64,000 nucleotides of DNA, from NCBI RefSeq assembly GCF_018918125.1, contig NZ_JAHLQA010000043.1:1-64000 (forward strand), written 5' to 3'. The stretch comes from Blautia sp. MSJ-19 (GTDB lineage: Bacteria; Bacillota; Clostridia; Lachnospirales; Lachnospiraceae). Positions within the stretch are counted from its first letter, which is position 1, and each line of letters begins with the position of its first letter. The notes beneath the pieces were generated by a model that was not told the origin of the DNA, did no database searches, and saw only the letters and a program-made list of their open reading frames with translations. Shown in pieces: positions 1 to 64,000 of this stretch. The position numbers were made by a program, and so were the translations under genes.

Positions 1-12
1 AAACTGTTCGTT

Positions 13-79
13 AAAATAAAACTATCCCGCACAAGCTGCAAGCATAAAAGCCTTGTACTTGCCGGGATAATTTTATTTG
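13..79. terminator. Long stem-loop at window start, probable terminator of an upstream gene
   Basis: AAAATAAAA followed by ATCCCG pairs with CGGGAT followed by TTTTATTT, and an inner ACAAG/CTTGT helix fills the loop. The long A-T arms around a GC core suit a factor-independent terminator readable on either strand. The gene it would terminate lies outside the window. Confidence 0.5.
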
Positions 80-186
80 GAGCTGATGTTGTTAAAAATC
101 ATTATTAACCGACAGCCCCTTTTTTCGTTGCGGTAAAAGGTTTTCTGGTGCAGAAAATTGATTTTGTACGCTGGATTTTCTGTTCA

Positions 187-209
187 GGAAACTGAAGCTG
201 TGTTATACT
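187..209 (+). promoter_or_regulatory. Promoter for the alanyl-tRNA editing gene
   Basis: A TATACT -10 box at 204-209 is preceded by TGT, making an extended -10. No good -35 is visible (TGTTCA at about 17 bp spacing). Transcription would start near 216, about 100 bases before the gene. The rest of the 1-319 leader shows no gene. Confidence 0.45.
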
Positions 210-319
210 AAAGTGCGAAAAAGATAATCTTTTTGGGGCAATGGAGACACAAGAAGTCTGTACAGCTTCTGAAAATACAGTGGAAATATAAAAAGAGCAG
301 GAAAGAGGGTAACGACGTC

Positions 320-1471
320 ATGAGTGAGACAAGAAAATTGTATTATGAAGATGTATATACAAAAGAATTTACTGCAAAAGTTCTGGAATGCAGAGAAGGA
401 AAAAAGGGTTATGAGATCGTTCTGGATCAGACAGCTTTTTATCCGGAAGGCGGCGGACAGCCATATGATCTGGGGACGCTTGATAAGGTGGAGGTCCTGG
501 AAGTACATGAAAAAAATGGAGAGATCATCCATTATACAAAAGAGGCGATCGAAGCTGGCAGCGAAGTGACCGGAAAGATTGACTGGGACAGAAGATTTGA
601 CCTGATGCAGCAGCATTCCGGCGAGCATATTGTCAGCGGTCTGGTACATGAAGCTTATGGCTATGATAATGTCGGATTTCATATGAGCAGTGATGTGATC
701 ACGGTGGATTTAAGCGGTGTACTGACAGAGGCTCAGCTTGCTGAGATCGAGGCAGAGACGAACCGTAAGATCTGGGAAAACAGTGAAGTGGAGATTACTT
801 ATCCATCCAGAGAAGAATTGGATAAACTGGATTATCGAAGCAAAAAGGAACTGACCGGTCAGGTGCGTCTGGTACGTTTCCCGGGATCTGATCTCTGTGC
901 CTGCTGTGGAACACATGTGACACATACCGGAGAGATCGGGGCAGTCAAGATCCTGACAGTTGAAAATTTCCATGAAGGAATCCGACTGACAATGATCTGT
1001 GGAAAAAGAGTCATGGATTATCTGAATATGGTCAATGATCAAAATCGCCAGGTATCCGTGAAACTTTCTGCAAAGATTGGTGAAACCGCGGCAGCAGTAA
1101 CCCGTCTGCAGGATGAAAACTTCCGCCTGAAAGGTCAGGTAAATCATATGTTTGATGAGCTGTGTACAGCAGAGGCACAGAAATGGGAAGGCGCAGGAAG
1201 TGTTCTTCTTTTTAATGAGGGACTGGAAGCTGATCAGGTTCGAAGGATGGCAGATGCTGTGATGCAGAAATGCAGTGGCTGTTGTGCAGTGTTTTCTGAT
1301 AATGGAGACGGAAGCTACAAATATGCGATCGGAGAAGTGAATGGTGATCTGCGCCAGTTTACAAAGGAAATGAATGCAGCACTTAATGGACGCGGAGGCG
1401 GCAAGCCATTCTTTGTACAGGGTTCTGTCAAAGCATCTGAAGAAGAGATCCGTCAGTTTTTCAAACAATGA
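320..1471 (+). CDS. Alanyl-tRNA editing protein (AlaX-like, DHHA1 domain)
   Basis: Probable trans-editing hydrolase that removes serine or glycine mischarged on tRNA-Ala, acting in the cytoplasm. The 383-residue protein has the editing-domain zinc ligands: an HSGEH (HxxxH) motif near residue 98 and a CCGTH motif near residue 195. The C-terminal part ends in GRGGGKPFFVQGS, the usual glycine-rich DHHA1 signature. A catalytic aminoacylation domain is absent, so this is not a full AlaRS. The ATG at 320 is chosen over an in-frame start at 233 because GAAAGAGGG precedes it at good spacing and homology begins here. A downstream amidohydrolase follows after 13 bases, so the two are probably cotranscribed. 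The family is clear; the exact mischarged substrate is inferred. Confidence 0.9.
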   Translation: MSETRKLYYEDVYTKEFTAKVLECREGKKGYEIVLDQTAFYPEGGGQPYDLGTLDKVEVLEVHEKNGEIIHYTKEAIEAGSEVTGKIDWDRRFDLMQQHSGEHIVSGLVHEAYGYDNVGFHMSSDVITVDLSGVLTEAQLAEIEAETNRKIWENSEVEITYPSREELDKLDYRSKKELTGQVRLVRFPGSDLCACCGTHVTHTGEIGAVKILTVENFHEGIRLTMICGKRVMDYLNMVNDQNRQVSVKLSAKIGETAAAVTRLQDENFRLKGQVNHMFDELCTAEAQKWEGAGSVLLFNEGLEADQVRRMADAVMQKCSGCCAVFSDNGDGSYKYAIGEVNGDLRQFTKEMNAALNGRGGGKPFFVQGSVKASEEEIRQFFKQ

Positions 1472-1484
1472 TGAGGTGGCACAG

Positions 1485-2354
1485 ATGTTTGGAGAATGTC
1501 ATGCGCATGTGCTGATGAATGGTACAAATTATCGTCAGGCAGTGCTGCAGCACAGAGAGAAACCGGATGAAGCCGCTGTGCGTGCGTGTCTGGAAAAATA
1601 TCAGGAGGCAGAGGTACATTTTGTGCGGGACGGAGGAGATCCTTACGGAGTCTCAAAACTTGCTGCACGACTGGCTCCGGAATATGGGATCGATTATCGG
1701 ACACCGATTTTTGCTGTACATAAAAACGGACATTATGGTTCGATCGTCGGACGTGGATTTGATAACCTGAAAGAATTTCACCAGAGAGTAGTGGAGGCAA
1801 AAAAAGAGGGCGCGGATTTTATCAAGATCATGACGACCGGCCTTCTGGATTTCAGAGATCATGGAAAAGTGACAGGAACACCTCTGGATGCGGAAGAAGT
1901 CAGAGAGATGGTACATATTGCACATGAAGAGGGTTTTGCAGTCATGAGTCATACCAATGGAGTGTACGGAGTAAAGGCTGCGATTGAAGCTGGCGTAGAC
2001 AGCCTGGAGCATGGAAATTACATGGATGAAGAGGCGATTTCCATGCTGGCAGACAGTCACACTGTGTGGGTTCCAACACTTGTAACTGTCCGTAATCTGA
2101 TCGGAGCTGGTCGTTTTGAGGATGCAGTTCTCAGGCCGATCATCCGCCAGGCAGAAAAAATGGTCAGCCTGGCATATCAGAAAAAAGCAAAAGTTGCAGT
2201 CGGAAGTGATGCCGGCGCTTATATGGTTCCTCATGGAACGGCTGTCCGCCAGGAATACGAAGCTTTCTGTCAGATTCTGGGAAACACGACAGAAGTAAAG
2301 GACTGGCTGTATAGCGGAGAACAGGAAATTCGGGAAAGATTCCGGAGAAAGTAA
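1485..2354 (+). CDS. Metal-dependent amidohydrolase (imidazolonepropionase/prolidase-like)
   Basis: A 289-residue member of the amidohydrolase superfamily. It begins with GECHAHV (the HxH metal site), carries IKIMTTG with the bridging lysine near residue 120, SHTNGV and SLEHGN for the two further histidines, and VGSDAGA for the catalytic aspartate. The N-terminal beta-sandwich found in many amidohydrolases is missing, which makes it shorter than the usual 390-420 residues. GAGGTGG at 1474-1480 supports the ATG at 1485. It follows the editing-protein gene in a likely operon. Substrate unknown; peptides or cyclic amides are possible for this branch. Confidence 0.82.
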   Translation: MFGECHAHVLMNGTNYRQAVLQHREKPDEAAVRACLEKYQEAEVHFVRDGGDPYGVSKLAARLAPEYGIDYRTPIFAVHKNGHYGSIVGRGFDNLKEFHQRVVEAKKEGADFIKIMTTGLLDFRDHGKVTGTPLDAEEVREMVHIAHEEGFAVMSHTNGVYGVKAAIEAGVDSLEHGNYMDEEAISMLADSHTVWVPTLVTVRNLIGAGRFEDAVLRPIIRQAEKMVSLAYQKKAKVAVGSDAGAYMVPHGTAVRQEYEAFCQILGNTTEVKDWLYSGEQEIRERFRRK

Positions 2355-2399
2355 AATGTGTGGAAACGCAGATACAAAATAGAATATATAGAGAAAAAG

Positions 2400-2427
2400 A
2401 AGGCCTGTAAGATGTTCTTACAGGTCT
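2400..2427. terminator. Bidirectional terminator between convergent genes
   Basis: AAGGCCTGTAAGA and TCTTACAGGTCTT form a 13-bp stem around TGT. T-rich tracts follow in both directions. The stop codon of the leftward lipoprotein gene lies inside the stem, so the two convergent units share it. Confidence 0.8.
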
Positions 2428-3563
2428 TCTATTTTCAGTGCCTGGTATATATTGGACTGTCTGGAGTCGGCAGGATTAAAGGTGATTTTGACAGAGCTGC
2501 CGGACAGAAGACCACCGGTGGATACGTTGGAGGCATTTTCGGTATTGCAGGTGACATACATTCCATCATAAGTCAGGAGTGTGATGGTATTGGCGGTGGA
2601 AGCGGCGATATCTCCGGATATGGTGAATCCGGTACTGCGGTCGCTTAAGTTTTCCGGAATTTCTCCGGTGATGCCGAGAATCGTAATGCCTTCCAGAGAG
2701 GAACCGTCAAAATCGCCGGTATATGTAATATTTACATGGGAACCTGATTCGATGCCGCCGCTGAAATAACAGGGAATTTTGGATATATCCAGATTCAGGG
2801 TGTCAGAAGAGTTCTCTGCAGAAACCTGCAGAACATTTGTCTGGATGTTGCGGATCACAGCACGCAGGGTATTTTCTTTTTGTTTTTCCTGATCTTTGTT
2901 CTTTGCGGAATCTGGTGTCGGTGTCGGATCAGGGACTTTCAGAGGATCAATGTCAGAGACACTGAATATTTTCATATGAGAACCATCCAGCAGGTTGGGG
3001 TCATCGGCATGTGCAGAACCGAACTCGCCTTTGTAATGCAGGTATACCCAGACACCGGCTTTGAGACCGGACTGATAATACTGCTCTGTACCGGTCACAG
3101 GAAAAGTTACGGTTTTGCCGCCCTTGGATTTGACAGTGATTGAGTTGGCGGTCAGACTCTGTACCTGCCCGCGGGTTGTCTTTTCTTCGAGCTCCGTCGT
3201 TTCATGATAATCGTCTGCGACCTTGAGGGCACGGACGGCACCGGTATCTGTACTGTTCAGCTGCCCTTCATAGATCACGCTGATGGCATCCCCGGTGATC
3301 ATCCCATCCTGACATTCCAGCGTTGCCTGAGAGACATCGAATATATAGTTGGAGGAATCACTAAGAATGGTAAGTTGGTTTCCGTTAAAATCCTGAAGAG
3401 TACCGCGAATCTCATCCATGTATACACGCGTGCTTTCCGGGTGGATATCCTGAATTTCTGCGGTATCAGATGTGGAAAAACGATCGATAACATCACCCGG
3501 GGCACAACCGGACAATGTGGTGAGGAAAAGGGATCCGATACAGATCGCCAGTAGTTTTTTCAT
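2418..3563 (-). CDS. Secreted lipoprotein with four beta-rich repeats
   Basis: A 381-residue lipoprotein of unknown function. The N-terminus MKKLLAICIG plus a hydrophobic stretch ends in LSGC, so cysteine 20 is the lipidation site and the protein is probably tethered outside the membrane. After it I see four loosely repeated units (about residues 50-115, 125-180, 230-300 and 305-380). Each begins G-x-(I/V/L), then a polar NxxT/I strand, and ends in a (V/I)xY/F strand, like small OB or beta-barrel folds. A proline/lysine linker separates units two and three. Its ATG overlaps the stop of the upstream acetyltransferase gene (ATGA), so translation is probably coupled. The family is not recognised with certainty. 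Confidence 0.8.
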   Translation of the reverse strand: MKKLLAICIGSLFLTTLSGCAPGDVIDRFSTSDTAEIQDIHPESTRVYMDEIRGTLQDFNGNQLTILSDSSNYIFDVSQATLECQDGMITGDAISVIYEGQLNSTDTGAVRALKVADDYHETTELEEKTTRGQVQSLTANSITVKSKGGKTVTFPVTGTEQYYQSGLKAGVWVYLHYKGEFGSAHADDPNLLDGSHMKIFSVSDIDPLKVPDPTPTPDSAKNKDQEKQKENTLRAVIRNIQTNVLQVSAENSSDTLNLDISKIPCYFSGGIESGSHVNITYTGDFDGSSLEGITILGITGEIPENLSDRSTGFTISGDIAASTANTITLLTYDGMYVTCNTENASNVSTGGLLSGSSVKITFNPADSRQSNIYQALKIEDL

Positions 3564-4333
3564 GAGACTCCTTTCTGGCTGGCTGATTCCGGCTGTACGC
3601 GGAACCAGTAAGTATAAACATCAGTAAAACCAAGTGATGCATACAGGCGTTTGGCGGCAGTGTTGCCCTGTACGACCTGAAGATATGCATTCTGTGCGCC
3701 TTTTTTCATGCCTTCCGTGAGAAGGGCAGTACAGATCTGGCGGGCATAACCATGTTCGCGATACTTTTCTTTGACATGGATCGCGTAGATACCGATATAA
3801 TCACGGTCAAGGATACCAAGTCCGGTGGCGATGATCTTTCCCTCTTTCCAGATGGATGCACAGATGGTTTCTTTGGGAATCGCGCGATACATAGATGGAA
3901 CAACGGCACGGTGGATCGGATTTGTCATTCCCTTGAGATCAAAAAGGCTTGTGATCCAGATATCTGGAATCTCATCTGTGATGGTGACATTGGGATATGG
4001 AAAATCCAGGCAGGCATCATTCAGATGCAGTGTCATAACTTCTGTAACATGCTGAATCTCATAGCCGCGGTTTTCCAGAGTATAATCAAAATCCGGCGAG
4101 ACCAGAGGACTGATCTTGAAGATTGCCGGGGAACCAAGTCGTTTGTATACATTTTCGCAATAGGAAACCTTTTCACGCCATGGAAGAGTGGACGTTCCAA
4201 ATTGTTCCACACTGTTGGTACGGTGGGTATAGAAATAAGAAAATCGCAGGATCCAGCCATCATAAAGCTCCATTTTGTGGGATGGCCATGCATTCAGCGA
4301 CATATCTTCGATTTTTTTAATATTTTTTTCCAT
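3560..4333 (-). CDS. GNAT-family N-acetyltransferase
   Basis: A 257-residue protein whose C-terminal half is a GNAT fold: GIYAIHVKEKYREHGYARQI gives the acetyl-CoA loop (here R-x-x-G-Y-A) and LQVVQGNTAAKRLYASLGF gives the conserved asparagine and the (K/R)LYxxLGF motif. The N-terminal 130 residues (SLNAWPS, YFYTHRTNSV) resemble a second degenerate GNAT unit, as in tandem-GNAT proteins. The ATG at 4333 is preceded by GGGAGG; an in-frame extension to 4498 would run through the promoter. Substrate unknown. It is translationally coupled to the lipoprotein gene. Confidence 0.85.
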   Translation of the reverse strand: MEKNIKKIEDMSLNAWPSHKMELYDGWILRFSYFYTHRTNSVEQFGTSTLPWREKVSYCENVYKRLGSPAIFKISPLVSPDFDYTLENRGYEIQHVTEVMTLHLNDACLDFPYPNVTITDEIPDIWITSLFDLKGMTNPIHRAVVPSMYRAIPKETICASIWKEGKIIATGLGILDRDYIGIYAIHVKEKYREHGYARQICTALLTEGMKKGAQNAYLQVVQGNTAAKRLYASLGFTDVYTYWFRVQPESASQKGVS

Positions 4334-4363
4334 GAAAAAGCCTCCCTTATGATACTGAATTTT

Positions 4364-4392
4364 ATTATACAGAAGTAAATGCGAATGTGCAA
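4364..4392 (-). promoter_or_regulatory. Promoter of the GNAT-lipoprotein operon
   Basis: On the minus strand TTGCAC (4387-4392) and TATAAT (4364-4369) are 17 bp apart, a near-consensus vegetative promoter about 30 bases before the GNAT start. Confidence 0.7.
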
Positions 4393-4438
4393 TAACTCCG
4401 CGTGTCAGAAAAGCAGATAATTTGACGAACGAATTTTC

Positions 4439-4468
4439 TTTACAAAAGCGAACGAAGCGTTCTATAAT
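4439..4468 (+). promoter_or_regulatory. Promoter of the Tad pilus operon with an inverted repeat in the spacer
   Basis: TTTACA (4439-4444) and TATAAT (4463-4468) are 18 bp apart. The spacer holds GAACG-AAG-CGTTC, an inverted repeat placed where a bound protein would block polymerase. A further GAACGAA lies just upstream. Downstream, the leader forms two hairpins, ACCAGAA/TTCTGGT (4476-4492) and CCGTC/GACGG (4500-4515). Confidence 0.6.
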
Positions 4469-4555
4469 AGGACTCACCAGAAATCTTCTGGTATTCATAC
4501 CGTCAAGTCAGACGGAACATCCCATTTTTGATCAAAATTACAGACAGAAAGGAGC

Positions 4556-5074
4556 GTGATAGGTATTGTCATCGGTCAGATGCTGTTGCTGACAACAGCC
4601 GGAGTTGCTGTACTGATGGATCTTTACGAAATGAAGATAAAAAACGGCTGGATCCTCTGGTCATTGCTGACAGGATTTTTATATGAACTGTGGCGTGGCG
4701 GATGGAACGGAGCTGCATTTTTTATCGCAGGGGCAGGACTTCCATTGCTGGTCCTTGGCTGGATGTTTTATTTTCGCATGCTTGGCGCGGGAGATATCAA
4801 ACTATTCTGTGCGCTTGGCGGGATCATGGGACCGGGTGCGGTTCTGTGGTGCATCTGGTTTGCCTTTGTGGCAGGCGCGGGAATCTCGCTTGCAGTGGTA
4901 ATCTTTTGCGGAAATTTTCGACAGAGATTACAGCGTTTTGCGGAGTATCTTCTGGCATTTATATGGACAGGCAGAAGAGCCCCTTACTTTCAAAAGGGAG
5001 CTGTGACAGAGAATATTCATTTCACGGTTCCGATCTTTATGAGTGTGATGCTTTATATGGGAGGTATGTATTGA
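4556..5074 (+). CDS. Prepilin peptidase, A24 family (first of two in the Tad locus)
   Basis: A 172-residue polytopic membrane aspartyl protease that would cleave the leader of the Flp pilin and the pseudopilins. The two catalytic aspartates sit in LMDLYEMKIKNGW near residue 22 and in GAGDIKLFCALGG near residue 80; the GxGD motif is intact. The N-methylation domain of the large PilD type is absent, typical of TadV/CpaA. The start is uncertain: GTG at 4556 lies only one base after GGAG, an ATT at 4565 would be better spaced, and the first ATG is 4580. It opens the pilus operon and overlaps the next gene by four bases. Confidence 0.88.
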   Translation: MIGIVIGQMLLLTTAGVAVLMDLYEMKIKNGWILWSLLTGFLYELWRGGWNGAAFFIAGAGLPLLVLGWMFYFRMLGAGDIKLFCALGGIMGPGAVLWCIWFAFVAGAGISLAVVIFCGNFRQRLQRFAEYLLAFIWTGRRAPYFQKGAVTENIHFTVPIFMSVMLYMGGMY

Positions 5075-6090
5075 AAAAACAAATTTTTGCAGTCTGTGAT
5101 CTGGAAGCAGAATATGCCTGCAATTTTATGGACTATCTGAATCAGAAACGAAATATCCCCTTTGAGATTCAGGCGTTTACCAGTGTGGAAAGTCTGGTGG
5201 CATATGCGAAGAAGAATCCCGTAGAGTTGCTGTTGATTTCTTCGGAAGCCATGTGCCGGGAGGTCGGAGAACTGGAAATCGGTAAGATCGTGATCCTGAC
5301 AGAAGGAAACAGACCGGAAGGGCTTGAGAAGTACACTGGTGTATACAAATATCAGGCATCCTCGGATATTGTGCGTGAAGTCATGGCATGTTACGGAGCG
5401 GAGAAGGCGATCCTTCCTGTGCAGTCTCCGGTGTTGAAGAAGACGACGGAAATACTGGGGGTATATTCGCCGTTGGGAGGATGCATGCAGACTCTTTTTG
5501 CCCTGACACTTGCACAGATCCTGGCAAGAGAAAAAACGGTCCTGTATCTGAATCTGGAAGAATATTCCGGTTTTGAGGAGCTTCTGCAGAAAAAATTTCC
5601 ACATACCCTCAGTGACCTGCTCTATTTTGTGAAGCAGGGGCGCACAGGTCTGATCGTAAAGATGAACAGTATGCTCCAGAGTATGGGACAGGTGGATTTC
5701 CTCCCGCCGGTACAGTCGCCCGAAGATATCAGAGGAACTTCCTGGCAGGACTGGGAATATCTTTTTCAGGAACTTGTGCTGCACAGTGCATATGAAGCAG
5801 TGGTGATCGATATTGGTAATGGGATCGAAGAAGTATTTCAGATGCTGGATCTGTGCACTACAGTTTATCTGCCGGTAAAGACAGACCGCATGTCTCAGTG
5901 CAAACTGCGGCAGTTCGAAGAACTTCTCGGAGTACGGGATTATGCACAGGTTCTGACGCGTCTTGTACGTTTGAATCTTCCATATGACCAGAAAGACTTT
6001 GCGGAAGCAGAAGCTTTTAAGCCGGAACAGTTGATCTGGGGACCGTTGGGCGATTACGTGAGGGAGCTGCTCGGAAAGGACTCTGCATGA
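5071..6090 (+). CDS. TadZ/CpaE-like pilus localisation protein with degenerate P-loop
   Basis: A 339-residue protein in the usual tadZ/cpaE position before cpaF. The N-terminal ~115 residues look like an atypical receiver domain (IFAVCDLEAEYA, then VELLLISSEAM). The rest resembles the SIMIBI/ParA-like ATPase fold: a switch strand AVVIDIGNG and a P-loop region YSPLGGCMQT near residue 130. The P-loop lacks the lysines of the deviant Walker A (KGGxGKT), so ATP hydrolysis is doubtful and a scaffold role is more likely. The start is a TTG at 5071 with GGGAGG six bases upstream; the gene overlaps both neighbours. Confidence 0.8.
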   Translation: MKKQIFAVCDLEAEYACNFMDYLNQKRNIPFEIQAFTSVESLVAYAKKNPVELLLISSEAMCREVGELEIGKIVILTEGNRPEGLEKYTGVYKYQASSDIVREVMACYGAEKAILPVQSPVLKKTTEILGVYSPLGGCMQTLFALTLAQILAREKTVLYLNLEEYSGFEELLQKKFPHTLSDLLYFVKQGRTGLIVKMNSMLQSMGQVDFLPPVQSPEDIRGTSWQDWEYLFQELVLHSAYEAVVIDIGNGIEEVFQMLDLCTTVYLPVKTDRMSQCKLRQFEELLGVRDYAQVLTRLVRLNLPYDQKDFAEAEAFKPEQLIWGPLGDYVRELLGKDSA

Positions 6091-7277
6091 GCCGGGCAAA
6101 TTTCCAGATGCTGCGTGCTCTTTTGATGGAGAAGCTGGATCTGGCAAGAGAACTGACGGATGAAGAGATTCTGGAGGAGATTGACACGTTGATCCTGGAA
6201 AAAATGAGAGATTCCGGACTCTCTCTTAAGGAAAAGGTACAGCTCCGGCAGGCATTGTTTCATTCTGTCAGGAAGCTGGATGTCCTGCAGGAACTGATCG
6301 AAGATGACACAGTGACAGAGATCATGGTCAATGGTCCGGATGCTATTTTTGTAGAACAGAACGGAAGACTCAGGAAATGGGAAAAGACGTTTACTTCAGG
6401 AGAAAAGCTGGAAGATGTGATTCAGCAGATCGTAGGAAAGTGTAACCGGGTGGTCAACGAAGCAATGCCTATCGTGGATGCCCGTCTTGATAACGGAGCC
6501 AGAGTAAATGCGGTGATCCGTCCGGTTGCCCTGAATGGTCCGATCCTGACGATCCGTCGTTTTCCGGACACGCCGATCACGATGGAAAAACTGATTGCGC
6601 TGGGAAGCCTGCCCGCAGAATGTGCGGAATTTTTAAAAGCCCTTGTAAAAGCACGGTATTCCATAGTGATCGGAGGAGGAACGGGAAGTGGAAAGACCAC
6701 ATTTCTGAGTGCACTGTCCAATTTTATACCCAGTGATGAGAGACTTATCACCATAGAGGACAATGCAGAACTCAAGATTCAGGGAATACAGAACCTGGTC
6801 CGTCTGGAAGCAAAAATGGCAAATACTGAAGGTGCATCTTCGATCACGATCCGGGATCTGATACGGACAGCACTCCGTATGCGACCGGACAGGATCGTGG
6901 TGGGGGAAGTGCGTGGCGGAGAGGCGGTGGACATGCTGCAGGCGCTGAATACCGGGCATGACGGAAGCCTCAGTACGGCACACGCAAACTCTGCAGAGGA
7001 TATGCTGTCACGTCTGGAAACCATGACATTGATGGGAGTGGATCTTCCGCTGGAAGCGATACGGAGACAGATTGCTTCCGGCGTGGATATCCTCATTCAT
7101 CTGGGAAGAATGAGAGACAAAAGTCGCAAGGTGCTTGAAATCACGGAAATATGCGGATTTGAGGATCATGAGATCAGGACCCGGACACTTTACCGGTGGC
7201 AGGAAGGCAAAGGGCTGGTACAGACAGCGCCCCTTCTGAACCGTGAAAAACTGATCCGGGCAGGGGTGACAATATGA
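6087..7277 (+). CDS. cpaF: Tad pilus assembly ATPase CpaF/TadA
   Basis: Hexameric secretion ATPase of the VirB11/GspE superfamily that powers Flp pilus assembly at the cytoplasmic membrane. The 396-residue protein has an N-terminal all-helical region, then VTEIMVNGPDAIFVE, the Walker A GGGTGSGKTTF (near 195), an Asp box ITIEDNAELKI, Walker B RPDRIVVGEVRGGEA and the histidine box TGHDGSLSTAHANS. All catalytic parts look intact. Its ATG overlaps the stop of the TadZ-like gene and its own stop overlaps tadB, indicating tight translational coupling. Confidence 0.96.
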   Translation: MSRANFQMLRALLMEKLDLARELTDEEILEEIDTLILEKMRDSGLSLKEKVQLRQALFHSVRKLDVLQELIEDDTVTEIMVNGPDAIFVEQNGRLRKWEKTFTSGEKLEDVIQQIVGKCNRVVNEAMPIVDARLDNGARVNAVIRPVALNGPILTIRRFPDTPITMEKLIALGSLPAECAEFLKALVKARYSIVIGGGTGSGKTTFLSALSNFIPSDERLITIEDNAELKIQGIQNLVRLEAKMANTEGASSITIRDLIRTALRMRPDRIVVGEVRGGEAVDMLQALNTGHDGSLSTAHANSAEDMLSRLETMTLMGVDLPLEAIRRQIASGVDILIHLGRMRDKSRKVLEITEICGFEDHEIRTRTLYRWQEGKGLVQTAPLLNREKLIRAGVTI

Positions 7278-8017
7278 AACAGAATTATGAAGAATATCAT
7301 TTTACGGCAGTTGAAGTTCTGAAATATCTTTTTCAGTGTCTGCTTCTCTGCAGTATTCTGGATTATCTTTTCTATCAGAATATCTGGATGATGCTTCTGG
7401 CAGCTCCGGCGGGAATTTTTTTTATGAAGATCAAAAAGAAAAGTCTGATCCGGGAACGGAAAAAGACACTGAACTATCAGTTCAAAGATGCACTGAACGC
7501 ACTGAGTGTTGCTGTACAGGCTGGATATTCTGTAGAGAATGCCGTGGCTGCCTGTTCCAGAGACCTGGAGCGTCTGTATTCCGGTGACGCGGATATCGTA
7601 CAGGAATTTCATTATATAGAAACACAGCTAAAAGTCAGCGTTCCGGTAGAAGAATTGTTCCTGAGTCTGGGCGACCGGTCAGGGATTGAAGATATGGAGA
7701 ATTTTGCCGCGGTGTTCTATACCGCGAAGAGGACTGGTGGTGATATGAACCGGATCATCCAGACTTCTGCAAGGATGCTGGGAGACAAGATCGATGTCCG
7801 CAAAGAGATCGAGACGACACTGGCGGCAAAAAAAGCAGAACAGGTGATCATGAGCTTTATGCCGGCTGGGATCATTCTGTATCTGAAACTGACTTCGCCG
7901 GGATTTCTGGGAGTCCTCTATGGAAATCCGTTTGGAATCTGTGCGATGACGTTATGCCTTGGCATCTATGGGCTGTCATACTGGCTCGGACATAAGATCG
8001 TGGATATTGAGGTTTAG
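7274..8017 (+). CDS. tadB: Tad pilus inner-membrane platform protein TadB-like
   Basis: A 247-residue type II secretion F (T2SSF) domain protein. Two hydrophobic segments lie near the N-terminus (about 15-50), then the cytosolic helical bundle with NYQFKDALNALSVAVQAGYS, the recognisable F-domain helix pair, and two C-terminal membrane helices (about 190-240). It would form the platform with TadC on which CpaF acts. It follows cpaF with an ATGA overlap and is separated from tadC by 24 bases. Confidence 0.9.
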   Translation: MKQNYEEYHFTAVEVLKYLFQCLLLCSILDYLFYQNIWMMLLAAPAGIFFMKIKKKSLIRERKKTLNYQFKDALNALSVAVQAGYSVENAVAACSRDLERLYSGDADIVQEFHYIETQLKVSVPVEELFLSLGDRSGIEDMENFAAVFYTAKRTGGDMNRIIQTSARMLGDKIDVRKEIETTLAAKKAEQVIMSFMPAGIILYLKLTSPGFLGVLYGNPFGICAMTLCLGIYGLSYWLGHKIVDIEV

Positions 8018-8041
8018 GGACTGCATGTAGGAGAAAAGAAT

Positions 8042-9073
8042 ATGTGGGTACATCTGATTATTTTTGGTCTGGTCTTCGGAACCGTGATCGTCTGGAAGGC
8101 AGGGTGGCTCCGGCTCGACGGCATTGCAGACAGAGAAAGCATCCGTCTGTTTCTGATGGTTGCCGTCTGCGGCAATCTGCTTGGAATGACACTGACGTTT
8201 ACCAGTGGAAGAGCGGAGATCTATCCGGAGGGATACCGCCTGGAAAAGAATCCTGATGCAGCGTATACAGAAAATCTGGAGGTCACTGTGGATGGTGGAG
8301 AACCGGAAGACTTTGCTGTACAGATTCCGGAAAAAGAAACAGAAGAAGCACAGGATGAGCCGGAGACAAAGACCACAGAGAGTGAAGAGGAACAGAGGCA
8401 GAGAGAACTCAGGGAAGTGATCGAGAAGTACAATCTGCAGAAGCAGGATCCGGATTATTATTATCTGCCGGATAAATGGGATGGAAAGTCTCTGCAATGG
8501 CAGAAAAACGGAGATAATACCGGGACACTTCTGGCATCACTGGCACTGTTTGCGGCATTTGTCCTCCTGCTCAAAAAAGCCCGGGAACAACAGGAAGAGC
8601 TGGCAAAGCGAGCAGAACAGCTTCTGATGGATTATCCGTCACTGATCATGAAGTTTACGCTGCTGGTTCAGGCGGGAATGACGGTACGGCGGGCATTTCA
8701 GAAGATCAGCACAGATTATATGAGAAGCCGGCATGGTACAGAACGGTTCGCATATGAAGCCATGATCACTGCATGTCACGAAATGGACAGTGGTGTAGCT
8801 GAAGTCGAAGCATATCGGAGATTTGGTGAACGGTGCGGACAGATGAAGTATAAGACATTTTCCACGATTCTGGTCCAGAATCTGCAGAAAGGTGGTCACA
8901 GGATGGCGGATCTTCTGGAAAAAGAGGCACTGGAAGCGTGGGATGAAAGAAAAAGAAAGGCGAGAGTGCTGGGAGAAACAGCGGCGACAAAACTGCTTGT
9001 GCCGATGATCATGATGCTGGCAGTGGTGATGGCGATTATCATGATCCCCGCGTTTCTGTCTTTCTATGGATAA
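8042..9073 (+). CDS. tadC: Tad pilus inner-membrane platform protein TadC-like, with acidic insert
   Basis: A 343-residue second T2SSF protein. After two N-terminal membrane helices (about 1-22 and 37-58) it has an unusual charged stretch rich in E, K and T (about 75-155), then a third helix, LLASLALFAAFVLLL, and the F domain with LLMDYPSLIMKFTLLVQAGM. It ends in a hydrophobic helix LVPMIMMLAVVMAIIM. The acidic insert should lie outside the cell if the two first helices form a hairpin; that topology is inferred. Partner of TadB in the pilus base. Confidence 0.88.
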   Translation: MWVHLIIFGLVFGTVIVWKAGWLRLDGIADRESIRLFLMVAVCGNLLGMTLTFTSGRAEIYPEGYRLEKNPDAAYTENLEVTVDGGEPEDFAVQIPEKETEEAQDEPETKTTESEEEQRQRELREVIEKYNLQKQDPDYYYLPDKWDGKSLQWQKNGDNTGTLLASLALFAAFVLLLKKAREQQEELAKRAEQLLMDYPSLIMKFTLLVQAGMTVRRAFQKISTDYMRSRHGTERFAYEAMITACHEMDSGVAEVEAYRRFGERCGQMKYKTFSTILVQNLQKGGHRMADLLEKEALEAWDERKRKARVLGETAATKLLVPMIMMLAVVMAIIMIPAFLSFYG

Positions 9074-9106
9074 ACGGAAAACAGGGAAAGAAGGGAGCTT
9101 ATGTGT

Positions 9107-9286
9107 ATGAGAGATTATCTGAGAACAGCAGAGGAATTCTGGCAGGAAGAAGATGCAGTAGGTGTTGTGGAGATTATTCTGATATTGGTGGTACTGATCA
9201 GTCTGGTCATTATTTTTAAAGAGCAGCTGACGAATCTGGTACAGGCAATTTTAAGCAAGATCACAAAACAGAGCAATTCTATCTGA
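9107..9286 (+). CDS. Flp1-like type IVb pilin
   Basis: A small pilin precursor (59 residues, or 61 from the ATG at 9101). A short charged leader (RDYLRTAEEFWQEEDA) is followed by VGVVEIILILVVLISLVIIF. This fits A followed by four residues and glutamate, so the prepilin peptidase should cut before VGVVE and leave Glu at +5, followed by the long hydrophobic helix that packs in the pilus core. It matches the Flp1-like family I know from clostridial Tad loci. The ATG at 9107 is preferred because AAGGGAG lies nine bases upstream; at 9101 the gap would be three. Confidence 0.85.
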   Translation: MRDYLRTAEEFWQEEDAVGVVEIILILVVLISLVIIFKEQLTNLVQAILSKITKQSNSI

Positions 9287-9305
9287 GAAAGAGAGGAGAA
9301 GGCCT

Positions 9306-10799
9306 ATGGAGAAAAAAGGAAGTATCACTGTTTTTCTGGCGCTGATACTGAGTCTTCTGCTGTCGCTGGTCACAGCAAGCATTCAGTCTGTGCAGGCGGC
9401 AGCAGCCAGGACACAGATTCTGAACAGTATGGATATCGGACTTTATTCTCTGTTCGGGCAATATGACCCTTTCCTTCTGAAAGAGTATGACCTCTTTTTT
9501 CTGGATGGAGGACAGGGCGGAAGTGAACTGAATCTTGCAGCAGTCTATGACAATCTGGAATCTTATATGAAACCGGTCCTTCGTCAGAACAGTCAGAAGC
9601 TGTCTGTAAAGCAGGGCGGTTTTACCGGATATCGACTTGCTACGGATGAGGACGGTGAAGTGTTTTTTCAGCAGGCAGTGACCTATATGAAGGATACACT
9701 TGGAAGTCAGGGAATCCAGAATCTTCTGAAACGCTATAAAAATAAAGAAGAAAAAGTCAGACAGGCAGAAGAAAACGGCAAACAGGCGGAGAATGGAGAC
9801 ACTCTGAAAAATTATGAGACAGAGATGGATTCTGCAGCACAGAAAAGCCAGGAAGCAGAAGCGGCGGCCAGAGATGAAAATACAGGAGATTTTGGAATAG
9901 ATGCCGGTGGGGATTCCGGAGAGTTTTCGGATGGCGCGGCAAAACCGCAGGTAGTCAATCCGATCCCTGTGATACAGAGGATCCGGCGTATGAGTCTGCT
10001 GGATCTGGTGGTGCCGGCTGCGAATGGGATTTCTGATGCAGCTATCTCACATAAAGATCTGCTTTCCGGAAGAAAACTCCAGCAGGGTATGGCTCTTCCG
10101 CAGACAGTTGTCCGGGATTCTTCCGGTACTTCAAAAGTTCTTTTTCAGCAGTACCTGATGGATCATCTGGGCAGCTACAGAAAACCATCCAAAACCGGAC
10201 TGCAGTACCAGCTGGAATATCTTCTTGGTGGCAGGTACAGTGACCGTGAAAATCTGCAGGCGGTGGCAAAGCGCCTGCTTCTGATAAGAGAAGGGATCAA
10301 TGTCTCCTGTCTGATGGGAAACAGTGCCAGGATGACGCAGATCCATGCACTGGCGCTGGCGATAGCAGCCACTTTTCTGATCGCACCGGCAGCATTTATT
10401 ATTGAAGCGGCACTGATCCTCTGCTGGTCTTTTGCAGAGAGTGTTCTGGATCTCAGAGAGCTGTTTCATGGCGGCAGAGTGCCGCTTGTGAAGACCGCTG
10501 CAGACTGGCAGCTTTCTCTGGAAAATCTGCCGAAACTTCTGGAAAATCTGGACAGTCAGAGACGGGATACGGAGGGTGGGATGTCCTATGAAGATTATCT
10601 TCAGGTCCTGCTTCTGGCCCGTTCCAAAGCAGAACAGTTAGGAAGAGGCATGGATATGATCGAAGCTGAGATTCGCGGTTGCGGAGGACGGGAAGATTTT
10701 CGTCTGGACTGCTGTATCGAAGCGATTGAGGCATCCGTAGATATCAGGGCAAATAAGAAACAGACGTTTACAGTCACAAGACAATATAGTTATACATAA
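9306..10799 (+). CDS. DUF5702 protein of the Tad locus
   Basis: A 497-residue protein of the DUF5702 type found in clostridial Tad loci. It starts EKKGSITVFLALILSLLLSL, a TadE/TadG-like hydrophobic N-terminus in which GSITVFLAL replaces the usual G-x-x-x-VE pilin motif, so it may be a large pseudopilin-like component anchored in the membrane. An extracellular charged, low-complexity region (about 140-215, rich in E, A, K) and a second hydrophobic segment (about 345-385, ALALAIAATFLIAPAAFIIE) follow. GAGAGGAG precedes the ATG. Role in the pilus is inferred from position only. Confidence 0.82.
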   Translation: MEKKGSITVFLALILSLLLSLVTASIQSVQAAAARTQILNSMDIGLYSLFGQYDPFLLKEYDLFFLDGGQGGSELNLAAVYDNLESYMKPVLRQNSQKLSVKQGGFTGYRLATDEDGEVFFQQAVTYMKDTLGSQGIQNLLKRYKNKEEKVRQAEENGKQAENGDTLKNYETEMDSAAQKSQEAEAAARDENTGDFGIDAGGDSGEFSDGAAKPQVVNPIPVIQRIRRMSLLDLVVPAANGISDAAISHKDLLSGRKLQQGMALPQTVVRDSSGTSKVLFQQYLMDHLGSYRKPSKTGLQYQLEYLLGGRYSDRENLQAVAKRLLLIREGINVSCLMGNSARMTQIHALALAIAATFLIAPAAFIIEAALILCWSFAESVLDLRELFHGGRVPLVKTAADWQLSLENLPKLLENLDSQRRDTEGGMSYEDYLQVLLLARSKAEQLGRGMDMIEAEIRGCGGREDFRLDCCIEAIEASVDIRANKKQTFTVTRQYSYT

Positions 10800-10803
10800 A
10801 AAG

Positions 10804-10821
10804 GGCGGTCGCAGGACCGCC
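10804..10821 (+). other. Intra-operon hairpin without T-run
   Basis: GGCGGTC-GCAG-GACCGCC forms a perfect 7-bp GC-rich hairpin four bases after the DUF5702 stop codon. No T-tract follows, so it is unlikely to terminate; it could protect the 3' end of a processed upstream message within the Tad operon. Confidence 0.55.
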
Positions 10822-10842
10822 TGAGAAAAGAGGTGCAGAAAG

Positions 10843-11640
10843 ATGCTTTTTCAGAAGGCAATACATAAAAATGGGAATGAAAAAAGGATAGACAGAAATA
10901 AAAAAGAAAGGATACGCTCTCTGTGCAGAAGGTTTGTGACTTCCCCGATAGTCAGGACCTTACGTAACCCTTCTGAAAAAGTGTCTTTGTGTGCCTTGTT
11001 TCAGAGATACAGGAGGGCAAGCCTGGCGGTAGAAACCGCACTGGTGCTGCCGTTGTTTTTCCTTGGGATGGTCACAATGATCTCCTTTATGGATATCTAT
11101 CGGATTCAGACGGAACATTTACAGACTTTGTGCGAACGGACAAAAGAAGCCGGAATGTATGCTTATGTGCTGGATGGCAGTGGTCCGGAAGAAATTACTT
11201 TGCCGGATGTGTACAGATATACACCGGTTGGCGGGCTGATTCCTTTGCCGGCGGTATGGATGCATAATACAGTAAAAGTACATGCCTGGACAGGGGCGGA
11301 GTTTTCAAAAGGCGGGGATGGAAAGACAGAATCGGAAGAAATGGTCTATGTGACTGCATCCGGTTCCGTATATCATCGAAAGACAGGATGTCGTTATCTT
11401 AATGTATCCATTAATCAGGTTTCCGGAGCATCTGTAGCAGGACTTCGGAATAACAGTGGAGAAAAATACAGTCCCTGTGAAACATGCAGCAGGAATCAGA
11501 AACCTTCCGGGGCTGTATATATCACTTCCGGTGGGAATCGTTATCACAATCTTGCGACGTGCAGCGGTCTAAAACGTACAGTAAAACTGGTGAAACTTTC
11601 GCAGGTTGGAAGTATGCATGCCTGCAGCAGCTGTGGATAG
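10843..11640 (+). CDS. TadE-like pseudopilin with two C-terminal YH..C / C..C modules
   Basis: A 265-residue protein. A basic N-terminus (residues 1-60) leads to RRASLAVETALVLPLFFLG, a TadE-type transmembrane helix with the VE motif. The C-terminal 110 residues, predicted outside the cell, contain two copies of a module: VYVTASGSVYHRKTGCRYL followed by CETC, and VYITSGGNRYHNLATCSGL followed by CSSC. The spacing H-x4-C ... C-x2-C suggests four metal ligands per module (1 His, 3 Cys), or disulfides. I know similar modules attached to secreted nucleases and surface proteins, but not their function. AGGTG precedes the ATG. Confidence 0.82.
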   Translation: MLFQKAIHKNGNEKRIDRNKKERIRSLCRRFVTSPIVRTLRNPSEKVSLCALFQRYRRASLAVETALVLPLFFLGMVTMISFMDIYRIQTEHLQTLCERTKEAGMYAYVLDGSGPEEITLPDVYRYTPVGGLIPLPAVWMHNTVKVHAWTGAEFSKGGDGKTESEEMVYVTASGSVYHRKTGCRYLNVSINQVSGASVAGLRNNSGEKYSPCETCSRNQKPSGAVYITSGGNRYHNLATCSGLKRTVKLVKLSQVGSMHACSSCG

Positions 11641-11656
11641 AGAGGAGACAGACAGG

Positions 11657-12073
11657 ATGGGTATCACAGAATGGATCACGCTTGGATTTCTGGCGTTCAG
11701 CAGTTGGAAGGACTGGAAGACCAAAGAGATTTCCCTTGTATTGACGGCAGCATATGGGACAGCAGGAATCGGGATCAGCATCTGGCAAAAGAGAAATCTG
11801 CTGGATTTCCTTATCCCGTTGGGAATCGGTCTGATGCTTCTGGCAGTCAGCGTATGGAGCCGGGGAGAAGTAGGGATGGGAGATGCATGGTTTCTGCTTG
11901 CACTGGGAGCTATGCTGACTACGGATATCTTTATAAAAACAGTGTGTGGAGGAATGCTGCTGGCAGCGGGAGCAGCCGGAATCCTTCTTGTGATCTGTAA
12001 AAAGGGACGCAAAACAGAAATCCCACTGGTGCCGTTTCTGTTTGCCGGATACCTGGGAGGGATATTGCTATGA
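11657..12073 (+). CDS. Second small prepilin peptidase-like membrane protein (A24 family)
   Basis: A 138-residue membrane protein. SSWKDWKTKEIS near residue 16 and GEVGMGDAWFLLALGAML near residue 78 supply the two A24 aspartates in the expected order, with the GxGD motif intact but tryptophan where most enzymes have lysine after D-x. It may process a different set of substrates, such as the TadE-like proteins encoded on both sides. GAGGAG at 11642-11647 supports the ATG at 11657. The stop overlaps the next ATG. Confidence 0.82.
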   Translation: MGITEWITLGFLAFSSWKDWKTKEISLVLTAAYGTAGIGISIWQKRNLLDFLIPLGIGLMLLAVSVWSRGEVGMGDAWFLLALGAMLTTDIFIKTVCGGMLLAAGAAGILLVICKKGRKTEIPLVPFLFAGYLGGILL

Positions 12074-12513
12074 AAACGAGACAAAAAAGCAGGAGAAAGG
12101 GCAGTTTTACGATCGAAGCCGCATGTGTGATGGCAATCATCCTGGTGACGGTCATGGGAGTTCTGTATCTGTCGTTCTTTGTGCATAATCGGGCATGGCT
12201 GACGGCGGCAGCCTGTGAGGCGTCACTGGCAGGAAGTATGGAAGGTGTACGAAAAAACGGACAGACATATGCGACTGCCTTTGCCAGAGGTCAGGAACTT
12301 GGAAATGTAGGATTCTTCGGTGCAGAAAATCTGCAGTGTCAGGTAAAGGCAGGCAAAGAGGTTCATGTCACGTATCAGGCAGATACGATAGTTGCTTATG
12401 GAGGTTTTCAATGGCCGCTCCGGGCAGAGGGAAGTGCAAAGATCATCTGTCCGGCGGAGTGGATCCGCAAAGCCAAAGCAGCTTCAGAAATTATAATAGA
12501 GACAGAGGATTGA
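12070..12513 (+). CDS. TadE-like pseudopilin
   Basis: A 147-residue protein with a basic tail, then GSFTIEAACVMAIILVTVMG, matching the TadE G-x4-E-like processing site and transmembrane helix. The rest is a small extracellular domain ending in KAKAASEIIIETED. It overlaps the preceding peptidase-like gene by four bases and is followed within four bases by the FHA gene. Probably a minor pilin or initiation factor for the Flp pilus. Confidence 0.85.
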   Translation: MKTRQKSRRKGSFTIEAACVMAIILVTVMGVLYLSFFVHNRAWLTAAACEASLAGSMEGVRKNGQTYATAFARGQELGNVGFFGAENLQCQVKAGKEVHVTYQADTIVAYGGFQWPLRAEGSAKIICPAEWIRKAKAASEIIIETED

Positions 12514-12516
12514 ACA

Positions 12517-13947
12517 ATGTATGCAGAGTATAAAAGAGATGTCAGTCACAATTATCTGATCCTTCATGGAGAATCAGATATCAATACCGCATCCTATCAG
12601 GTGAGGATGCTGACGGGGAACAGCATTCCATCCGTATTGAAATGCAGGATACAGGGGCTGGACGGGAAACAGCTGTTTTATTATGATATTACTTCCAGAC
12701 AGTCAGTAGCTTCTTTTTATGAACAGAAGAAACTGAAGGGAGGGGATCTGGCAATGCTGCTCCGTGGATTTCTGCAGATTATGGAGGAGCTGGCGGAATA
12801 TCTTGTGGATCCGGGACAGCTTGTGCTTTGTCCGGAATATATGTTTCTGGATGTGGAGGCAAGGAAGGTATATTTCTGCTGTCTTCCGGGATATCAGCAT
12901 CCGGTGCAGGAACAGTTTCGACAGCTGACGGAGTATTTTTTGCCCAAACTGGATCATGAAGATCCTGAAGCAGTCGATCTGGGATATGGGATCTATCGAC
13001 GGGCAATGGAACCGGGACTGCAGCTGGAACACATTAAGGAAGCTGTTTATAAGACACAGAACAACAGAGAAAAAGAGCAGGAAGTAAAGAACGAAGAGAA
13101 AGGGCTGGTGGCAGAGTGTACGGATACAGCAGAGAAAAAACCAGATCCGGAGAGACCTGCAGAAGAAATCCAGCTGGAAAATAAAAAAGAAAATATCTGG
13201 AAGTGGGCGGCCGGATGCGCCGGTGGCGTGTTATTTTTGCTGGGAATCGTGGCAGCGGGATATCTGGGATATATTCCTGGAATTCCTGTGGAACTGGTGA
13301 TCGCAGCGGCTATTGTACTGCTGGCGGCAGGAGCTGTGTGCATGCGTATTGCAGAAAAGAAAAAAAGAAAGAAAGCGCAGACTGCGGAATGGAGAAAAAA
13401 GGTGCAGCGAGAACTGGAAAAGGACCAGAGGATGCCGACTGTGACCGATGTACCACAACAGGATTTAAAACCGACAGACAATTTTGTATGTGAGGAAAAG
13501 CCTCCGGAAATACTACTGAGTAAGAATGTGGAAAAAATCATAAAAGAAAAAATTCAGACAGAGAAAGTTCAAACGGAGACAGAGAACAGGTTTCAGGATG
13601 ATGACGGGCGGTACGGTGAAACGGTGGTGCTGTCTGCCGCACAGATGCGGGGGAGCGCAAGTCTGGTCAGCCGGGAACCGGGAGAACTGGCACCGATCTA
13701 TCTGGAGAAGGAACTAACAGTGATCGGCAAACTTGAAAATGCATCAGATGCGGTGATTCCGCTTCCTACGATCAGTCGTATCCATGCGAGAATACGCAAA
13801 TGTGAGGAGGAATATTATCTGATGGATCTGAATTCCCGAAACGGAACCTCTGTAAACGGACGTATGCTGAAACCGGAAGAAGAGTATCAGCTTCAGGACG
13901 AAGATCAGGTGGATTTTGCACAGGCACGTTATATATTTCTGAGATAG
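12517..13947 (+). CDS. DUF6382 - transmembrane - FHA domain protein of the Tad locus
   Basis: A 476-residue protein. Residues 1-180 match the DUF6382 type (YAEYKRDVSHNYLILHGE, then QIMEELAEYLVDPGQLVL). Charged linkers flank two adjacent hydrophobic segments (about 226-275). The last ~95 residues are a forkhead-associated domain with ISRIHARI and LNSRNGTSVNG, the phosphothreonine-binding S-x-x-H and N-G motifs, all intact. Both soluble domains are likely cytoplasmic, on either side of a membrane hairpin. FHA domains read Ser/Thr phosphorylation, which suggests kinase control of pilus assembly; no kinase gene is in the window. It is the last gene of the Tad operon. Confidence 0.87.
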   Translation: MYAEYKRDVSHNYLILHGESDINTASYQVRMLTGNSIPSVLKCRIQGLDGKQLFYYDITSRQSVASFYEQKKLKGGDLAMLLRGFLQIMEELAEYLVDPGQLVLCPEYMFLDVEARKVYFCCLPGYQHPVQEQFRQLTEYFLPKLDHEDPEAVDLGYGIYRRAMEPGLQLEHIKEAVYKTQNNREKEQEVKNEEKGLVAECTDTAEKKPDPERPAEEIQLENKKENIWKWAAGCAGGVLFLLGIVAAGYLGYIPGIPVELVIAAAIVLLAAGAVCMRIAEKKKRKKAQTAEWRKKVQRELEKDQRMPTVTDVPQQDLKPTDNFVCEEKPPEILLSKNVEKIIKEKIQTEKVQTETENRFQDDDGRYGETVVLSAAQMRGSASLVSREPGELAPIYLEKELTVIGKLENASDAVIPLPTISRIHARIRKCEEEYYLMDLNSRNGTSVNGRMLKPEEEYQLQDEDQVDFAQARYIFLR

Positions 13948-14010
13948 CGGAGAACAGTGGGAATTTCGCAAATACAGTGGAAATCTGACGTTTTACAGGA
14001 TTGTGTAAAC

Positions 14011-14039
14011 TTGTCATGGGAAAATACTTCTGATAGAAT
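14011..14039 (+). promoter_or_regulatory. Promoter of the rhomboid gene
   Basis: TTGTCA (14011-14016) and TAGAAT (14034-14039) with a 17-bp spacer. A leader hairpin AGAGAGC/GCTCTCT follows at 14051-14071. The rhomboid gene therefore probably has its own transcript after the Tad operon. Confidence 0.65.
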
Positions 14040-14092
14040 AGACCAAAAACAGAGAGCTGCTGTGGCTCTCTGGAAAGATTGGAGAGAAGTCT

Positions 14093-14689
14093 GTGGAAGA
14101 ATTACGCAAAGAGCCGGTGACGGCGCTGTTGCTTCTGGTGAATATTCTGGTATTTCTTGCAGTAGAATTTACGGGAAGTTCGCAGAATACCATGCATATG
14201 CTGGACTGTGGTGCGGCATATACGCCTATGATCATTCAGAACGGAGAAATCTACCGGCTGTTTACCTGCATGTTTCTGCATTTTGGAATTGAACATCTGG
14301 CAAATAACATGCTGGTGCTGTTTGTACTTGGAAGTCGTCTGGAACGGGTGATCGGTAAGATCCGTTTTCTGCTGATCTATCTTCTGGGAGGGCTCCTTGG
14401 AAATGTGATCTCTTTGTATCTGGAACTGCGGACGCAGGAATTTGCAGTGTCTGCAGGTGCATCCGGTGCGGTATTTGCAGTTATGGGAGCCATGATCTAT
14501 GTGGTCATCCGCAACAGGGGATGGCTTGGTGATCTGTCCATGAAACAGATATTGATCATGGCAGCTTTTTCCCTCTATTTTGGCTTTACAAGTACCGGAG
14601 TGGACAATGTGGCTCATGTCGGAGGCATGGTGTCCGGTTTCCTGCTTGCAATCCTGCTCTATCATCCGTCACATGGAAGAAAGATATAA
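14093..14689 (+). CDS. Rhomboid-family intramembrane serine protease
   Basis: A 198-residue, six-helix membrane protease that cuts transmembrane substrates. HFGIEHLANNML gives the H-x4-N oxyanion asparagine, GASGAVFAVMGA the catalytic serine (near 124), and VDNVAHVGGMVSGF the catalytic histidine (near 176), so it should be active. GTG start at 14093 after GGAGAG. Its last 28 bases overlap the end of the convergent histidine kinase gene. Substrates unknown; closeness to the pilus operon may be coincidental since it has its own promoter. Confidence 0.93.
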   Translation: MEELRKEPVTALLLLVNILVFLAVEFTGSSQNTMHMLDCGAAYTPMIIQNGEIYRLFTCMFLHFGIEHLANNMLVLFVLGSRLERVIGKIRFLLIYLLGGLLGNVISLYLELRTQEFAVSAGASGAVFAVMGAMIYVVIRNRGWLGDLSMKQILIMAAFSLYFGFTSTGVDNVAHVGGMVSGFLLAILLYHPSHGRKI

Positions 14690-15345
14690 AAAGTAGTTCC
14701 TTCGTCGACGGTACTCTGTACATCCAGGGTGCCATGATGTGCTTCGATGATCTGCCGGGTGACAGCAAGCCCGAGACCTGTGCCTCCGGGCTTGTAGGTT
14801 ACGAAGGGGTGAAAAACATGTTCCATCTGCTGCGCAGTCATACCGCAGCCATTGTCGCGGATGACAAGACGGATACCATCTGAAACAGCAGAAGCGGAAA
14901 TCTGGATTTTGCCATGTGAATGCTGAATGGACTCCTGTGCATTACGAAGAAGATTAAACAGAGCCTGACGGATCTTGGTCTGATCCAGAGGGACCTGGGG
15001 AAGGTCCAGAGGGATGTCAGTCTCCAGTGTGATTCCAAGGTAATCCAGAGCCGGACGAAAGGAAGCTGCGATATGCTGCAGACAGATGCCTGCATCCACT
15101 GGTACAAGGGAAAGGCGTCCGGCATTCTGATATCTGGAGAGTTCATCCAGAATCTCACGGATATAATTCAGATTGTCCATAATGTTGTCCCAGTGCTCAT
15201 CAAAGCACAGTTGGGGATGGGAATCAGACAACATCTGCATTTCTCCTGTGATCAATGCGAGGGGATTTCGTATCTCATGTGAAAATGTGGAGAGTGTCGA
15301 AAGAAAGTCTTTTTTCTGCTGTTCTATAATGTTTTTTTCCTGCAT
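14662..15345 (-). CDS. Small soluble sensor histidine kinase
   Basis: A 227-residue kinase with no membrane segment and no visible sensor domain. FLSTLSTFSHEIRNPLALI carries the phospho-accepting histidine near residue 22. The ATPase part has the N box NLLRNAQESI, the G1 box IRDNGCGMT and the G2 box GGTGLGLAV. It resembles the catalytic halves of sporulation/PAS kinases such as KinE. GAGGTGACAG precedes the ATG. No response regulator is adjacent, so it is an orphan; the signal may enter through the short N-terminal segment or a partner protein. Confidence 0.9.
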   Translation of the reverse strand: MQEKNIIEQQKKDFLSTLSTFSHEIRNPLALITGEMQMLSDSHPQLCFDEHWDNIMDNLNYIREILDELSRYQNAGRLSLVPVDAGICLQHIAASFRPALDYLGITLETDIPLDLPQVPLDQTKIRQALFNLLRNAQESIQHSHGKIQISASAVSDGIRLVIRDNGCGMTAQQMEHVFHPFVTYKPGGTGLGLAVTRQIIEAHHGTLDVQSTVDEGTTFYIFLPCDG

Positions 15346-15483
15346 AATCTGTCACCTCATGGAAAGTGTAACATACGAGATACAGGAATCAACAAATTTC
15401 GTATTGAAAACATCGAGGAAATACGAGACAATGTATGCGAAAAAATGGCGAAAATTAAAGAATTTGAAGGAGGAACAGATATT

Positions 15484-15888
15484 ATGGAAAATTGTATTTT
15501 CTGCAAAATTGCGAATGGAGAAATTCCTTCAGCGACCTTATATGAGGATCAGGATTTCCGTGTGATCCTGGATCTGGGACCGGCCAGCAAAGGACATGCA
15601 CTGATTCTTCCGAAGTCTCACGCAGCCAATATTTATGAACTTCCGGATGAAACAGCTGGCAAAGCGATGATTCTTGCCAAACATATGGCAACGAAGCTCA
15701 GAGACGGATTAAACTGTGACGGCTTCAATATTGTTCAGAACAACGGAGAAATTGCAGGTCAGACTGTATTTCATTTCCATATGCATCTGATTCCACGTTA
15801 TGAGGGAGATCAGGTAGGACTTACCTGGAAGCCGGGCGAGCTGACAGATGAAATGAAAGAAGAAATTCTTACAAAAGTAAAAGCCTGA
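15484..15888 (+). CDS. HIT-family (Hint-type) nucleotide hydrolase
   Basis: A 134-residue histidine-triad protein. It starts NCIFCKIANGE, a zinc-binding CxxC of Hint proteins, and carries QTVFHFHMHLIPR, the H-x-H-x-H catalytic triad. Members hydrolyse adenosine phosphoramidates or similar nucleotides. GAAGGAGG at 15466-15473 fixes the ATG at 15484; an upstream in-frame ATG at 15445 lacks a binding site. It lies 20 bases before the sigma-factor gene and may be cotranscribed. Confidence 0.93.
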   Translation: MENCIFCKIANGEIPSATLYEDQDFRVILDLGPASKGHALILPKSHAANIYELPDETAGKAMILAKHMATKLRDGLNCDGFNIVQNNGEIAGQTVFHFHMHLIPRYEGDQVGLTWKPGELTDEMKEEILTKVKA

Positions 15889-15908
15889 ACGAAAGAGTAT
15901 AAATACCA

Positions 15909-16451
15909 ATGATAATTGAGAATTTTGATGATTTCTATGATGAATACCAGGGATTCTCAGCATATATTGCCTTTTGCATGACCGGCGACAAAGAACTGTC
16001 AAGGGATATCAGCCAGGAAGTTTTTATATCACTGTTCAAACTGAAAGACCGTTTGGATTATTCCAACAGGTATCGTTTGAGGAAGCTGGTGCTGAAGGTA
16101 ACAACCAACAAATGTAACGATTATTTCAGAAAGTCTCTTGCAAAACAGAGATTTTGCAGTATCGAGGACGAGAACGGGCGGGAGATCGCCGACGAAAGAA
16201 ACAATCCAGAAGCAGAAATACTTCGTATGGAAGAAGCTGCATATCGGAAACTTGTACTGGAGGGACTTCAGAAAAGAAATCCGATGAATTACGATATTCT
16301 GCTAAAGACAAAGATGCACAGAATGACTGCCGCAGAGGTAGCCAGTGAATATGGAATTACAACAAATAATGTAAATAATCGAAATCTTCGTTCCAAAGCA
16401 TGGATGATCGAAGAGATGGAAAAATTATGCAGGCAGTCACATAAGAAGTAA
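15909..16451 (+). CDS. ECF-type RNA polymerase sigma factor
   Basis: A 180-residue sigma-70 family protein with region 2 (GDKELSRDISQEVFISLFKLKDRL, then LRKLVLKVTTNKCNDYFRK, residues 26-78) and region 4 (LKTKMHRMTAAEVASEYGITTNNVNNR, residues 130-160). Region 3 is absent, as in ECF factors. Sigma factors of this kind are usually held by a membrane anti-sigma factor. The nearest candidate partner, a single-pass protein with an extracellular domain, is encoded beyond murG at 17647-18741. The start lacks a strong ribosome binding site (GAAAGAG about ten bases before). Confidence 0.85.
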   Translation: MIIENFDDFYDEYQGFSAYIAFCMTGDKELSRDISQEVFISLFKLKDRLDYSNRYRLRKLVLKVTTNKCNDYFRKSLAKQRFCSIEDENGREIADERNNPEAEILRMEEAAYRKLVLEGLQKRNPMNYDILLKTKMHRMTAAEVASEYGITTNNVNNRNLRSKAWMIEEMEKLCRQSHKK

Positions 16452-16465
16452 CCGCCTGCATTCTG

Positions 16466-17536
16466 TTATTTTGCTGAAACACTTTCCTCAATGAGAGAAA
16501 CGATATGATGGATGGAATCCATCTGTCTGCCGCCGGACATTGCTTCTTCGAAGGACTGGCGGTTTTCGTACAGATGATGAAGGGTATCAAGAAGCTTCTG
16601 ATTTGTGATTTCTTCTTCCTCAAGAACCATACTGAATCCCTGTTTTTCAAAGGAACGGGCATTCAAGATCTGGTCTCCGCGGCTGGCATTTGCGGACAGC
16701 GGGATCAGAAGATTTGGTTTGTGGAGAGCCTGGATCTCACAGATCGCATTGGCACCTGCACGGGAGATCACCACGTCAGACAGGGCAAACAGATCCGGAA
16801 GTTCCTGTTTGATATATTCATACTGAACATATCCGGCAGTGCCGTTGAGGCTTTCATCCATTTTTCCTTTACCGCAGAGATGGATCACCTGGAAATCCTT
16901 GAGCAGCTCCGGCAGGATCTTGCGGACATGATCGTTTACGGAGGCAGCACCAAGGCTTCCGCCGATGACCATCAGGACCGGCTTGTCAGAGTTGAAACCA
17001 CAGAACTGGCGACCGGCTTCTTTGTCACCGTTTAACAGTTCCTGACGGATCGGTGTACCGGTAAGGACAGCCTTGTCAGCCGGAAGTGCACTGACGGTTT
17101 CCGGGAAGTTGCAGCATACTTTGACAGCGGAAGGAATACACAGTTTGTTGGCAAGTCCGGGGGTCATATCAGACTCGTGGATGATTGCTGGAATCTTGCA
17201 GCGTTTGGCTGCGATCACGACCGGGACGGTGACAAAGCCGCCCTTGGAAAATACTACATCGGGTTTCAGTTGTTTAAGAAGTTTTTTTGCTTCGTGGAAC
17301 CCTTTTAAAACCCGGAAAGGATCGGAAAAGTTCTTAGGATCAAAGTAACGTCTGAGTTTGCCTGAGGAGATTCCGTAATAGGGAATTCCAAGTTCTTCGA
17401 TCAGCTTGCGTTCGATACCTTCGTAGGATCCGATATAGGAAATCTGATAACCGGCTTCTTTGAGCGTCGGGATCAGAGCGATGTTTGGGGTTACGTGTCC
17501 GGCTGTACCACCGCCGGTGAGAACGATATGTTTCAT
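16466..17536 (-). CDS. murG: MurG, UDP-GlcNAc:lipid I N-acetylglucosaminyltransferase
   Basis: Makes lipid II from lipid I at the inner face of the membrane, the last cytoplasmic step of peptidoglycan synthesis. The 356-residue protein shows the glycine-rich loops [16 protein letters not shown] and [12 protein letters not shown], and the UDP-GlcNAc site [19 protein letters not shown]. Start chosen at 17536 because CAGGAGGAATT precedes it; an in-frame extension upstream lacks homology. It stands alone, outside a division-wall cluster, in opposite orientation to its neighbours and tail to tail with the sigma-factor gene. Confidence 0.96.
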
Positions 17537-17573
17537 AGGGAATTCCTCCTGAAAAATCTTTTTATTAATCTTA

Positions 17574-17602
17574 ACTATGAACCACCGGGGAAGAATTGTC
17601 AA
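17574..17602 (-). promoter_or_regulatory. Probable murG promoter
   Basis: On the minus strand a perfect TTGACA (17597-17602) is followed after 17 bp by CATAGT (17574-17579), a weak -10. The same block read on the plus strand is TTGTCA, which could serve the divergent envelope-protein gene. Confidence 0.5.
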
Positions 17603-17646
17603 GAAAAGATGTTGCTACGCTACTGTAGGTAGCAGGAGATAATATT

Positions 17647-18741
17647 ATGAAAAAAATGTTTGAAAATGAGCAGAAAGACAAGGAAATAGAAGAAATCCTG
17701 AATATGCCGGATATGGATGATGATGAAAAATTCTGCCAGTGGCTGGAAGAGGAATTTTACAGTGAGGCAGACATCATTGAAGAATCCCTGCTGAAGGGCA
17801 GACGATATGAGGATAATCTGGATACAGTAGAAGAACTGAAGGTATCCCGAGACAGCTTCTACCAGAGACTGAGAGAAGAGGGACTTCTGGAAGCGGACGA
17901 TGCCCGGACTGCGGATGTGCGTGAAGAAAGCGAAGTCGCAGAAGTTACCGAAACGGAGACCGATAAAGACACAGATTCGGAAAGTGCAGCGGAATCAGAG
18001 GGAGAAGTGGCAACCGGGAAGGAAATGCTGTCAGAGGAAGATACGAGAGAAACGACAGTTGAGAGAGAGAGGTCAATACCGACAGATACCGTATCCGAAG
18101 TGGAAAGCGGACATGGCAAGGTGGTTGCTATGGAGAAAAAAACTTCCGCAAAGAAAAAATGGCATGTCCGTCTGGGGAAAGTTGCCGGTATTGCGGGCGT
18201 GTGCCTGCTGAGTATCTTTATGGTAAGTATGAGCAGCGAAGCAAACCGCAATCATTTTATAGAGGGAATTCGTTATCTGGCTGGGGACGATACCAGAGTG
18301 GTCGTAGATAATGATAAGACGAATGAACAGGCTGATACAGATGAGTATGAGGCAATCCAGGATATTGAAGATACACTGGGAGTTGAGGTGCCAGAGTTTT
18401 TTTATAGACCGAATGGGATGGAGTTTTTTAAATATGAAGTTAGCATGTCAACTTCATCTGCATGGATGGAATATACATATGAAGGAAAAAGTATTGTATT
18501 ATTTATAGATAATCAAAATGCTGATACCGCAAGTAATATCAACGGTATAAGTGGAAGTAAAATAGAAATAGATAGAATGTTGGTGGAAAATATTGAAATA
18601 TCCATAAATGAAATAGGTGAAGAGGGCGATACTTCGCCTACTTATGCTGCTGGCTGGACTTATGGAGATGTTGCATATCAGTTTATTGGAAAAATAGAAT
18701 TACAAAAATTAGAAGAAATTTTAAAACAAATAAAATTTTAG
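17647..18741 (+). CDS. Single-pass membrane protein, candidate anti-sigma factor (DUF4367-like ectodomain)
   Basis: A 364-residue protein with an acidic cytoplasmic half (residues 1-170), one membrane helix (VAGIAGVCLLSIFMVSM, about 180-197) and an ectodomain of about 140 residues that resembles DUF4367 (VEVPEFFYRPNGMEFFKYE, then TYEGKSIVLFIDNQN and GWTYGDVAYQF). The layout matches anti-sigma factors, and a sigma-factor gene lies one gene away, but no classical zinc-anti-sigma HxxxCxxC is present. Base composition changes: the ectodomain, from about 18380 on, is clearly richer in A+T with different codon choice than the first half. This could reflect recombination at the domain border. Confidence 0.7.
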   Translation: MKKMFENEQKDKEIEEILNMPDMDDDEKFCQWLEEEFYSEADIIEESLLKGRRYEDNLDTVEELKVSRDSFYQRLREEGLLEADDARTADVREESEVAEVTETETDKDTDSESAAESEGEVATGKEMLSEEDTRETTVERERSIPTDTVSEVESGHGKVVAMEKKTSAKKKWHVRLGKVAGIAGVCLLSIFMVSMSSEANRNHFIEGIRYLAGDDTRVVVDNDKTNEQADTDEYEAIQDIEDTLGVEVPEFFYRPNGMEFFKYEVSMSTSSAWMEYTYEGKSIVLFIDNQNADTASNINGISGSKIEIDRMLVENIEISINEIGEEGDTSPTYAAGWTYGDVAYQFIGKIELQKLEEILKQIKF

Positions 18742-18811
18742 AGTGATTTTTTTCGATTTCTTACGTATATAGTTATGTAAGGGTTGTTTGCATAACGAAG
18801 GGAAGTGAGAA

Positions 18812-19291
18812 ATGAATATCTGGAAAAAATTATTAGGGATTACTCTGGCAGTTGGTTTATCGGTAGGAATGAGTGTGAGCCCTGTATTTGCGGAAGTAAG
18901 TATTTTGGATGCAATTACTGAAGAGGAAACCACAGAAGATTATGCAGAAGATACAGCGTATAATCCAGCACGTAGTAATAATTTAAGTTTTGGAAATGTT
19001 AAAGTGCAGCGGATATCAGATCATGAGATTGGTATTAGTGGATTAACACAATGCCATAAGTCTTGCAGCAAGGTATATTTATCACTGTATTTGGAGCGAA
19101 AAGTCAATGGTAGTTACGGAACTTATAAATACTGGGAATATACTGCAAATAATGTGACAAATCTGAGTAAAACGCTCAACGTCCTTGTCCCATCAGGAAC
19201 CTACTACCGTGTGCGTGGATATCATGCAGCCAGCAATGCAGGTGTGAAGGAATCTACATCCACATTAACCAGTGGTATCATGATTAAGTAA
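18812..19291 (+). CDS. Small secreted protein of unknown family
   Basis: A 159-residue secreted protein. Residues 1-27 are a signal peptide (NIWKKLLGITLAVGLSVG, cleaved after VFA). A short acidic stretch follows, then a compact beta-rich domain with HEIGISGLTQCHKSCSKVYL (two cysteines that could form a disulfide) and a C-terminal LVPSGTYYRVRGYHAASN strand pair. GGGAAGTGAG precedes the ATG. It is A+T rich like the end of the preceding gene and may have arrived with it. Family not recognised. Confidence 0.75.
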   Translation: MNIWKKLLGITLAVGLSVGMSVSPVFAEVSILDAITEEETTEDYAEDTAYNPARSNNLSFGNVKVQRISDHEIGISGLTQCHKSCSKVYLSLYLERKVNGSYGTYKYWEYTANNVTNLSKTLNVLVPSGTYYRVRGYHAASNAGVKESTSTLTSGIMIK

Positions 19292-19321
19292 TGAATCATT
19301 AAAAGAAAAGTATTTTATAGT

Positions 19322-19550
19322 AACAAGGCGAAGGCCAGAGAGCCGGAGGATGTCACACAACGAAAAAAAGAGATGCGAACATCCATTACCTTCCGATGGC
19401 ACGAAGCGTTTGCCAATACAGGATGGTACGTACCAGACTCGGTTGGAGTTACGTTACCTGTCTTTCTTCGTTTGAAAAAACGAACATAACAGAACCATAC
19501 AAAAGTCAGTGCCTGACCATTACCATACAACCATAGGCACTGGCACGATA
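19322..19550 (+). other. Structured intergenic element (candidate RNA or dispersed repeat)
   Basis: The 394-base gap before the beta-CASP gene is not plain spacer. It contains a perfect 12-bp palindrome TGGTACGTACCA at 19422-19433, a hairpin TTCGTTT/AAACGAA (19467-19483), and CAGTGCCT pairing with AGGCACTG (19507-19542). It ends in a strong terminator. Weakly open frames exist on both strands but none has a ribosome binding site with a normal start. It may be a small RNA gene or a repeat copied in the genome. Confidence 0.4.
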
Positions 19551-19557
19551 CAGCCGA

Positions 19558-19592
19558 CAAGGCGGGATTTCGCGGTCCCGCCTTGTTTTTTT
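19558..19592 (+). terminator. Strong factor-independent terminator
   Basis: CAAGGCGGGA pairs with TCCCGCCTTG (10 bp, eight-base loop TTTCGCGG), followed by a run of T. It ends the structured element or the secreted-protein transcript. Confidence 0.9.
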
Positions 19593-19604
19593 GCACAAAA
19601 AGAC

Positions 19605-19633
19605 TGTTAAAAATCAATCAAATCGTGTATAAT
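19605..19633 (+). promoter_or_regulatory. Promoter of the beta-CASP nuclease gene
   Basis: A consensus TATAAT at 19628-19633; the -35 region (TGTTAA, 17 bp upstream) is poor. The start codon follows about 50 bases later. Confidence 0.5.
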
Positions 19634-19685
19634 GGTTACAACAATAATGTGATTGGATGATTTTTCAGACAAAGGGGGCTCGCAT

Positions 19686-21305
19686 ATGAAGATAACCTTT
19701 ATCGGTGCGACACATGAGGTAACCGGAAGCTGTTATTATCTGGAAGCAGCAGGAAAGAAATTCCTGGTAGACTGTGGTATGGAGCAGGGACCGGATTACT
19801 ACGAGAATCAGGATATTCCTGTAAAGGGAAGTGACCTGGATTTTGTTCTTCTGACCCATGCGCATATGGATCATTCAGGAAATCTTCCCGCAATTTACGC
19901 AAAAGGCTTTCAGGGACCGATCTATGCAACACAGGCAACCTGTCACCTTTGCGACATCATGCTTCGAGACAGTGCACACATTCAGATGTTCGAGGCAGAA
20001 TGGCGGAACCGTAAGGGCCGCCGTCAGGGCAAACCGGAATTTGTTCCGGCGTACACCATGGAAGATGCAATGGGCGTCATTCAGAACTTTGTTCCGTGTC
20101 CTTATGAAAAAACGATCGAGCCGGCAGCAGGGATCCGGGTACGCTTCGTAGATGCTGGACATCTGCTTGGTTCTGCAAGTATTGAGGTCATCATTGATGA
20201 GGACGGCAAAGAGAAAAAAATCGTTTTTTCCGGCGATATCGGAAATCTGAACCAGCCGTTGATCAAAGATCCGGTGTATCTCCATGATGCGGATTATGTA
20301 GTAATGGAATCCACCTACGGGGACAGAAGCCACGGCGATCGTCCGGATTATGTGTCGCTTCTGACCGAAGTGATCCAGAGAACGTTTGACCGGGGTGGCA
20401 GTGTAGTGATCCCGTCCTTTGCGGTTGGCCGTACACAGGAGATGCTGTACTTTATCCGCCAGATCAAAGAAGAAAACCGTGTACACGGACATGACAACTT
20501 CAAGGTTTACGTAGACAGCCCGCTGGCAAACGAGGCGACGACGATCTTTAATGAACATATTTATGACTGTTTTGATGAGGAAGCACTGGATTTGGTCAAA
20601 AAAGGTATCAACCCGTTGATGTTCCCGGGTCTGAAAACCTCGATTACCAGCGACGATTCCAAAGCGATCAACTTTGATGAGGACTGCAAGGTCATCATTT
20701 CTGCAAGTGGTATGTGTGATGCCGGACGTATCAAACATCATCTGAAACATAACTTATGGAACCCGAATAATACAATTCTGTTTGTGGGATATCAGGCGAT
20801 CGGAACCCTCGGAAGAGCCCTTCTGGAAGGTGCAACGGAGGTAAAACTGTTCGGTGAGACTGTTTATGTAGGTGCAGAGATCTGCCAGATGCCGGGCATC
20901 AGCGGTCATGCGGATGTGAATGGTCTGATGACCTGGATCAAAGCATTCAAAGAAAAACCGGCAAAAGTTTTTGTTACACATGGTGATGATGAGGTGACAG
21001 AGATTTTTGCAAGAAGATTGCAGGAAGAACTGGGACTCGATTCTATGGCACCGTTCAGCGGAACGGTTTATGACCTGGCAGAAAATACCTGTGTATATGA
21101 AGCCCAGGGAATCAAGATTACCAAAGCCTCTGTATCGCCGAAGGCGAGCCGGGCAGCGAGAGCTTTCCAGAAGCTGGTTGCCATGGGACAGCGTCTTATG
21201 TCTGTCATCCGCAAGAGCGAGGGTATGCCGAACAAAGATCTGGATCGTTTTACGAGAGATATCCAGTCGCTGTGTGACAAGTGGGATCGCGATGACCTTT
21301 CCTGA
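19686..21305 (+). CDS. MBL-fold beta-CASP ribonuclease/hydrolase
   Basis: A 539-residue metallo-beta-lactamase-fold protein of the beta-CASP group, related to YSH1/CPSF-type RNA nucleases. LTHAHMDHSGNLP holds the HxHxDH zinc motif (near 60), DAGHLLGSASIEV the next histidine, and VMESTYGDRSH the aspartate/beta-CASP start. The beta-CASP motif ISASGMCDAGRIKHHL and the final GISGHADVNGL histidine are present. Substrate probably RNA; no KH or other binding domain. AAAGGGGG precedes the ATG at 19686; an in-frame ATG at 19653 is less suited. Confidence 0.93.
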   Translation: MKITFIGATHEVTGSCYYLEAAGKKFLVDCGMEQGPDYYENQDIPVKGSDLDFVLLTHAHMDHSGNLPAIYAKGFQGPIYATQATCHLCDIMLRDSAHIQMFEAEWRNRKGRRQGKPEFVPAYTMEDAMGVIQNFVPCPYEKTIEPAAGIRVRFVDAGHLLGSASIEVIIDEDGKEKKIVFSGDIGNLNQPLIKDPVYLHDADYVVMESTYGDRSHGDRPDYVSLLTEVIQRTFDRGGSVVIPSFAVGRTQEMLYFIRQIKEENRVHGHDNFKVYVDSPLANEATTIFNEHIYDCFDEEALDLVKKGINPLMFPGLKTSITSDDSKAINFDEDCKVIISASGMCDAGRIKHHLKHNLWNPNNTILFVGYQAIGTLGRALLEGATEVKLFGETVYVGAEICQMPGISGHADVNGLMTWIKAFKEKPAKVFVTHGDDEVTEIFARRLQEELGLDSMAPFSGTVYDLAENTCVYEAQGIKITKASVSPKASRAARAFQKLVAMGQRLMSVIRKSEGMPNKDLDRFTRDIQSLCDKWDRDDLS

Positions 21306-21363
21306 AGCGGGCATCCTGCCAGATATAGAGAGTATGGAAATACCAGAGATAAGATGAAATAGA

Positions 21364-21427
21364 AAAAGACTGTCGTTTCGCAGAGCCGGAAGTAAGAATA
21401 TTCCGGTCAGTGAGACGGCAGTCTTTT
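21364..21427. terminator. Bidirectional terminator between convergent genes
   Basis: AAAAGACTGTCGT pairs with ACGGCAGTCTTTT (13 bp with one G-U) around an inner CCGGAA/TTCCGG hairpin. T-runs on either strand serve both the nuclease and the TSCPD genes. Confidence 0.88.
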
Positions 21428-21438
21428 GCATTTCAAAA

Positions 21439-21681
21439 TCAGTTCAGAGCTTCTTTCAGAGCTTTGGAAAGCTGGTCCGGACAGGATGTCGGCCTGAATC
21501 CACAGCGGATTCCTTCCAGTCTGCTGATAGCTTCTCTGGCATCCATACCTTCGATCAGTCTGGCAACGCCCTGTGTATTACCGGAGCATCCGCCCTGGAA
21601 TTTGACATCATGAACTTTTCCCTGTTCATCAATTTCAAAAGAAATTGCACTGGAACAGACTCCAGATGTTTTATATACCAT
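21439..21681 (-). CDS. TSCPD domain protein (TIGR03905 type)
   Basis: An 80-residue protein made only of a TSCPD domain: GVCSSAISFEIDEQGKVHDV, FQGGCSGNTQGVARLIEGM, and the signature RPTSCPDQLSKAL. The same domain is found at the C-terminus of vitamin B12-dependent ribonucleotide reductases, where its cysteines help the redox cycle; the stand-alone form has no settled role. GGAGGTTGAGATT precedes the ATG at 21681, so an in-frame extension to 21759 is rejected. Confidence 0.9.
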   Translation of the reverse strand: MVYKTSGVCSSAISFEIDEQGKVHDVKFQGGCSGNTQGVARLIEGMDAREAISRLEGIRCGFRPTSCPDQLSKALKEALN

Positions 21682-21740
21682 AATCTCAACCTCCTTAGTC
21701 AAGTATTCTGGAATCCAGTATAGCAGAAAATAAAAAAAGT

Positions 21741-21823
21741 TTCCATATAAACTCAACATTTGTTATAATAGGAATGCAAATGCCCGGACAGTTCCCAAAT
21801 GAAAGCTGTATATATAACGGGCA
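21741..21823 (+). promoter_or_regulatory. mtnN promoter and leader hairpin
   Basis: TTCCAT (21741-21746) and TATAAT (21764-21769, preceded by TGT) are 17 bp apart. The leader forms TGCCCG/CGGGCA (21781-21823) with an inner ACAG/CTGT step. I do not recognise it as a known SAM or SAH riboswitch. Confidence 0.6.
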
Positions 21824-21860
21824 CGATAAGATAATGAATTTTACAGGAGATTTTAATATT

Positions 21861-22565
21861 ATGAGATGTATTGGAATTATAGGAGCAATGGAAGTTGAAG
21901 TGGCAAGCCTCAAAGAACGTATGCAGGAGGTGGAGATCACCCACAAGGCTTCCATGGAATTTTATGCAGGTATTCTGGAAGGCAAAAAGGTAGTTGTTGT
22001 CCGTTCCGGAATCGGCAAAGTCAACGCCGCAGTCTGCACTCAGATCCTGATTGATGATTTTCATGCAGAGGTTGTGATCAACACCGGTATTGCAGGAAGC
22101 CTGAACGCAGATATCAACATCGGAGATATCGTGGTTTCCACAGACCTGGTTCACCATGACATGAATGCGGTAGCATTTGGATATCCGGTCGGACAGATTC
22201 CGCAGATGGAAGCATTTTCTTTCCACAGTGATGATGCACTCCGCAAAATGGCAGTAGAAGCGTGCCGGGAAGTTAATCCGGACATTGCAGTATTTGAAGG
22301 AAGAATCGCATCCGGAGATCAGTTTGTTGCAGACCAGGGTGTGAAAGATTTTGTTGTCAAACAGTTTGGGGCATATGCCGTAGAAATGGAAGGTGCAGCA
22401 ATTGCACAGGCAGCATACCTGAATAATGTTCCGTTCCTTGTGATCCGTGCGATCTCTGACAAGGCAGACGGCAGCGCAGAGATGGATTACCCGACTTTTG
22501 AGGCGATGGCAGCAGAGCACAGCTTCAGACTGACACTTCGTATCCTCAAAGAGATCCAGGGATAA
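21861..22565 (+). CDS. mtnN: 5'-methylthioadenosine/S-adenosylhomocysteine nucleosidase
   Basis: Splits adenine from MTA and SAH in the methyl cycle. The 234 residues have the usual family length, with IGIIGAMEVEVASLKE at the start, VINTGIAGSLN, VEMEGAAIAQAAYLNNVPF (the ribose-binding MEGAA) and RAISDKADGSA, which holds the catalytic aspartate. The ATG at 21861 follows CAGGAG by 11 bases; the longer frame upstream would run through the leader hairpin. Next to it lie a small unknown gene and a methyltransferase, which fits a methylation theme. Confidence 0.95.
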   Translation: MRCIGIIGAMEVEVASLKERMQEVEITHKASMEFYAGILEGKKVVVVRSGIGKVNAAVCTQILIDDFHAEVVINTGIAGSLNADINIGDIVVSTDLVHHDMNAVAFGYPVGQIPQMEAFSFHSDDALRKMAVEACREVNPDIAVFEGRIASGDQFVADQGVKDFVVKQFGAYAVEMEGAAIAQAAYLNNVPFLVIRAISDKADGSAEMDYPTFEAMAAEHSFRLTLRILKEIQG

Positions 22566-22633
22566 AGAGAACTGCACGTTCGGAGGATTTCTGCATAGAC
22601 TGTTATAGACAACGACAAAGCAGGAGCCTGTCT

Positions 22634-22999
22634 ATGTATTATGACAAGTTTCTTCCGTTTTATATGACGTATGCAAGTCCGGCTTTGAACAGCGGTGAGA
22701 GAATACAGGAGCAGGAATTTGCTCTGATGAAATCTTATTATCCGGACACTGCCCGCAGGATCCAGGAAAAAGTTGAAGAAGAATGTCAGCTTCTGGATTA
22801 TGAGGGAAGCCGTCTTTATGACGAATATCCGGACAGATTGATGATGCACCGGCTTTACAGTCAGATCCGCAGTCAGGTGGCAGGAGAACTGGCAGCACAG
22901 GAGATTCCGGACGCATTTCTGGATGAGCTGATTCAGGTGCTTCTGTATCAGGAAATCTCCAGGAGACGGTGCAGACGACGCAGGTATCGGGGATTCTGA
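22634..22999 (+). CDS. Conserved small hypothetical protein
   Basis: A 121-residue soluble, mostly helical protein of unknown function. It has no signal peptide or membrane segment. A tyrosine-rich start (YYDKFLPFYMTYASPAL) is followed by acidic helices and an arginine-rich tail (ISRRRCRRRRYRGF), which could bind RNA or DNA. CAGGAG stands before the ATG. It lies between mtnN and a methyltransferase gene in the same direction. Confidence 0.7.
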   Translation: MYYDKFLPFYMTYASPALNSGERIQEQEFALMKSYYPDTARRIQEKVEEECQLLDYEGSRLYDEYPDRLMMHRLYSQIRSQVAGELAAQEIPDAFLDELIQVLLYQEISRRRCRRRRYRGF

Positions 23000-23055
23000 A
23001 TGAAACAGGATTTCCGTGATACAGACAGGAGTAATTATAGAAAGAATTTTAAAAT

Positions 23056-24231
23056 ATGATGACATTACAGGAATTTTTGGAAAAACAATTTGACGGAGAA
23101 CTGATGCTTGCAGTGCTCAGCGGTCAGCGGAGCAAAGAGAAGGATGCACCGGTCAAGGTGCGGATCCGGCAGGTTGAACTCAAGGGTACGGTCTGTTATC
23201 AGGCATCTTCTACAGTAGGGACCAAAGTTCTGCATTCCAATTATACGAGAGAAGAGGTTCAGGCTTTTGTAAAACAGAGCCTCGAGACTGGCGGATTTTC
23301 TCAGCTTCAGGTACAGGGACGCTGCAAGGACGGTACTGTTCTGATCAGCAAAAAAGGCAAAGCGACCATCAAGGTCAAGCAGCATCAGGCACTGGAGCCG
23401 GTACAGATCCTTGCGCATAATCGCGTGAAACAGTATATCCTCAGGGAAGGCATTCCGGTTCCGTTTCTGATAGACCTTGGAGTTATGAATAAAGAGGGCA
23501 GGATTCATCGCCCTTCTTATGATAAATTTAGACAGATCAACCGTTTCCTGGAATTTATTGAAGACATTCTTCCGGCTCTTTCCAGGGAGCGGGAGGTCAC
23601 GATCCTTGATTTTGGATGTGGAAAATCTTATTTGACATTTGCCATGTATTATTATCTCAAAGAGCTGAAAGGCTATGATGTCCATATCATCGGCCTGGAT
23701 CTCAAAGAAGATGTGATCCGTAAGTGCAACGGACTGGCGGAGAAATATGGTTATGACAAACTGCATTTCCTGCATGGCGATATTGCAGATTATGAAGGCG
23801 TGGAGAAAGTGGATATGGTCGTGACACTGCATGCCTGTGACAAGGCTACCGACTATGCACTTGCCAAAGCCGTAGAGTGGGATGCACAGGTGATCCTGTC
23901 GGTTCCGTGCTGCCAGCATGAACTGAATGACCAGATACAGAATGAAATGCTGGCACCGGTTCTGCAATATGGAATCCTCAAAGAGAGGATGTCTGCGTTA
24001 CTGACAGATGGTATCCGTGCAGAACTGTTAGAGTCCAAAGGCTACAGCACACAGATCCTGGAATTTATTGATATGGAACATACACCGAAGAATCTTCTGA
24101 TCCGGGCGGTCAAAACAGGAAAATGCCGTCCTGTACAGGAGCTTGCACAACTGACAGATGCTGTTCACGGACATCTGACGCTGGAAAAGCTTCTTTATCC
24201 GGAAGGGATCTGCACACAGAAGGGAGTCTGA
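23056..24231 (+). CDS. Class I SAM-dependent methyltransferase (Methyltransf_32-like)
   Basis: A 391-residue protein. An N-terminal ~130-residue part (KVRIRQVELKGTVCYQ, then a KGKATIKVKQH stretch) precedes a Rossmann methyltransferase: EVTILDFGCGKSYLTFAMYY is motif I (about 175-195), VHIIGLDLKEDVI motif II, and VDMVVTLHACDKATDYAL motif IV with an HACD-type motif. LSVPCCQHEL follows. Related proteins are annotated as RNA methyltransferases but the target is unproven. ATG at 23056 or 23059. It is followed after four bases by the next gene. Confidence 0.85.
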   Translation: MMTLQEFLEKQFDGELMLAVLSGQRSKEKDAPVKVRIRQVELKGTVCYQASSTVGTKVLHSNYTREEVQAFVKQSLETGGFSQLQVQGRCKDGTVLISKKGKATIKVKQHQALEPVQILAHNRVKQYILREGIPVPFLIDLGVMNKEGRIHRPSYDKFRQINRFLEFIEDILPALSREREVTILDFGCGKSYLTFAMYYYLKELKGYDVHIIGLDLKEDVIRKCNGLAEKYGYDKLHFLHGDIADYEGVEKVDMVVTLHACDKATDYALAKAVEWDAQVILSVPCCQHELNDQIQNEMLAPVLQYGILKERMSALLTDGIRAELLESKGYSTQILEFIDMEHTPKNLLIRAVKTGKCRPVQELAQLTDAVHGHLTLEKLLYPEGICTQKGV

Positions 24232-24235
24232 GACC

Positions 24236-26689
24236 ATGATAAAAGTTCTGAAAAGGTTTTTGATCCTTCTGCTCGTGTTTGTGCTCGGTGTGGCGGGAAC
24301 GGCATTTCTGATGAGCAATGAAAATACGGATGACCGCTCCGATATGAATATTCCGACGCTTCCGGAAGTGATGGTGGATTTTAACGGAACACTGGCAAAC
24401 CGGATGTATGGCTATCGCCAGCAGATGGAAGCAGATTTTGTGAGGGACAGTGTAACTCCTCTGGATACGACAAAGAAGTTGACGATAGCAGTTAACCCTT
24501 ATGATGCAAAGGTAAAAAGCCTTTCCTATGAGGTGCGGACTTCAGATGGCACGAAAATTGTTGAGAACCGTAAGATCAAAGACCTGACGACATCTGATTC
24601 TGACGGTTATCTCCGGGCACAGATCGAGATCAGTTCCGGACTCCTGATGAATCAGGAATATTCCCTTCAGATCACGCTGGATACAGACGGAGGAGAAGCC
24701 TACTATTATACGAGAGTGGTTTCCCGTTCTTCGACCAATACGCAGGATTACATCAAGTTCGCTTCGGATTTTGTGCAGATGTGCATGGATAAAAATTCTG
24801 CGGACAATCTGGCTGCATATCTGGAATCAGCAGAATCTTCCAGTACAAATTTTGCATCGGTTTCCATCAAGTCACCGCTTTCTGTGATCAGCTGGGGAAA
24901 TTTGGGACCGCAGATATCCAAAAAAGGAATTCCGGTGATCAAGGAGATCAATGAAACAACCGCAAGTATTGCACTGGAATATGAGATTATGGCTGCCAAC
25001 GAAAATGGCGGTGCAGAATATTATAATGTGACGGATTTTTATCGGCTTCGTTATACGGAATCCCGTATCCGTCTGCTTGATTTTGAACGTTCGACCCGAC
25101 AGGTATTTGATCCAAAACAGTCAGTTGTTACAGATGACGGGCTGCTTCTTGGGGTTCGTGACAAGGCTGTTTCCAGTCTTTCCAATGATGATGGAAGTGT
25201 GACTGCTTTTGTACAGGAAGGGGCACTCTGGACTTATGCTCCGGATACCGGAAAATTTGTTGATGTGTTTGACTTCCGCAAGAGTGCAAAGGGCGATTTC
25301 CGTGATTCCAGAGTGGAACACGATATCAAGCTGCTCAGTGTGGATGCAGGCGGAGATGTTGATTTTATGGTCTATGGCTATATGAATCGTGGAACATACG
25401 AAGGCTATTGTGGCGTCGGCATCTATCATTACAATCATGATCAGAACGTGGTGGAAGAACGTGTATTTATCCCATCCACAGAATCGTATGAGTTTTTGAA
25501 AGAGGATCTTGGCACGCTGAGTTATGTCAACAAAGACAATCAGTTATTCCTGCTGCTTTCAGGAAGTCTGTACCAGATCAATATTGATGAGAACAGCTAC
25601 GATGTTCTTTCCGAAAATATCGATGGAGATGAATTTGCGGTTTCTGAGACAAACGCCCATGCGGCATGGCGCATCACAGATGGTGACAATGCAGGGCAGG
25701 TGGAAATAATCGATTTTGATACACTCGAAACGAGAAATAATACACCGGAAGCCGGACAGAGTCTCAAGGTTCTTGGCTTTATGAATGAAGACCTGATCTA
25801 TGGTGTGGTCATGGATGGTGACAGTCTTACCGACGAAAACGGTCATACGACAGAGGGCATTACGACAGTGAAGATCGAAGGTTTTGACGGTAAGGTCAAA
25901 AAGGAGTATCATCAGGACGGATATTATGTCACGAATGTCACGGTCGGAAGTACGCTGATGGAGTTTGATCTTTCACAGAAGAATGGAAATTCTTATGTAG
26001 TTAAGACAAAAGATAATATCATGAATAACAAAGCAACCTCCGCAGATTTTGTTTCTGTAGAACAGACCAGCAGCAAACGGCAGGGAACTGCAGTAAAACT
26101 GGTATTCCAGAACAAACCGGAGACGAGCGAGGCACTGATCCTGACTGCAAAGATGAAAAATACCGGTGAAAATGTGGTAGAAGTCAATGTAGAGAAGAGT
26201 CTGGATCAGGAGATTTATTATGTTTATGCAAGAGGCGGACTGGACAGCACCTGGTCAGACCCGGCTCAGGCAGTTCTTCAGGCAGACAGCCGTACCGGTG
26301 TGGTTCTGAACAGGGCGCAGCAGTATGTCTGGGAACGTGGTAATATGAAAACACAGCTTACACTGAATACAGAGGACGTGCCGGAGATCATCCGCAGTGG
26401 TTCCTGGGACAAAGAGACGCTTCAGAATGGTCTTGGAGATACCGGAACAGTTATTGATCTTACGGGATGCAGTCTTGAGAATGTTCTTTATGAGATCAGT
26501 GCACAGCGTGCGGTTATAGCCAAGACTGGTGCAGATTCCAGTGTGGTGATTGTCGGATATGACGAATACAACACATGGCTTCTGGATCCGGCAACAGGCG
26601 AGGTAAGTCCTTACGGAATGAATGACAGTACAGATTTGTTCCAGAAGGCAGGAAATGTCTTTATCTCTTATCTTGATAACCAAAAATAA
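24236..26689 (+). CDS. Large membrane-anchored extracytoplasmic protein of unknown function
   Basis: An 817-residue protein with one N-terminal membrane helix (LILLLVFVLGVAGTAFLM, residues 9-27) and a large outside part. Beta-rich segments (residues 60-160) are followed by a helical patch with DYIKFASDFVQMCMDK, then blocks such as DDGLLLGVRDKAV and LFLLLSGSLYQINIDENSYD that look like the blades of a beta-propeller (about 285-560), and a C-terminal beta domain. No anchor or enzyme motif is seen. GGGAG precedes the ATG. It follows the methyltransferase gene by four bases and precedes galT by 21. I know this length and style of protein from Lachnospiraceae, but not a named domain. Confidence 0.72.
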   Translation: MIKVLKRFLILLLVFVLGVAGTAFLMSNENTDDRSDMNIPTLPEVMVDFNGTLANRMYGYRQQMEADFVRDSVTPLDTTKKLTIAVNPYDAKVKSLSYEVRTSDGTKIVENRKIKDLTTSDSDGYLRAQIEISSGLLMNQEYSLQITLDTDGGEAYYYTRVVSRSSTNTQDYIKFASDFVQMCMDKNSADNLAAYLESAESSSTNFASVSIKSPLSVISWGNLGPQISKKGIPVIKEINETTASIALEYEIMAANENGGAEYYNVTDFYRLRYTESRIRLLDFERSTRQVFDPKQSVVTDDGLLLGVRDKAVSSLSNDDGSVTAFVQEGALWTYAPDTGKFVDVFDFRKSAKGDFRDSRVEHDIKLLSVDAGGDVDFMVYGYMNRGTYEGYCGVGIYHYNHDQNVVEERVFIPSTESYEFLKEDLGTLSYVNKDNQLFLLLSGSLYQINIDENSYDVLSENIDGDEFAVSETNAHAAWRITDGDNAGQVEIIDFDTLETRNNTPEAGQSLKVLGFMNEDLIYGVVMDGDSLTDENGHTTEGITTVKIEGFDGKVKKEYHQDGYYVTNVTVGSTLMEFDLSQKNGNSYVVKTKDNIMNNKATSADFVSVEQTSSKRQGTAVKLVFQNKPETSEALILTAKMKNTGENVVEVNVEKSLDQEIYYVYARGGLDSTWSDPAQAVLQADSRTGVVLNRAQQYVWERGNMKTQLTLNTEDVPEIIRSGSWDKETLQNGLGDTGTVIDLTGCSLENVLYEISAQRAVIAKTGADSSVVIVGYDEYNTWLLDPATGEVSPYGMNDSTDLFQKAGNVFISYLDNQK

Positions 26690-26710
26690 AATTAGCAGGG
26701 GGATAAGCTT

Positions 26711-28201
26711 ATGTTGAGTAAAAGCATCACGAAACTTGTACAGTATGGAATGGAAACAGGGCTGGTACCGGAGTGTGAAAAAAATTATACCATCAATCTT
26801 CTTCTGGATGTTTTTCATGAAGACGAATATGTTGCACCGGAGGAGACCTTTTCCAATGTGGATCTGGAGGAAACTCTGAATGAACTTCTGGAGGAAGCCG
26901 TAAAAAGAAATCTGATCGAAGACAGCGTTGTGTATCGTGATCTTTTTGATACAAAGCTGATGAACTGCCTGATGCCGCGTCCGGCACAGGTGCAGAAGGA
27001 GTTCTGGGACAGCTATCAGGAAAGTCCTGAAAAAGCAACTGAGTATTTTTACAAACTGAGCCAGGACAGCAACTATATCCGCCGCTATCGTGTAAAAAAA
27101 GACCAGAAATGGAAAGTGGACAGCCCTTACGGAGAGATTGATATCACCATCAATCTTTCCAAACCGGAAAAAGATCCGAAGGCGATCGCAGCAGCCAAGA
27201 ATGCTAAGACAAGCAGCTATCCGAAATGCCAGCTTTGTCGGGAGAATGAAGGATATGCAGGTCGTGTGAACCATCCGGCAAGAGAGAATCACAGAATCAT
27301 TCCGATCACGATCAATGACACACCGTGGGGCTTTCAGTATTCCCCGTATGTATACTATAATGAGCACTGCATCGTGTTTAACAGTCAGCACACACCGATG
27401 AAGATCGAGAGAAATACATTTATCAAACTGTTTGATTTTATCAAACTGTTTCCGCATTATTTCCTTGGCTCCAACGCAGATCTTCCGATCGTAGGCGGTT
27501 CCATCCTGAGTCATGATCATTTCCAGGGTGGTCATTATACCTTTGCCATGGCAAAAGCACCGATCGAAAAACATGTGACGGTTCCGGGATTTGAAGATGT
27601 GGAAGCCGGCATCGTCAAATGGCCGCTGTCTGTACTGCGAATCCGCCACAAAGATTCTGCACGTCTCGTAGATCTGGCAACACATGTGCTGGAAGTCTGG
27701 AGAGGCTATACAGATGAGGCTGCATTTATCTTTGCCGAGACAGACGGAGAGCCACATAATACGATCACACCGATCGCCCGCAAGGTTGGAGATATGTATG
27801 AGCTGGATCTGACACTGAGAAACAACATCACCACAGAAGAAAATCCGCTTGGTGTATATCATCCGCATGCAGAGTATCATCATATCAAAAAGGAAAACAT
27901 CGGCCTGATCGAGGTTATGGGTCTGGCGGTCCTTCCGGCAAGACTGAAAGAAGAACTGGAACTTCTGGAAGAGTACATTCTCGAAGGAAAAGACATCGCA
28001 TCCAATGAAAAAATCGAAAAACATGCAGCATGGGCGGCAGAATTCCTTCCGAAATACAAGGATATCAACAAGGACAATGTTCATGAGATCCTTCAGAAAG
28101 AAGTCGGAATCGTATTTACTCATGTTCTGGAAGATGCAGGTGTTTACAAATGCACACCGGAAGGCAGAAATGCATTTATGAGATTTATCGAAAAACTGTA
28201 A
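26711..28201 (+). CDS. galT: UDP-glucose--hexose-1-phosphate uridylyltransferase, Firmicutes type
   Basis: Leloir-pathway enzyme exchanging UMP between UDP-glucose and galactose-1-phosphate. The 496-residue length and the motifs KCQLCRENEGYAGRVNHPAR and SILSHDHFQGGHYTFAMAKA mark the second GalT class of Gram-positives; HDHFQGG holds the active-site histidine. GGGGG before the ATG (with GCTT) is the binding site. No galK or galE is adjacent, unlike a typical gal operon. Confidence 0.95.
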   Translation: MLSKSITKLVQYGMETGLVPECEKNYTINLLLDVFHEDEYVAPEETFSNVDLEETLNELLEEAVKRNLIEDSVVYRDLFDTKLMNCLMPRPAQVQKEFWDSYQESPEKATEYFYKLSQDSNYIRRYRVKKDQKWKVDSPYGEIDITINLSKPEKDPKAIAAAKNAKTSSYPKCQLCRENEGYAGRVNHPARENHRIIPITINDTPWGFQYSPYVYYNEHCIVFNSQHTPMKIERNTFIKLFDFIKLFPHYFLGSNADLPIVGGSILSHDHFQGGHYTFAMAKAPIEKHVTVPGFEDVEAGIVKWPLSVLRIRHKDSARLVDLATHVLEVWRGYTDEAAFIFAETDGEPHNTITPIARKVGDMYELDLTLRNNITTEENPLGVYHPHAEYHHIKKENIGLIEVMGLAVLPARLKEELELLEEYILEGKDIASNEKIEKHAAWAAEFLPKYKDINKDNVHEILQKEVGIVFTHVLEDAGVYKCTPEGRNAFMRFIEKL

Positions 28202-28223
28202 ATAACATACATAAAACACAAAA

Positions 28224-28260
28224 GACAGGGACTCACGGAGCGGTGGGATCCCTGTTTTTT
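28224..28260 (+). terminator. galT terminator
   Basis: ACAGGGA pairs with TCCCTGT, followed by TTTTTT; positioned about 25 bases after the stop codon. Confidence 0.85.
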
Positions 28261-28380
28261 GTCTATCAGATTTTACAGTTTTTTTTCGTGTCATGTTAAA
28301 ATAGCATTAAACAGATTGATACGGGCAACAATAACCATCAGCAGAGACAGGGGAAGTACCCCGGCAAAGGAGGCGGTGCA

Positions 28381-30456
28381 ATGAAGGGAAGATATGTACT
28401 TACGGCAATTGCAGTTCTGGCAGTGGGAGCAGCGGCACTGGGCACAGTGACGATGTGGAAAGGAACCGATACAACGAGCCGGAAAGAGACAGAAACAGTT
28501 ACATTTGAAGATCCGGTGGAGAAATCCGACGAAAAAGAAATACAGAAAAAAACGGAGAAGGATACCGGGAAAATAACAGCGACTCCATCACCGGAACCGC
28601 TTCCGACAACTGCACCGATTGACGGAATCAGTCATGCGGGCAGTTATGAAGAACTGTATGATGCAGTCAAAGACTGGCAGCAGAATTCTTCTTACAGCAA
28701 TATGAGCCCGCGAATCATGGCAGTCGAGGAAACGGCAGATTCAACGGGCAGTGGAGCGGGAGACACCGCATCAGAAAATATGGTGGCAAGCAGGACAGAG
28801 GAGGCGATCGATCCGGATTTCAGCTATGATGGATCGCAGGAAAATGTTGACCATTCTACAACAAATACACAGGAAAAAAATGTAGATGAGGCCGACATTG
28901 TCAAAACAGACGGTACTTATATCTATGCTATGGACAGCAGAGGAAACATCCGGATCGCAGATACGTCTTCGATGGAACTGATCGGTGAGATTGCGGGCGA
29001 CAGCAGTTCGGATTATCGGGAAATGTATGTGGATGGTGACTGTCTGCAGGTGATTCGTGAACAGGTAACTTATGTGACTTACAGAGGAAAAATGACTCTT
29101 CCGTCTGCAGATGAGGCAGAGGATGATGAGGGGACAGCGGTGCGTACGAGCTACAGCATTCCGATGACGACAGTGACCGTGGAGACCTATGACCTTGCAG
29201 ACCGGACTGCTCCGCAAAAGACCGGGGCTTATCAGCAGGACGGCTCTTATCTTTCTTCCAGGAGAAAAAACGGACAGATCTATCTTTTTACCTCCTACAT
29301 GCCGGATACGGCGAATGGCGCGGAACAGCTGCAGTATTATGTGCCAAGGAGCGGGGAAGAATATATCAGCTATGACCATATTTATCTGCCGGAACCGGGA
29401 GCTGACTTTTCGTGCAGAAGCAGTTCTTATCTGGTGGCAGGGGCAGTTTCACCGGATCATCCGGATCAGGCATCCGATATCATGGCAGTAGTCAGCGGGG
29501 CTGAGACTTTTTATGTGAGTGACCGCAATATCTATTCGGCCATGTCGATCTGGAATGATACAGAGACCAGGACAGAGATCATTCGGATTGGTTATGAAGA
29601 TGGCAGATTTACAGATGGAGCTGCCGGTTCTGTCAAAGGAGAATTAAATAACAATTTTTCCATGGATGAGTATGATGGAAATCTTCGCGTTGTGACTACT
29701 ACAGAGTCCTGGGACAAAGACTATACAGAGCTTTCACGTAATAACGGACTGTATGTACTTGATGATACACTCAGGACAATTGGAAAGATCGAAGACCTTG
29801 CATCGGGTGAAGAACTTAAATCTGCCCGTTTCCTCGGAAAGACCGGCTATTTTGTAACATATCGGAATACCGATCCGCTGTTTGCGGCGGACCTGTCAGA
29901 TCCGGAAAATCCAAGAATACTCAGTGAACTTAAGATTACAGGATTTTCAGAGTACCTGCATTTTTATGGTGAGAACCAGCTTCTGGGAATCGGATGGGAG
30001 ACAGATCCGGATACCGGAAATGTAGACGGTATGAAATGTTCGATGTTTGACCTTACTGATCCGACTGACATACAGGAGACAGACCGCTTTATTCTGAAAA
30101 ACGTGCTGGTTTGCGATGCACTTTCCAATTATCGTGCGATCCTGGCATCTCCACAGAAAAATCTGTTTGGTTTTGCCTATGTCGTCTACGGGAACAGCAG
30201 TGACATCTATGACACCAGTGAAAATTATTACTATGCGTTGTTTTCTTACAGTGAAGCAGATGGATTTGAACCGCAGGTATATCTGGACCTCAATAAAAGC
30301 GAATTGTTTGATGGTTCCATGGATTATCAGACTTACCGGACAGTACGAGGCGTGTATGCCGGAAACATGTTTTATCTGGTAACAGAGAAGGGAATTGCTT
30401 CCTATAATATGCAGGATGGATATTCTCTGGAAAAAACTCTGAAATGGGAGGAGTAA
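28381..30456 (+). CDS. Secreted beta-propeller protein (PF09826 type)
   Basis: A 691-residue protein with an N-terminal membrane helix (LTAIAVLAVGAAALGTVTMW), a charged and threonine-proline linker (about 30-85), and a large beta-propeller domain from about residue 155. The start of that domain, NVDEADIVKTDGTYIYAMD, is the hallmark of the archaeal/bacterial beta-propeller family PF09826. The role of the family is unknown; it sits outside the membrane. AAAGGAGGCGG precedes the ATG. The gene stands alone between two terminator-like hairpins. Confidence 0.85.
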   Translation: MKGRYVLTAIAVLAVGAAALGTVTMWKGTDTTSRKETETVTFEDPVEKSDEKEIQKKTEKDTGKITATPSPEPLPTTAPIDGISHAGSYEELYDAVKDWQQNSSYSNMSPRIMAVEETADSTGSGAGDTASENMVASRTEEAIDPDFSYDGSQENVDHSTTNTQEKNVDEADIVKTDGTYIYAMDSRGNIRIADTSSMELIGEIAGDSSSDYREMYVDGDCLQVIREQVTYVTYRGKMTLPSADEAEDDEGTAVRTSYSIPMTTVTVETYDLADRTAPQKTGAYQQDGSYLSSRRKNGQIYLFTSYMPDTANGAEQLQYYVPRSGEEYISYDHIYLPEPGADFSCRSSSYLVAGAVSPDHPDQASDIMAVVSGAETFYVSDRNIYSAMSIWNDTETRTEIIRIGYEDGRFTDGAAGSVKGELNNNFSMDEYDGNLRVVTTTESWDKDYTELSRNNGLYVLDDTLRTIGKIEDLASGEELKSARFLGKTGYFVTYRNTDPLFAADLSDPENPRILSELKITGFSEYLHFYGENQLLGIGWETDPDTGNVDGMKCSMFDLTDPTDIQETDRFILKNVLVCDALSNYRAILASPQKNLFGFAYVVYGNSSDIYDTSENYYYALFSYSEADGFEPQVYLDLNKSELFDGSMDYQTYRTVRGVYAGNMFYLVTEKGIASYNMQDGYSLEKTLKWEE

Positions 30457-30470
30457 AACCGCTTTTACTC
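30448..30470 (+). terminator. Hairpin at the end of the beta-propeller gene
   Basis: AGGAGTAAAA-CCG(C)-TTTTACTCCT is a perfect ten-base inverted repeat that includes the stop codon. It lacks a long T-run, so it may be a weak terminator or a 3' stabiliser. Confidence 0.5.
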
Positions 30471-30471
30471 C

Positions 30472-30500
30472 TTGCAGGAATCCTTTGAATAGTCTATACT
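30472..30500 (+). promoter_or_regulatory. asnS promoter
   Basis: TTGCAG (30472-30477) and TATACT (30495-30500), 17-bp spacer. Only about 40 bases of leader remain, too short for a T-box. Confidence 0.75.
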
Positions 30501-30544
30501 AGAAAAAGATCGGATGAGAATTGAAAAACAGAGAGGTATAGATT

Positions 30545-31936
30545 ATGAAGCTCACAACTGTAAAAGAAATTTATAAAAACAGAGAAGAATATCTGAACAA
30601 AGAAGTGTCTGTAGGTGGATGGGTACGCAGCGTGCGTGGTTCCAAGGCATTTGGATTTATCGTACTGCATGATGGTACTTTTTTTGAAACTCTGCAGATC
30701 GTATACCATGATAACATGCCGAATTTTGCCGAGATCAGCAAGCTGAATGTAGGTGCAGCGATCATTGTCAAAGGTACACTGGTTCCGACACCGGAAGCAA
30801 AACAGCCGTTTGAGATCCAGGCAACAGAAGTACAGGTAGAGGGTGCTTCCGCTCCGGATTATCCGCTGCAGAAAAAACGTCATACTCTGGAATACCTGAG
30901 AACCATGACACACTTAAGACCAAGAACCAATACTTTCCAGGCAGTGTTCCGTGTACGTTCTCTCTGTGCATATGCAATTCACAAATTCTTCCAGGAGAGA
31001 GGATTTGTCTATGTGCATACACCACTGATCACAGGAAGTGACTGTGAGGGTGCAGGTGAGATGTTCCAGGTAACTACACTGGATATGAAGAATCCTCCGC
31101 TCAAAGAGGACGGAACAGTAGATTACAGCCAGGATTTCTTTGGCAAAGAGACCAACCTTACCGTAAGCGGTCAGTTAAACGGTGAGACTTATGCACAGGC
31201 ATTCCGCAACATTTATACATTCGGACCGACTTTCCGTGCCGAAAACTCCAATACGACCCGTCATGCGGCTGAGTTCTGGATGATCGAGCCGGAATGTGCA
31301 TTTGCAGATCTGGATGACAATATGGATCTTGCAGAAGACATGCTGAAGTACGTGATCCGTTATGTACTGGAGAACGCTCCGGAAGAAATGAACTTCTTCA
31401 ACTCCTTTATCGACAAGGGTCTTCTGGATCGTCTGAACCATGTGGTAAACTCTGAATTCGGTCATGTGACTTACACAGAAGCGATCGAACTTCTTGAGAA
31501 AAACAATGATAAATTTGATTACAAAGTATTCTGGGGATGTGACCTGCAGACAGAGCATGAGCGTTATCTGACAGAGCAGATCTTCAAGAAACCGGTATTT
31601 GTTACCGATTATCCAAAGGAAATCAAGGCATTCTACATGAAACAGAATGAAGACGGCAAGACGGTTGCTGCTATGGACTGCCTCGTACCGGGAATCGGTG
31701 AGATCATCGGTGGAAGCCAGAGAGAGGATGACTATGACAAACTGAAAGCACGTATGGACGAGCTTGGACTGGCAGCAGAAGACTATCAGTTCTATATGGA
31801 TCTTCGTAAATACGGTTCTACACGTCATTCAGGATTTGGTCTTGGATTTGAACGTTGTGTGATGTACCTGACCGGTATGGGTAATATCCGTGACGTGATT
31901 CCGTTCCCAAGAACAGTAAATAACTGTGATTTATAA
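30545..31936 (+). CDS. asnS: Asparaginyl-tRNA synthetase
   Basis: Class II synthetase charging tRNA-Asn. The 463-residue protein has an N-terminal OB-fold anticodon-binding domain ([19 protein letters not shown]) and the class II core: motif 2 [20 protein letters not shown] and motif 3 [29 protein letters not shown] is typical of AsnRS rather than AspRS. AGAGGT lies before the ATG. The nuclease gene pair follows 17 bases downstream and may be cotranscribed. Confidence 0.97.
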
Positions 31937-31952
31937 TAAGGAGTCGTTTTAA

Positions 31953-33032
31953 ATGATACGATTTATTCATCTTTCGGATGTACATCTGGGGGCAGTTCCG
32001 GACAGGGGCTGTCCGTGGAGTCATGAGAGAGAAGAAGAAATCTGGGAAACATTCCGCCGGGTCATTGCGGGCATCCGCAAGAATCCGGTGGATTTCTTGT
32101 TTATAGCCGGAGATCTTTTTCATCGCCAGCCGCTGCTCCGGGAGCTGCGGGAAGTCGGGGAGCTGTTTGCTTCCATACCGGAAACGCAGGTGTTTCTGGT
32201 GGCGGGAGATCATGATTACATAAGAGAAGATTCTTTTTACAGATCTTTTTCCTGGCCGCAAAATGTTACGTTTTTTGCCAGCGAGGAGCAGACCTGTGTG
32301 GAGATTCCACAGAAGCAGACATTTGTATATGGCCTGAGTTTTGAACAGCCGGAGATCCGTACACCTCTGTACGATGAGTGCAGACCTGTCAATAAGCCGG
32401 GTTTTCATGTCATGCTTGCGCATGGTGGGGATGTAAGCTGTTGTCCAATGGATTTTACCAGGCTGGCGGGAGCAGGATTTGACTATATCGCGCTGGGTCA
32501 TTCACACAAACCCCATATGGTGAGCAGAGACCGGATCGTTTATGCGGGTTCACTGGAACCGCTGGATCGTAATGATCTGGGGAAACATGGCTATATAGAA
32601 GGTACCTATGAAAATGGCAGCGTGAAGCTCCGGCTGCGTCCGTTTGCGCTTCGATCCTATCAGAATCTGGTTCTCACAGTGGGACCGGATACGACACAGT
32701 ATACGCTGGAGGAGATGCTGCGCAATGAAGTGATGAAGAGAGGCGGAAGGAATATTTACCGCATCATTCTTCAGGGCAGGGTTTCACCGGATAACATCCT
32801 TCTGCCGGAACGTCTGCATGCACTGGGAAACATTGTGGAGATCATGGATGAGTCGTGTCCGGATTATGATCTGGAGGAACTGTACAGACAGTACAGAGGA
32901 ACTTTGATCGGGGATTATATCAAATCTTTTGACAAAGAAGGAATGACCGTAGTGGAAAAGAAGGCTCTTTATTACGGACTGCAGTCACTGTTAAGTGCGA
33001 AGGTCCTGACAGGTGGCAGGAAGCGTTTATGA
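31953..33032 (+). CDS. DNA repair exonuclease subunit, SbcD/YhaO-like metallophosphoesterase
   Basis: A 359-residue calcineurin-type phosphoesterase. FIHLSDVHLGAV gives DxH, FLFIAGDLFHRQ the GDxx motif, VAGDHDY the GNHD-like motif (here GDHD), VMLAHGG a metal histidine and ALGHSHKPH the GHxH motif. A C-terminal cap domain of about 120 residues follows. It resembles B. subtilis YhaO and Mre11/SbcD. It overlaps the downstream ATPase-like gene by four bases, the standard arrangement for the nuclease-ATPase pair. AAGGAG precedes the ATG. Confidence 0.9.
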   Translation: MIRFIHLSDVHLGAVPDRGCPWSHEREEEIWETFRRVIAGIRKNPVDFLFIAGDLFHRQPLLRELREVGELFASIPETQVFLVAGDHDYIREDSFYRSFSWPQNVTFFASEEQTCVEIPQKQTFVYGLSFEQPEIRTPLYDECRPVNKPGFHVMLAHGGDVSCCPMDFTRLAGAGFDYIALGHSHKPHMVSRDRIVYAGSLEPLDRNDLGKHGYIEGTYENGSVKLRLRPFALRSYQNLVLTVGPDTTQYTLEEMLRNEVMKRGGRNIYRIILQGRVSPDNILLPERLHALGNIVEIMDESCPDYDLEELYRQYRGTLIGDYIKSFDKEGMTVVEKKALYYGLQSLLSAKVLTGGRKRL

Positions 33033-34486
33033 AGATCAGAAAAATAGAAATCAGAGATTTTGGAAATATTTATAACAAAACAGTCAGTTTTACTTCAGGG
33101 CTCAATCTGCTTTATACAGAGAAAGAGCAGGAAAGGAAGGAACTGCAGGCATTTGTCGAGACGATTCTGTTTGGCAGGACGGAAATTCCCTATGCAGGTA
33201 TCCTGTGGTTTGAAAGTGGCGGCAGGAAATACCGCCTGACAAGAGATCTGCACGGAGAAGTACCTTATAGTGAACTCCTGTGTGAAGATGACGGTGCGCT
33301 TCTGGATGCGGATCATATCAGTGAGTCAAAGATCGCGCTTGGAGTCAGTGAGGCAGTTTATGAGAATGCAATCTGTATTTCACCGCTCAAAGGAAATACC
33401 GGTGCGGAGATAGTTCGCCAGGTGCAGAAGCAGATGACAGATTTTCAGACGACAGGAGACTGTTCTGTGGATCCGGGACGTACGGTACAGCGGATCAAGA
33501 TGACCCGAAAAGGATATCAGGTGCAGGTGGAACGGCGCAAAAAAGCAGATGAGAAAGAAAAGAAAAAAATCTCGTCACAGATCAGCCGCCTTCGCAAAGA
33601 AATACGGGAACTCGAAGAGCAGAAGAGTCAGATCGGGGAACAGGAAAATGCATTTCGCATGAATGAGGAGAGCAACGGATATCAACTTCTGGACGAACGC
33701 ATCAGTGATCTCGAAAGGAACAAACGGTTTCTGATCGCAGCCATGTGCCTGACTGTGATGCTGGGGATTGGTGTGGCTGTGTTCCTTGGAATGGAACTCA
33801 ATGCAACGATTCCTGCGGCACTGGCGGGAATCGTAGGAGTTGCCCTTTTTATGGCAGAGACAAATTTTGAGATGCAGACAGTTCGCGAGCTGGAAAAAAG
33901 AAAGCGGATGCGGGTGCGCTGGCTGAGCCGACAGGAAAAATTAAAAGGCGGACGCAGCGGTGTGGAAGAAGAACTGCTCGACAAAAATACAGAGCTTTCC
34001 AATCTGACAGAAGAACTGCGCAGTATGGAAGAATATGCGTATCTGCCTTTGATGGAGGAACTGGAGATAGATGCCCTGAATCTGGCGATGGAACGGATTG
34101 AAAAGCTGTCAGACAGGATTTACAGTCAGACAGGAAATCAGCTCGTACAGACGATGTCAGAAGTACTCAGCGGAATTACCAGAGGCGAATGCCGGGAATT
34201 GCTGGTGGATGATGAGATGCGGATCAGTGTGGATGTAGGAGATGAGATCATTCCGATTGAGAAACTGCGACTGATCACGGTGGAACAGATCTATCTTTCT
34301 CTGAGACTGGCGGCAGGCGAGCTCCTCTGTGGTTCTGAGAAGCTTCCGGTTATTTTTGATGAGATGTTTGCCGCGTTTGATCCGGAGCGGCTCAAGACGG
34401 CTGTATGCTGGCTGACAGATAATGGACGACAGGTGATCGTCAGTACCAGTCGCAAAAGCGAAGCAGAGATGGTGCAGCAATGTTAA
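33029..34486 (+). CDS. YhaN/SbcC-like partner protein without a Walker A motif
   Basis: A 485-residue partner of the nuclease. It starts as SbcC/YhaN/RecF proteins do (IRKIEIRDFGNIYNKTVSFT), but where GPNGxGKST is expected it reads LNLLYTEKEQERKELQAF, so the P-loop is lost. A coiled-coil (about 170-235), a membrane hairpin (FLIAAMCLTVMLGIGVAVFL and the following helix, about 240-290) and a second coiled coil come next. The C-terminal half keeps signature-like SLRLAAGELL and Walker B LPVIFDEMFAAFD. It is half the length of B. subtilis YhaN. The membrane hairpin suggests a membrane-bound complex. Possibly an inactive or structural subunit. Confidence 0.8.
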   Translation: MKIRKIEIRDFGNIYNKTVSFTSGLNLLYTEKEQERKELQAFVETILFGRTEIPYAGILWFESGGRKYRLTRDLHGEVPYSELLCEDDGALLDADHISESKIALGVSEAVYENAICISPLKGNTGAEIVRQVQKQMTDFQTTGDCSVDPGRTVQRIKMTRKGYQVQVERRKKADEKEKKKISSQISRLRKEIRELEEQKSQIGEQENAFRMNEESNGYQLLDERISDLERNKRFLIAAMCLTVMLGIGVAVFLGMELNATIPAALAGIVGVALFMAETNFEMQTVRELEKRKRMRVRWLSRQEKLKGGRSGVEEELLDKNTELSNLTEELRSMEEYAYLPLMEELEIDALNLAMERIEKLSDRIYSQTGNQLVQTMSEVLSGITRGECRELLVDDEMRISVDVGDEIIPIEKLRLITVEQIYLSLRLAAGELLCGSEKLPVIFDEMFAAFDPERLKTAVCWLTDNGRQVIVSTSRKSEAEMVQQC

Positions 34487-34487
34487 T

Positions 34488-34538
34488 AAAAGGGACGGAG
34501 TTAACGGCTTTTAGATGCCGTCAGCTCCGTCCCTTTTG
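34488..34538. terminator. Strong bidirectional terminator
   Basis: AAAAGGGACGGAG pairs with CTCCGTCCCTTTT (13 bp) around an inner AACGGC/GCCGT helix, with A and T tracts outside. It separates the convergent YhaN-like and prs genes. Confidence 0.92.
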
Positions 34539-34553
34539 CTGTGGTCGTTTATA

Positions 34554-35738
34554 TTATTTGTCGTACTGTGACATGTAGTTGTTGACGCATTTTTTGATTC
34601 TGTCTGCCGGATTAAGCAGATGGCTGACAGACATATCATGATTCAGTGTATCAATGATCAGAGCGATGTATTTGCTCAGATCACAGCTGATGTAGTAATC
34701 TCTTGCGAGAAGTTCCGGATCCTGATAAACAAGGTTGGTAGTAAGAAGTTTATCGAAGGTTCCTTTTGCGTAAGCTGCGTCGAATTTTTCCATTCCTTCT
34801 GTGAACAGACCGAAAGTTGTGCAGATGAAGATCTTTCCTGCTCCACGTTTTTTGAGGAGAGAAGCGATCTCAAGGATGCTGCTTCCGGAGGAAATCATAT
34901 CATCGATCAGGATGACATCTTTGCCTTCGAGCTTTGGTCCAAGGAACTCATATGCAGCGATCGGATGACGGCCTTTGACAACCTTGGTGTAGTCCAGTCG
35001 TCTGTAGTACATACCCATATCTACGCCGAGTACGTTTGCAAGGTAGATAGCTCTGCGCATGCTTCCTTCATCCGGGCTGATGATCATGAAATGTTCGTTG
35101 TCAATATGAAGGCCTTTTTCATTTTTGAGAAGGGCTTTGATGAACTGGTATGCAGGCTGGATGGTTTCAAATCCATGAAGCGGAGTCGCATTCTGTACAC
35201 GGGCATCATGAGCATCGAAAGTGATGATGTTCTCCACACCCATTTTGGTGAGTTCCTGCAGAGCAGATGCACAGTCCAGAGATTCACGTCCGACACGTTT
35301 GCTCTGACGGCTCTCATAGAGGTATGGCATGATAACGTTGACTCTGCGGGCTTTGCCGCCGATTGCAGCGATCGCACGCTTCAGATCCTGAAAATGATCA
35401 TCCGGGGACATCATATTGGTGTATCCGCTGATGTTGTAGTTGATGCTGTGGTTGCAGACATCGACCATTACATAGATATCGTCACCACGAACGGATTCAC
35501 TGATTTCACCTTTTCCTTCACCGGAACCAAAACGAGGAGTTTTGACATTGACAATATAGGAATCACGCTGATATCCCTCAAATGCGCAGGTGCCTAATTC
35601 GTCGTTTTCACGCTCTTTTCTCCATTTTACAAGCCATTCATTTACTTTTTCGCCAAGGGGACGGCAGCTATCGAGGGGAATAAGTCCCAGCCTTCCTACA
35701 GGAAGTGTTGTCAGTTCCTTGTTGTTTAACTGTGCCAT
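34554..35738 (-). CDS. prs: Ribose-phosphate pyrophosphokinase
   Basis: Makes PRPP from ribose-5-phosphate and ATP. At 394 residues it is longer than the usual ~315, with an extended N-terminus and insertions around KWRKERENDELG. ISESVRGDDIYVMVDVCNHS, YLYESRQSKR and FDAHDARVQN correspond to the known active-site stretches, and the PRPP loop reads VILIDDMISSGSSI where typical enzymes have VDDxIDTGGT. This divergent form is common in my recollection of Lachnospiraceae. AGGAGGAAAA precedes the ATG. It is the last gene of the dnaD-dnaI-prs operon, three bases behind the helicase-loader gene. Confidence 0.9.
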   Translation of the reverse strand: MAQLNNKELTTLPVGRLGLIPLDSCRPLGEKVNEWLVKWRKERENDELGTCAFEGYQRDSYIVNVKTPRFGSGEGKGEISESVRGDDIYVMVDVCNHSINYNISGYTNMMSPDDHFQDLKRAIAAIGGKARRVNVIMPYLYESRQSKRVGRESLDCASALQELTKMGVENIITFDAHDARVQNATPLHGFETIQPAYQFIKALLKNEKGLHIDNEHFMIISPDEGSMRRAIYLANVLGVDMGMYYRRLDYTKVVKGRHPIAAYEFLGPKLEGKDVILIDDMISSGSSILEIASLLKKRGAGKIFICTTFGLFTEGMEKFDAAYAKGTFDKLLTTNLVYQDPELLARDYYISCDLSKYIALIIDTLNHDMSVSHLLNPADRIKKCVNNYMSQYDK

Positions 35739-35741
35739 CGT

Positions 35742-36731
35742 TTATTTTCCTCCTAAAAATATTTTCTGTATTCGGATATCTTTACCGATCAGCTTCAGCA
35801 TCTGGTAATTACTTGCTATCCGGGAAAAGGTTCTCTCGGAATAGGTTGCTGAAAAGTCTTCAAGTTTCAGGTTGGTTGATATGATCGTTGATTTGCGGCG
35901 GGCAATACGCTCGTTGATACACAAAAACAACTGTGAAGAAACGAAGCTGTTGGTCAGCTCAGTTCCAAGATCGTCTATAATAAGAAGATCGCAGTCAAAA
36001 ATAAAATCATCACCCGGATCTGCCTCGGACCTTCGTGAGAAGGCTGTCTGTGCCAGCCGGTCAAACAGATCAAAAGCAGAAAAGTACAATACGCAGTGAG
36101 CAGTCTTGAGCAGCTCATTGGCAATACAGTGGGAAAGAAATGTTTTTCCTACCCCGGTGCTGCCATACAGAAACAGATTCTGTGTGCGTCTGTCGAAATC
36201 CCGGACAAAATCCCGTGCCGTATCATAGGCGCGTTTGGCAGTGTCGCGGGCGGTAAGTCCGGTTGCTTCATTTTTTATTGTATCAGAATACCAGTCAAAA
36301 GAAAAGTGTTCAAAGTTTTCTTTTTTGAGAATCTCAGTCAGATTGGACTGCGTATAGAGCAGTTCGATCTCGGATTTTTTGAAACAGGTGCATTTATGAC
36401 CGTCTACATAGCCGGTATCCTGACAGATCGGACAGAAATAATGAGGCTCCAGATAGTCTGCACTGAATCCATTCTGGCGGAGCAGGGAAATGCGCTCCTG
36501 TGCCAGAGCAGCGACCTCGGCTTTGAGGTCATCCACGGAACCGGACTCTCCCTGCAGAAGGGAGCGGGCTTTCTGTGCACTCAGAGCAGCTACCTCCTGG
36601 TCGATTTCCAGAAGACGGGGAACCCGGATAAATGCTTCGCGGCGCCGTTCTTCCAGATCATGCTGGACCTGTGACTGACGGCGATTGTATTCTCTCATGA
36701 TGATATCATACTGAAAGTTCTGTAAAGCCAC
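35742..36731 (-). CDS. DnaC/DnaI-like helicase loader ATPase
   Basis: A 329-residue AAA+ ATPase related to DnaC/DnaI, which loads the replicative helicase. The N-terminal part has a zinc-like cluster, HYFCPICQDTGYVDGHKCTC (about 123-142, four cysteines). The AAA+ core has Walker A NLFLYGSTGVGKTFLSHCIA and Walker B CDLLIIDDLGTE, followed by RRKSTIISTNLKLEDFSATY with the sensor-1 asparagine. GTG start after GGAGATT. It lies 11 bases downstream of the DnaD-like gene. Confidence 0.92.
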   Translation of the reverse strand: MALQNFQYDIIMREYNRRQSQVQHDLEERRREAFIRVPRLLEIDQEVAALSAQKARSLLQGESGSVDDLKAEVAALAQERISLLRQNGFSADYLEPHYFCPICQDTGYVDGHKCTCFKKSEIELLYTQSNLTEILKKENFEHFSFDWYSDTIKNEATGLTARDTAKRAYDTARDFVRDFDRRTQNLFLYGSTGVGKTFLSHCIANELLKTAHCVLYFSAFDLFDRLAQTAFSRRSEADPGDDFIFDCDLLIIDDLGTELTNSFVSSQLFLCINERIARRKSTIISTNLKLEDFSATYSERTFSRIASNYQMLKLIGKDIRIQKIFLGGK

Positions 36732-36742
36732 GGCAATCTCCT

Positions 36743-37807
36743 TTACTGGTTGAGCAGATGTTTTTCGTATTCGTCAAAATTGTATTCTCTCTGCTGGAAA
36801 TTATTGAAACGGTTACTGGAAGCAGCGGGAGCCGGTTTGGAAGCGCTTTGTTTTCGCGCCTGTTTTCTTTTCTGGTGTTCGCTGTCCAGAGCGCGGACAT
36901 CATCCAGTGTACGGACTTCTTTCTTTTTCCAGCCTTCCAGGATCTTGTCGGTATACTGGAAACTGGCCTGTCCGGTCTGGAGAACGGTACGGTTACATGC
37001 TTCCTGAATGATCTCCATGGAAAATCCGTAGGTTTTGAGCCAGGTATCCATCAAAGTGATTTCTGTATCTACCGGGTTGCGGTTGGTGATTCCCAGAGCT
37101 TTGAGAATGGAAAAATACTCTTTGCTGTAGCGGGAACCGGACTGCTTGGCTTCTTCTACAGAAGTAATGCCTTCTTCGGTCCATGCGAGAGCAACCTTTT
37201 CGATGTAGCGGATGCTCTTGTGGTTATGACCGACGCAGTATTCAATCAGATATTCGATCAGGTCGGCAGGCATCTCCAGTCCGTCATAGAAAAACAGAAT
37301 CTTCTGAATTTCTGTCGGAGAAAGAGTCTTGCCAAGGTACTGCTCAGAAACATAAAGAAGCTGAATGATGTCTTCGTTTTGCTTCAGTTCCCTTACACGG
37401 TCAGGAGTGAGGGCATCTGTACGCAGCGGCGAACTCGGTGTTTCGACATCCTGTGATGCTGACAGGTCAGAAGTGCCGGCGATCTCATGCGGCACAGCGG
37501 CAGAAGAACTGCCCGGTGTGAGCAGGGAAATGCCGCAGAGTTTGTTACTGTCTGTGAAATCCAGAGAAAGAAGCTGCTGTTTTGCCCAGTATTTTAAAGC
37601 CCTGAGGATGTCACGCTCCGTACAGAGAAGGCGGTCTGCCATCTGCTCAAGACTGAAAGAAACCGGAGCACTGGAAAGAGCACGTAAAAGGTAAATATAG
37701 ACTTTTACAAATTCTCCATTGGCCTCCGGCATATAGTTGTCGATAAATGTGTTCGATAAGATCGTAACCTCCGGCTGGGAGGTCGTATGTAATGTGATCA
37801 TTGCCAT
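36743..37807 (-). CDS. DnaD-domain primosome protein
   Basis: A 354-residue replication initiation protein of the DnaD/DnaB(Bsu) family. The N-terminal ~100 residues are a winged-helix DNA-binding domain (KVYIYLLRALSSAPVSFSLE, then LLCTERDILRALKYWAKQ), followed by two DnaD domains: about 170-225 (EIQKILFFYDGLEMPADLIE) and about 235-310, the latter with the typical ITLMDTWLKTYGFSMEII and YTDKILEGWKK. A basic tail ends the protein. It heads the operon that also encodes the loader, matching the B. subtilis dnaB-dnaI pair. Confidence 0.9.
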   Translation of the reverse strand: MAMITLHTTSQPEVTILSNTFIDNYMPEANGEFVKVYIYLLRALSSAPVSFSLEQMADRLLCTERDILRALKYWAKQQLLSLDFTDSNKLCGISLLTPGSSSAAVPHEIAGTSDLSASQDVETPSSPLRTDALTPDRVRELKQNEDIIQLLYVSEQYLGKTLSPTEIQKILFFYDGLEMPADLIEYLIEYCVGHNHKSIRYIEKVALAWTEEGITSVEEAKQSGSRYSKEYFSILKALGITNRNPVDTEITLMDTWLKTYGFSMEIIQEACNRTVLQTGQASFQYTDKILEGWKKKEVRTLDDVRALDSEHQKRKQARKQSASKPAPAASSNRFNNFQQREYNFDEYEKHLLNQ

Positions 37808-37835
37808 GAAATATCGCTCACTTTCTAAACAAAAA

Positions 37836-37856
37836 TATCTGTGTGGACAGATATTA
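37836..37856 (-). other. Leader hairpin of the dnaD operon
   Basis: ATATCTGT and ACAGATAT form a perfect stem around four bases. On the minus strand it is followed by TTTTTGTTT, like a small attenuator. A second hairpin, CCGCAG/CTGCGG, lies just upstream in the same leader (about 37862-37885). Confidence 0.5.
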
Positions 37857-37903
37857 CAGATACCGCAGGATCAGGTATTCTGCGGCTGTTTTGGAACACT
37901 TGG

Positions 37904-37932
37904 ATTATAGCACAAGATTTTTCAAATGAGAA
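37904..37932 (-). promoter_or_regulatory. Extended -10 promoter of the dnaD operon
   Basis: On the minus strand TGCTATAAT (TATAAT at 37904-37909) makes an extended -10; the -35 region is poor (TTCTCA). The start site would be near 37897, about 90 bases before the dnaD ATG and 70-90 bases from the nearest DnaA boxes. Confidence 0.6.
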
Positions 37933-37968
37933 TAGGGTATTTTATGGGGGAGGATTTCCACAATGAAA

Positions 37969-38163
37969 TGTGGATAATGTGGATAATGTGGAAAGTAGTT
38001 CAGAAAATAAATTATGTGCAACCGCATAAAATGACGAAGTTTATTGTATTTTCTCGAAAAAATACAAAAGTCGACACGATATTATGTAAAGTAAATGGGC
38101 AAAAAAAATCCACATGCCATACACGGATAAAAATGTGTATAAACATGTGGATAATGTGGATAA
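37969..38163. promoter_or_regulatory. DnaA-box clusters flanking an AT-rich segment
   Basis: The DnaA-box 9-mer TGTGGATAA (reverse of TTATCCACA) occurs perfectly four times: 37969-37977 and 37978-37986 in direct abutting tandem, and 38146-38154 and 38155-38163 likewise. TGTGTATAA at 38134-38142 has one mismatch, and a decayed copy TGTGGAAAG abuts the first pair. All point the same way. About 150 A+T-rich bases lie between, including the palindrome TTGTATTTT/AAAATACAA (38044-38067). The clusters fill the gap between murC and the dnaD operon. Confidence 0.8.
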
Positions 38164-38164
38164 C

Positions 38165-39544
38165 TTACTTTCCGAGAAGCTGTTCTCCAATATTTACAAC
38201 GTCTCCGGCTCCCATAGTTATCAACAGGTCGCCCTGTGTACAATTTTCTAATAAAAAGTTTTCGATTTCGTCAAAGGTCGGGAAGTATTCGCATGGTGTG
38301 CCAAGTTCCGCGATCTTTTCCTGAAGATTTCTGGAGGAAATCCCCAGATTATCAGTCTCACGGGCTGCATAAATGTCTGCCAGTACGACATGATCTGCCA
38401 GAGTCAGCGCTTTGGCGAATTCCGGAAGAAGAGCTTTGGTACGTGTATAAGTATGTGGCTGGAATACACACCAGATCTTTTTATGTGGATAATTCTTTGC
38501 GGCATGAAGCGTTGCTTCAATTTCTGTCGGATGATGTGCATAATCATCGATGATAGTGACGTCGCCGACCTTGCCCTTGTACTGGAAGCGACGGTTTGTT
38601 CCGCCGAAATCCTTGAGACCTGCAAAGATTACTTCTGTGGAAAGGCCAAGAAGCTCACCGGCAGCAACCGAGGCAAGGGCGTTGGAAACATTGTGGATTC
38701 CAGGTACGCTCAGAGAACAGATGCCAAGATCTTTGCCATTGTGCAGAACGTGGAAAGTCGCATGGCCGAGTTTGTTGTAGGTGATCTCAGAAGCGGTATA
38801 TTCAGCAGGATTTTCCAGGCCGTAGGTAATTACTTTACATGGAAGGTTTTCGGTGATCATTTCATGCTTTGGTGTATCTGCATTGATGATCAGAGCTCCT
38901 TCAGCCGGAAGCAGTTCTGCAAATTTGCGGAAGGAATGACGGATATCATCAATGTCCTTGAAAAAGTCCAGATGGTCTGCATCAATGTTCAGAATGATAC
39001 CGATCGTCGGGAAAAAGCTCAGGAAGCTGTTGGTGTATTCGCATGCTTCTGTCAGGAAGGTTTCGGACTGTCCGACACGGATGTTGCCGCCGATTGCCGG
39101 AAGGATTCCACCGACGCTGATGGTCGGGTCACATTCTCCCTTGAGCAGGATGTGAGAAAGCATGGAAGTCGTTGTGGTCTTGCCATGGGTTCCGGCAACT
39201 GCGATAGAAGTGTCGTAGTTGCGCATGATCTGACCGAGAAGCTGTGCTCTGGTCAGCATAGGAATGCCTTTTTCTTTGGCACAGGCAAATTCCGGGTTGT
39301 CCGGGTGAATGGCTGCTGTATAGACAACCACCTGAACAGAATCGGAAATGTTGGAAGCGCGCTGACCGTAATAGATTTTGGCTCCTTTGCTTTCCAGAAG
39401 ACTGGTCAGAGGGCTTTTTTTGGAGTCAGAACCGGAAATGATAAATCCCTCTTCCAGAAGAATCTCAGCAAGTCCGCTCATACTGATGCCGCCGATTCCG
39501 ATAAAATGGATCGCGAGCGGTTTATGAAAGTCTATCTGATACAT
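38165..39544 (-). CDS. murC: MurC, UDP-N-acetylmuramate--L-alanine ligase
   Basis: Adds the first amino acid of the peptidoglycan stem peptide. The 459-residue Mur ligase has IHFIGIGGISMSGLAEIL at the start, the ATP loop VAGTHGKTTTTSML, LTEACEYTNSF, IDADHLDFF and the VIDDYAHHPTEI motif of MurC. TAAGGAG lies close before the ATG. Transcription runs left towards dnaD; the palindrome at 38044-38067 may end it. Confidence 0.96.
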   Translation of the reverse strand: MYQIDFHKPLAIHFIGIGGISMSGLAEILLEEGFIISGSDSKKSPLTSLLESKGAKIYYGQRASNISDSVQVVVYTAAIHPDNPEFACAKEKGIPMLTRAQLLGQIMRNYDTSIAVAGTHGKTTTTSMLSHILLKGECDPTISVGGILPAIGGNIRVGQSETFLTEACEYTNSFLSFFPTIGIILNIDADHLDFFKDIDDIRHSFRKFAELLPAEGALIINADTPKHEMITENLPCKVITYGLENPAEYTASEITYNKLGHATFHVLHNGKDLGICSLSVPGIHNVSNALASVAAGELLGLSTEVIFAGLKDFGGTNRRFQYKGKVGDVTIIDDYAHHPTEIEATLHAAKNYPHKKIWCVFQPHTYTRTKALLPEFAKALTLADHVVLADIYAARETDNLGISSRNLQEKIAELGTPCEYFPTFDEIENFLLENCTQGDLLITMGAGDVVNIGEQLLGK

Positions 39545-39765
39545 AATAAAATCTCCTTAATCTTTAATGGTTTCATTATACCCCTGTCGCATAAAAATGA
39601 AAAGTGTAAGTTTTCGTGATAACAATATACATAATTGCCAAAACATGGAAAGAATAATTGTGAAAAATGCATATAAAAAGGAATGAGACGTTTTTTCGTT
39701 GTATAAAAAACGTGTGCAAAAAACACAAAAAAGGTCAGGATAAGTTAAAAAAATTATAAATAATG

Positions 39766-39794
39766 TTCACTAATAGAATGAAGTATGATATAAT
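39766..39794 (+). promoter_or_regulatory. glgC promoter
   Basis: TTCACT (39766-39771) and TATAAT (39789-39794), 17-bp spacer, 34 bases before the glgC ATG. Confidence 0.75.
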
Positions 39795-39827
39795 GAAACA
39801 TCATAACATACAAGAGGTGATTGCGCG

Positions 39828-41105
39828 ATGATGAAAAAAGAAATGATCGCTATGCTTCTGGCAGGCGGTCAGGGCAGCAGACTGGGCGTATTGACACAAA
39901 AGGTTGCAAAACCTGCAGTCGCTTTTGGCGGTAAATACCGCATTATTGATTTTCCTTTAAGTAACTGTATCAATTCAGGAATTGACACCGTAGGAGTCCT
40001 GACACAGTATCAGCCATTGCGTCTGAATACGCATATCGGAATCGGTATTCCGTGGGATCTGGACAGAAACGAGGGCGGCGTGACGGTTCTTCCTCCATAT
40101 GAAAAGAGCACGAACAGTGAGTGGTATACCGGTACTGCAAATGCGATTTTCCAGAATCTGGATTATATGCAGCAGTACAATCCGGATTATGTGCTGATCC
40201 TGTCCGGTGACCATATTTATAAAATGGATTACGAAGTGATGCTGAATTATCACAAAGCAAACAAGGCTGATGTGACGATTGCATGTATGCCGGTTCCGAT
40301 TGAGGAAGCGAGCCGCTTCGGGATCATGGTCACAGATGAGACAGGCCGCGTGACGGAGTTCGAGGAAAAGCCGGAGAAACCGAGCAGTAATCTGGCTTCT
40401 ATGGGTATCTACATATTCAGCTGGCCGGTACTGAGAGATGCGCTGATCGCACTCAAGGATCAGAGCAACTGTGACTTTGGAAAACATATTCTTCCTTATT
40501 GTAAAGACAATGGACAGAGACTGTTTGCGTATGAGTACAACGGTTACTGGAAAGATGTGGGAACACTCGGTTCTTACTGGGAAGCAAATATGGAACTGAT
40601 CGATATCATTCCGGAATTCAATCTTTATGAGGAGTTCTGGAGAATCTATACAAAAGGAGATATCATTCCACCGCAGTATGTTGCTGCAGATGCAGTGACA
40701 GATCAGTGTCTGATCGGGGAAGGTGCGGAGATTTACGGAGAAGTGCATCATTCTGTGATCGGACCGAATGTTGTGATCGGCAAGGGCACAGTCGTAAAAG
40801 ATTCGATCATTATGAGAAATTCTGTGATTGGTGAGAATACTGTTCTGGACAAAGCGATCGTGGCAGAGGATGTTGTGGTCGGAGACCATGTAGTCCTTGG
40901 ATGCGGCGAGGAAGCGGAAAATGTCCTGAAGCCGGCAGTATATGCATTTGGGCTTGCTACAGTCGGTGAACTCAGTGTGATCCCGGACAATGTTAAAATA
41001 GGAAGAAACACCGCTATATCCGGCGTGACAAAGGCAGAAGATTATCCGGGAGGAATCCTGGAGAGCGGACAGGTAATCAAAGCAAAGGATGGTGAGCAGG
41101 CATGA
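39828..41105 (+). CDS. glgC: Glucose-1-phosphate adenylyltransferase, catalytic subunit
   Basis: Makes ADP-glucose for glycogen synthesis. The 425-residue protein has the nucleotidyltransferase N-terminus [16 protein letters not shown] with the conserved GGxGxRL loop, [25 protein letters not shown], the catalytic [11 protein letters not shown] and FEEKPEKP, then a left-handed beta-helix ([17 protein letters not shown]). AAGAGGTG precedes the ATG at 39828. It overlaps glgD by four bases. No glycogen synthase or branching enzyme is in the window. Confidence 0.95.
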
Positions 41106-42220
41106 AAGCAATCGGAATTATTCTGGCTGGCGGAAACAATAATCGCATGAGAGAACTGTCGGATAAGAGGGCTATTGCAGCAATGCCTGTAGCGGGAAGC
41201 TATCGCAGCATTGATTTTGCCCTGAGCAATATGGCAAATTCTCATATTCAGAAAGTTGCCGTTCTGACACAGTACAATGCAAGATCTTTAAATGAACACT
41301 TAAGTTCCTCAAAATGGTGGGATTTCGGAAGAAAACAGGGCGGTCTGTTTGTGTTTACACCAACGATCACCAAGGACAACAGCCTCTGGTATCAGGGAAC
41401 AGCAGATGCGATCTATCAGAATATCACATTCCTCAAAAACAGTCATGAACCGTACGTGGTTATCGCATCGGGTGACTGTATATACAAGATGGATTACAAC
41501 AAAGTTCTGGAATATCATATTGCCAAACGTGCGGATATTACCGTAGTGTGCACGACATGCAAAGATCAGAAGGAAGTGGAACGTTTTGGAGTTGTCCGTA
41601 TGAATGATGACGGACGGATCGAGGAATTCGAAGAAAAGCCAATTGTTTCCTCTTATAATACGATCTCTACCGGCATTTATGTGATCCGCAGAAGACAGCT
41701 GATCGAGCTGATCGAGCGTGCGGCACAGGAAGGAAGACATGATTTTGTAAATGATATTCTGATCCGTTATAAGAATCTCAAACGTATCTATGGATACATG
41801 ACAGAGGACTACTGGAGCAATATTTCCACAGCAGAAGCTTATTATCGGACCAATATGGCATTTCTGGAGCCGGAGATCCGGAATTATTTCTTCAAACAGG
41901 AACCGGCGATCAAGACAAAGATCGATGATCTTCCACCGGCGAAGTATAATCCGGGCGCAAGTGTGAAGAACAGTCTTGTTGCAAGTGGATGTATCATTAA
42001 CGGTACTGTTGAGAATTCGGTGCTGTTCAAAGATGTTTATGTTGGAAATAACTGTGTGATCAAGAATTCAGTAATTCTGAATGATGTGTATCTGGGGGAT
42101 AACACACATATAGAGAACTGTATTGTTGAGAGCAGGGATACCATTCGGGCAAATTCAAATTATTGCGGCGAAGGTGAGATCAAGATCGTTGTCGAAAAGA
42201 ATGAAAGATATACAATATAA
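41102..42220 (+). CDS. glgD: GlgD, ADP-glucose pyrophosphorylase regulatory subunit
   Basis: A 372-residue paralogue of GlgC that pairs with it in Firmicutes. The nucleotide loop is altered ([15 protein letters not shown], lacking GxGxRL) while [36 protein letters not shown] and FEEKPI remain. It is thought to be non-catalytic and to raise activity of the complex. The C-terminal beta-helix is present. The start overlaps the end of glgC. Confidence 0.94.
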
Positions 42221-42262
42221 GATATAAATGAAATGCGTATGAAAATGAAAGGGGCATGCACG

Positions 42263-42550
42263 ATGAATATTACAGATGTACGTGTGAGAAAAGTAGCAAA
42301 GGAAGGAAAAATGAAAGCGGTTGTTTCGATTACGATCGATGAGGAATTTGTAGTTCATGATATCAAAGTAATTGAAGGCGAAAAAGGTCTGTTTATTGCC
42401 ATGCCGAGCCGTAAGGCAACGGATGGAGAATACAGAGATATCGCACATCCGATCAATTCCCGCACCAGAGATATGATCCAGACCCTGATTCTTGAGAAAT
42501 ATCAGGAGATGCTGGAAGAGGAACCAGAGGTTCTTGAGGCGGCTGAATAA
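42263..42550 (+). CDS. spoVG: SpoVG, septation/sporulation regulator
   Basis: A 95-residue RNA/DNA-binding regulator with the family start [19 protein letters not shown], the core [15 protein letters not shown] and LFIAMPSRK. Full length and intact. AAAGGGG at 42248-42254 supports the ATG at 42263. It lies 42 bases behind glgD, probably in the same transcript, a placement that would couple it to glycogen genes. In B. subtilis it depends on sigma-H. Confidence 0.95.
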
Positions 42551-42600
42551 TCATTCGGGCATTAACAAAACCGTATAAAAACAGAATAACCAGAAAATGG

Positions 42601-42640
42601 ATCCGGGGCTCAGTAAAAAACTGAGTACCCGGATTTTTTG
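42601..42640 (+). terminator. Terminator of the glgC-glgD-spoVG unit
   Basis: ATCCGGG pairs with CCCGGAT, and inside it GCTCAGT with ACTGAGT, followed by a T-run. Nested stems of 7+7 bp. Confidence 0.92.
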
Positions 42641-42714
42641 GGGTCAAAAATGCCGGATTTCTGTGACGAAAAAGTGAAATGTTACATGAATGTTACAAAA
42701 TTAAAATAAAAGTG

Positions 42715-42742
42715 TTGATTATCTGTGAGAATGTGTTATACT
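42715..42742 (+). promoter_or_regulatory. Promoter of the 3D-domain protein gene
   Basis: TTGATT (42715-42720) and TATACT (42737-42742) with a 16-bp spacer and an extended TGT before the -10. Confidence 0.72.
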
Positions 42743-42772
42743 TAGCGTACAAAATATTTAAGAGGTGTATTT

Positions 42773-44104
42773 ATGAAGAGTAAAAAAGTTCTTTCACTGC
42801 TGCTGGCATGTGCAGTGACCGTATCTATGGGGACAACCGTATTCGCATCCACAGAAGATCAGATCGCAGCCGCACAGGCACAGAAGCAGGAAGCACAGGC
42901 AGGTCTTGCAGAGGCACAGGCAAATATCAGCGGACTGGAAAGCAAGAAACAGGAACTGGAATCCTACCTGGCAGAACTGAATTCCCAATATAATGAACTT
43001 ACAGACAGCATTTCACAGCTCAGTACAGAAGCTGCCGAGAAAGAAGAAGAACTCAAGAATGTAAAGGCTCAGCTTGAGGTGGCAAAGCAGAATGCACAGG
43101 ATCAGTATGAAGCAATGAAGATCCGTATCCAGTATATGTACGAGCATGGCGGAAGCACAATGCTGGAAATGCTTTTATCCTCAGATAATCTTTCTGATTT
43201 TATGAATCAGGCCAATAACGTGGCTACGATTTCTACTTATGACAGAAACATGCTGAAGAAATATGAAGAAACACAGGAAGAAATCAAAACACAGGAGACA
43301 CAGGTCGAAGAAGAAGCTGCTTCTATCAACAGCCTTCTTTCAGAAAAAAGCTCCAAGCAGCAGGAAGTACAGTCTCTGGTGGCATCCACAAATGACAACA
43401 TCAGTTCTTATGTGAGTCAGATCAGTGCAAGTCAGGAAGAAGCAAATGCGCTGATGGCACAGGTTAACAGTGCCGACAGCAGTATCGCACAGCTGATGGA
43501 ACAGGCAGAGCAGGAAAAGGCCGCAGAGGAAGCAGCAGCGGCAGCCGCACAGGCAGCAGCTGAGGAAGCTGCACAGAGTGAAGCATCAGACGCAGCAGAA
43601 GAAACAGATGAGTCTTCTGATTACAGCGAGGAGGCTGCGGATACTTCTTCTGACGATACAGATTACAGCGAAGACAGCGCATATACAGAAGATACTACAT
43701 ATACAGAGGATACAGCTTCTTCAGACAGCGAAGAAAACAGTGATTATTCCGAGGATACTTCTTCTGACAGCAGCGCAGCATCTGAAGAGACAAGCAGTTC
43801 TTCTGAGTCCTCTTCTTCCGGACAGGGAACTTACCTTGGAAACTTCAAACTGACAGGATACTGCAACTGTGCACAGTGCTGTGGAACAGCAGGAAATGCA
43901 ACTGCAAGTGGTGTAATGCCGACAGCAGGACATACCGTTGCCATGGCAGGTGTACCGTTTGGAACACAGCTTCTGATCAACGGAACCGTTTATACCGTAG
44001 AGGATCTTGGAACCCCATACGGACACGTTGATATTTACTGCAGCAGCCACGAAGAAGCATTGAACTTCGGATTACAGTATGCAGATGTATACCAGTTAAA
44101 TTAA
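42773..44104 (+). CDS. Secreted coiled-coil protein with C-terminal 3D domain
   Basis: A 443-residue cell-wall protein. A signal peptide (cut near VFA, residue 25) is followed by a long coiled coil (about 28-260) of the PcsB/CwlO-like N-terminal type, with IQYMYEHGGSTMLEMLLSS in the middle. An acidic Ser/Thr/Asp/Glu/Tyr linker (about 265-350, repeated YSED and YTED) leads to a 3D domain: LTGYCNCAQCCG, TASGVMPTAGHTVA, DLGTPYGHVDIY. The 3D domain is a lytic transglycosylase-like fold with three conserved aspartates; here D in EDLG and VDIY are present. Probably a peptidoglycan lytic enzyme controlled by the coiled coil. Confidence 0.9.
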   Translation: MKSKKVLSLLLACAVTVSMGTTVFASTEDQIAAAQAQKQEAQAGLAEAQANISGLESKKQELESYLAELNSQYNELTDSISQLSTEAAEKEEELKNVKAQLEVAKQNAQDQYEAMKIRIQYMYEHGGSTMLEMLLSSDNLSDFMNQANNVATISTYDRNMLKKYEETQEEIKTQETQVEEEAASINSLLSEKSSKQQEVQSLVASTNDNISSYVSQISASQEEANALMAQVNSADSSIAQLMEQAEQEKAAEEAAAAAAQAAAEEAAQSEASDAAEETDESSDYSEEAADTSSDDTDYSEDSAYTEDTTYTEDTASSDSEENSDYSEDTSSDSSAASEETSSSSESSSSGQGTYLGNFKLTGYCNCAQCCGTAGNATASGVMPTAGHTVAMAGVPFGTQLLINGTVYTVEDLGTPYGHVDIYCSSHEEALNFGLQYADVYQLN

Positions 44105-44128
44105 GGGAATTCAGATACAAAAAGAGAA

Positions 44129-44152
44129 ACAGCAGGCTTGCGGGCCTGCTGT
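44129..44152 (+). terminator. Hairpin after the 3D-domain gene
   Basis: ACAGCAGGC-TTGCGG-GCCTGCTGT, 9-bp GC-rich stem about 25 bases after the stop; the T-run is weak. The following ~160 bases to 44315 hold nothing I can support. Confidence 0.6.
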
Positions 44153-44317
44153 AAGATTGTAGACAAAGCTCATGGCAAATGCTGTGGGCTTTCCTTATAC
44201 TAAAATCATGCGCCAGTGCATTCAAAATCTGATGATGTCTCCTTTTAATGGTCCGCGGGCATCGGGCTGGATGGCATGCTGTATTCCCGATGCTGAAGCT
44301 AACCTTTTTCGTAGGCA

Positions 44318-44358
44318 TAAAAAAACACCGAAACTCCTGATTTTTCAAGAATTTCGGC
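44318..44358 (-). terminator. Terminator of the tRNA-Pro gene
   Basis: On the minus strand CGCCGAAA...TTTCGGTG forms a long stem with GA-TC interior pairs and is followed by TTTTTTTT. It starts 16 bases after the tRNA end. Confidence 0.85.
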
Positions 44359-44373
44359 GCCCCTGCCAAGTAG

Positions 44374-44447
44374 TCGAAGTGACAGGATTTGAACCTGCGG
44401 CCTCTGCGTCCCGAACGCAGCGCTCTACCAAACTGAGCCACACTTCG
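44374..44447 (-). tRNA. tRNA-Pro, anticodon CGG
   Basis: On the minus strand the acceptor arms CGAAGTG and CACTTCG match, the D arm reads GCTC...GAGC, the anticodon arm CTGCG-TTCGGGA-CGCAG gives anticodon CGG, and the T arm contains GGTTCAAATCC. Length 74 bases; CCA is not encoded. Confidence 0.95.
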
Positions 44448-44559
44448 TTATTTAATTTTGTTTTTTCGCTTGACGCAAGACATATTATATTATAGTGATT
44501 TCAAAATGTCAACAGTTTTTTTGAAAAAATTTTATTACATTGCCAAGAGTAATCCTTTG

Positions 44560-44645
44560 TTGCATGTATTAATAAAATACGCTATATTTATAAATAAGAT
44601 ATTTATTTAACAAGTGTAAACAAAAACGCCTGTCTGTGACGGGCG
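44560..44645 (+). promoter_or_regulatory. Promoter and leader of the shell-protein gene
   Basis: TTGCAT (44560-44565) and TATATT (44583-44588), 17-bp spacer. A short palindrome AAATAA/TTATTT lies at the start region and a hairpin CGCC-T-GTC/GAC-G-GGCG at 44627-44645 just before the ribosome binding site CAGGAG. Confidence 0.6.
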
Positions 44646-44661
44646 GAACAGGAGTCTTCTT

Positions 44662-45378
44662 ATGATTGACGTTAAAAGCATCAGCACACACTGTACACGA
44701 ACAGAATTTGTCGGAACCACCGTCTTGGATACGATCGGACTGGTGATTTCCGGAATTGACGATACCTTATTAAAGGAAATGCATGTTGGAACCAAGTATC
44801 ATGCGCTGGGACTTTTCAGTTCCAGGACTGGTGCTGCGGGACAGATCACTGCGATTGACGATGCGGTAAAAGCAACCAACACGGAAGTTTTATCCATTGA
44901 ATTCCCACGAGATACCAAGGGCTGGGGTGGTCATGGAAACTATATTGTAATCGGTGGCAATGATGTCTCTGATGTCCGTCATGCAATTGAACTTGGACTG
45001 GAACTGACGAAAAAAAATGCCGGTGAACTCTATATCAGTGAATCCGGTCATCTGGAATTTACTTTTTCTGCAAGTGCCGGAGCAGCACTGCAGAAAGCAT
45101 TCCATGCAGTACCAGGTGAAGCCTTTGGCTTCATGGCAGGTTCACCTGCTGCAATCGGTCTTGTGATGGCAGATACCGCCATGAAGGCATCTGCAGTCAG
45201 CATCACCTGTTATATGACGCCAAGTGTCGGAACCAGCCATTCCAATGAAGTGATTCTCGGCATTTCCGGCGATGCCAGCGCTGTCAAAGCGGCTGTACTG
45301 GAAGCACGCCAGGTCGGACTGGAGCTCCTGATCGGCATGGGATCCTATCCGGAAATCCCCGGAACCCCATATCTGTAA
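44662..45378 (+). CDS. pduB: PduB-type bacterial microcompartment shell protein (tandem BMC)
   Basis: A 238-residue tandem-BMC shell protein that would form pseudohexameric trimers. TEFVGTTVLDTIGLVISGID, SSRTGAAGQITAIDDAVKAT, NTEVLSIEFPRDTKGWGGHG and VIGGNDVSDVRHAIELGLEL are in the order of PduB, followed by the second BMC fold with LTKKNAGELYISESGHLEF and the pore-side SCYMTPS-like stretch. The N-terminal extension of PduB needed for cargo binding is missing. Its own promoter and a downstream terminator isolate it: no enzyme, no other shell gene in the window. So its role is unclear, possibly a helper for a shell cluster elsewhere. Confidence 0.85.
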   Translation: MIDVKSISTHCTRTEFVGTTVLDTIGLVISGIDDTLLKEMHVGTKYHALGLFSSRTGAAGQITAIDDAVKATNTEVLSIEFPRDTKGWGGHGNYIVIGGNDVSDVRHAIELGLELTKKNAGELYISESGHLEFTFSASAGAALQKAFHAVPGEAFGFMAGSPAAIGLVMADTAMKASAVSITCYMTPSVGTSHSNEVILGISGDASAVKAAVLEARQVGLELLIGMGSYPEIPGTPYL

Positions 45379-45457
45379 ACAGTGGGAGGAGAGCAGGTAA
45401 ATGTAAAAATATAAAGTAAGCTCTCACAGCATTTGCCTGGAGTTTGTATATAGTCTG

Positions 45458-45487
45458 AGAATCCCTTATTTTGAGGGGTTCTTTTTC
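45458..45487 (+). terminator. Terminator of the shell-protein gene
   Basis: AGAATCCCT pairs with AGGGGTTCT (one G-U), followed by TTTTTC. The remaining ~200 bases to 45694 contain an inverted repeat ATGTAG/CTACAT near 45620-45645 and a possible promoter TTGCGT-18-TAAACT for the large surface protein. Confidence 0.8.
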
Positions 45488-45693
45488 GTTACATAAAAAC
45501 ACGAGAAACACAAGTCGGTGTTATTTTTTCCAATCCATAAAATAATGCACAAAATATGAAATGAAAAGTTGGCGGATATGCTGAATCTGCATTTGCCTGC
45601 GTGAATTGCTTTGCGTTACATGTAGGGGAGAGAGTAAACTACATATAGAGAGATATGTGGTACTGAATAACAAATGAAGGAGAAAATAGAACT

Positions 45694-48600
45694 ATGAAGT
45701 TAAAGAAAGTGTTGGCAATTGGTCTGTCAGCTGCAATGATCATGTCGGTGGCACCGGCAAATGTATATGCGCTTGACGATGCGGAACAAGACATTTTCAC
45801 AGAGGATGCAGACATTTCTGTATATGAGGAAGGGGACGAAACAGAGTCATCGGCAGAGGTGGAAATGCAGGATGAAACAGAAGATGAAGAGTTGACGGAA
45901 AACAGTGAAGCAGAGATAGAAGAAGCGCAGACAGAAGAGGCACAGGAAAATGAAGTGGAACTGTTTTCTGATGGAGAGACTTCACAGGCAGAAATGCAAT
46001 CTGCGGAAGTGCGTACAGTAACTGCGAGCGGTCAGGATGAGACAATCAACTGGACCCTGTATGAGGATGGAGAACTGGTAATTGCGGGAACTGGTGAGAT
46101 GCCATATTATTCAGAAACGACAGCTGCTCCATGGAGAAAATATCGCAAGAATATCGAACGGGTTACGATGAAAGACGGGGTAACAAGTATTGGCGGGTAT
46201 GCTTTTTATGCATGCTATAAAATGACCGACATTCAGATTGCAGATAGTGTAACTTTCATTGGATCCAGTGCGTTCGATGGGTGTACAAATTTAAAAAGTG
46301 TAAACGTGCCACAAAGCGTATGGAATATTGGCGACCGTGTATTTTATGGGTGTGCAAGTCTGGAAAACGTAAAAATAGAGGGAGAAATAACAAGTACAGG
46401 TTTTGATGCTTTTTACAATTGCAATAATCTTGTGAGTGTGCAGTTACCGGAATCCATAACAAAAATAGACAGCAGTGCATTTTGTGGCTGCAGTAAGCTT
46501 GTAACGATAAATATTCCAAGTAAGGTAACAGAGATAGAATTTAGTGCATTTAGTGGATGCAGCAGTCTTGAAAGTATTGTAATTCCGGATGGGGTAACAA
46601 ATCTTGAAAGTGGTGTTTTTAGTGGATGCAGCAGTCTTGTCAATGTAGTGCTGCCAAGTGAACTGGCAGTGATAAAAAGTAATACGTTTAGCGGTTGCAA
46701 AAAGCTAAAAAATATCGAAATTCCAGAGGGAGTAGTTAAAATTGAGGAATCTGCATTTAGTAATTGCAGCAGCCTTGAAAAGATATTGATACCAGAAGGT
46801 GTAACATCAATAGGGGGATGGGCGTTTAGTGGATGCAGCAGTCTTGCAGCGATTGAATTTCCGGAAGGAATAAAAAAAGTAGAATCAGCAGTGCTTTCTG
46901 AATGCAGCAGCCTTACAAATGTTGTCCTGCCAGAAAGTGTGACAGAAATAGGATCGTCTGCATTTAGTGGATGCAGCAGTCTTGTGAATATTACCTTACC
47001 GGAAAGCGTGACAGAAATAGAGGAAAGTATATTTTATAATTGCAGCAGCCTCGCAAGTGTTAATATCCCAGCGGGGGTAACAAGTATTGGAAGGAATACA
47101 TTTTGGAGTTGCGTCAGTCTTGAAAGTATTGTAATTCCAGATGGAGTAACAAGTATTGGAGAAAGTGCATTTTATAATTGCAGAAGCCTTAAAAGTGTTG
47201 AGATTCCAGATGGAGTAACAAGTATTGGAGGTTATGCATTTTATGTTTGCAGCAGCCTTACAGATATTAATATCCCGGAGGGAGTAACAAGTATTGGAAG
47301 CAATGCATTTAATGGATGTAGCAGCCTTACGGATATTGTACTTCCGGAAAGTGTAACAGAAATAGAAGAATCTGCATTTTATGTTTGTGAAAGTCTTAGA
47401 AATGTTAAACTTTCGAGTAAATTAACCACAATAGGAAGAGAGGCTTTTTACAGTTGCAGCTTCGAGACAGTTGAACTTCCTGACACATTGAAAGAAATAG
47501 GATCATCTGCTTTTGGTCATTCCTTAAAAATAATCAGATTCAGAGGTTCTAAGGAACAATGGGACAGTTTAAATTACCAGAACGCTTATGGTGCAAAAGT
47601 GTATTACAATTATGATCCACAGCATGCTCATGAATATGAACAGGAAATCATAACAGCCCCTACCTGTGAGGAAAATGGAAGTGCAAGATATACGTGCAAA
47701 TTATGTGGAGAAGAATATACAGAAGAAGTACCGGCAACGGAACATACAGAAGTAATTGATAAGGAAATACCTGCTACCTGTGAAGAAAGTGGAAAGACGG
47801 AAGGAAGTCATTGCTCGGAATGTGGAACAGTTTTAAGGGAACAGGAAGAAATCCCTGCGACAGGACATACAGAAGTGATTGACGGGGGAATTCCAGCAGG
47901 CTGTGAATATGTAGGAAAAACAGACGGAAGCCATTGTTCCGTATGTGGAAAGGTCCTAAAGGAACAGGAAGGAATTCCGCCGACAGGGCATACAGAAGTA
48001 ATCGATAAGGAAATTCCTGCGACCTGTGAAGAGAATGGAAAGACCGAAGGAAGTCATTGTTCGGTATGTGGAAAGGTATTAAAAGAGCAGGAAGAAATCC
48101 CGGCGACGGGACATCGTGTTGTAGTGGACAGGGAAATCCCTGCGACCTGTGAAGAAAGTGGAAAAACAGAGGGAAGTCACTGCTCTGTATGTGGAAAAGT
48201 ATTTCAGGAACAGGAGACTATCCCTGCAGTCGGACATAAACGGGTAACGGTAGTGACGGAGCGTGCAACCTGTGAGGAAACGGGAGAAGCTTACGTATAC
48301 TGTATCGCATGCAAAAAAGTTCTGGAAGAGCAGACAGAGATTCCGGCAAAAGGCCACAAAGAGGTAGCGGATGAAGAAGTCCCGGCAACCTGTGAGAAGA
48401 GTGGAAAGACAGCCGGAAGCCATTGTTCGGTATGTGGGAAAGTGCTCAGCGGACAGGAAGAAATTCCGGTTACAGAACACAAACGGGTAACAGTCGTGAC
48501 CAAGCGTGCAACCTGTGAAGAAACAGGGGAAGCCTATGTATACTGTATCGCATGCAAAAAAGTTCTGGAAGAGCAGACAGAGATTCCGGCAAAGGGTCAC

Positions 48601-49662
48601 AAAGAAGTAGCGGATGAAGAAATCCCGGCAACCTGTGAGCTGAATGGAAAGACAGCCGGAAGCCATTGCTCGGTGTGTGACAAAGTACTCAGCGGAAATG
48701 AAGAAATCCCGGCAACAGGACATACCTGGGATGATGGAAAAGTAACGACGGCAGCTACCTGTACAGAAGAAGGCGAAAAAACTTACACCTGTACAAGCTG
48801 TGGGGAAACAAAGACAGAAAAGATTGATAAACTGCTGTTTGTATCCATAAGCGTGGATGAAGAAGGCGTGCTGTCCGGAGAAAAAGTAGGAATCACTGCC
48901 GAGGCAACCGGCGGAACCGGAAGATACACCTACAAATTCATCGTATGTGATGACAGAGGAAACTGGTACAAGTTGAGAGATTACGGAACCGCCAGCACCT
49001 ATATCTGGCGTACCGGAACCGCCGGCAAGAAAATTCTGTATGTGGATGTCAAAGACGGTGCGGGAAATGTCAAGAGAGCAAGTCTTGCATATGAAGTAAA
49101 GAGCAATGAGATGAATGTCAGCTTCACTGCAGATCCGTCCGGAAGTGTCGTTTCCGGAAATGAGGTAAAACTGAATGTGCAGGTAACGGGCGGAACAGGA
49201 AGGTATACCTACAAATTCATCGTATGCGATGACAGAGGAAACTGGTACAAACTGAGAGATTACGGAACAGAGAGCACCTATACCTGGCGTACCGGAGCAG
49301 CCGGCAAGAAAATCCTGTATGTGGATGTCAAAGACGGCGCGGGAAATGTCAAGAGGGCAAGCCTTACATATGAAGTAACAGACAAAAATCTGACAGGTGT
49401 GTTCACGGCAGATCCGTCCGGCAGTGCAGTCAGTGGAAGCAACGTACAGCTGAGCGTCAAAGCAAGCGGTGGAAGTGGAAAGTATACTTACAAATTCCTT
49501 GTTTGTGATGATAAAGGCAACTGGTACAGACTCAGAGATTTCGGCGCATCCAGTACCTATAGCTGGAAAACCGGAGCTGTTGGAAAGAAGACCTTATATG
49601 TAGACATAAAAGACAGTGAGGGAACTGTGAAGAGACTCACAATGGCATATGAAGTAAAATAG
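45694..49662 (+). CDS. Large BspA-like leucine-rich-repeat surface protein with Cys and C-terminal repeats
   Basis: A 1322-residue secreted protein. Order: signal peptide (1-27), acidic linker (28-110), a short beta domain (WTLYEDGELVIAGTGEMPYY), about twenty BspA-type LRR_5 repeats of 23 residues (about 155-620; consensus VTSIGxxAFxxCSSLxxIxIPxG), then nine to ten Cys modules of about 40 residues (about 645-1045; PATCExxGKTxGSHCSVCGK), and three repeats of about 93 residues (about 1050-1322; YTYKFIVCDDRGNWYKLRDYG). No LPXTG, lipobox or transmembrane anchor is present. GAAGGAG precedes the ATG. Probable adhesin or matrix protein; binding partner unknown. Confidence 0.9.
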   Translation: MKLKKVLAIGLSAAMIMSVAPANVYALDDAEQDIFTEDADISVYEEGDETESSAEVEMQDETEDEELTENSEAEIEEAQTEEAQENEVELFSDGETSQAEMQSAEVRTVTASGQDETINWTLYEDGELVIAGTGEMPYYSETTAAPWRKYRKNIERVTMKDGVTSIGGYAFYACYKMTDIQIADSVTFIGSSAFDGCTNLKSVNVPQSVWNIGDRVFYGCASLENVKIEGEITSTGFDAFYNCNNLVSVQLPESITKIDSSAFCGCSKLVTINIPSKVTEIEFSAFSGCSSLESIVIPDGVTNLESGVFSGCSSLVNVVLPSELAVIKSNTFSGCKKLKNIEIPEGVVKIEESAFSNCSSLEKILIPEGVTSIGGWAFSGCSSLAAIEFPEGIKKVESAVLSECSSLTNVVLPESVTEIGSSAFSGCSSLVNITLPESVTEIEESIFYNCSSLASVNIPAGVTSIGRNTFWSCVSLESIVIPDGVTSIGESAFYNCRSLKSVEIPDGVTSIGGYAFYVCSSLTDINIPEGVTSIGSNAFNGCSSLTDIVLPESVTEIEESAFYVCESLRNVKLSSKLTTIGREAFYSCSFETVELPDTLKEIGSSAFGHSLKIIRFRGSKEQWDSLNYQNAYGAKVYYNYDPQHAHEYEQEIITAPTCEENGSARYTCKLCGEEYTEEVPATEHTEVIDKEIPATCEESGKTEGSHCSECGTVLREQEEIPATGHTEVIDGGIPAGCEYVGKTDGSHCSVCGKVLKEQEGIPPTGHTEVIDKEIPATCEENGKTEGSHCSVCGKVLKEQEEIPATGHRVVVDREIPATCEESGKTEGSHCSVCGKVFQEQETIPAVGHKRVTVVTERATCEETGEAYVYCIACKKVLEEQTEIPAKGHKEVADEEVPATCEKSGKTAGSHCSVCGKVLSGQEEIPVTEHKRVTVVTKRATCEETGEAYVYCIACKKVLEEQTEIPAKGHKEVADEEIPATCELNGKTAGSHCSVCDKVLSGNEEIPATGHTWDDGKVTTAATCTEEGEKTYTCTSCGETKTEKIDKLLFVSISVDEEGVLSGEKVGITAEATGGTGRYTYKFIVCDDRGNWYKLRDYGTASTYIWRTGTAGKKILYVDVKDGAGNVKRASLAYEVKSNEMNVSFTADPSGSVVSGNEVKLNVQVTGGTGRYTYKFIVCDDRGNWYKLRDYGTESTYTWRTGAAGKKILYVDVKDGAGNVKRASLTYEVTDKNLTGVFTADPSGSAVSGSNVQLSVKASGGSGKYTYKFLVCDDKGNWYRLRDFGASSTYSWKTGAVGKKTLYVDIKDSEGTVKRLTMAYEVK
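48120..48730 (+). repeat. Near-identical tandem repeats inside the surface-protein gene
   Basis: Two copies of a 243-bp unit (81 residues, two Cys modules) start at about 48241 and 48484 and are nearly identical at DNA level, with weaker copies on either side. Such repeats favour gain or loss of modules by recombination. Confidence 0.8.
48890..49660 (+). repeat. Three C-terminal ~279-bp repeats of the surface-protein gene
   Basis: Units starting near 48860, 49120 and 49400 encode 93-residue modules. The first two are almost identical over the segment encoding KFIVCDDRGNWYKLRDYG; the third is more diverged (LVCDDKGNWYRLRDFG). Confidence 0.8.
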
Positions 49663-49673
49663 ACAGATTAAAA

Positions 49674-49712
49674 AAGAGGTCGTCTGATCATTCGTTGATC
49701 AGACGACCTCTT
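49674..49712. terminator. Perfect 17-bp bidirectional terminator
   Basis: AAGAGGTCGTCTGATCA and its exact complement flank a five-base loop, with A and T tracts outside. It separates the surface-protein gene from the convergent GGDEF-EAL gene. Confidence 0.93.
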
Positions 49713-49716
49713 AATA

Positions 49717-51693
49717 TTATATCGCTTTCTGCATCTGCATTACAGTTTCAAAATCTTTAATACACATCGGGCGGTAGTAGAGAAATCCCTGGATCTCATT
49801 ACAGCCTTCGTTTTTAAGAAAATCTGCGATCGTTTCTGTTTCCACACCTTCACATACGATTGTTTTGTTCATGCGTTTCAGCATATGGAACATTTCTTCA
49901 AGTACGATTTGTGCGTTTTCATTCAGGGAATCACCGAGGAACTTCCGGTCGATCTTGACTTCATCAAAACGCAGGTCTTTTAATGTGTTTAAAGATGAAT
50001 ATCCCGATCCGAAATCATCCATGGAAATCTGGATTTTCTGACGCTGAAGAGTATGGATTACCTGATTGACTGCTGCTGTATTGTTTACATAAGTAGATTC
50101 CGTGATTTCAAAAGTAAGCCTGGACGGTGCAATCTCATATTGCCGGATCAGTTCCTGGATCTTGTCAATAAAGACCTGCGGCTGTTCAAAATGCAATGGA
50201 GAGACGTTTAATGAAACACGGAAATTATCCGGAAGGAACTCCCCGGCAGTGCGGAGCCACTGAAATGTCTTTTCATAAACGTAATAATCCAGATCAATGA
50301 CAAATCCGTTTTGCTCAAACAGAGGAATATAAACAGCCGGCGACAGGAACAGTCTGCCATCACGCACCCAGCGGACCAGGACTTCTGCACTGGAGATCTT
50401 TCCGTTTTGCGGAAGCACTTTTGGCTGGAGATAAATCCGGAATTCTCCATTTGCGACTGCCTGATGAAAAGAGTGCAGGATTTCTGCCTGTACCTTTTCC
50501 TGCTGATCAATCTCCGGTGAATAGATGCAGCTGTGAGAAACCATTTTTTTGGCAATTCTTCTTGCTACATTGGCGCAGGAGATCATATTTTCAGGAGCGG
50601 CATCTTTGGTAATATAGCAGATTCCGGAATTTGTCCGGAAAAAACTGATATGGTATGTATTCTGGACGCGCTCGCAGATCCGACTGTCCAGTGCCTGGAT
50701 TTCTTCCAGAAATGTATCCCGGCTTAATTCGGTTGTGTCGACAATGCTGACAAACACATCGGAAAAGAAACGTGCAGTAAACAGGGATGACGGCGCAGAA
50801 GCAAGCTCTTCATATACAATATTCAGGATTTCATTTCCGAGAGAATATCCGTACTTATCATTGATAAAATGAAAATTTTCCACATCGGTGGAAACCAGGG
50901 CGATGTTCTGTGAGGAAGCAGTGCCATCCTGAATCTGCTGGATCTTTTTTAACAGAAATTCTGAAGTAACAGTTGGGATGACTTTATTTGCAGAACTGCC
51001 TGGAACGGCAGGCTGACGCATGGCGTGAAGCTTTTTCTGTGCTTTGTCTTCATACATCTTTTTGTCTGCTGTCTGCATCAGATCTTCCATCATAAAATAG
51101 TGATTACGGTAGCTGACTTCATATCCGACTGCGTAGCTCAGAGGCAGACTGGAGTGGCTGTTGTATTCCTGAACCAGTTTGTCCAGCTGAGAGACCAGCT
51201 GTTTCAGATTTTCTTCGTTTGTATTTTCCTGGATCAGAACAAATTCATCACCTCCATAGCGGGCGAGAAAACTGTGTTCATTGAGAATACGCGTCAGACA
51301 GTAAGTAAAGGCCTGTATAAATTCGTCTCCTTTTTCGTGGCCAAACGTGTCATTAACATATTTCAGATTATTAAGATCAAACATCATGACACCAATATCG
51401 AAGGTATCAGGGCGGCTGCTCAGTTCCTGGATTTTTTTCTCCAGGGACTTTTTGTTATGTACTCCTGTAATGTCCCGAAAGGCATTGACCAGCAATCGGG
51501 AGAGCATCTCACGCTGGATCAGGATCAGCACAACGATGAAGATCAGCAGAATTGAGGTAAGCTGAAACAGGCGATGGATCGGAGGACTGGAAAGAGGCAG
51601 CTTTCTTGAAAGATAGAGATTTGTAAACAGAAGTGCTACCATAATGCCAAGTGTGAGTTCGCACAGGTAAAGAATGTTTTTACTTTTTTTCAT
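49717..51693 (-). CDS. GGDEF-GGDEF(degenerate)-EAL c-di-GMP enzyme
   Basis: A 658-residue membrane protein. Two helices (about 8-28 and 42-60) anchor it. A first GGDEF domain has the intact active site ARYGGDEFVLI at 147-151. A second GGDEF-like domain (about 245-400; IALVSTDVENFHFINDKYGY) has lost its signature, reading ARFFSDVFVSI. The EAL domain (about 415-650) has SAEVLVRW in place of EAL, with SLNVSP, ITESTY, MDDFGSGYSSL, VKIDRKF and GVETE kept, so the metal-binding residues are mostly intact. It may make and/or break c-di-GMP. The nearest downstream target is the c-di-GMP riboswitch at 52090. Confidence 0.92.
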   Translation of the reverse strand: MKKSKNILYLCELTLGIMVALLFTNLYLSRKLPLSSPPIHRLFQLTSILLIFIVVLILIQREMLSRLLVNAFRDITGVHNKKSLEKKIQELSSRPDTFDIGVMMFDLNNLKYVNDTFGHEKGDEFIQAFTYCLTRILNEHSFLARYGGDEFVLIQENTNEENLKQLVSQLDKLVQEYNSHSSLPLSYAVGYEVSYRNHYFMMEDLMQTADKKMYEDKAQKKLHAMRQPAVPGSSANKVIPTVTSEFLLKKIQQIQDGTASSQNIALVSTDVENFHFINDKYGYSLGNEILNIVYEELASAPSSLFTARFFSDVFVSIVDTTELSRDTFLEEIQALDSRICERVQNTYHISFFRTNSGICYITKDAAPENMISCANVARRIAKKMVSHSCIYSPEIDQQEKVQAEILHSFHQAVANGEFRIYLQPKVLPQNGKISSAEVLVRWVRDGRLFLSPAVYIPLFEQNGFVIDLDYYVYEKTFQWLRTAGEFLPDNFRVSLNVSPLHFEQPQVFIDKIQELIRQYEIAPSRLTFEITESTYVNNTAAVNQVIHTLQRQKIQISMDDFGSGYSSLNTLKDLRFDEVKIDRKFLGDSLNENAQIVLEEMFHMLKRMNKTIVCEGVETETIADFLKNEGCNEIQGFLYYRPMCIKDFETVMQMQKAI

Positions 51694-51730
51694 AGTTTCG
51701 TGGCTCCTTGAAAGATAGATGTTGCAAGTA

Positions 51731-51949
51731 TTATTCCGTCTGCACGATGATCATTTTGGCAAGTTCTTTGCTGATTCCAATCTTACTTTCTTTGACACGG
51801 ATCACGTAGTAGCCAAAAAAGGAAGAAAGAATACAGATGGAAGTATTTTCTACAAGTCCGAGAGACTCGAGATAATGACGCTGATCTTCCGGACCACAGA
51901 TTTTTTGTATGATATAGGGCATATTAATATCTGCAAGATTAAGTGGCAT
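51731..51949 (-). CDS. FeoA-domain protein
   Basis: A 72-residue SH3-like FeoA protein (PLNLADINMPYIIQKICG, LESLGLVENTSICIL, GYYVIRVKESKIGISKELA). FeoA normally supports the FeoB iron transporter, but no feoB is nearby; the next gene downstream is the GGDEF-EAL gene, 38 bases away and in the same direction, so they may share a transcript. GGGAG stands before the ATG. Stand-alone FeoA proteins may have other regulatory roles. Confidence 0.85.
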   Translation of the reverse strand: MPLNLADINMPYIIQKICGPEDQRHYLESLGLVENTSICILSSFFGYYVIRVKESKIGISKELAKMIIVQTE

Positions 51950-51982
51950 AATTTTACTCCCTGCTATAGTTTTTAAAATTGA

Positions 51983-52025
51983 TTAGACGCAACTAACATT
52001 ATAGAGGATTGACGGAAGGTGTCAA
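51983..52025 (-). promoter_or_regulatory. feoA promoter with an operator-like repeat
   Basis: On the minus strand TTGACA (52020-52025) and TATAAT (51998-52003) are 16 bp apart. Just downstream of the -10, TTAG-N6-CTAA (51983-51996) is a short inverted repeat, reminiscent of DtxR-family sites; that reading is tentative. Confidence 0.6.
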
Positions 52026-52054
52026 TGCTTTTTTGCAAAAATATGTGATACTTG

Positions 52055-52082
52055 TTGACAAAAATTTATGCATGGGTATACA
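52055..52082 (+). promoter_or_regulatory. Promoter of the c-di-GMP riboswitch transcript
   Basis: TTGACA (52055-52060) and TATACA (52077-52082), 16-bp spacer; start site near 52089, just before the aptamer. Confidence 0.75.
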
Positions 52083-52089
52083 CTGAATA

Positions 52090-52176
52090 TAAGAAAATAA
52101 ATACGGGCAAAGCAGTCGAAAGGCTGTGACGCAAAGCTACAGGGCCTGTGAAATGGCAGCCAGTTGCATAAATATA
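52090..52176 (+). ncRNA. c-di-GMP-I (GEMM) riboswitch aptamer
   Basis: The sequence has the GEMM-I pattern: GGGCAAAGC, a GAAA tetraloop in AGTC-GAAA-GGCT, the joining GTGACGCAAAGC, then GGGCCT...GGCAGCC, the tetraloop receptor arm, and CAGTTGC. It precedes an expression-platform terminator and a hybrid sensor kinase gene. Binding of c-di-GMP should change termination. Whether ligand turns the gene on or off cannot be told from sequence alone. Confidence 0.93.
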
Positions 52177-52190
52177 GGAAGCAATATAAG

Positions 52191-52233
52191 AAAGTACTAT
52201 AGGTATGTGTCACAATCTATAGTGCTTTTTTTG
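52191..52233 (+). terminator. Riboswitch expression-platform terminator
   Basis: AAAGTACTATAG pairs with CTATAGTGCTTT (12 bp, one G-U) followed by a T-run, immediately downstream of the aptamer and 117 bases before the kinase ATG. Confidence 0.9.
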
Positions 52234-52349
52234 TGTCAAAGGAAAGTATCCCGTAATGTCCTATAACGCAAATGAGGCATACAGTTTCCCCATGTTGAAA
52301 CACAGGCGGTCAGTTTTGCCATGCATATGTCAGGGAAAGGAATGGGATC

Positions 52350-55148
52350 ATGAACAAAAGAATAACGGCAGCGATACTGGGACTGCTGCTTTTCGTTTTA
52401 TCCATATATCCGGTGTCCGCGTCGTCTATGACGCAGAACGAAACGCCGGATTACAAGGTCGCATTTTATGCATTTGACTGTTATCATATGCAGGATGAGA
52501 ATGGCAAGCGGACTGGTTATGGATATGAAATGATGCAGGGTGTCTCCAAGTATTTGCAGTGTACCTTTTCCTATGTTGGATATGATAAATCTGCAAATGA
52601 ATGCGAAGATATGCTTCGAAGTGGTGAACTGGATATTTATACCGCAGCCAAAAAGACTCCGGAGCGAGAAAAAGAATTTGCATTTTCTACGCATCCGGCG
52701 ATTACTTCTTCTACATGCATGAACGTAAAAGTCGGCAATAACAAGATCATAGCGGGAGATTATTCCACCTATGATGGGATTCGCGTAGGACTCCTCAAAC
52801 GTCATACATATAACAATACTTTTTTGGACTTTGCAAAAGAAAAGGGCTTTGACTGTGAAATCATTTATTATGAGACTCCGACAGATCTGACCAATGCACT
52901 GATCAATGATGAGGTAGATGCCCTCGTCAACAGTTATATCCGCATACCGGAAGATGAAAAGATCATTGAAAATTTTGGAGAGACGCCATATTATATCATG
53001 GCACGAAAAGAAGACCAGACTCTGATCGATCAGCTGGATTATGCGATTGACTGTATGAATGTAGAAACTCCAAACTGGAGAACAGAATTATATAACAAAT
53101 ATTATGGTTCTGAAGAAGCCACCACGGAATTTACCGAAGAAGAGCAGACACTTCTGGAAGAATTACAGAAAAACGAAACGGTGATCCGTGCCGTGATGAA
53201 TCCGGATGCAAATCCATATTCCTGGTACGAAGATGGGGAAGCGCATGGCATTGCTGCGGATATCTTCCGGGCAACAGCCAGAAAACTGGGACTTAAGCAT
53301 GAAATTGTGCCGGTGAGCACAAAGGAGGAATATTTCGAAACACTGGAAGCCGGCGAAGTTGATATCTGGATGGATCAGGAAGGATATTACGAGGATGAGC
53401 AGTCACAGAAATACAAGATCACAAATCCTTATCTGACTTCTACGGTATCTGTCCTGCGTGCCAGAGGAGCTTCCGAAAAAATAGAAAAACTGGTAATAAA
53501 AAATGACGATATTGCTGTAAAAGAAATCATTTCTTCCGTCTGGCCAAAAGCGGAAGTGGCGGTGGTTGATACACCTCAGGAATGCAGACAGGAAGTCCTG
53601 AACGGTAATGCAGATGCGGCTCTTCTTATGTCTTATACGGCACAGAAGCTGGCACGAGATGACATGCAGAATCGTTTGAGGGTAGACATTGTGCCGGGAG
53701 CACAGATGCAACTCAAAATGGGTGTCAATGCCAATGATGACTGTCATTTTTACGGATTATGGGAAAAGGCACTGGCAGATGTTGCAAACACCATGAGTGC
53801 AGAGATCGTGCAGGATTATCTGGAACAGACAGCGACTCCGACGATGATGGAGTATCTGTTTGATCATCCGTCATATCTGATCGCACTCTGTGTGGGTGTT
53901 TCTCTCCTTCTTCTTATGGTGCTTCTGTATGTGCAGTCGGTAAAGAGTCGGAAAAAGGAGCAGGAGATTTCACAGGAACTTGCGGAGGCACTGGAAAAAG
54001 CAAAAGAGGCGACGGAATCAAAGCAGAACTTTTTTTCCAAGATGAGTCATGATATCCGGACTCCGCTGAATGTTGTGCTTGGTATGACGCAGGTGGCAAG
54101 AAAATACAAAAACGATACTTCCAGACTGGAAAAAGCACTGGACAATATTACAACAGAAGGCAACTATCTGCTGGTGTTGATCAACTCAATCCTGGATGTA
54201 AATCAGTTGGAGCATGGAGCGATCGAACTGAACAACATGCCGTTTAATCCGGCGGATTGTCTGGATGAAAGTGTTGAAGTCCTTCAGCCGCTTGCAGATA
54301 AAAAAGAGCAGGAGCTGACCGTGCAGTGTGATCATGCAGACCGGGTAGTTCTTGGCGATGTGAATCGTCTGAAGCAGATCATCATAAATATCGTGTCCAA
54401 TGCGATCAAATATACAAATGCAGGCGGACATATAGAACTGCGCCTGGAATGTCTTACGGATCATCGGTATCGCTTCAGCTGCAAAGATGACGGAATTGGT
54501 ATGACAAAAGAATTTGTGCAGCATATCTGTGAAGATTATGCACGGGCAGAGGACAGCCGTGTATCCAAAACACAGGGAACCGGGCTGGGCATGTCCGTTG
54601 TAAAAGGTTTTACAGATCTGATGGGCGGAACGCTCAGGATTGAAAGCGAGCTTGGAACAGGTTCTGTCTTTATTGTTGAGATTCCATTTCCGGATGCCTC
54701 AGAAGAACAGAGAGAAATGATCCTGCATCCTGTGACAGAAGAGGAAGATGGAAAGCCATTATACACAGGCAAAAAAGTGCTTCTGGTAGAGGATAATGTG
54801 CTTAACGCAGAGATTGCGATGGAACTTCTCCAGAGTATTGGACTCGCGGTGGATTGGGCAGACAATGGAGAAGTGGGAGTAAAACGTTACGAAGCGTCTC
54901 GAAACGGCGAATATTTTGCTGTCTTTATGGATATGCAGATGCCGGTTATGGATGGCGTTGAAGCGACCAAAGCAATCCGTCGCAGCAGTCGAAGTGACAA
55001 TAACATCCCGATTTTTGCGATGACAGCAAATACATTTGCAAGTGACCGGAAGGACTGTCGTGAGGCGGGAATGAACGGATATATTCCGAAGCCGGTAAGC
55101 ATCAGGGATATTACAGAGACACTGAACGGAAATACCAATCAATTATAA
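52350..55148 (+). CDS. Hybrid sensor kinase with two periplasmic-binding domains and receiver
   Basis: A 932-residue membrane signal receptor. A signal peptide (1-25) is followed by two SBP_bac_3-type solute-binding domains (about 32-250 and 270-505; VAFYAFDCYHMQDENGKRTG and AVMNPDANPYSWYEDGEAHG), a membrane helix (about 512-537), a HisKA domain with FSKMSHDIRTPLNV (His near 566), HATPase_c with N box IVSNAIKYTN, G1 DDGIGM, G2 GTGLGMSVV, and a receiver domain (KVLLVEDNVLNAEI, MDMQMPVMDG near Asp 859). The binding domains suggest amino-acid-like ligands. GGAAAGGAATGGG lies before the ATG. The c-di-GMP riboswitch controls it. No separate response regulator follows. Confidence 0.93.
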   Translation: MNKRITAAILGLLLFVLSIYPVSASSMTQNETPDYKVAFYAFDCYHMQDENGKRTGYGYEMMQGVSKYLQCTFSYVGYDKSANECEDMLRSGELDIYTAAKKTPEREKEFAFSTHPAITSSTCMNVKVGNNKIIAGDYSTYDGIRVGLLKRHTYNNTFLDFAKEKGFDCEIIYYETPTDLTNALINDEVDALVNSYIRIPEDEKIIENFGETPYYIMARKEDQTLIDQLDYAIDCMNVETPNWRTELYNKYYGSEEATTEFTEEEQTLLEELQKNETVIRAVMNPDANPYSWYEDGEAHGIAADIFRATARKLGLKHEIVPVSTKEEYFETLEAGEVDIWMDQEGYYEDEQSQKYKITNPYLTSTVSVLRARGASEKIEKLVIKNDDIAVKEIISSVWPKAEVAVVDTPQECRQEVLNGNADAALLMSYTAQKLARDDMQNRLRVDIVPGAQMQLKMGVNANDDCHFYGLWEKALADVANTMSAEIVQDYLEQTATPTMMEYLFDHPSYLIALCVGVSLLLLMVLLYVQSVKSRKKEQEISQELAEALEKAKEATESKQNFFSKMSHDIRTPLNVVLGMTQVARKYKNDTSRLEKALDNITTEGNYLLVLINSILDVNQLEHGAIELNNMPFNPADCLDESVEVLQPLADKKEQELTVQCDHADRVVLGDVNRLKQIIINIVSNAIKYTNAGGHIELRLECLTDHRYRFSCKDDGIGMTKEFVQHICEDYARAEDSRVSKTQGTGLGMSVVKGFTDLMGGTLRIESELGTGSVFIVEIPFPDASEEQREMILHPVTEEEDGKPLYTGKKVLLVEDNVLNAEIAMELLQSIGLAVDWADNGEVGVKRYEASRNGEYFAVFMDMQMPVMDGVEATKAIRRSSRSDNNIPIFAMTANTFASDRKDCREAGMNGYIPKPVSIRDITETLNGNTNQL

Positions 55149-55180
55149 AATACAGGATCATTTTGGATAAATGAAATGAT

Positions 55181-55221
55181 TATCCGGTTGTTGCTGCAAG
55201 GCAGTAATGACCGGATTTTTT
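55181..55221 (+). terminator. Terminator of the hybrid kinase gene
   Basis: ATCCGGT pairs with ACCGGAT with an inner TGCTG/GCAGTA step, followed by TTTTTT. Confidence 0.85.
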
Positions 55222-55349
55222 GACTTTATAAGAGATTGTTTCGTAATGCTCCAATAAAGTAAAAATAAGAATGGTTTATGCGAAAATAAAAGATAGTGCA
55301 AACTGGGCTATGGATAAAGAATATATCTGAAAAAAATGAAAGACAAAAT

Positions 55350-55589
55350 TTATTTTAAATCTTTGAAAAAGTCACCCACTTCACAGTGAAAGATTTCTGC
55401 CAGAGCAACCAGCTCGCTGACTTTGATATTCATACGGTTGGTTTCAATCTTGGCATAACTGCTTTTGGAGATCGGAATATCCATCAGATTCATTTTGGCA
55501 ATTACCTGATCCTGGGTGAGCTTACACTGGTAACGCATCTTCTGGATGTTGCTGCCAATGCTCATATCCATTCTGATCTTTTGCATCAT
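55350..55589 (-). CDS. XRE-family helix-turn-helix repressor
   Basis: A 79-residue single-domain DNA-binding protein with the HTH: IGSNIQKMRYQCKLTQDQVIAKM and SKSSYAKIETNRMNIKVSELVALAEIFHCEVGDFF. Full domain length for a Cro/CI-like regulator. GGAGAAATT precedes the ATG at 55589 (a second ATG is at 55586). It faces away from the HicB-like gene across a gap with two operator-like repeats, and probably regulates both. Confidence 0.92.
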   Translation of the reverse strand: MMQKIRMDMSIGSNIQKMRYQCKLTQDQVIAKMNLMDIPISKSSYAKIETNRMNIKVSELVALAEIFHCEVGDFFKDLK

Positions 55590-55606
55590 AATTTCTCCAT
55601 ATTCTA

Positions 55607-55628
55607 ATATTTCGCAATAAAGAAATAT
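55607..55628. promoter_or_regulatory. Operator-like repeat 1 (XRE side)
   Basis: ATATTTC-GCAATAAA-GAAATAT, perfect 7-bp arms with an 8-bp spacer, 18 bases upstream of the XRE start codon. Confidence 0.7.
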
Positions 55629-55635
55629 CTATGTA

Positions 55636-55685
55636 TTGATGATAGAGAAGAATTTCGATATAATGTTTCGTAATAAGGAAACATT
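55636..55685 (+). promoter_or_regulatory. HicB-like gene promoter overlapped by operator-like repeat 2
   Basis: TTGATG (55636-55641) and TATAAT (55659-55664), 17-bp spacer. AATGTTTC-GTAATAAG-GAAACATT (55662-55685), perfect 8-bp arms, covers the end of the -10 and the start site. The spacers of both repeats are alike (G-(C/T)-AATAA-(A/G)). A third half-like copy, TTGTTTCGTAAT, is at 55236-55247. Confidence 0.75.
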
Positions 55686-55746
55686 TGCCGACTGTAAAAG
55701 AAGCAGAAAATAACGAGATTCGGAAGGATGTATGGGGGAGCAACAG

Positions 55747-56238
55747 ATGGATAAGGATTGGATAAAAGCAGTGACGCAGCTTTGTATGATGGCACAGAAC
55801 GATTTGGGCTTGAAAAGCCGGGTTATGGACTATGTATACTGGATGAAAGATGTCTATGGACTGCAGTCCGGTCGTTTTAACAGGCTTTATGAAAAATGGC
55901 TGCGTACTGGAGAGATTGATGAAAGCATGCGTCAGACGGGGGCACTGGTAAATGAACTGCAGCTTCCGCTGTATCACAGAGGCGTTGCAGGAATGTGCCG
56001 GATGCTTCACGAGGGGATTCTGGACAAAGAGACTTTCTGTGAGATTCTGTGGGAGGAACCATATGAGATCCGTGCGGATAAAGAAACAGGGTATGTTGGC
56101 TTTTACCCGCAGTTTCCCGGCTGTATCGGTTATGCACAGACAAGACAGGAACTGAAAAAAGAGATGTGGGAAACTCTGAAAAAATGGATCCCGCAGGCTT
56201 ATATTTTTTGGAAAGAGAGCAGTATTCTTGAGAATTAA
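55747..56238 (+). CDS. Protein with C-terminal HicB-like domain, divergent from XRE repressor
   Basis: A 163-residue protein. The N-terminal ~110 residues are helical with a DYVYWMKDVYG and LPLYHRGVAGMCRMLHEG stretch I do not recognise. The C-terminal part, YVGFYPQFPGCIGYAQTRQELKKEM followed by an amphipathic helix, has the HicB antitoxin pattern (strand, FPGC, T-x-x-E-L, helix). HicB is usually paired with the small toxin HicA; none is found here. The ATG at 55747 after GGGGGAG is preferred over 55732. The N-terminal half might be the effector, which is conjecture. Confidence 0.7.
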   Translation: MDKDWIKAVTQLCMMAQNDLGLKSRVMDYVYWMKDVYGLQSGRFNRLYEKWLRTGEIDESMRQTGALVNELQLPLYHRGVAGMCRMLHEGILDKETFCEILWEEPYEIRADKETGYVGFYPQFPGCIGYAQTRQELKKEMWETLKKWIPQAYIFWKESSILEN

Positions 56239-56329
56239 CATTCTCGGGATACTGTTTTTCTGTATACGACAGGAATGTTTGAGGGCAGGACGCATATATA
56301 TAAGTGATGTAAAAAACAGGAGGCTGCTT

Positions 56330-57385
56330 TTGGCTGAGTATCGGCGCTTTGTAGCATATGTATATGAGTATCAGAAAGAGAAAAAAGGAAGCAACTGCGG
56401 ATTTGTAAAGGTAGAAGTGCGGGGAGAAGTATGCAGGATCGAACTGCATCTGCAATGTCCGGGCTTGCTGCCGGATTCGGAATGCAGAGTGTACGGGTTT
56501 GTACGAAATAAAGGACTGCTGGATGGATTTTTGATCGGAACATGCAGAACCATGGAAAACCGTGCAGAATGTATACTGGAAACTTCGGCAGAAAATATGG
56601 CAGAGAGTGAAAAAGCACTGAGTGAAATGAGCGGTATGATCTTTACGACAGATCAGGGTGGATTTTTTGGGACGGAGTGGGATGATGAAAGAATCCGGCC
56701 GGGTGATTTCCGGGTGATAGAGAAAAAAGATTTACCGGAGAAAAGAGAAGAGACAAAAATACCTGAGGAAGAAGAAGAGAAACCGCAGACATTGGAGGAA
56801 ACAGGGGCAAAGGAGGAAGAAGAAAAACAGGAACCAGCAGAAAAGCCGGAAGAACAGAGAGATCAAACAGCAGAAGAGAAGCAGAAAATGAGCGAGGCAG
56901 AGAAAGTGCAGGAACTTCACACACAGTCTTTGACGGAAACACAGATTTCACAGCAGGAATCTCAGATCAGGGAAGAGATTCCGATACCTCCGAAGCAACA
57001 TGACAAAAAAATGCCGCCGTCGGGCAGGCCTCTTCCGGGAACACCCTGCGAAGTTTTTGCGGATGGAGAACTGACGGACTGCCGCAAGATCTCCCCGCAG
57101 GATCTGTGTCGTCTCGGGCGAAGAGCCTGTATGCTGCGCAACAATCGTTTTGTACAGTATGGTTCGTATAATTTCGGACATCTCCTGTTGTGCAGGAACA
57201 ACTGTGGGCAGCATGTCCTCGGAGTACCTGGGGGCTATGATCAGCAGGAACGTTTTATGGCAAATATGTTTGGATTTCCGTATTTCAAAGAGAGCAGGCA
57301 GATCCAGATCCCGGGTGGCAGGGGCGGTTACTGGTATCGTTTAATCGATTCCCCGGATACCAACCACAGGAATGGTCTGATGTAA
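56330..57385 (+). CDS. DUF6128 domain protein
   Basis: A 351-residue protein. The N-terminal ~110 residues are beta-rich (FVKVEVRGEVCRIELHLQ, YGFVRNKGLLDGFLIGTC). A long Glu/Lys/Gln linker (about 130-235) follows, then a C-terminal domain of the DUF6128 type with CRKISPQDLCRLGRRACMLRN and QYGSYNFGHLLLC, LGVPGGYDQQERFMANMFGF and GRGGYWYRLI. TTG start at 56330 with CAGGAGG six bases upstream; the frame extends to 56228 without a good start. Function unknown. The last 45 bases overlap the end of the convergent nrdG-like gene. Confidence 0.83.
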   Translation: MAEYRRFVAYVYEYQKEKKGSNCGFVKVEVRGEVCRIELHLQCPGLLPDSECRVYGFVRNKGLLDGFLIGTCRTMENRAECILETSAENMAESEKALSEMSGMIFTTDQGGFFGTEWDDERIRPGDFRVIEKKDLPEKREETKIPEEEEEKPQTLEETGAKEEEEKQEPAEKPEEQRDQTAEEKQKMSEAEKVQELHTQSLTETQISQQESQIREEIPIPPKQHDKKMPPSGRPLPGTPCEVFADGELTDCRKISPQDLCRLGRRACMLRNNRFVQYGSYNFGHLLLCRNNCGQHVLGVPGGYDQQERFMANMFGFPYFKESRQIQIPGGRGGYWYRLIDSPDTNHRNGLM

Positions 57386-58039
57386 AATATCGCGGAAGTG
57401 CTCCAGGTCTTCGAGAGAATAGCTGCTGAAACCAGGCTGCAGGACTTCTTCGGAGTCCTTGTAGGCCTGGAGATAGTAAGCCTGAGCACCTTTCAGCCAC
57501 TGACCGATCTCTATGAAATCATTTTCGTTATGAAGCTCTTTTACGACGGTTGTCCGAAATTCATAATCCAGATTTGCGTGCAGGAGAAAATCGACAGTTT
57601 CCCGGACAGCATCCAGATCAGGGTGCAGCATACCTGTCAGAGACGGATAGTTGTCCGGACAGGCCTTGATGTCGACCGCTGCCATCTGAATCAGTCCGCT
57701 TTCTGTCAGATGTTTCAGAATATCCGGACGTGTTCCGTTGGTATCCAGTTTGACCGGATATCCGAGAGCACGTATTTTGCGGATAAAATCTTCCAGGTCA
57801 GAGGCGAGCGTCGGTTCTCCTCCGGAGATACAGACCCCCTCCAGAATGCCCTGTCTTTTTTTGAGAAAAGAGAGTACTTCTTCTTCCGAAATCGTTGGCT
57901 CATCTGCAGGATGCAGGACAAGGCCGCTGTTCTGACAGAACGGGCAGCGGAAGTTGCAGCTTCCGAGAAAAATCGTGGCGGCCACGCGACCGGGATAATC
58001 TAATAATGTTGTTTTATTTAAACCATGGATTGCTGGCAT
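57341..58039 (-). CDS. nrdG: Anaerobic ribonucleotide reductase activating protein-like radical SAM enzyme
   Basis: A 232-residue radical SAM protein. FLGSCNFRCPFCQNSGL holds the CxxxCxxC cluster motif (C-N-F-R-C-P-F-C), CISGGEPTLAS the glycine motif and VKLDTNGTRP the Rossmann-like strand. Activators of class III ribonucleotide reductase (NrdG, YjjW-like) have this size and order. AAAGGAATCC precedes the ATG at 58039. No nrdD is adjacent, so another glycyl radical partner is possible. Confidence 0.85.
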   Translation of the reverse strand: MPAIHGLNKTTLLDYPGRVAATIFLGSCNFRCPFCQNSGLVLHPADEPTISEEEVLSFLKKRQGILEGVCISGGEPTLASDLEDFIRKIRALGYPVKLDTNGTRPDILKHLTESGLIQMAAVDIKACPDNYPSLTGMLHPDLDAVRETVDFLLHANLDYEFRTTVVKELHNENDFIEIGQWLKGAQAYYLQAYKDSEEVLQPGFSSYSLEDLEHFRDILHQTIPVVGIRGID

Positions 58040-58112
58040 AGGATTCCTTTCTGCCGCTGCAAATGTCACAGCGAACAATTACGTAATTACTCTTTATTCT
58101 AGTTTTTCTTCA

Positions 58113-58181
58113 TTGATTTTGCAACCGGCATTTACTATACTGAAAGCAGGTTCATGACTGTTCACAGAAACTGCTGTGAAC
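58113..58181 (+). promoter_or_regulatory. tRNA deaminase promoter and leader hairpin
   Basis: TTGATT (58113-58118) and TATACT (58136-58141), 17-bp spacer. The leader holds GTTCACAG-AAACTG-CTGTGAAC (58160-58181), a perfect 8-bp inverted repeat just after the start site. The same 8-mer pair recurs around 60935 and 61048. Confidence 0.7.
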
Positions 58182-58210
58182 AACGATAATACAATTTGGA
58201 GGAAATTTCT

Positions 58211-58714
58211 TTGACAGAACAGGAACGATTTATGAAGGAAGCGATCCGTCAGGCGAAGAAAGCACGCGCGCTCGAAGAAGTGCCGATCGGCTGCGTGATC
58301 GTTGCAGATGGAAAGATCATTGCAAGAGGATATAACCGCAGAAACACAGATAAGAATACACTGTCTCATGCAGAGCTGAATGCAATCCGCAAAGCAAGCA
58401 GGAAACTGGGAGACTGGAGACTGGAAGGCTGTACGATGTATGTGACGCTGGAGCCGTGCCAGATGTGTGCCGGGGCACTGGTACAGTCACGGATCGATGA
58501 GGTGGTGATCGGAAGTATGAATCCCAAGGCAGGGTGTGCCGGATCAGTGTTGAATCTTCTGGAAGTGGACGGCTTCAATCACAAAGTAAAGATCACCCGG
58601 GGCGTTCTGGAAGAAGAGTGCTCTACGATGCTGTCAGATTTTTTTCGTGAATTACGTGAGAAGAAAAAACGTCTCAAAATGCTGGCAAAACAACAGGCGG
58701 AACAGGCAGAGTGA
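58211..58714 (+). CDS. tadA: tRNA-specific adenosine-34 deaminase TadA
   Basis: Converts A34 of tRNA-Arg(ACG) to inosine; named TadA but unrelated to the pilus ATPase. The 167-residue protein carries the zinc and catalytic sites SHAELNAI (HAE) and LEPCQMCAGALVQSRI (PCxxC). A TTG at 58211 is chosen as start because GGAGG is eight bases upstream; the ATG at 58232 would cut the first helix. A basic tail (REKKKRLKMLAKQQ) follows. Own promoter. Confidence 0.94.
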   Translation: MTEQERFMKEAIRQAKKARALEEVPIGCVIVADGKIIARGYNRRNTDKNTLSHAELNAIRKASRKLGDWRLEGCTMYVTLEPCQMCAGALVQSRIDEVVIGSMNPKAGCAGSVLNLLEVDGFNHKVKITRGVLEEECSTMLSDFFRELREKKKRLKMLAKQQAEQAE

Positions 58715-58798
58715 GGCACAGCACCCTTGTTTTTTGCAGAAAAAGTGTTATATTTATTTCAGTTGAATAAATAACAAACCACGAGGAGGATTTTGAAA

Positions 58799-59236
58799 AT
58801 GACACTGGAAGCATTAAGAAAAGACATGGTTGCTGCCATGAAGGCAAAAGATAAGACAACAAAGGATGCGGTTTCCGCACTTGTATCTGCAGCCAAAAAA
58901 GCAGCGATCGATGAAGGATGCCGTGATGATGTTCCGGAAGCACTGGTTGACCGTGTGATCCTGAAAGAACTCAAAACTGTCAAAGAACAGCTGGATACCT
59001 GTCCGGAAAACCGTGATGATCTGCGTGCAGAATATCAGGCAAGATATGATGTGATCGTAAAATATGCTCCACAGCAGATGAGCGCAGATGAAATCCGTGC
59101 TTATCTGGAGGAAAAATTTGCGGATGTACTTGCAACCAAAAACAAAGGTCAGATCATGAAAGCGGTCATGGGAGATCTCAAAGGCAAGGCAGACGGCAAG
59201 CTGATCAACCAGGTTGTTGCTGAGATCTGCAAATAA
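58799..59236 (+). CDS. YqeY/GatB-like domain protein
   Basis: A 145-residue YqeY-family protein (GatB_Yqey domain), helical, related to the C-terminal tRNA-binding part of GatB. LEALRKDMVAAMKAKDKTTK, MSADEIRAYLEEKF and GQIMKAVMGDLKGKADGKLI mark it. Proposed tRNA-related role, not established. GAGGAGG is nine bases before the ATG at 58799. Confidence 0.92.
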   Translation: MTLEALRKDMVAAMKAKDKTTKDAVSALVSAAKKAAIDEGCRDDVPEALVDRVILKELKTVKEQLDTCPENRDDLRAEYQARYDVIVKYAPQQMSADEIRAYLEEKFADVLATKNKGQIMKAVMGDLKGKADGKLINQVVAEICK

Positions 59237-59245
59237 AAATGAAGA

Positions 59246-59275
59246 AAAAGTCTGTAATTTAGCCGACAGACTTTT
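59246..59275 (+). terminator. yqeY terminator 1
   Basis: AAAAGTCTGT pairs with ACAGACTTTT (10 bp). Confidence 0.75.
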
Positions 59276-59306
59276 GTAAATATAACCTAAATTTTAAGCC
59301 CAAAAG

Positions 59307-59358
59307 AAAAAGACCGGAAACAGCGATGAAGGGAAAACCTTCCGCATCCGGTCTTTTT
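59307..59358 (+). terminator. yqeY terminator 2
   Basis: AAAAAGACCGGA pairs with TCCGGTCTTTTT (12 bp) around an inner AAGG/CCTT step. It would also block readthrough into the antisense of the SRP RNA gene. Confidence 0.85.
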
Positions 59359-59364
59359 GCATAA

Positions 59365-59402
59365 AAAAATACTCTGACGACAACACTGTCATCAGAGTAT
59401 GG
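59365..59402 (-). terminator. SRP RNA terminator
   Basis: On the minus strand ATACTCTGATGACA pairs with TGTCGTCAGAGTAT (14 bp with a G-U), followed by TTTTTTT. Confidence 0.9.
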
Positions 59403-59413
59403 AAACTTCTTCT

Positions 59414-59680
59414 TTTCCGCGCGCCGCACTTCGAAATGTTCCCATGGACGTTACCTCTACAGTTAACTCGGCCCAGGCACCCTCACGGCACACAAGAGCT
59501 TCTGCTTAGTGCTGCTACATTCCTGTCCTGACACGGTTCACAGATTCCTGTTGCGTGAGACCCAAACGTCAACGCCACTTATAAAGGGCAGCTCCACAGG
59601 AGACAAACCTCAGATTGGCATCACCCCTGCTGTAGCGGATTGCAGGTACAGGGCACCGCTATCTCCCCGGCTGCGCGGAC
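59414..59680 (-). ncRNA. ffs: Signal recognition particle RNA, large bacterial type
   Basis: A ~267-base RNA on the minus strand resembling B. subtilis scRNA. From 5' it has the Alu part (GCCGGGGAGATAGCGGTGCC and GCAATCCGCTACAGCAGGGG), a long central helix (GTTGACGTTTGGGTC), and helix 8 (59511-59534) with GTGTCAGG and AGCAGCA flanking a GGAA tetraloop. The three base pairs under the loop read ACA/TGT where the common form is TCC/GGA; both strands changed, so pairing is kept. Then TGCCTGGGCCGAGTTAACTG returns, as in scRNA. The 5' and 3' ends (CCGCGC / GCGCGG) pair. Exact ends are within a few bases. Confidence 0.95.
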
Positions 59681-59684
59681 TTTA

Positions 59685-59713
59685 AGTATAGACGATTTTT
59701 GAATACTTGTCAA
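59685..59713 (-). promoter_or_regulatory. SRP RNA promoter
   Basis: Perfect TTGACA (59708-59713) and TATACT (59685-59690), 17-bp spacer, start near 59680. Confidence 0.9.
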
Positions 59714-59736
59714 GTAGGGGTAAAGTATTATATAAT
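59707..59736 (+). promoter_or_regulatory. pfkA promoter overlapping the SRP RNA -35
   Basis: TTGTCA (59707-59712) and TATAAT (59731-59736), 18-bp spacer. The -35 occupies the same bases as the TTGACA of the SRP RNA promoter on the other strand. Confidence 0.7.
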
Positions 59737-59825
59737 AGAAATCAACATACGATGTTGCAGGAAGAGCAACTTCAGCAGCACGTGCCACTATGTGCGCAGC
59801 ACGCACAGTAAGGAGGAAATGTACG

Positions 59826-60908
59826 ATGATCAAAAGAATTGGTTTATTAACAAGCGGTGGTGATTGCCAGGCGCTGAACGCAACTATGAGAGGTGTTGTA
59901 AAAGCGCTGTCCAACGCAGTGGAAGATCTGGAAGTTTATGGATTTGATGATGGATACAAAGGTCTGATCTATGGAAAATATCATATGCTGACAGCAAAGG
60001 ATTTTTCCGGAATCCTGACCAGAGGTGGTACGATCCTGGGAACTTCCCGTCAGCCGTTTAAGCTGATGAGAGTACCGGATGAAAAGGGTCTGGACAAGGT
60101 TGAGGCAATGAAACAGACTTATTACAAACTGTGTCTGGACTGCCTGGTTATCCTTGGCGGCAACGGAACACAGAAGACTGCCAACCTTCTGAGAGAAGAG
60201 GGACTGAACATCATTCATCTGCCGAAGACCATTGACAATGATATCTTTGGAACAGACATGACTTTTGGATTCCAGAGCGCAGTCAATATTGCAACCAACG
60301 CGATCGACTGCATCCATACGACTGCAACATCCCACGGACGTGTATTTATTGTTGAGATCATGGGACACAAAGTAGGAAGCCTGACTCTTCATGCGGGTAT
60401 CGCAGGTGGCGCGGATATCATTCTGATCCCTGAGATTCCGTATGACATCAAAAAGGTATGCGCTGCGATCGAAAAGCGCAACAAAGCAGGCAAACGATTC
60501 ACGATCCTTGCTGTTGCAGAAGGCGCGATCTCCAAAGAGGACGCAGAGCTTCCAAAGAAAAAATACAAAGAAAAACTGGAAGCCAGATCAAAGAAATATC
60601 CGTCTGTTTCCTATGAGATCGCAGATCAGATCAACAAAGTCATCGGAAGTGAAGTACGTGTCACCGTTCCGGGACATATTCAGCGAGGCGGCGAACCGTG
60701 CCCGTATGACCGTGTACTTTCCACAAGAATCGGTGCAGGTGCCGCAGAAGCAATCCTGGATGAAGAATATGGAATCATGATCGGTGTCATCAATGGCAAG
60801 ATCAAAAGAGTTCCGCTTGCAGACTGTGCGGGCAAACTCAAAATGGTTTCACCAAAAGATCAGATCGTCAAAGCTGCGAAGCAGATCGGTATCAGCTTCG
60901 GAGACTGA
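59826..60908 (+). CDS. pfkA: 6-phosphofructokinase, GGNGT/PKTIDND variant
   Basis: Commits fructose-6-phosphate to glycolysis. The 360-residue protein has LLTSGGDCQALNATMRG at the start, VILGGNGTQKTA (a GGN where most have GGDG/GGDD), HLPKTIDNDIFGTD and VEIMGHKVG. Gly at the position that is Asp in PPi enzymes together with Lys in PKTIDND is the G/K combination that I know from ATP-using clade X enzymes. The donor is thus probably ATP, not proven. GGAGG precedes the ATG at 59826. Other glycolytic genes are absent. Confidence 0.93.
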   Translation: MIKRIGLLTSGGDCQALNATMRGVVKALSNAVEDLEVYGFDDGYKGLIYGKYHMLTAKDFSGILTRGGTILGTSRQPFKLMRVPDEKGLDKVEAMKQTYYKLCLDCLVILGGNGTQKTANLLREEGLNIIHLPKTIDNDIFGTDMTFGFQSAVNIATNAIDCIHTTATSHGRVFIVEIMGHKVGSLTLHAGIAGGADIILIPEIPYDIKKVCAAIEKRNKAGKRFTILAVAEGAISKEDAELPKKKYKEKLEARSKKYPSVSYEIADQINKVIGSEVRVTVPGHIQRGGEPCPYDRVLSTRIGAGAAEAILDEEYGIMIGVINGKIKRVPLADCAGKLKMVSPKDQIVKAAKQIGISFGD

Positions 60909-60930
60909 TAACAGAGAGTAAAAAGAATGT

Positions 60931-61105
60931 AACTGTTCACAGGTAGTATCCCGCGAGGTGTTTTGTCATGAACATGGCAAAATCCCGAGACATACGAGGC
61001 AAAATGCTATCACCGAAGGTGATCTGGAATGCATCTTGACTTCGTTACTGTGAACGGAGTAAGCAGTAACGAACGACCGCCGCGGGAGTTTTTCCTGCGG
61101 CGGCT
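60931..61105 (+). other. Structured intergenic element before dnaX (candidate RNA or repeat)
   Basis: At least four stems stand in a row: TTTTGTCATG/CATGGCAAAA (60961-60982), ATCACC/GGTGAT (61009-61023), TTCGTTACTG/CAGTAACGAA (61041-61073), and CCGCCGC/GCGGCGG (61077-61103). GTTCACAG (60935-60942) can alternatively pair with CTGTGAAC (61048-61055), which overlaps the third stem, so two exclusive folds are possible. GAGGCAAAAT and GGCAAAAT repeat. No open reading frame of note. It could be a leader of dnaX, a small RNA or a dispersed repeat. Confidence 0.5.
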
Positions 61106-61183
61106 TAGTGCCTGAGGATATTTTACGGTAAGACAACATTTTCCGGATAAAAGATTCCCGGGGCACAGGAGAGGAGTGTATTC

Positions 61184-62794
61184 ATGAGTTATACTGCCCT
61201 GTACCGAAAGTTCAGACCAGATAATTTTGCAGATGTCAAGGGGCAGGATCACATTGTGACCACGCTGACAAATCAGATCAATGCGAACCGTATCGGACAT
61301 GCATATCTTTTCTGCGGAACAAGAGGTACCGGTAAAACAACGGTAGCCAAGATTCTGGCGAAAGCGGTCAACTGCGAACATCCGGTCAACGGAAGCCCAT
61401 GTAATGAATGCGAAATGTGCAAGGCAATTCAGGCCGGTACTTCTATGAATGTGATCGAGATCGATGCGGCATCCAATAACGGTGTAGACAATATCCGTGA
61501 GATCCGGGAGGAAGTGACGTACCGCCCGACAGAGGGCAAATACAAAGTGTATATCATCGATGAGGTGCATATGCTTTCTACAGGAGCGTTCAATGCTCTG
61601 CTCAAGACACTGGAAGAGCCGCCGTCTTATGTGATTTTTATCTTGGCGACGACGGAGGCACACAAGATTCCGATCACGATTCTGTCCAGATGTCAGCGAT
61701 ATGACTTTCACAGGATTACGATCGATACGATCGCGGCACGACTTTCAGAACTTCTGAAAGTAGAAGGGGTGGAGGCAGAAGAAAAGGCAGTCCGCTATGT
61801 GGCAAAAGCCGGAGACGGTTCCATGCGAGATGCACTGAGCCTTCTGGACCAGTGTATTGCTTTTTATCTTGGTCAGACATTGACCTATGATAAAGTGCTG
61901 GATGTCCTTGGCGCGGTAGATACAGAAGTGTTCAGCAGGCTTCTTCGCAAGGTGCTCGCCGGAGATGTGACATCTGCGATCCGTATTCTGGAAGAACTGA
62001 TCGTTGGAGGAAGAGAACTGAGTCAGTTTGTCGGAGACTTTACCTGGTATATGCGAAACCTTCTTCTTGTCAAGACTTCCGATAATCCGGAGGAGGCAAT
62101 TGATGTTTCTTCAGAGAACCTGAAACTTCTCAAAGAAGAGAGTGAGATGACGGACAGTGATACCCTAATGCGATATATTCGCATTTTTTCAGATCTGTCC
62201 AATCAGATCCGCTTTGCGACACAGAAGAGAGTTCTGGTAGAGATTGCTTTGATCAAGCTTTGCCGTCCGGCGATGGAAACCAATCTGGATTCTGTTCTGG
62301 ACCGTATCCGTGTACTGGAACAGAAGATAGAAGAACGTCCGGTGCAGCAGGTAGTCGTGCAGAGCGTTTCCGGGCAGGACAGTGCAGCTGCGGTGGTGCA
62401 GGAAGCACCGAAACCACCACAAAAGGCGGCCCCTGAGGATCTGCAGAAGATCGTGGCAAGCTGGAAGATGATCGTTGGCCAGACAACGGCAGCTTTTAAA
62501 CAGGCGTTACTCCAGTCTGTTCCAAAATACAATGGAGAGACGGGGGAACCTGTATTATATGTAGAATTTCAGACCCCTCTTGGCAGGCTTTATCCGGATG
62601 ATTCCGATGCAAAAAAAGAACTGCAGACGATCATAGAGCAGAAGCTTGGCAAGAGTATCGAACTTCATATGCTTGTGGCAGAAGACCATCAGCAGACCAA
62701 TCTGACACAGATCACGGTCGACCAGGCAATCAGAGAAAATATTCATATGGATGTTGTGATCGAAGAAATGCCAGGTTCTGAGTCGGAGGAATGA
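61184..62794 (+). CDS. dnaX: DNA polymerase III subunits gamma/tau
   Basis: Clamp-loader ATPase. The 536-residue protein has YLFCGTRGTGKTTVAKIL (Walker A), a zinc module with C-x8-C-x2-C-x2-C (NCEHPVNGSPCNECEMC), Walker B YIIDEVHMLS, the SRC-type arginine-finger motif ILSRCQRYDF, and clamp-loader domain III (GGRELSQFVGDFTWYMRNLL). The tau-type C-terminal region (from about 385) is short and variable. GAGAGGAG precedes the ATG. It leads the dnaX-ebfC-recR cluster, as in B. subtilis. Confidence 0.96.
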   Translation: MSYTALYRKFRPDNFADVKGQDHIVTTLTNQINANRIGHAYLFCGTRGTGKTTVAKILAKAVNCEHPVNGSPCNECEMCKAIQAGTSMNVIEIDAASNNGVDNIREIREEVTYRPTEGKYKVYIIDEVHMLSTGAFNALLKTLEEPPSYVIFILATTEAHKIPITILSRCQRYDFHRITIDTIAARLSELLKVEGVEAEEKAVRYVAKAGDGSMRDALSLLDQCIAFYLGQTLTYDKVLDVLGAVDTEVFSRLLRKVLAGDVTSAIRILEELIVGGRELSQFVGDFTWYMRNLLLVKTSDNPEEAIDVSSENLKLLKEESEMTDSDTLMRYIRIFSDLSNQIRFATQKRVLVEIALIKLCRPAMETNLDSVLDRIRVLEQKIEERPVQQVVVQSVSGQDSAAAVVQEAPKPPQKAAPEDLQKIVASWKMIVGQTTAAFKQALLQSVPKYNGETGEPVLYVEFQTPLGRLYPDDSDAKKELQTIIEQKLGKSIELHMLVAEDHQQTNLTQITVDQAIRENIHMDVVIEEMPGSESEE

Positions 62795-62881
62795 CCGGTT
62801 ACAAACAAATAAAGCAAGAATCCCGCGCAGGCGGTTTTCATAAATAAACTATTAAAATCAATCATCAGGAGGATTTTTGAA

Positions 62882-63238
62882 ATGGCAAAACGTGGAGGAT
62901 TTCCGGGCATGGGAATGCCGGGCAACATGAATAACTTAATGAAACAGGCGCAGAAAATGCAGCGCCAGATGGAAGAAAACCAGAAGGCTCTGGAAGAAAA
63001 AGAATTTACAGCAACAGCCGGTGGCGGAGCTGTAGAAGTTACTATTTCCGGTAAGCGTGAAGTGACAAAGGTCAAACTTGCAGAAGAAGTTGTGGATCCG
63101 GATGATATCGAAATGCTTGAAGACCTGATCGTGGCAGCTACAAATGAAGCCCTTCGAAAAGTAGAAGAAGAATCAACAGCTGTTATGTCAAAACTCACAG
63201 GAGGACTTGGAAGCTTAGGCGGAGGCCTTCCTTTCTGA
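62882..63238 (+). CDS. YbaB/EbfC nucleoid-associated protein
   Basis: A 118-residue DNA-binding protein. The glycine/methionine-rich start ([20 protein letters not shown]) leads to a helix [20 protein letters not shown], then a beta core [19 protein letters not shown] and [18 protein letters not shown]. The order dnaX-ebfC-recR is conserved in bacteria. AGGAGG before the ATG. Confidence 0.95.
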
Positions 63239-63837
63239 TGGAATACTACAGTACACATATTAACAAGCTGATCGAGCAGTTGTCTCATTTGCCCGGGATC
63301 GGACCGAAATCGGCACAGAGACTGGCATTTCACATTATGAACATGCCGAAAGACCAGGTGGAGCAGCTGACCTCTTCGATCACAGGCGCGCGAGAAAAAA
63401 TCCGTTACTGTAAAAAATGCTGTACGCTGACAGATCAGGAATTATGCCCGATCTGCAGCAACCCGAAGAGGGATGCCGGCACGATCATGGTAGTGGAGAA
63501 CACCAGAGATCTTGCGGCGTATGAAAAAACCGGCAAGTACGAGGGTGTATATCATGTGCTTCATGGCGCGATCTCTCCGATGCTCGGAATTGGTCCGGAT
63601 GACATTCGTCTGAAAGAACTGATGAAGCGTCTGCAGACAGAGGAGATCAAAGAGGTCATTATTGCGACCAACTCCAGTCTGGAGGGAGAGACAACAGCTA
63701 TGTACATCAGTAAGCTGATCAAACCTACCGGAATCCGTGTAAGCAGAATTGCAAGTGGCGTACCGGTCGGCGGAGATCTCGAATATATTGATGAAGTAAC
63801 ACTGCTCCGTGCACTGGAGGGCAGAGTGGATCTCTGA
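63238..63837 (+). CDS. recR: RecR recombination mediator
   Basis: Gap-repair factor acting with RecF/RecO. The 199 residues have a helix-hairpin-helix ([19 protein letters not shown]), the four-cysteine zinc finger ([22 protein letters not shown]) and a Toprim domain with [13 protein letters not shown]. Full length. Its ATG overlaps the stop of ebfC by one base (TGATG), so translation is coupled. Confidence 0.97.
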
Positions 63838-63875
63838 TCCGGATGTATCATCTATACAGAAAGAGAGAATGACGA

Positions 63876-64000
63876 TTGGCAAAAAAGAAGGCAACTTCCT
63901 CACAGGTGGCGCAAAAAGCCGGAGTTTCACAGGCTACTGTTTCTATGATCCTGAATCGCAGGAGTAATGTTTCTTTTTCTGCCGAAACGGTGGAAAAGGT
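63876..64000 (+). CDS. LacI-family transcriptional regulator, 5' end only
   Basis: The window ends inside this gene. The first 41 residues read as a LacI helix-turn-helix: SSQVAQKAGVSQATVSMILN, then VSFSAETVEKV. A TTG at 63876 starts the frame; a stop lies just upstream, so no earlier start is possible. A GAGAG motif stands before it. Confidence 0.85.
   Translation, partial: MAKKKATSSQVAQKAGVSQATVSMILNRRSNVSFSAETVEK

Follow-up and report, generated by a model that had tools for sequence, protein, structure and literature searches.

The window, by which we mean the whole 64,000-nucleotide stretch of DNA that was analysed, carries a dnaD-dnaI-prs operon on its minus strand with murC as its upstream neighbour (38165..39544, minus strand; TIGR01082). 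The operon comprises a dnaD-like gene with two DnaB_2 (DnaD) stretches (36743..37807, minus strand; PF07261, TIGR01446), an AAA+ ATPase gene of the dnaI/dnaC helicase-loader type (35742..36731, minus strand; NF005304 above cut-off, PRK08939 DnaI more weakly and below cut-off) and a prs-type ribose-phosphate pyrophosphokinase gene (34554..35738, minus strand; NF005299, TIGR01251), with 11 and 3 bp between consecutive genes. The order murC-dnaD-dnaI-prs was found in all 11 loci of sufficient length (11 of 12; the twelfth ended too soon). A DnaD-like gene also adjoins a helicase loader in C. difficile (PMC5204125).

The murC-dnaD gap is 357 bp long and holds four perfect boxes of the sequence TTATCCACA, the stated DnaA-box consensus for low-G+C Firmicutes (PMC5749712), arranged as two abutting pairs in the same sense as murC, dnaD, dnaI and prs. 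Read as TGTGGATAA, the perfect copies lie at 37969, 37978, 38146 and 38155, all in a single orientation. In the first array, box A1 (38155..38163, minus strand) is one base 3' of the murC stop codon and is abutted by A2 (38146..38154, minus strand); box A3, TTATACACA (38134..38142, minus strand), has one mismatch. The second array consists of B1 (37978..37986, minus strand) and the abutting B2 (37969..37977, minus strand), together with a degenerate third abutting repeat, CTTTCCACA (37987..37995, minus strand), read directly from the sequence; TTTTCCACA-type neighbours are present in related genomes. The 147 bp between the two box groups are 30.6% GC, compared with 45.5% for the window. The initial annotation, which had described four perfect boxes in one orientation, one single-mismatch copy and an AT-rich centre, was thus accurate in each of these respects, and we confirm that the box observation is real. 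One further perfect copy lies at 38484, within murC.

These boxes are strongly enriched. The window contains 5 perfect boxes where shuffled sequence gives 0.56, and the source genome (3,565,090 bp) contains 67 (28 and 39 by strand) versus 7 copies of the reversed pattern. At that genome-wide density, which the initial annotation had suggested counting, four boxes in 195 bp have a Poisson P of 7.5e-12, or 1.4e-7 when multiplied by the number of such stretches. The gap is the densest box group in the genome; the region upstream of the genome's own dnaA has only 3 perfect boxes, within 218 bp, and perfect abutting pairs occur at just two places, both in the murC-dnaD gap. There is therefore a local excess of consensus boxes away from oriC, as in an extra-origin DnaA-box cluster (DBC). 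Such density is also compatible with a locus that stores DnaA or times initiation, as do the B. subtilis clusters and E. coli datA; DnaA would be bound there to limit initiation, and the place before dnaD would be incidental; deletion of six DnaA-box clusters in B. subtilis leads to early initiation.

The initial annotation had also likened the layout to a miniature origin. Abutting tandem boxes do occur at the genome's own oriC2 (TTTTTCACATTATTCACA), where they are followed by a CCCCCTAAGGCGG tract, and the bipartite clostridial oriC (PMC7561715, PMC5749712) has two box groups around AT-rich DNA, as does the gap. In the clostridial origins, however, the groups bracket dnaA and one of them carries a DnaA-trio or unwinding element, whereas there is no dnaA near the gap (as the initial annotation had noted; the gene is on another contig, C11) and, by eye, no oriC2-like GC tract after the box pairs. 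GC skew was followed in 20 samples of 20 kb from G001, which is not the source genome but another member of the genus, assembled as a single contig. One change of sign falls between 3.59 Mb and 20 kb, where dnaA is located (position 122), and the other between 1.70 and 1.91 Mb; dnaD is at 335 kb, and the flanking samples (207 kb and 394 kb) share one sign. On the G001 skew and the lack of oriC2 features we reject the miniature origin, and we consider a cryptic or auxiliary replication origin extremely unlikely.

Comparison with close relatives, another check that had been proposed, showed that the arrays are conserved. In a genus set of 37 genomes, including our own, at least two perfect boxes were present in 30 gaps and an abutting pair in 28 (one gap, L055, has no murC on its contig); altogether there were 112 boxes in the sense orientation and 0 in antisense. 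An alignment of 30 genus gaps contains both arrays, an inverted box and a promoter-like TATTCTC...TTGTGCTATAAT. The remaining 7 of the 37 gaps have no perfect box, so the arrangement can be lost; six are shorter than 140 bp (L056, L057, L058, L060, L063 and L071) and the seventh, L069, is 265 bp. The genus alignment also contains a conserved GTTTCCCATAATT-like element and, in some members, ACATAATTCGACA; the latter includes TTCGACA, which we take to resemble a Spo0A box.

Conservation extends across the family. Among 150 Lachnospiraceae genomes representing 150 genera, dnaD was found in 146 among the matches listed, and we analysed the gaps of the best-scoring 80, one genome per genus, in which the dnaD match begins no later than residue 18. 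All 80 have murC upstream of dnaD. Perfect boxes are kept in 67 of these gaps, at least two in 55 and an abutting pair in 40; the boxes number 184 in sense and 9 in antisense orientation, and the reversed control pattern 0. Their density is about 8.9 per kb in the gaps (193 in 21.7 kb), whereas the neighbouring murC coding sequence has 13 boxes over 50.3 kb. Of the 66 genera with a sense box, 53 have their first box beginning no more than 3 nt from the murC stop, and 81 of the 184 sense boxes are 75 nt or more from it. The gap is devoid of perfect boxes in 13 of the 80 genera, and in nine of these it is longer than 150 bp. The abutting 18-mer pair occurs at at least 150 genome places, in at least 83 genomes; among the matches listed, 85 of the 150 places are within 1.5 kb upstream of dnaD and on its strand (59 genomes), and 65 are elsewhere. 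At the level of the order, 24 genomes of other families were examined, one per family, and 22 could be analysed (of the other two, one had no dnaD match and one was truncated by the end of its contig). In 9 of the 22, dnaD is preceded by one or more perfect boxes, and in 6 no murC was found in the stretch. The arrangement thus exists outside the Lachnospiraceae but is patchy there.

The upstream pair overlies the region of the murC stop codon, and box A2 forms the 5' arm of a murC intrinsic terminator (38101..38152, minus strand). The hairpin runs from 38152 to 38108, with the ATCCACA of A2 as the 5' base of the stem and an inverted box, TGTGGAT (38114-38108), in the 3' arm, and it is followed by a T-run at 38108-38101; A3 lies largely within the stem. 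The RNA fold is -20.5 kcal/mol (z -4.49), and none of 200 shuffles was as good. A simple terminator pattern scan with a loop limit of 3-8 did not list this hairpin, and Rfam gave no match at the gap. The stable hairpin and T-run after the gene are those of an intrinsic terminator, and the putative DnaA boxes at it are as in an asnC-type roadblock terminator. This overlap had been overlooked in the initial annotation.

The terminator is itself conserved together with its boxes. ATCCACA, TGTGGAT and a T-run are found together, with a fitting loop, in 53 of the 81 sequences (our own and those of the 80 genera), at 29-30 nt in 43 of these. With the last box as the 5' arm, the five pairs next to the stem base are Watson-Crick at a fraction of 0.717, versus 0.322 with arms swapped between genera and a maximum of 0.392 in 1000 such swaps; with the first box the values are 0.389 and 0.298, and a figure of 0.740 is reached when the best box is chosen. 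For 32 hairpins of equal length the covariation score was 0.396 versus 0.073 shuffled, a score in which the seven outer pairs are invariant by selection and just three inner pairs are informative. In a scan of the first 190 nt that made no use of the box, a terminator-like hairpin was found in 72 of 81 sequences; in 51 of the 72 the 5' arm contains TCCACA and the 3' arm TGTGGA, and in the other 21 the box is missing from one or both arms. From the covariation and the 51 box-based hairpins we conclude that the upper part of the stem drifts through compensated changes and that its base has often retained the box.

Could the first pair be a murC terminator and nothing else, its likeness to DnaA boxes arising from the stem sequence? 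The strong hairpin with its T-run and covariation is what this explanation would predict. But the outer box A1 is outside the stem, yet abutting pairs are found in half of the family gaps; no T-run hairpin was seen at the second cluster; many of the sense boxes, 81 of 184, are well away from the murC stop; and stems built on the box recur even though the upper stem drifts and the search ignored the box. As a full account, we reject the terminator alone on the grounds of A1, the distant boxes and the recurring box-based stems, and we judge the explanation very unlikely even for the first pair. Moreover, at loci where murC has a different terminator (for example L160 and L189) the box pair is displaced downstream and still kept, which suggests that they serve some purpose other than termination.

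A second motif accompanies the boxes in part of the gaps. TTTACATAA (38082..38090, minus strand) recurs in some other genera at a fixed distance past the inverted box: TKACATAA is present within 60 nt in 21 of the 53 gaps that contain TGTGGATW, at offsets of 14-15 in 15 gaps and 26-27 in 6. TKACATAA occurs in 24 of the 80 dnaD gaps versus 1.8 in shuffles, and inverted in 3 of 5 oriC1 regions; the motif in the window could be a site for a partner protein. Its co-conservation in some gaps is also what one might see if the ligand were a different protein with a TTATCCACA-like site, and the abutting spacing departs from the double-box rule of E. coli, where DnaA prefers boxes 2-3 bp apart (PMC11317965). 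We nevertheless regard a ligand other than DnaA as very unlikely, since the sequence matches the consensus for low-G+C Firmicutes and is clustered upstream of the genome's own dnaA.

Downstream of the arrays is a promoter-like element of the dnaD operon (37904..37932, minus strand), consisting of TTCTCA, a 17-nt spacer and TATAAT with an extended -10 (TGCTATAAT). The pattern has a single match, which does not exceed the shuffled mean of 2.6 and is not significant by itself, so the evidence for the promoter is its conservation, seen in the genus alignment. Across the family, 65 of the 67 sequences that have a sense box show an extended -10 beyond the last one, at a median distance of 70 bp (32-119 bp in 61 of the 65), and in the window the second pair is about 60 bp upstream of the conserved extended -10. 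The arrays are therefore upstream of the core promoter and do not overlap it; conserved boxes at a similar distance before a promoter-like element are what a DnaA-regulated promoter would be expected to have. A pure reservoir, by contrast, would need neither the association with dnaD in 67 of 80 genera, nor the near-uniform orientation, nor the typical distance to the -10. A separate hairpin is present in the dnaD leader at 37863-37885, and its sequence differs between L034 and L035.

We also looked at the helical phasing of the arrays. Over 44 genera, the array-to-array spacing is best described by a periodicity of 11.0-11.1 bp (P at most 0.0025); in a strict set of 14 genera the best fit is 9.8 bp (R 0.774 versus 0.719 at 11.0). 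With distinct spacing values only, P was 0.06, 0.02 and 0.25, and with relaxed boxes 0.009, 0.07, 0.47 and 0.17. Common descent and the 9-bp repeat can both contribute to such a signal, and the strict set prefers 9.8 bp, so that we treat the phasing as suggestive only; DnaA-mediated looping between the arrays is possible. An apparent phasing of array 2 with the -10 was rejected: it reached significance over all sequences, with a best period of 9.8, but was gone when distinct distances were used (P 0.70), and it may reflect no more than the 9-bp repeat.

Taken together, these features suggest that the gap is probably a DnaA-controlled, terminator-insulated promoter region for dnaD-dnaI-prs, in which DnaA binding, a block to read-through and an effect on the promoter are deduced from sequence. 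DnaA would bind the two arrays facing the dnaD promoter. At array 1, merged with the murC terminator, the hairpin, probably helped by a DnaA roadblock, would insulate the operon from murC read-through. Array 2 would set the output of the dnaD-dnaI-prs promoter, probably activating it when few DnaA molecules are bound and perhaps repressing it when an ATP-DnaA filament spreads towards the promoter; for the sign of the effect, we lean slightly to activation over repression. Because DnaA would set the output of the operon, the supply of helicase loader would follow initiator activity. This proposal is supported by the clustering, orientation and conservation of the boxes before a promoter-like element. 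It is weakened by the boxless gaps (13 of 80 genera, 7 of 37 in the genus) and the 21 of 72 box-poor hairpins, by the position of the boxes away from the core promoter and their 0-bp spacing, at odds with the E. coli rule (PMC11317965), and by the 65 of 150 listed 18-mer places that are not upstream of dnaD. The feedback on primosome synthesis proposed in the initial annotation thus stands in so far as boxes before dnaD-dnaI-prs are conserved across the family, and the miniature-origin part is not supported.

Several known systems resemble parts of this arrangement. DnaA regulates replication and nucleotide genes elsewhere, as at E. coli nrdAB and C. crescentus dnaB or dnaQ (PMC8203912), where it likewise acts as a transcription factor, although on different genes and in different phyla. 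In B. subtilis, 71 genes altered upon replication inhibition have at least two potential DnaA sites (Goranov et al. 2005), and the DBCs (PMC5295017, PMC4447404, PMC13220808) are likewise dense and away from oriC, some of them before DnaA-regulated genes (sda, ywlC and others). The passages found on these clusters, however, name no primosome operon, the dnaB-dnaI operon of the initial annotation included, and describe no merging with a terminator, unlike the murC-dnaD gap. E. coli DnaA can also block RNA polymerase as a roadblock (PMC11317965), and it attenuates transcription at the asnC terminator and at datA (PMC10950094); both papers cite Schaefer and Messer 1988 for the asnC roadblock. DnaA boxes are located at the terminator there, as they are at murC, but in the gap they are themselves the hairpin arms, precede a helicase-loader operon and recur family-wide. 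A DnaA-dependent riboswitch has been proposed for the his operon (PMC10989985), with a DnaA-box-like sequence inside terminator/attenuator RNA, as in the murC terminator; that element is a Gram-negative leader attenuator, whereas the one in the gap is a predicted 3' terminator of murC. The box/terminator arrangement was not described in the titles, abstracts or passages found by our literature search, which covered mostly openly available papers.

If DnaA does act at the gap, the initiator would determine how much helicase loader is available for it to recruit, and feedback on the loading step could be tested directly in a major gut family. That one and the same sequence is a likely binding site for a protein in DNA and the stem of a terminator in RNA, in dozens of genera, makes for an unusual regulatory design. 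A more ambitious version, which we consider doubtful, is a family-wide circuit from initiator to loader: DnaA would bridge arrays a whole number of turns of about 11 bp apart, through boxes that also serve as arms of the RNA terminator, and gate both murC read-through and the dnaD promoter, with a second DnaA-box module as a datA- or DARS-like partner. If true, the replication cycle would be linked to transcription of cell-wall genes, to helicase loading and to the supply of PRPP.

The second module is a conserved feature of relatives, again with an abutting perfect pair (L108-L118, L238-L254, L256 and L257; at about position 2000 in each). The set comprised 11 genus sites (L108-L118) and 20 from other genera (L238-L257), reduced to 19 when L255 was set aside; L119-L121, L156 and L157, which matched no second-site neighbour gene, were, like L255, left out of the counts. 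Next to each of the 11 genus sites is a V-ATPase D, TrxB-like or NlpC/P60 gene, as named by Pfam on L109. In the other genera, 15 of 19 have an NlpC/P60 or TrxB-like match or a downstream open frame, at some sites, that we take to be HPF-type, and 4 have none of these. In 28 of 30 second sites a TTAT box-like element comes immediately before the pair. At a fixed offset, TKACATA is present in 11 of 11 genus sites and AACRNAYGTT likewise in 11 of 11; in other genera they occur in 2 of 19 and 6 of 19, respectively, with backgrounds of 0.0165 and 0.005 in the G001 samples.

In some genus genomes (for example L108 and L109) the second site is between convergent genes and has no obvious promoter target, which again suits a reservoir; its resemblance to datA or DARS, as a dispersed DnaA site, is one of layout only. 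Given the features of the murC-dnaD gap that a reservoir would not require, we think it rather unlikely that the gap is primarily such a store, and continue to favour DnaA control of the dnaD promoter region. The source genome (47 contigs) seems to be without the second module: no second site was found in it by DNA similarity, nor was the neighbouring ntpD gene, in a search without a positive control, and six stretches around weak matches or other boxes held no abutting pair (one, L264, is within an open reading frame). Rfam gave no match in 8 second-site loci; in the window it identified a c-di-GMP-I riboswitch at 52096-52171 and a large SRP RNA at 59417-59678.
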